Below, one piece after another: positions 1-9,207 of a stretch of 9,207 bases of DNA. How positions within the stretch are numbered: position 1 is the stretch's first letter; each line of letters begins with the position of its first letter. The stretch comes from Acidobacteriaceae bacterium. Its GTDB lineage: Bacteria > Acidobacteriota > Terriglobia > Terriglobales > Acidobacteriaceae. The position numbers and the translations under genes were made by a program. Below the pieces are notes generated by a model, which saw only the letters and a list, made by a program, of their open reading frames with translations, had not been told where the DNA came from and ran no database searches. The DNA lies in NCBI GenBank assembly GCA_025462805.1, contig JAOAPJ010000197.1, positions 1 through 9,207 of the forward strand, given 5' to 3'.

Positions 1-49
1 CTCTAAGGCTCGAGCATCGATGAGGGCGCGGCCGGACTGGCACGACGGT

Positions 50-1363
50 TCAGCGCACCGGCTGCGCCTGCTCCATTGCAGCAATCGCCTGCCGCGCCGC
101 GGCGATAGTCGCGTTGACGATCTCCGGTGTGTGCGCTGTTCCGAGAAACGCCGCCTCGAACTGCGAGGGCGGCAGCCAAACGCCGGCATCCAGCATGGCG
201 CGGTGGAAGGCTCCAAAGCGCGCGGTATCCGAGGTCGCTGCGGTGGCAAAGTCCACCACCGGCTCCGCAGTGAAGAACCAGGTCCACATTGCGCCAATGC
301 GGTTCGTCGTTACTCCGAGGCCCGCACCGTGCAGCGCCGCTGCAACTCCCTCCGCCACGGCTTGGCTCGCCATCTCCAACTGACCGTAGATGGCTGTCAC
401 GTTCTTCGCCAGGAAGTCGAGCGTGGCGAATCCCGCAGCCATGGCCAGTGGGTTTCCGCTTAGCGTGCCCGCCTGGTAGACCGGACCGAGGGGCGCGAGC
501 AGGTTCATGATCTCTGCCCCGCCGCCGAAGGCGCCGCAGGGCAGTCCGCCGCCGATGATCTTGCCCAGGCAGGTCAGGTCTGGGGTAATGCCGTAGAGCT
601 GCTGCGCACCGCCATGCGCCACGCGGAAGCCGGTCATCACCTCGTCGAAGATCAGCAGCGCACCCTCGCGCTCAGTGAGCTCGCGCAGGCCGTCGAGGTA
701 GCCGGCGGCCGGCGCCACGCATCCCATGTTGCCGGCCACCGGTTCGAGGATCACCGCGGCAATCTCTCCCGGCCGCGCGGCGAAGGAGGCTTCCACAGCC
801 GCGAGATCGTTGTAGGGGAGCGCCAGCGTGAAGTGCGCAATCTCCTCGGGTACGCCGGCCGAGCCGGGAATGCCGAAGGTCGCCACACCGGAGCCGGCCT
901 TCACCAGCAGGCCGTCGGCGTGGCCGTGATAGCAGCCCTCGAACTTGATGATGTACTTGCGGCCGGTGAAGGCCCGCGCCAGCCGGATCGCCGACATCGT
1001 CGCCTCGGTGCCGGAGGAGACGAAGCGCAGCTTCTCGATCGAGGGCACCGCGGCAACCACCAGCTCGGCCAGATCGCCCTCGGCCGGGGTCGAAGCCCCG
1101 AAGCTCGCCGAGTGTGCCGCCGCATCCTGGATCGCCTCGACCGCAGGCGGAAAGGCGTGGCCCAGGATCATCGGCCCCCAGGAGCCGAAGTAGTCGATGT
1201 ATCGGTTGCCGTCGGCGTCCCAAAGGTAGGCGCCCTCGGCACGCACAACGAAAGGCGGGTCGCCGCCCACGGCGCGAAAGGCGCGCACCGGCGAGTCCAC
1301 TCCGCCGGGTAAGAGACGTTCCGCACGCTGCTGCAACTGCCGGGAGCGATCGAGTGTCCGCAT
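50..1363 (-). CDS. hemL: Glutamate-1-semialdehyde 2,1-aminomutase
   Basis: This cytosolic PLP enzyme isomerises glutamate-1-semialdehyde to 5-aminolevulinate, the last step of the C5 route to tetrapyrroles. The 437-residue product is of normal family length. Visible landmarks are [13 protein letters not shown] near the N-terminus (17-29), the cofactor-phosphate loop SSGTEA (116-121), YHGH (145-148), FDEVMTGFR with the PLP-nitrogen aspartate D240, the Schiff-base lysine K268 in [17 protein letters not shown], and the [16 protein letters not shown] segment (296-311). The start is supported by the N-terminal match to the family, but GGAGAGG abuts the ATG directly, so the ribosome-binding spacing is unusually tight. 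The gene is transcribed away from the insertion sequence and has no co-directional partner in the window. The function is secure by family knowledge. No frameshift or missing catalytic residue was seen. Confidence 0.97.
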
Positions 1364-1497
1364 CCTCTCCAGTATAGAAACGGACTTGCCGTCCGGGGCG
1401 GCCGCGCCGGCGGCGCGCTTTGCCGGGTTCGCTCCCGCAGTCGGGCGGTGACCTTGCCGGGAGTCAGATTCTCAGCTTTGGTGGCGTGAACGGTCGA

Positions 1498-1521
1498 CCA
1501 CCCCACCCCTCCCCCCTCACC
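1498..1521 (-). other. G-rich tract (possible G-quadruplex)
   Basis: Read on the - strand (the hemL sense strand) this tract contains, in order, a run of six G, a run of four G, another run of four G and a GG, separated by single A or T bases. It lies about 140 bp upstream of the hemL start codon. The run pattern permits a two-tetrad or bulged quadruplex but not a canonical three-tetrad one, because the fourth run has only two G. The structural role is inference. Confidence 0.3.
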
Positions 1522-1585
1522 GGAGGCTTTCCGGATCTCTCTCCTAAGCTGCTGTTTCCAGTTGTGTTAGGGGGTGCTCCGGCGG

Positions 1586-1726
1586 GCAAAAATGTCATTC
1601 TGCGGGACTTACGGGTAAATATCTCAATCCATTACGCTTACCGGCCATTTTTCGCATCACTTTCGGGGCATTCCTGCTTCCGGACTGCAAGCTACTGAGC
1701 GCCAAGGACTTGCTCGCAAAAATGTC
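1586..1726 (+). repeat. Direct repeat pair GCAAAAATGTC
   Basis: An identical 11-mer, GCAAAAATGTC, occurs at 1586-1596 and 1716-1726, 130 bp apart, in noncoding DNA. Flanking similarity beyond the 11-mer is weak. It may be part of a dispersed intergenic repeat or chance. No function can be assigned. Confidence 0.35.
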
Positions 1727-2004
1727 CAGCATAAAGGCTTACGAGATGGGGCGCGGCGGACATCAGCCTGGAAACCTCTCCATTCACGAGTCCTTATCTA
1801 AGGCTATCAATTTGGACCGCTGGGAGTGACAGATATTTGTAACTGAGACTGCTGTGAACTCCACTTTTGGGAAAGAGTATGGCTGCGAGGTTGCGGGCGG
1901 GGTCATGGCGGCTGTCGGGTGCGTATTGCAGGCGCCAAGCGCGTTCCTTGTTACCTAACTCGAGAGCACCGACTCGCGCCGTCTGATTGGAACCGATCAG
2001 GAGG

Positions 2005-2042
2005 CGGCAGATGCGGCTTCTGTCTGGTCTGTCAAAAATGTT
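2005..2042 (+). promoter_or_regulatory. Left part of interrupted operator module 1
   Basis: CGGCAGAT (2005-2012), a 17-nt spacer and TGTCAAAAATGTT (2030-2042) form the left part of a regulatory module whose right end, TGACA, now sits at 4202-4206 beyond the insertion sequence. The intact downstream copy (4212-4254) has the same CGGCAGAT, the same 17-nt spacer and TGTCAAA. With the first bases of the insertion sequence the site reads TGTCAAAAATGTTGGCCA (2030-2047), 16/18 matches to the reconstructed operator. Binding by the neighbouring XRE protein is inference. Confidence 0.65.
2035..2042 (+). repeat. Target-site duplication, left copy
   Basis: AAAATGTT directly abuts the left terminal inverted repeat and is repeated exactly at 4194-4201 after the right one. 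Eight base pairs is the usual duplication length for the IS1595 family. Confidence 0.93.
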
Positions 2043-2066
2043 GGCCATAATATACTTGACACACAA
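2043..2066 (+). repeat. Left terminal inverted repeat (24 bp)
   Basis: It starts GGCCATAATATA and ends TTGACACACAA. It pairs with the reverse complement of 4170-4193 with a single mismatch (C at 2055). The inner part contains TTGACA (2056-2061), a consensus -35 box pointing into the transposase gene. Confidence 0.95.
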
Positions 2067-2084
2067 ACCTATTCGGCGTACCTT
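2056..2084 (+). promoter_or_regulatory. Candidate transposase promoter
   Basis: A consensus -35 box TTGACA (2056-2061) lies within the left terminal repeat. Seventeen bases downstream is TACCTT (2079-2084), a poor -10 with three of six consensus matches. Transcription would begin close to the ATG at 2091. Together with the lack of a ribosome-binding site, this suggests a leaderless transcript. The -35 is clear, the -10 is not. Confidence 0.4.
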
Positions 2085-2090
2085 TTAAAC

Positions 2091-3029
2091 ATGGACACGC
2101 CCGAAACACTTCAGAAGGCCATCATTTACTTCAGCGATCCCGAGCGTTGCTTTGAGTACGCGAAGCAGCTTCGTTGGCCGGATGGAGTGGTGGCGTGTCC
2201 CCGTTGCGGCTCTGAGAAGCATTCGTTCATCAGCACTCGCAAGATTTGGTTCTGCAAGGGTTGCAAGAAGCAATTCACCCTCAAGGTTGGAACCATCTTC
2301 GAGGATTCGCCGCTCGGACTCGATAAGTGGCTATGCGCTTTGTGGATGCTTACCAACTGCAAGAACGGCGTCTCGTCTTACGAGGTTCACCGCGCCATCG
2401 GCGTCACTCAGAAGTCCGCTTGGTTCATGCTGCACCGTTTGCGCATGTTGATGCACGAAGATGACATTTCCCCGCTCTCTGGCGAAATCGAAATGGACGA
2501 AACATTCGTAGGCGGTAAGGCCAAGAACATGCACTCTAAGAAACGGGCCAAGGCTCTCAAGGCGAGCGGCACGTTCAAGGGGAAGACCATCGTTGTCGGG
2601 ATGCTGGAGCGCAAGGGGCGCGTTAAGGCTGAGGTCGTGGAGGCCCGTACACGCGAAGTCCTGCACGAGCTTGCTCACACGTCTATCGCTCCCGGCTCCA
2701 TCGTCATCACAGACGAGCATCATCCGTATCGCGGAATCAACTTTACTCACGAAGTCATCAACCATGCGGAAGCCTATGTGCGGGGCAATATCCATACGAA
2801 CGGAATCGAGAATTTCTGGAGCATGCTGAAGCGAACGTTGGGTGGAACCTACATCTCAGTCGAGCCTTTTCATCTATTCCGCTATATTGACGAACAAGCC
2901 TTTCGCTACAACAATCGCCGCGACGTGGACGACTTGGGTCGCTTTGAACTTGCGGCGCGTAACGTGGCTGGCAAGCGGTTAACCTATGCTGCACTCACAA
3001 GCGGTGCTGGCAGCGCCACGTCTCTCTAG
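2091..3029 (+). CDS. IS1595-family transposase (ISXO2-like)
   Basis: The 312-residue product moves the surrounding element. An N-terminal zinc ribbon (CPRCG with C36 and C39, CKGCKK with C55 and C58) is followed by a helix-turn-helix-like stretch (about 85-120) and the ISXO2-type catalytic domain. Putative catalytic residues are D136 in EMDETFVGG, D208 in VITDEHHPY, N237 (or E240) in HTNGIENFWSMLKR, and K247; the DDN(E)K arrangement is known for this family. The C-terminal FRYIDEQAFRYNNR motif (263-276) is typical as well. The frame is uninterrupted and of normal length. The ATG lies 48 bp inside the left end and has no recognisable Shine-Dalgarno sequence. A 34-aa N-terminal segment before the first zinc ligand resembles other family members, which supports this start. 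Confidence 0.95.
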   Translation: MDTPETLQKAIIYFSDPERCFEYAKQLRWPDGVVACPRCGSEKHSFISTRKIWFCKGCKKQFTLKVGTIFEDSPLGLDKWLCALWMLTNCKNGVSSYEVHRAIGVTQKSAWFMLHRLRMLMHEDDISPLSGEIEMDETFVGGKAKNMHSKKRAKALKASGTFKGKTIVVGMLERKGRVKAEVVEARTREVLHELAHTSIAPGSIVITDEHHPYRGINFTHEVINHAEAYVRGNIHTNGIENFWSMLKRTLGGTYISVEPFHLFRYIDEQAFRYNNRRDVDDLGRFELAARNVAGKRLTYAALTSGAGSATSL

Positions 3030-3035
3030 GAGGCG

Positions 3036-3070
3036 GCAAGGGCGCGGTAAACGTAAACACTAACCCTTGC
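3036..3070. other. Inverted repeat between convergent genes
   Basis: GCAAGGG (3036-3042) and CCCTTGC (3064-3070) are perfect 7-bp arms around a 21-nt loop that contains a tandem GTAAAC repeat (3047-3058). It lies just after the transposase stop and overlaps the end of the convergent small gene. It could be a bidirectional terminator, but neither side has a T-run. Confidence 0.3.
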
Positions 3071-3206
3071 TGGCCTTCTTCGTTTTACGCACTGCATGTC
3101 TCTTTGGCACAGGTTTAGCGCTAGACTTGGGAGCGCGGAAGACCTTCATTGCCACCTTCTCAAACTTCTCCGCAGCTTTCGGACCTTCATGGTATTCGTG
3201 TTTCAT
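3060..3206 (-). CDS. Small basic cargo protein, 48 aa
   Basis: A short gene convergent with the transposase encodes a 48-residue, strongly basic protein. It begins MKHEYHEGPKAAEKFEKVAM and ends in a Lys/Arg-rich tail (RKTKKASKG). The N-terminal pattern (MK-aromatic-EGP-A--FE) matches small hypothetical proteins that I recall from insertion-sequence contexts and acidobacterial genomes; this is memory, not a search. There is no signal peptide or membrane segment. The basic tail could contact nucleic acid, which is inference. A weak GGGAG lies 13 nt upstream of the ATG, inside the end of another - strand frame that stops only 8 nt before this start, so the two may be translated together. It lies inside the element and is therefore cargo or an accessory factor. 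Function unknown. Confidence 0.6.
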   Translation of the reverse strand: MKHEYHEGPKAAEKFEKVAMKVFRAPKSSAKPVPKRHAVRKTKKASKG

Positions 3207-3214
3207 AGTGCTAA

Positions 3215-3385
3215 TTATGCTCCCATAAGGGACAGACCGTGCCAGATGAAAGCAGCGGCCAACAGCCAGCCGGGAATGCCGAGCAGGGGTTTTCGTCGGT
3301 AAAGCAGGGCATAGTGGCTCAAGGTAGCAATGACGATTCCCGCGATAATGGCACAGCCACCAATAACCTTGCGAAGGATGTTCAC
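3215..3385 (-). CDS. Possible 56-aa two-helix membrane protein
   Basis: From a GTG at 3385 (preceded by GGTGATCC, complementary to the extended anti-Shine-Dalgarno) this frame encodes 56 residues. They contain two clear hydrophobic segments, about 7-29 (VIGGCAIIAGIVIATLSHYA region) and 36-55 (GIPGWLLAAAFIWHGLSLMG), separated by a positive YRRKP turn, as in a membrane hairpin. It stops 8 nt before the 48-aa gene on the same strand. It lies opposite the N-terminal part of the 292-aa + strand gene, so one of the two overlapping readings may be wrong: antisense of an Asn/Asp/Gln-rich segment is automatically hydrophobic. The frame stays open further upstream to 4255, but that part looks like shadow sequence. 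Low confidence. Confidence 0.25.
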   Translation of the reverse strand: MNILRKVIGGCAIIAGIVIATLSHYALLYRRKPLLGIPGWLLAAAFIWHGLSLMGA

Positions 3386-4117
3386 TGGATCACCCACGCT
3401 ACTTTTTGGAGTCAAGTCGGCCTTGGGCTGATTGGTCTCGTCGCGCTCTGGATTTACTACGGTCAACTCACCGAGATGAAGGAGGCCACGAAAGCCAGCG
3501 CTCAGGCTGCTAACGCCGCAGCTTCGGCAGCTACGATAGCCAAAGATGCTTTGGTAATAGGCAACAGACCGTGGATGAAGGTCGATCTCTCGCAAACTGC
3601 GCCGATAGAATTCCTCTCCGATGGGTCGGCCAAAATAGGTATTCAAGAAAGAGTTGAGAACGTCGGGTCCAGCGTCGCTTTGCATGTAGAGTCTTGGTTT
3701 GACATAGTCCCTGTGGGAACAATGACCAAGACTTTCGACGCCGCGAGAGTTAGACAAAAAGAGGGGTGCGATCCAAACAGAGTTCCTCAATCCACAATGA
3801 GCGGCTATGAAATGTTCCCGCATGACCCCGTAATCTATCCCTATAACGCGACCATTCCGAAGGACCATATTGTCCCTCTCAAAGACGGCGCCCCCACGAT
3901 GAGAGGGAAGGTAGGGCAGGTAGGGTTCATATTGACGGGCTGCGTAACTTATCGCTCGTCGTTTGAAGGCCCAACGGCTCAAAGTCACGCCACTCGTTTC
4001 GAGTACTGGATTGCGAAACCAGTAGAGAGAGGGGGCGTTACTCCATTTCTCGATCCAGTTGGAAGTCATCCCGATTACAGCCTTGTTCTGGTCCCGGATG
4101 GAATCACGGCAAATTAG
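3239..4117 (+). CDS. Single-pass membrane protein, IS cargo
   Basis: The 292-residue cargo protein has no assigned function. In order it shows a polar, Asn/Asp/Gln-rich N-terminus (1-48), one membrane helix (about 56-75, SQVGLGLIGLVALWIYYGQL), an Ala/Lys-rich probably helical segment (76-105), an NRPW motif (109-112), and a beta-rich C-terminal domain starting around 113 with a VENVGSS segment. This layout (helix, Ala-rich linker, RPW, beta-sandwich-like domain) is common among uncharacterised bacterial membrane proteins. The GTG start is preceded by AAGGGA at a 6-nt spacing. A second in-frame GTG at 3314 would remove 25 residues and most of the overlap with the antisense frame. It lies wholly between the terminal repeats of the element, so it travels with the transposase. 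A role in defence, regulation or stability of the element cannot be read from the sequence. Confidence 0.72.
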   Translation: MPDESSGQQPAGNAEQGFSSVKQGIVAQGSNDDSRDNGTATNNLAKDVHWITHATFWSQVGLGLIGLVALWIYYGQLTEMKEATKASAQAANAAASAATIAKDALVIGNRPWMKVDLSQTAPIEFLSDGSAKIGIQERVENVGSSVALHVESWFDIVPVGTMTKTFDAARVRQKEGCDPNRVPQSTMSGYEMFPHDPVIYPYNATIPKDHIVPLKDGAPTMRGKVGQVGFILTGCVTYRSSFEGPTAQSHATRFEYWIAKPVERGGVTPFLDPVGSHPDYSLVLVPDGITAN

Positions 4118-4145
4118 CAAGAACAGCAATAGACCTGTCATGGCA

Positions 4146-4168
4146 AGTAAGAAATAGCGCTTTTTACT
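4146..4168. terminator. Hairpin downstream of cargo gene
   Basis: AGTAAGAA (4146-4153) pairs with TTTTTACT (4161-4168), an 8-bp stem with one G-U pair and a 7-nt loop. It lies 28 nt after the cargo-gene stop and directly inside the right terminal repeat. It could end cargo transcription before the host operon, but the stem is AT-rich and no T-run follows. Confidence 0.3.
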
Positions 4169-4169
4169 A

Positions 4170-4193
4170 TTGTGTGTCAAATATATTATGGCC
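4170..4193 (-). repeat. Right terminal inverted repeat (24 bp)
   Basis: The reverse complement begins GGCCATAATATA and ends TTGACACACAA, matching 2043-2066 at 23 of 24 positions. On the + strand its TATATTAT (4182-4189) could act as an outward -10 box with TTTTTA (4161-4166) as a weak -35. That reading is speculative. Confidence 0.95.
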
Positions 4194-4206
4194 AAAATGT
4201 TTGACA
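4189..4206 (+). promoter_or_regulatory. Rebuilt operator 1 at right IS junction
   Basis: TGGCCAAAATGTTTGACA spans the last five bases of the insertion sequence, the 8-bp duplication and TGACA from the host. It matches the reconstructed original operator TGTCAAAAATGTTTGACA at 16 of 18 positions, because the insertion-sequence end partly mimics the lost half-site. It overlaps the putative -35 box of the operon at 4268. Confidence 0.55.
4194..4201 (+). repeat. Target-site duplication, right copy
   Basis: AAAATGTT follows the right terminal repeat and is identical to 2035-2042. Its last T completes the TTGACA at 4201-4206. Confidence 0.93.
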
Positions 4207-4230
4207 CGGCCCGGCAGATAGAGCTATGTT
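4201..4230 (+). promoter_or_regulatory. Putative promoter of membrane/XRE operon
   Basis: A consensus -35 TTGACA (4201-4206), an 18-bp spacer and TATGTT (4225-4230, four of six -10 matches) place transcription start near 4237, at the edge of operator 2. Operator 1 overlaps the -35, so occupancy of either operator would be expected to repress. The first T of the -35 comes from the target duplication, so the insertion preserved the box. Confidence 0.5.
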
Positions 4231-4236
4231 CTGCGA

Positions 4237-4254
4237 TGTCAAATATTTTTGACA
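4237..4254 (+). promoter_or_regulatory. Operator 2 palindrome
   Basis: TGTCAAATATTTTTGACA is an 18-bp near-perfect palindrome (8 of 9 arm positions), 16/18 identical to the reconstructed operator 1 whose centre lies 48 bp upstream. CGGCAGAT (4212-4219) precedes it by 17 nt, exactly as in module 1. It sits between the predicted transcription start and the Shine-Dalgarno of the gene at 4268. Autoregulation by the XRE protein encoded in this operon is the simplest reading (inference). Confidence 0.65.
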
Positions 4255-4267
4255 AGGGAGACGTTCC

Positions 4268-4696
4268 ATGGCGACAAGCCTTTCATACCGGGAGAAGTCT
4301 CTGTACGCCTCGCTAGCCGCGGAGCTCGTCGTGTACGGCCCCTACTTCGTCCTGCACCAGCAAAACTCAGTCAATAAGGTCGCAGGCATGATCATCGCAA
4401 TCATCGTGTTGCAGATGATCCTGCAGTCGGTGATCGCCGCTTTAACCCGCAATCGTGTCACAGACGAGCGGGATCGCTTAATTGAGCTGCGCGGTTATCG
4501 TGCAGGTTATCTCACGATCGCGTCACTCATGGTCGCCGGGCTGGGCATGTTGTGGTTTCACGCGACGGTCGGCCATCTTCGTTTGGACAACCGGATGGTA
4601 GGACTCCATTTTCTGAGCGTGTTCTTTGGCATGTTGGTGATCGCGGACATCACGAAGACCGCCGCGCAGATTGTGGCGTACCGGAGAGCGCTCTGA
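4268..4696 (+). CDS. Four-helix membrane protein paired with XRE regulator
   Basis: A 142-residue integral membrane protein with four predicted helices at about 10-29, 38-59, 78-101 and 109-137. A charged cytoplasmic-type loop between helices 2 and 3 contains TDERDRLIELRGYRAGY (65-81), the DERD-type motif seen in DUF2178-like small membrane proteins. The start is supported by AAGGGAG seven bases upstream. Its stop overlaps the start of the XRE gene by one base (TGATG), which indicates translational coupling. Small membrane proteins co-encoded with 65-75-residue XRE repressors are a recurring arrangement, for example CylR1 with CylR2 in Enterococcus. A sensor or modulator role is inferred from that pairing only. 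The duplicated operators lie immediately upstream, now disturbed by the insertion sequence. No catalytic motif was seen. Confidence 0.85.
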   Translation: MATSLSYREKSLYASLAAELVVYGPYFVLHQQNSVNKVAGMIIAIIVLQMILQSVIAALTRNRVTDERDRLIELRGYRAGYLTIASLMVAGLGMLWFHATVGHLRLDNRMVGLHFLSVFFGMLVIADITKTAAQIVAYRRAL

Positions 4697-4911
4697 TGCC
4701 CGCTATTCGCAATCAAATTCGCGAACTCCGGGGCCTGCGCGAGATGACGCAGCAGGAACTCGCCGATCGGGTCGGCGTGACACGTCAGACGGTCATCGCG
4801 ATCGAACAGGATAAGTATTCGCCTTCCCTTGAGACTGCGTTCAAAGTGGCAATCGTGCTTGGTGTGCCGCTCGAGCAGTGCTTCCAATACGACCCTAAGG
4901 GTAAGCGTTGA
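4696..4911 (+). CDS. Small XRE-family repressor (CylR2-like)
   Basis: The 71-residue protein consists almost entirely of a helix-turn-helix of the Cro/C1 (HTH_3) type. The recognition region is TQQELADRVGVTRQTVIAIE (18-37), followed by DKYSPSLETAFKVAIVLGVPLEQCF, a pattern closely resembling CylR2-like dimeric repressors. Proteins of this subfamily bind palindromic sites as dimers, often in their own promoter. The TGTCAAA-N4-TTTGACA palindromes upstream of the operon are natural candidate targets (inference). The ATG at 4696 is preferred over an upstream in-frame start at 4552, because the latter would give a 48-residue extension that merely overlaps the membrane-protein gene in another frame. 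The family assignment is firm, the regulon is not. Confidence 0.93.
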   Translation: MPAIRNQIRELRGLREMTQQELADRVGVTRQTVIAIEQDKYSPSLETAFKVAIVLGVPLEQCFQYDPKGKR

Positions 4912-5084
4912 ATCAACCTGAGCAGGCCGACCCACGTAGTGCGCGATGTACCGGCTTCTGCAGGATTCCCATGACTGCTGAAGGCGGCAAAGAACGAGTT
5001 TTCTTGTCCCGGTGCTGGGCTAGAGCTTCAGGATGTTGGCGGCGGCTGCGCCGGAGGTTACATATACACATCAGTGGAGTGGTG

Positions 5085-5105
5085 CGTTTGAGAGAAACGA
5101 TTTTT
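5085..5105 (+). terminator. Weak terminator-like hairpin
   Basis: CGTTT (5085-5089) and AAACG (5095-5099) form a 5-bp stem with a GAGAG loop, followed by ATTTTT. It lies downstream of the XRE gene and ends at the stop codon of the convergent permease gene. The stem is short, so this is a weak candidate. Nothing else is apparent in 4912-5084. Confidence 0.3.
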
Positions 5106-7539
5106 ATCGCAGTGCCTGCATAGGATCCACTGTGGACGCGCGCGCAGCGGGTAAAAGGCAGGCGAATGCAGCAACGGCAAGTAGCAGAAAGGAAGCCCCC
5201 AACAGAATGAGAGGGCTTGCCGAGGCGTTCTCCACCCACTGCGCAATCAGACGGTTCAGTGCGAAGCTCAAGCCAAGGCCCGCGACGATGCCCAGGCCGA
5301 CACTTATTCCAGCGGACGTGAAGACAATCCTGAGCACATGCTGCCTCTGAGCACCGAGCGCCATTCGGATGCCAAATTCGTTCGTGCGCTGGATGACGGA
5401 GTAGGAGACCACGCTGTAGAGACCAACGGCGGCCAGGATCAGCGCCAGGATAGAAAAGGCGGCGAACAGGAGCGAAACGAGCCGTCCCCTGGCAAATGCC
5501 GGCTGATTTCTAATCCATGATTCCAGCAGGCCATCGTTCCAGAGGCTGGCCTGCTGGTCAGGATTCAAACCTGCGATCTGCTGCTTGACGCTATGGAGGA
5601 TGGAGCGCGGATCCACGCGGCTGCGCACAAGAATCTGCGTCCCCATCCACATATGGAGCGTGTAGGGCAGGTAAATCGCCGGTTTGACTGGCTTGTCCAG
5701 GCCATCATTCAGCACATCTGCCGTCACTCCGATGATCTGCAACCAGCCGTCACTGCCCGGCGCAACCAACCTTTCCTTGGAGCTGCCCTTCAGCTTCGCG
5801 ATCTTCACCGAGCCGCTCAGAACATTGCTGTTGGGGAAATAGTGCTTCACGAAGGTTTCATTCACGACCGCCAGCAAAGCGCCGTGCTCGACTTCTGCTT
5901 CCTCCCATAACCTGCCCGTCCTCAGCGGAATCCCCAAGGTGCGGAAATACCGGGAATCGACGAAGTCCACGTTTGCCTCCTGGTTTTCCGACGCTATTTT
6001 GCCGCGGAGTTCAATGGGCTGGTCCCAGCCGCTGTGTGGCGGAGTGGCGTTGGTGGAAATGCCAGTTGAGAGGACGTCCGGCAAGGTCGAGATCCTGTCT
6101 CGAAGCTGAGCGAAGTAATTCGCCCGCTCAGTCCACGTGGCAAAGGTATTTTCATGGACGGGGATTTCAACCGACATCACATTGTGTGGGTTGTAGCCGA
6201 GATTCACGTGCATCATGCGCACGAATTCTTGAATAGCCGCTCCCGCGGCGGTGAGCAAGAGCAGCGTCAGCGCGATTTGACCGGCGATCAGCCCAGAGTG
6301 GAGTCGTTTTCCGCGTACGCTCCCAGCCACCTTTCGCGTCGTCGATTGCATCACCTGGCTGATTTCCGGACGCGCAGACTGAAGAGCCGGAAACAGTCCA
6401 AAGAGTATTCCGGTGACCACGGCAAGTCCGACACTGAACAACAGCACGGGTACGTGTATGTGGAAGTCAGCCTCGTTGGGGAAGGACTGTTCAGGCAAGC
6501 GGGCGACGATCAAGCCAAGGCTCTGGTAGGCGAGAAGCACGCCGAAGCCCGCTCCGGTGAGAGCCAGGAGAAGTGATTCGGTAAGAAGCTGGCGGACGAT
6601 GCGGACCCTGCTGGCGCCGACTGCAGAGCGAACGGCAAACTCATGCTCACGAGCCGTGCCTTGCGCGAGCAGCAGAATAGAGACGTTGCCGCAGCCAATG
6701 ACCAGCAATAATCCTACCGCGCCAAAGAGAAGATAGAGCGTCTTGCTGATGGTGCGCAGAACCCAGTAGCTAAGGTTCTCGATTGCAATTTTCTTGTACT
6801 CCTTTGGATAGTGCTCGGGGGTTTGTCTCGCGAATTCGTGAAAGTAGGGTTGCAGGTCTGCCGAGGCGGCTTCCGGCTTGACGCCGGCTCTGAGTTTCAC
6901 GAAGGTGCCGTACTGTTCATTAGCAGAATCAGAGAGCTTTAGCGGGAGATAGACATCCGGGCCGAGGAATCCGAAATGGGGTGGCATGACTCCGATTACG
7001 GTGTAAGTCTTATGCACCAGCTGAATGGTCTTACCGACGATCGTGCGATCGCCGTTATAGTGACGGGCCCAGAATTTGTAGCTCAACACGATGACAGGTT
7101 GCGAGTCATGACCATCGGGTGCGTCGGACGGGAGGTAGTACCGACCCAGCATGGCAGGCACCCCAAGCATCTGAAACACGTTGCCAGTGAAATACAAGGC
7201 CTGGACATCTTCCGGCACGTCGCTGCCAGTGACTGTTAGGTTCCAGCTGTTGAACGCCACGACGTATTCCAGCGAGTGGGCTTTGGACAGCTCACGTGTC
7301 TGCGGGCCATTGAGGCCATAGCCCTGCTCTTTTCCAGATTTATCCAACAGTGCGACATCCGCAATGCGATCAGCTCCCTGATACGGCCACGGGTTCATGA
7401 TCACCGCGTAGATAATGCTGAAGACCGAGACCGTCGCGCCAATACCCAAGGCCAGGGAAAGAACCGCCGTCAGTGACACAACAGGGTTCTTGACGAGCTG
7501 CCGCAGCGCGTAGCGCAAATCCTGAAGGAATGTCGACAT
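5104..7539 (-). CDS. ADOP-family duplicated orphan ABC permease
   Basis: The 811-residue membrane protein belongs to the acidobacterial duplicated orphan permease (ADOP) group, MacB/FtsX-like permeases in which the unit is duplicated and no ATPase is encoded alongside. Seen in order: a conserved start (MSTFLQDLRYALRQLVKNP), helix 1 (22-45), a MacB-like extracytoplasmic core (about 50-245), and the first FtsX unit with helices near 268-292, 324-346 and 365-388, with EFAVRSAVGASR (300-311) between the first two. A second helix follows (415-437), then a second core (about 445-670), and the second FtsX unit (688-713, 735-760, 777-799) with EFGIRMALGAQR (721-732). The C-terminus is the characteristic PAARASTVDPMQALR. 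The ATG at 7539 follows AGGTG at a good distance. An 84-residue upstream extension stays open but does not match the family. The substrate is unknown; macrolide or peptide export is only a family analogy. No PadR-type regulator, the common ADOP neighbour, is present. Confidence 0.93.
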   Translation of the reverse strand: MSTFLQDLRYALRQLVKNPVVSLTAVLSLALGIGATVSVFSIIYAVIMNPWPYQGADRIADVALLDKSGKEQGYGLNGPQTRELSKAHSLEYVVAFNSWNLTVTGSDVPEDVQALYFTGNVFQMLGVPAMLGRYYLPSDAPDGHDSQPVIVLSYKFWARHYNGDRTIVGKTIQLVHKTYTVIGVMPPHFGFLGPDVYLPLKLSDSANEQYGTFVKLRAGVKPEAASADLQPYFHEFARQTPEHYPKEYKKIAIENLSYWVLRTISKTLYLLFGAVGLLLVIGCGNVSILLLAQGTAREHEFAVRSAVGASRVRIVRQLLTESLLLALTGAGFGVLLAYQSLGLIVARLPEQSFPNEADFHIHVPVLLFSVGLAVVTGILFGLFPALQSARPEISQVMQSTTRKVAGSVRGKRLHSGLIAGQIALTLLLLTAAGAAIQEFVRMMHVNLGYNPHNVMSVEIPVHENTFATWTERANYFAQLRDRISTLPDVLSTGISTNATPPHSGWDQPIELRGKIASENQEANVDFVDSRYFRTLGIPLRTGRLWEEAEVEHGALLAVVNETFVKHYFPNSNVLSGSVKIAKLKGSSKERLVAPGSDGWLQIIGVTADVLNDGLDKPVKPAIYLPYTLHMWMGTQILVRSRVDPRSILHSVKQQIAGLNPDQQASLWNDGLLESWIRNQPAFARGRLVSLLFAAFSILALILAAVGLYSVVSYSVIQRTNEFGIRMALGAQRQHVLRIVFTSAGISVGLGIVAGLGLSFALNRLIAQWVENASASPLILLGASFLLLAVAAFACLLPAARASTVDPMQALR

Positions 7540-7762
7540 AAGCACACCTGGCGGTGGCACGGGATGAAGAACATGATTGCATGTAGTTGCTGCTCGAGCC
7601 AGGTTGATTCCACGTTCATCATTCAATGGCGCCCACGCGCTCATTGAAGCGCCCGATTGGTAATGAAATGAGGGCTTCGGATCAGTAAGAGACCAGAAGC
7701 ACTGGCAAGCCGGAAGCATCCTCCACTCGCGATGGAGCGCATCCGATAAGCTGCTGGTGGGC

Positions 7763-9064
7763 ATGCGGATTGTTCTCACCACCTTCGGCACGCTGGGCGA
7801 TGTTCATCCATTGATCGCGATCGCCCTGGAGATGCGGCGCCGGGGCCATACACCAGTGCTGGCGGTGCCGGAGATCTTCCGGCAGAAGATCGAGCCGCTG
7901 GGCCTTGAGTTTGCGAAGGTCGGGCCCACGCTGCGCCCCGACGATCCGCAGCAGGTCGCCATGCTGATGGACATCCACAAGGGGACCGAGCGCACTCTGC
8001 GCGAGGTGCTGTTCCCCGTCATCCGGCAGAGTTATGACGAGCTGCTCGCCGCCGTCCAGAGTGGTGGTGGCGCGGATCTGCTGCTGGCGGGCGAGCTCAC
8101 GTATCAGGCGCCGGTGGTTGCCGAGGTCACCGGCGTTCCCTGGGGCAGCTATGTGCTGGCACCGCTCTCTTTTTTCTCCGCCTACGACGCGCCGGTGTTG
8201 CCGCCCTACCCGGGGCTGGCGCGCCTGCAGAGCGCGGTGCCGCTGACCGGCCATGCCGTGACGCGCTTTGCCCGCTGGGTGACACGCCGCTGGGCGGAGC
8301 CGGTCTATGGCCTGCGCGCCGAGTTTGGACTGGACCGCGGCGCGAACGTGATCTTCGACGCCAAGCATGCGCCCGATCTGGTGCTGGCGCTGTTCTCGCC
8401 GATGCTGGGACGGCCGCAGCCCGACTGGCCGGAGAACACTGAGATCACCGGGTTTGTCTTCTACGACGGCGATGCCGGCAAGCAGGACCTCTCCGATGAG
8501 CTCGAGCAGTTCCTCCAAGCTGGGGAGCCGCCGGTGGTCTTCACGCTGGGCTCGGCGGCTGTGCTGGACGCCGGCCCCTTTTATGAGGAGAGCGCCCGGG
8601 CGGCGCTGCTGGCCGGTCTGCGCGCCGTGCTGCTGGTGGGCACCGACCCGCGCAATCAGCCGGCGATCCACTCTCCCGGCATCTGCGTTGCACGGTACGC
8701 GCCGTACTCGAAGCTGTTTTCGCGCGCCTCACTGGTCGTGCACCAGGGTGGCGTCGGCACTACGGCGCAGGCCATGCAGGCAGGCAGGCCCATGCTGGTG
8801 ATGCCCTATAGTCATGATCAACCGGACAACGCCCGGCGCATGCGCCGGCTGGGCATTGCGGGCGTCATCCGCCGCCAGGACTACACGGCCGAGCGAGCGG
8901 CCCGGCGCATCCGCCGCATCCTGGGCCATCCCCGCTTCGCAGCACGCGCGGCCGAGATCGGCGGACTACTCCACAGAGAAAACGGGCTGGCCCATGCCTG
9001 CGACGCACTGGAGGTCATGGGCAGACAGGCAGCACCTCGCGAACAATATTCCAAACACCCATAA
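7763..9064 (+). CDS. GT1-type (UGT/MGT-like) glycosyltransferase
   Basis: The 433-residue enzyme probably transfers a sugar from a nucleotide-sugar donor to a lipid or small-molecule acceptor. The fold is the two-Rossmann GT-B type. The N-terminus MRIVLTTFGTLGDVHPLIAI carries the glycine turn of the acceptor domain. The donor-binding domain shows FTLGSA (around residue 260), HQGGVGTTAQAMQAGRP (327 onward) and a DQPDNA segment (D352, Q353, N356), the hallmark of UDP-sugar-type donors in this family. Length is normal. The ATG at 7763 gives the usual family N-terminus; an in-frame GTG at 7757 would add two residues. Neither start has a convincing Shine-Dalgarno. It diverges from the permease across 223 bp and is followed 39 nt later by the next gene on the same strand. 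Acceptor and donor cannot be told from sequence. Confidence 0.9.
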   Translation: MRIVLTTFGTLGDVHPLIAIALEMRRRGHTPVLAVPEIFRQKIEPLGLEFAKVGPTLRPDDPQQVAMLMDIHKGTERTLREVLFPVIRQSYDELLAAVQSGGGADLLLAGELTYQAPVVAEVTGVPWGSYVLAPLSFFSAYDAPVLPPYPGLARLQSAVPLTGHAVTRFARWVTRRWAEPVYGLRAEFGLDRGANVIFDAKHAPDLVLALFSPMLGRPQPDWPENTEITGFVFYDGDAGKQDLSDELEQFLQAGEPPVVFTLGSAAVLDAGPFYEESARAALLAGLRAVLLVGTDPRNQPAIHSPGICVARYAPYSKLFSRASLVVHQGGVGTTAQAMQAGRPMLVMPYSHDQPDNARRMRRLGIAGVIRRQDYTAERAARRIRRILGHPRFAARAAEIGGLLHRENGLAHACDALEVMGRQAAPREQYSKHP

Positions 9065-9103
9065 ATAGGGACGACCAGCAAAGCCGTGCAGTGAGGTAAT
9101 CGA

Positions 9104-9207
9104 ATGTCGAAGGTACAGGGTCCAGTCGAGCAGACCATGCAATGCACGCAGTGCGGCTACGAGATGAAGCTGACCGAGTCACTGGCCGCGCCGCTGATTG
9201 CTGCAGT
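9104..9207 (+). CDS. Probable DUF2130 protein, N-terminal fragment
   Basis: Only the first 34 codons are inside the window. GAGGT (9093-9097) lies six bases before the ATG. The visible sequence has a zinc-knuckle-like CTQCGYEMKLTESLAAPL (14-31), which matches the N-terminus typical of DUF2130 proteins (a CxxC pair, then a hydrophobic LTEALAAPL-type stretch, then a long coiled coil). The downstream coiled coil and nuclease-like domain expected for that family cannot be seen here, so the assignment rests on the short N-terminus alone. Confidence 0.6.
   Translation, partial: MSKVQGPVEQTMQCTQCGYEMKLTESLAAPLIAA

What the first reader, a model, noticed from the sequence alone, without database searches (positions are those of the whole stretch)
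2030..4206. Insertion sequence sits exactly on the dyad of an operator palindrome
Removing 2043-4193 and one copy of the 8-bp duplication joins TGTCA + AAAATGTT + TGACA into the 18-bp near-palindrome TGTCAAAAATGTTTGACA. The duplicated 8 bp are precisely the central 8 of the 18 (5+8+5), so insertion was symmetric about the dyad. This suggests the IS1595-type transposase recognises palindromic operators as targets rather than merely AT-rich DNA.
Basis: partly seen in the sequence, partly recalled or inferred. Interest (0 to 1): 0.75.

Follow-up and report, generated by a model that had tools for sequence, protein, structure and literature searches.

The report
Jumping gene centred on regulator operator
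A bacterial jumping gene has landed exactly in the middle of a conserved palindromic control site of a small regulatory operon, a site that a related element has apparently hit independently in another genome, although most insertions of this group of elements are not on palindromes.

Summary
A 2151-bp IS1595-family element (2043-4193) with an 8-bp duplication splits TGTCAAAAATGTTTGACA 5+8+5. The 18-mer is very probably a real operator: all 19 homologous operons with at least 45% identity carry the same tandem pair of dyads 46-48 bp apart, and the window keeps its second dyad intact (4237-4254). In 18 of the 19 no IS end is seen at the distal dyad. In the other (G376) the right end of a decayed relative stands in the same register, and both gene trees favour an independent insertion.

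The generalisation holds only in part. In 157 sites of the clade (window excluded, look-alike targets merged) the duplications are dyad-symmetric beyond composition (267 complementary pairs, 216 expected), with symmetry about 3 bp outward (P=0.004). But only 16 of 157 have strongly palindromic flanks (7 expected, P=0.002). Four palindromic targets in three genomes are dispersed repeats.

Best reading: a two-fold-symmetric transposase complex prefers loosely self-complementary AT-rich 8-mers and is favoured by, not restricted to, strong dyads, as in IS30 hot spots and REP-targeting elements. My searches showed no such report for IS1595. What is recognised (bare DNA, hairpin, regulator-bound operator) is not shown.

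The parts
2030..2034 (+). left arm TGTCA of the split distal operator
   Evidence: matching dyad in homologues
2035..2042 (+). target duplication, left copy AAAATGTT
2043..4193 (+). IS1595-family element, 2151 bp
2043..2066 (+). left terminal inverted repeat, tip GGCCATAATATACTTGACACACAA
2091..3029 (+). IS1595-type transposase, 312 aa
3239..4117 (+). cargo (passenger) frame of the element, 292 aa, GTG start, no known family
   Evidence: no match
4170..4193 (-). right terminal inverted repeat
4194..4201 (+). target duplication, right copy AAAATGTT
4202..4206 (+). right arm TGACA of the split distal operator
4201..4206 (+). -35-like hexamer TTGACA, kept intact by the insertion
   Evidence: consensus match only
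4225..4230 (+). -10-like hexamer TATGTT, spacer 18
   Evidence: consensus match only
4237..4254 (+). second (proximal) operator dyad TGTCAAATATTTTTGACA, intact
4268..4696 (+). 142-aa protein, hydrophobic by eye (no membrane predictor was run), no known family; first gene of the operon
   Evidence: homologues
4696..4911 (+). 71-aa Cro/CI-type (HTH_3) regulator, CylR2-like, start overlapping the stop of the previous gene
   Evidence: Pfam 2.5e-17; 1utx E 1.1e-12

Best explanation
A recent IS1595-family insertion struck the distal of two tandem operators that precede an operon of a small, hydrophobic-looking protein and a CylR2-like regulator. The 5+8+5 geometry reflects a two-fold-symmetric transposase-target complex that makes an 8-bp staggered cut. 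In this clade it favours loosely self-complementary, AT-rich 8-mers (about CTAATTAG), with symmetry still felt about 3 bp further out. Strong dyads, including this operator and some dispersed palindromic repeats, are therefore preferred but not required. Shown here: the geometry, the conserved pair of dyads, a second element end in the same register in another genome, the statistical dyad symmetry and its minority character in the flanks. Inferred: that the second hit is independent, that a dimeric transposase reads the symmetry directly, that the regulator binds these dyads, and that the operon keeps a promoter and part of its self-control because the -35 half and the second dyad remain.
For: Geometry. 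Operator: two dyads in 19 of 19 homologues with at least 45% identity; 20 of 24 matches of the 18-mer (up to 1 mismatch) in 13 genomes lie upstream of this operon. Second hit in the same register in G376, two changes on both trees. Dyad symmetry on 157 sites: duplication 267 complementary pairs against 216.4 expected, none of 5000 re-dealings as high; flank pairs 1-3 152 against 124.3, P 0.0036; four or more of six flank pairs 16 against 7.05, P 0.002. Offset centres of 1 to 8 bp give 3 to 9 such sites where the true centre gives 17 (162 sites, L156 included). Two different elements on the axis of one repeat in G010, others on repeats in G009 and G044.
Against: 141 of 157 sites lack strong flank symmetry. 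The first batch gave a much stronger signal than the later ones: 4 of 41 with five or more of six flank pairs (window excluded), then 1 of 79 (L156, a miscalled end, later dropped) and 0 of 47. Pair 3 inside the duplication shows no covariation (55 against 54.5), and singly only pairs 2 and 4 of the duplication and flank pair 3 pass P 0.05. Three large groups of look-alike targets, 18 of 173 sites, are hot spots that are not centred palindromes. In another IS1595-family element, ISApl4, 35 published duplications show no symmetry beyond composition (61 pairs against 63.1). The left junction in G376 is lost. No binding or transposition was measured.
Confidence: 0.6

Rival explanations
1. The dyad is reached through something other than its sequence symmetry: a hairpin or cruciform extruded by the palindrome, or the regulator protein bound there, attracts or positions the transposase.
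For: Flank symmetry is covariation almost without consensus (0.07 bit or less per position), as expected if pairing itself matters. Four insertions lie on dispersed palindromes. The window and G376 insertions are both at a dyad next to its own regulator gene.
Against: Symmetry is strongest inside the 8-bp cut site and fades after about 3 flank pairs, which fits a protein complex better than long stems. Symmetry inside the 8 bp persists in the 141 sites without palindromic arms (231 against 192.5, P 0.0004).
Confidence: 0.2
2. Coincidence at this site: an AT-rich, fairly symmetric 8-mer in a promoter was hit, and it happens to be the centre of an operator.
For: Most sites of the clade are not on palindromes (141 of 157). 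Duplications are AT-rich (65%) and operators often have AT-rich centres (recalled, not tested).
Against: A second element stands in exactly this register in an orthologous operator, with two origins on both trees. There is a centred excess in the clade without the window.
Confidence: 0.12
3. The element is drawn to TTGAC motifs like the one in its own inverted repeat, as IS30 is to its own ends; the operator is hit because its arms carry TTGACA.
For: The operator arm TTTGACAC and the inverted repeat share TTGACAC. IS30 has such a second specificity (PMC9333248, passages). L348 lies against what looks like another element's end, and L055 next to an end-like stretch.
Against: TTGAC/GTCAA occurs in 13 of 157 rebuilt 40-bp sites against 8.3 expected from the same loci (no P computed, a weak excess at most). 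TTGACA is also the -35 consensus.
Confidence: 0.05
4. One ancestral insertion in this operator, inherited by both the window and G376, so that there is no recurrence.
For: Transposase (68%) and operon proteins (54% and 72%) are diverged to a similar degree.
Against: Closer relatives of the window, such as L361 (94%), show no IS at the dyad. Two changes are needed on the operon tree and on the transposase tree, and 0% of 200 bootstrap trees have one; the operon bootstrap had not settled. The window's element has intact ends, duplication and transposase frame.
Confidence: 0.03

Closest known systems
IS1595-family insertion sequences, for example ISApl4 (PMC12561309; passages and tables seen)
   Same: Transposase family, 8-bp duplications, GG-type inverted ends, AT-rich targets.
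   Different: ISApl4 is 712 bp without cargo, and its 35 listed duplications show no symmetry beyond composition. Elements of this clade with called ends are 1583-6052 bp long (173 elements) and have symmetric duplications.
REP-targeting insertion sequences such as ISPsy8 and ISRm22 (Tobes and Pareja 2006, PMC1525189; abstract and passages)
   Same: Insertion on the symmetry axis of palindromic repeats; L019, L042, L016 and L152 do the same.
   Different: The families named in the passages seen are IS3, IS110 and IS4, and 'IS1595' does not occur in that text. The window's target is a local operator, not a dispersed repeat.
IS30 (PMC9333248; passages)
   Same: Prefers nearly palindromic hot spots and has a second specificity for its own inverted repeats.
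   Different: Another transposase family. Next-to-own-end insertion here rests on one or two loci.
Palindromic target motifs of TIR and LTR elements in Drosophila (PMC3276498; passages)
   Same: Symmetric, often AT-rich target motif that extends beyond the duplication, explained by multimeric complexes with two-fold symmetry.
   Different: There a sequence motif; here the flank symmetry is covariation almost without consensus.
CylR2-type regulators (structure 1utx)
   Same: Short Cro/CI-type protein, E 1.1e-12.
   Different: Match by sequence only; DNA binding, partner and regulated genes were not tested.

Membership tests
IS1595 family | IS1595-type transposase domain and zinc ribbon | tested here: met
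   Pfam DDE_Tnp_IS1595 and Zn_ribbon_IS1595; NCBIfam transpos_IS1595 178.8 bits, cut-off 75
IS1595 family | 8-bp target duplication | tested here: met
   exact in the window; an exact 8-bp duplication was the condition for counting the 194 copies with called ends, so those do not test it
IS1595 family | catalytic and HxNGIENFW motifs as printed for ISApl4 | tested here: met
   by eye: MDETFVGG, VITDE, HTNGIENFWSMLK in the window protein against the motif quoted in PMC12561309
REP-targeting insertion sequences | insertion on the axis of a dispersed palindromic repeat | tested here: not met
   for the window: the 18-mer has 1 to 3 sites per genome in 13 relatives. It is met for L019, L042, L016 and L152. 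The window's own genome is not held
IS30-like dual target choice | near-palindromic hot spots | tested here: inconclusive
   centred excess is real but small: 16 of 157 against 7.05; the operator and the G010 repeat were each hit twice
IS30-like dual target choice | insertion next to its own inverted repeats | tested here: inconclusive
   end-like stretch within 20 bp in 3 of 173 sites, one of them doubtful
Self-regulated CylR2-like operon | Cro/CI-type regulator with dyads at its own promoter | tested here: met
   HTH_3; both dyads in 19 of 19 homologues; promoter-like match
Self-regulated CylR2-like operon | regulator binds the dyads and represses | not testable with these tools
   needs a binding and a reporter assay

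The most novel reading that the evidence does not exclude
This sub-clade of IS1595 elements uses the operator dyad as a safe landing pad. The 8-bp duplication copies the operator centre, and the element's own tip (TGGCC in the window, TGTCC in G376, read outward) stands in for the lost half TGTCA, so that a near-operator and the -35 are rebuilt at the downstream junction and the operon keeps its control. CA at tip positions 4-5 is otherwise rare: at both ends in 1 of 173 elements, the window's, and at one end of one other, L207, whose target is also palindromic (site). The rebuilt 18-mer has 2 mismatches in the window and 1 in G376.
Probability: 0.1. Interest if true: 0.75.

Novelty: new variant of a known kind. 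Interest (0 to 1): 0.45.

Why it matters
It turns a chance-looking coincidence into a testable rule for a large IS family whose targets have been described as A/T-rich (ISApl4, PMC12561309): in this clade the transposase complex seems to read two-fold symmetry, and self-regulated operators and dispersed palindromes can be recurrent landing sites. If shown, some insertion hot spots could be predicted from operator dyads, and the question of what DDE transposases see in palindromic targets (sequence, shape, hairpin or bound protein) could be tested with one natural 18-bp site.

Tried and rejected
Whole-genome search of the window's own genome: none is held, so other copies in the same genome could not be examined.

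The simple statistic on the first 45 sites looked very strong (6 with 5 or more of 6 flank pairs, window included). Enlarging the set to 168 and splitting it by time of fetching showed a weaker effect: window excluded, 4 of 41, then 1 of 79, then 0 of 47. I report the pooled, collapsed figure. L156 was dropped because its ends were called inside a tandem repeat.

Preference growing with similarity to the window's transposase: no clear trend over quartiles (four or more of six: 4 of 41, 6 of 42, 6 of 42, 2 of 42; L156 still included). Of the window's own sub-clade of four (support 92/91) two sit at this operator, L001 on a 14-bp perfect palindrome and L256 on none; too few to count.

TTGAC attraction: 13 of 157 against 8.3 expected, not convincing. 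L039's palindrome as a dispersed repeat: no, only its own two junctions matched.

One ancestral insertion shared by the window and G376: disfavoured (see rivals). The bootstrap of the operon tree had not settled (correlation 0.942).
Full report
What is there. The element spans 2043-4193, carries an IS1595-type transposase and a cargo frame of 292 aa without a known family, has inverted ends that agree at 21 of 22 positions, and is flanked by an exact 8-bp duplication.

The palindrome is very probably an operator. An intact second copy, TGTCAAATATTTTTGACA, begins 48 bp downstream of the (rebuilt) first, in front of a 142-aa protein that looks hydrophobic and an overlapping 71-aa HTH_3 regulator. 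The regulator's best natural match among solved structures is CylR2 (1utx, E 1.1e-12). A sigma-70-like promoter (TTGACA-18-TATGTT, 10 of 12) takes its -35 from the right half of the split dyad, and the second dyad lies just downstream of the -10; this is a consensus match (5 such in the region, 1.7 expected in shuffles). I searched 300 genomes of one family (30 with a match at E 1e-5) and 399 of one class (12 at E 1e-20, two of them new) for the 142-aa protein. 31 homologues could be aligned and one, L387, could not. 19 have at least 45% identity, and all 19 carry both dyads (up to 3 mismatches in the 14 fixed positions), 46-48 bp apart, the distal one 66-87 bp before the start codon as I placed it. 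Of the 12 more distant ones, 3 carry two such matches, 7 one and 2 none. In 13 genomes the 18-mer with up to one mismatch has 24 forward matches: 20 upstream of this operon and 4 elsewhere (G270:C6, G101:C7, G573:C47, G594:C19). It is thus mainly a local site. Binding is not shown.

Recurrence. In 18 of the 19 homologues I see no IS end at the distal dyad. In L373 (genome G376; 54% identity in the first protein, 72% in the regulator) the upstream DNA reads ...GTGCGTCAAGTATGTTATGTCC followed by AAAATATTTGACA: the right end of an IS1595 element in the same register as in the window. The window's last 37 bases, end plus operator half, align there at 86%. About 1.8 kb further up ends a decayed transposase, 68% identical over residues 74-309, with one stop codon; its N-terminal part and left end were not found. 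On the tree of the operon's proteins (20 rows) and on that of the transposases (31 rows) the two insertions need two changes, and none of 200 bootstrap trees joins them. On the latter its sister is L256, which is inserted elsewhere at a non-palindromic site. So the same dyad was probably hit twice. The left junction in G376 is lost, so the duplication there cannot be checked.

Other copies. From one scan of genome contigs, one search of the genomes behind some of these loci, three further genome searches with the transposase, nine region fetches and one viral scan I had 364 transposase hits, some of them the same place fetched twice. 194 have matching ends, an exact 8-bp duplication and enough flank; 174 of these are unique. 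L156 was dropped as miscalled, leaving 173. Without the window and after merging sites alike at 24 or more of 40 positions, 157 remain. The 170 hits without usable ends (contig edges, decay, inexact duplications) were not counted.

Results on the 157 sites. Complementary pairs inside the duplication: 267 observed, 216.4 expected when left and right halves are re-dealt among sites (none of 5000 as high). Flank pairs 1-3: 152 against 124.3 (P 0.0036). Pairs 4-6: 126 against 120.7 (P 0.30). Pairs 7-14: 293 against 315.5 (P 0.93). Singly, only duplication pairs 2 and 4 (counted from the dyad) and flank pair 3 pass P 0.05; duplication pair 3 shows nothing (55 against 54.5). Four or more of six flank pairs: 16 against 7.05 (P 0.002); five or more: 4 against 1.0 (P 0.018). 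A background from the same loci, matched for duplication score and available for 110 sites, gives 7.05 expected where 17 of 162 are seen (P 0.001; L156 still in). Offset centres of 1-8 bp give 3-9 instead of 17. The symmetry inside the 8 bp remains in the 141 sites without palindromic arms (231 against 192.5, P 0.0004). The signal was uneven between batches: window excluded, sites with five or more of six were 4 of 41 in the first batch, 1 of 79 (L156) in the second and 0 of 47 in the third. The consensus of the duplication is CTAATTAG at 42-54% per position; the flanks carry 0.07 bit or less per position. A published list of 35 ISApl4 duplications, another IS1595-family element, shows no symmetry beyond composition (61 against 63.1; list).

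What the other palindromes are. In G010 two different elements (L019, 3526 bp; L042, 2305 bp) sit on the axis of CTGAAACC-N6-GGTTTCAG. Its pattern has 69 forward matches with up to 2 mismatches in that genome, against 2 for the reversed pattern. G010 has 9 transposase matches in all. L016 in G009 and L152 in G044 sit on AGRTCTC...GAGAYCT-type palindromes with 18 and 28 forward matches (up to 3 mismatches) against 0 and 2. L039's palindrome is not repeated. The rest of the 16 were not followed up. Besides, 28 of 173 sites fall into 8 groups of look-alike targets at 24 or more of 40 positions. On 174 sites there were 59 pairs at 22 or more of 40, against 2 in a roughly scaled off-register control. 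The three largest groups (8, 5 and 5 sites) share by eye a unit of the type GATTC-N-AAAG next to TTAG/CTAA-like bases in the duplication and do not look like centred palindromes.

How it most likely works. A symmetric transposase complex takes a target with its two-fold axis on the dyad; the nearer the 8 bp and about 3 bp beyond come to self-complementarity, the better the site. Operators and palindromic repeats are then simply among the best such sites. This is the view taken for TIR elements in Drosophila (PMC3276498, passages), and it is close to what is known of IS30 (PMC9333248, passages) and of REP-targeting elements (PMC1525189, abstract and passages). Attraction by a hairpin or by the bound regulator is not excluded.

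Literature. Searches for IS1595 with target site (34 papers, 20 listed), IS1595 family with palindrom (5 papers, listing only), palindromic-target terms, REP, IS30 and IS1595 with Acidobacteria or passenger showed me no report of dyad-symmetric or operator targeting by IS1595 elements. Of the papers listed I looked into four only: PMC12561309, PMC1525189, PMC3276498 and PMC9333248. The library lacks most subscription papers. The family paper of Siguier and others (2009) was seen only as a reference.

Verdict.

Noticed in passing
window 3239-4117; L256 2601-3665; L215 (reverse strand): The element carries a 292-aa cargo frame without a known family. Elements of the clade with called ends are 1583-6052 bp long (median 2386), so cargo is probably common. 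L256 and the G376 element also have cargo frames, one in the latter resembling ClpP by eye. The window's cargo matches L256's over only 18 residues, and no significant match to the G376 cargo was found.
   Followed up: partly
L216, L296, L307, L313, L318, L334, L343, L350; L037, L043, L245, L270, L349; L118, L151, L184, L198, L213: Eighteen insertions in three groups share look-alike targets in register, built of a unit near GATTC-N-AAAG that recurs in direct and inverted copies in the flanks. A dispersed Acidobacterial repeat or binding-site array seems to be a hot spot for these elements; its nature is unknown.
   Followed up: partly
G010 (loci L391-L400): About 70 copies of a palindrome CTGAAACC-N6-GGTTTCAG in a 3.9-Mb Binatota-like genome, in several copies preceded by CGAAGCCCGCAT and GGGAAG; function unknown.
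   Followed up: partly
L348, L055: One insertion abuts what looks like the end of another IS1595 element and one lies beside an end-like stretch, which recalls the second target specificity of IS30.
   Followed up: no
window 4268-4911; L361-L377, L401, L402: A conserved operon of a 142-aa hydrophobic-looking protein and a CylR2-like regulator with two dyads 46-48 bp apart; what it regulates besides itself is not known.
   Followed up: partly
window 50-1363 (-), 5104-7791 (-), 7757-9064 (+): Neighbouring genes look ordinary: a class-III aminotransferase, a MacB/FtsX-type permease and a UDP-glycosyltransferase-like protein.
   Followed up: no
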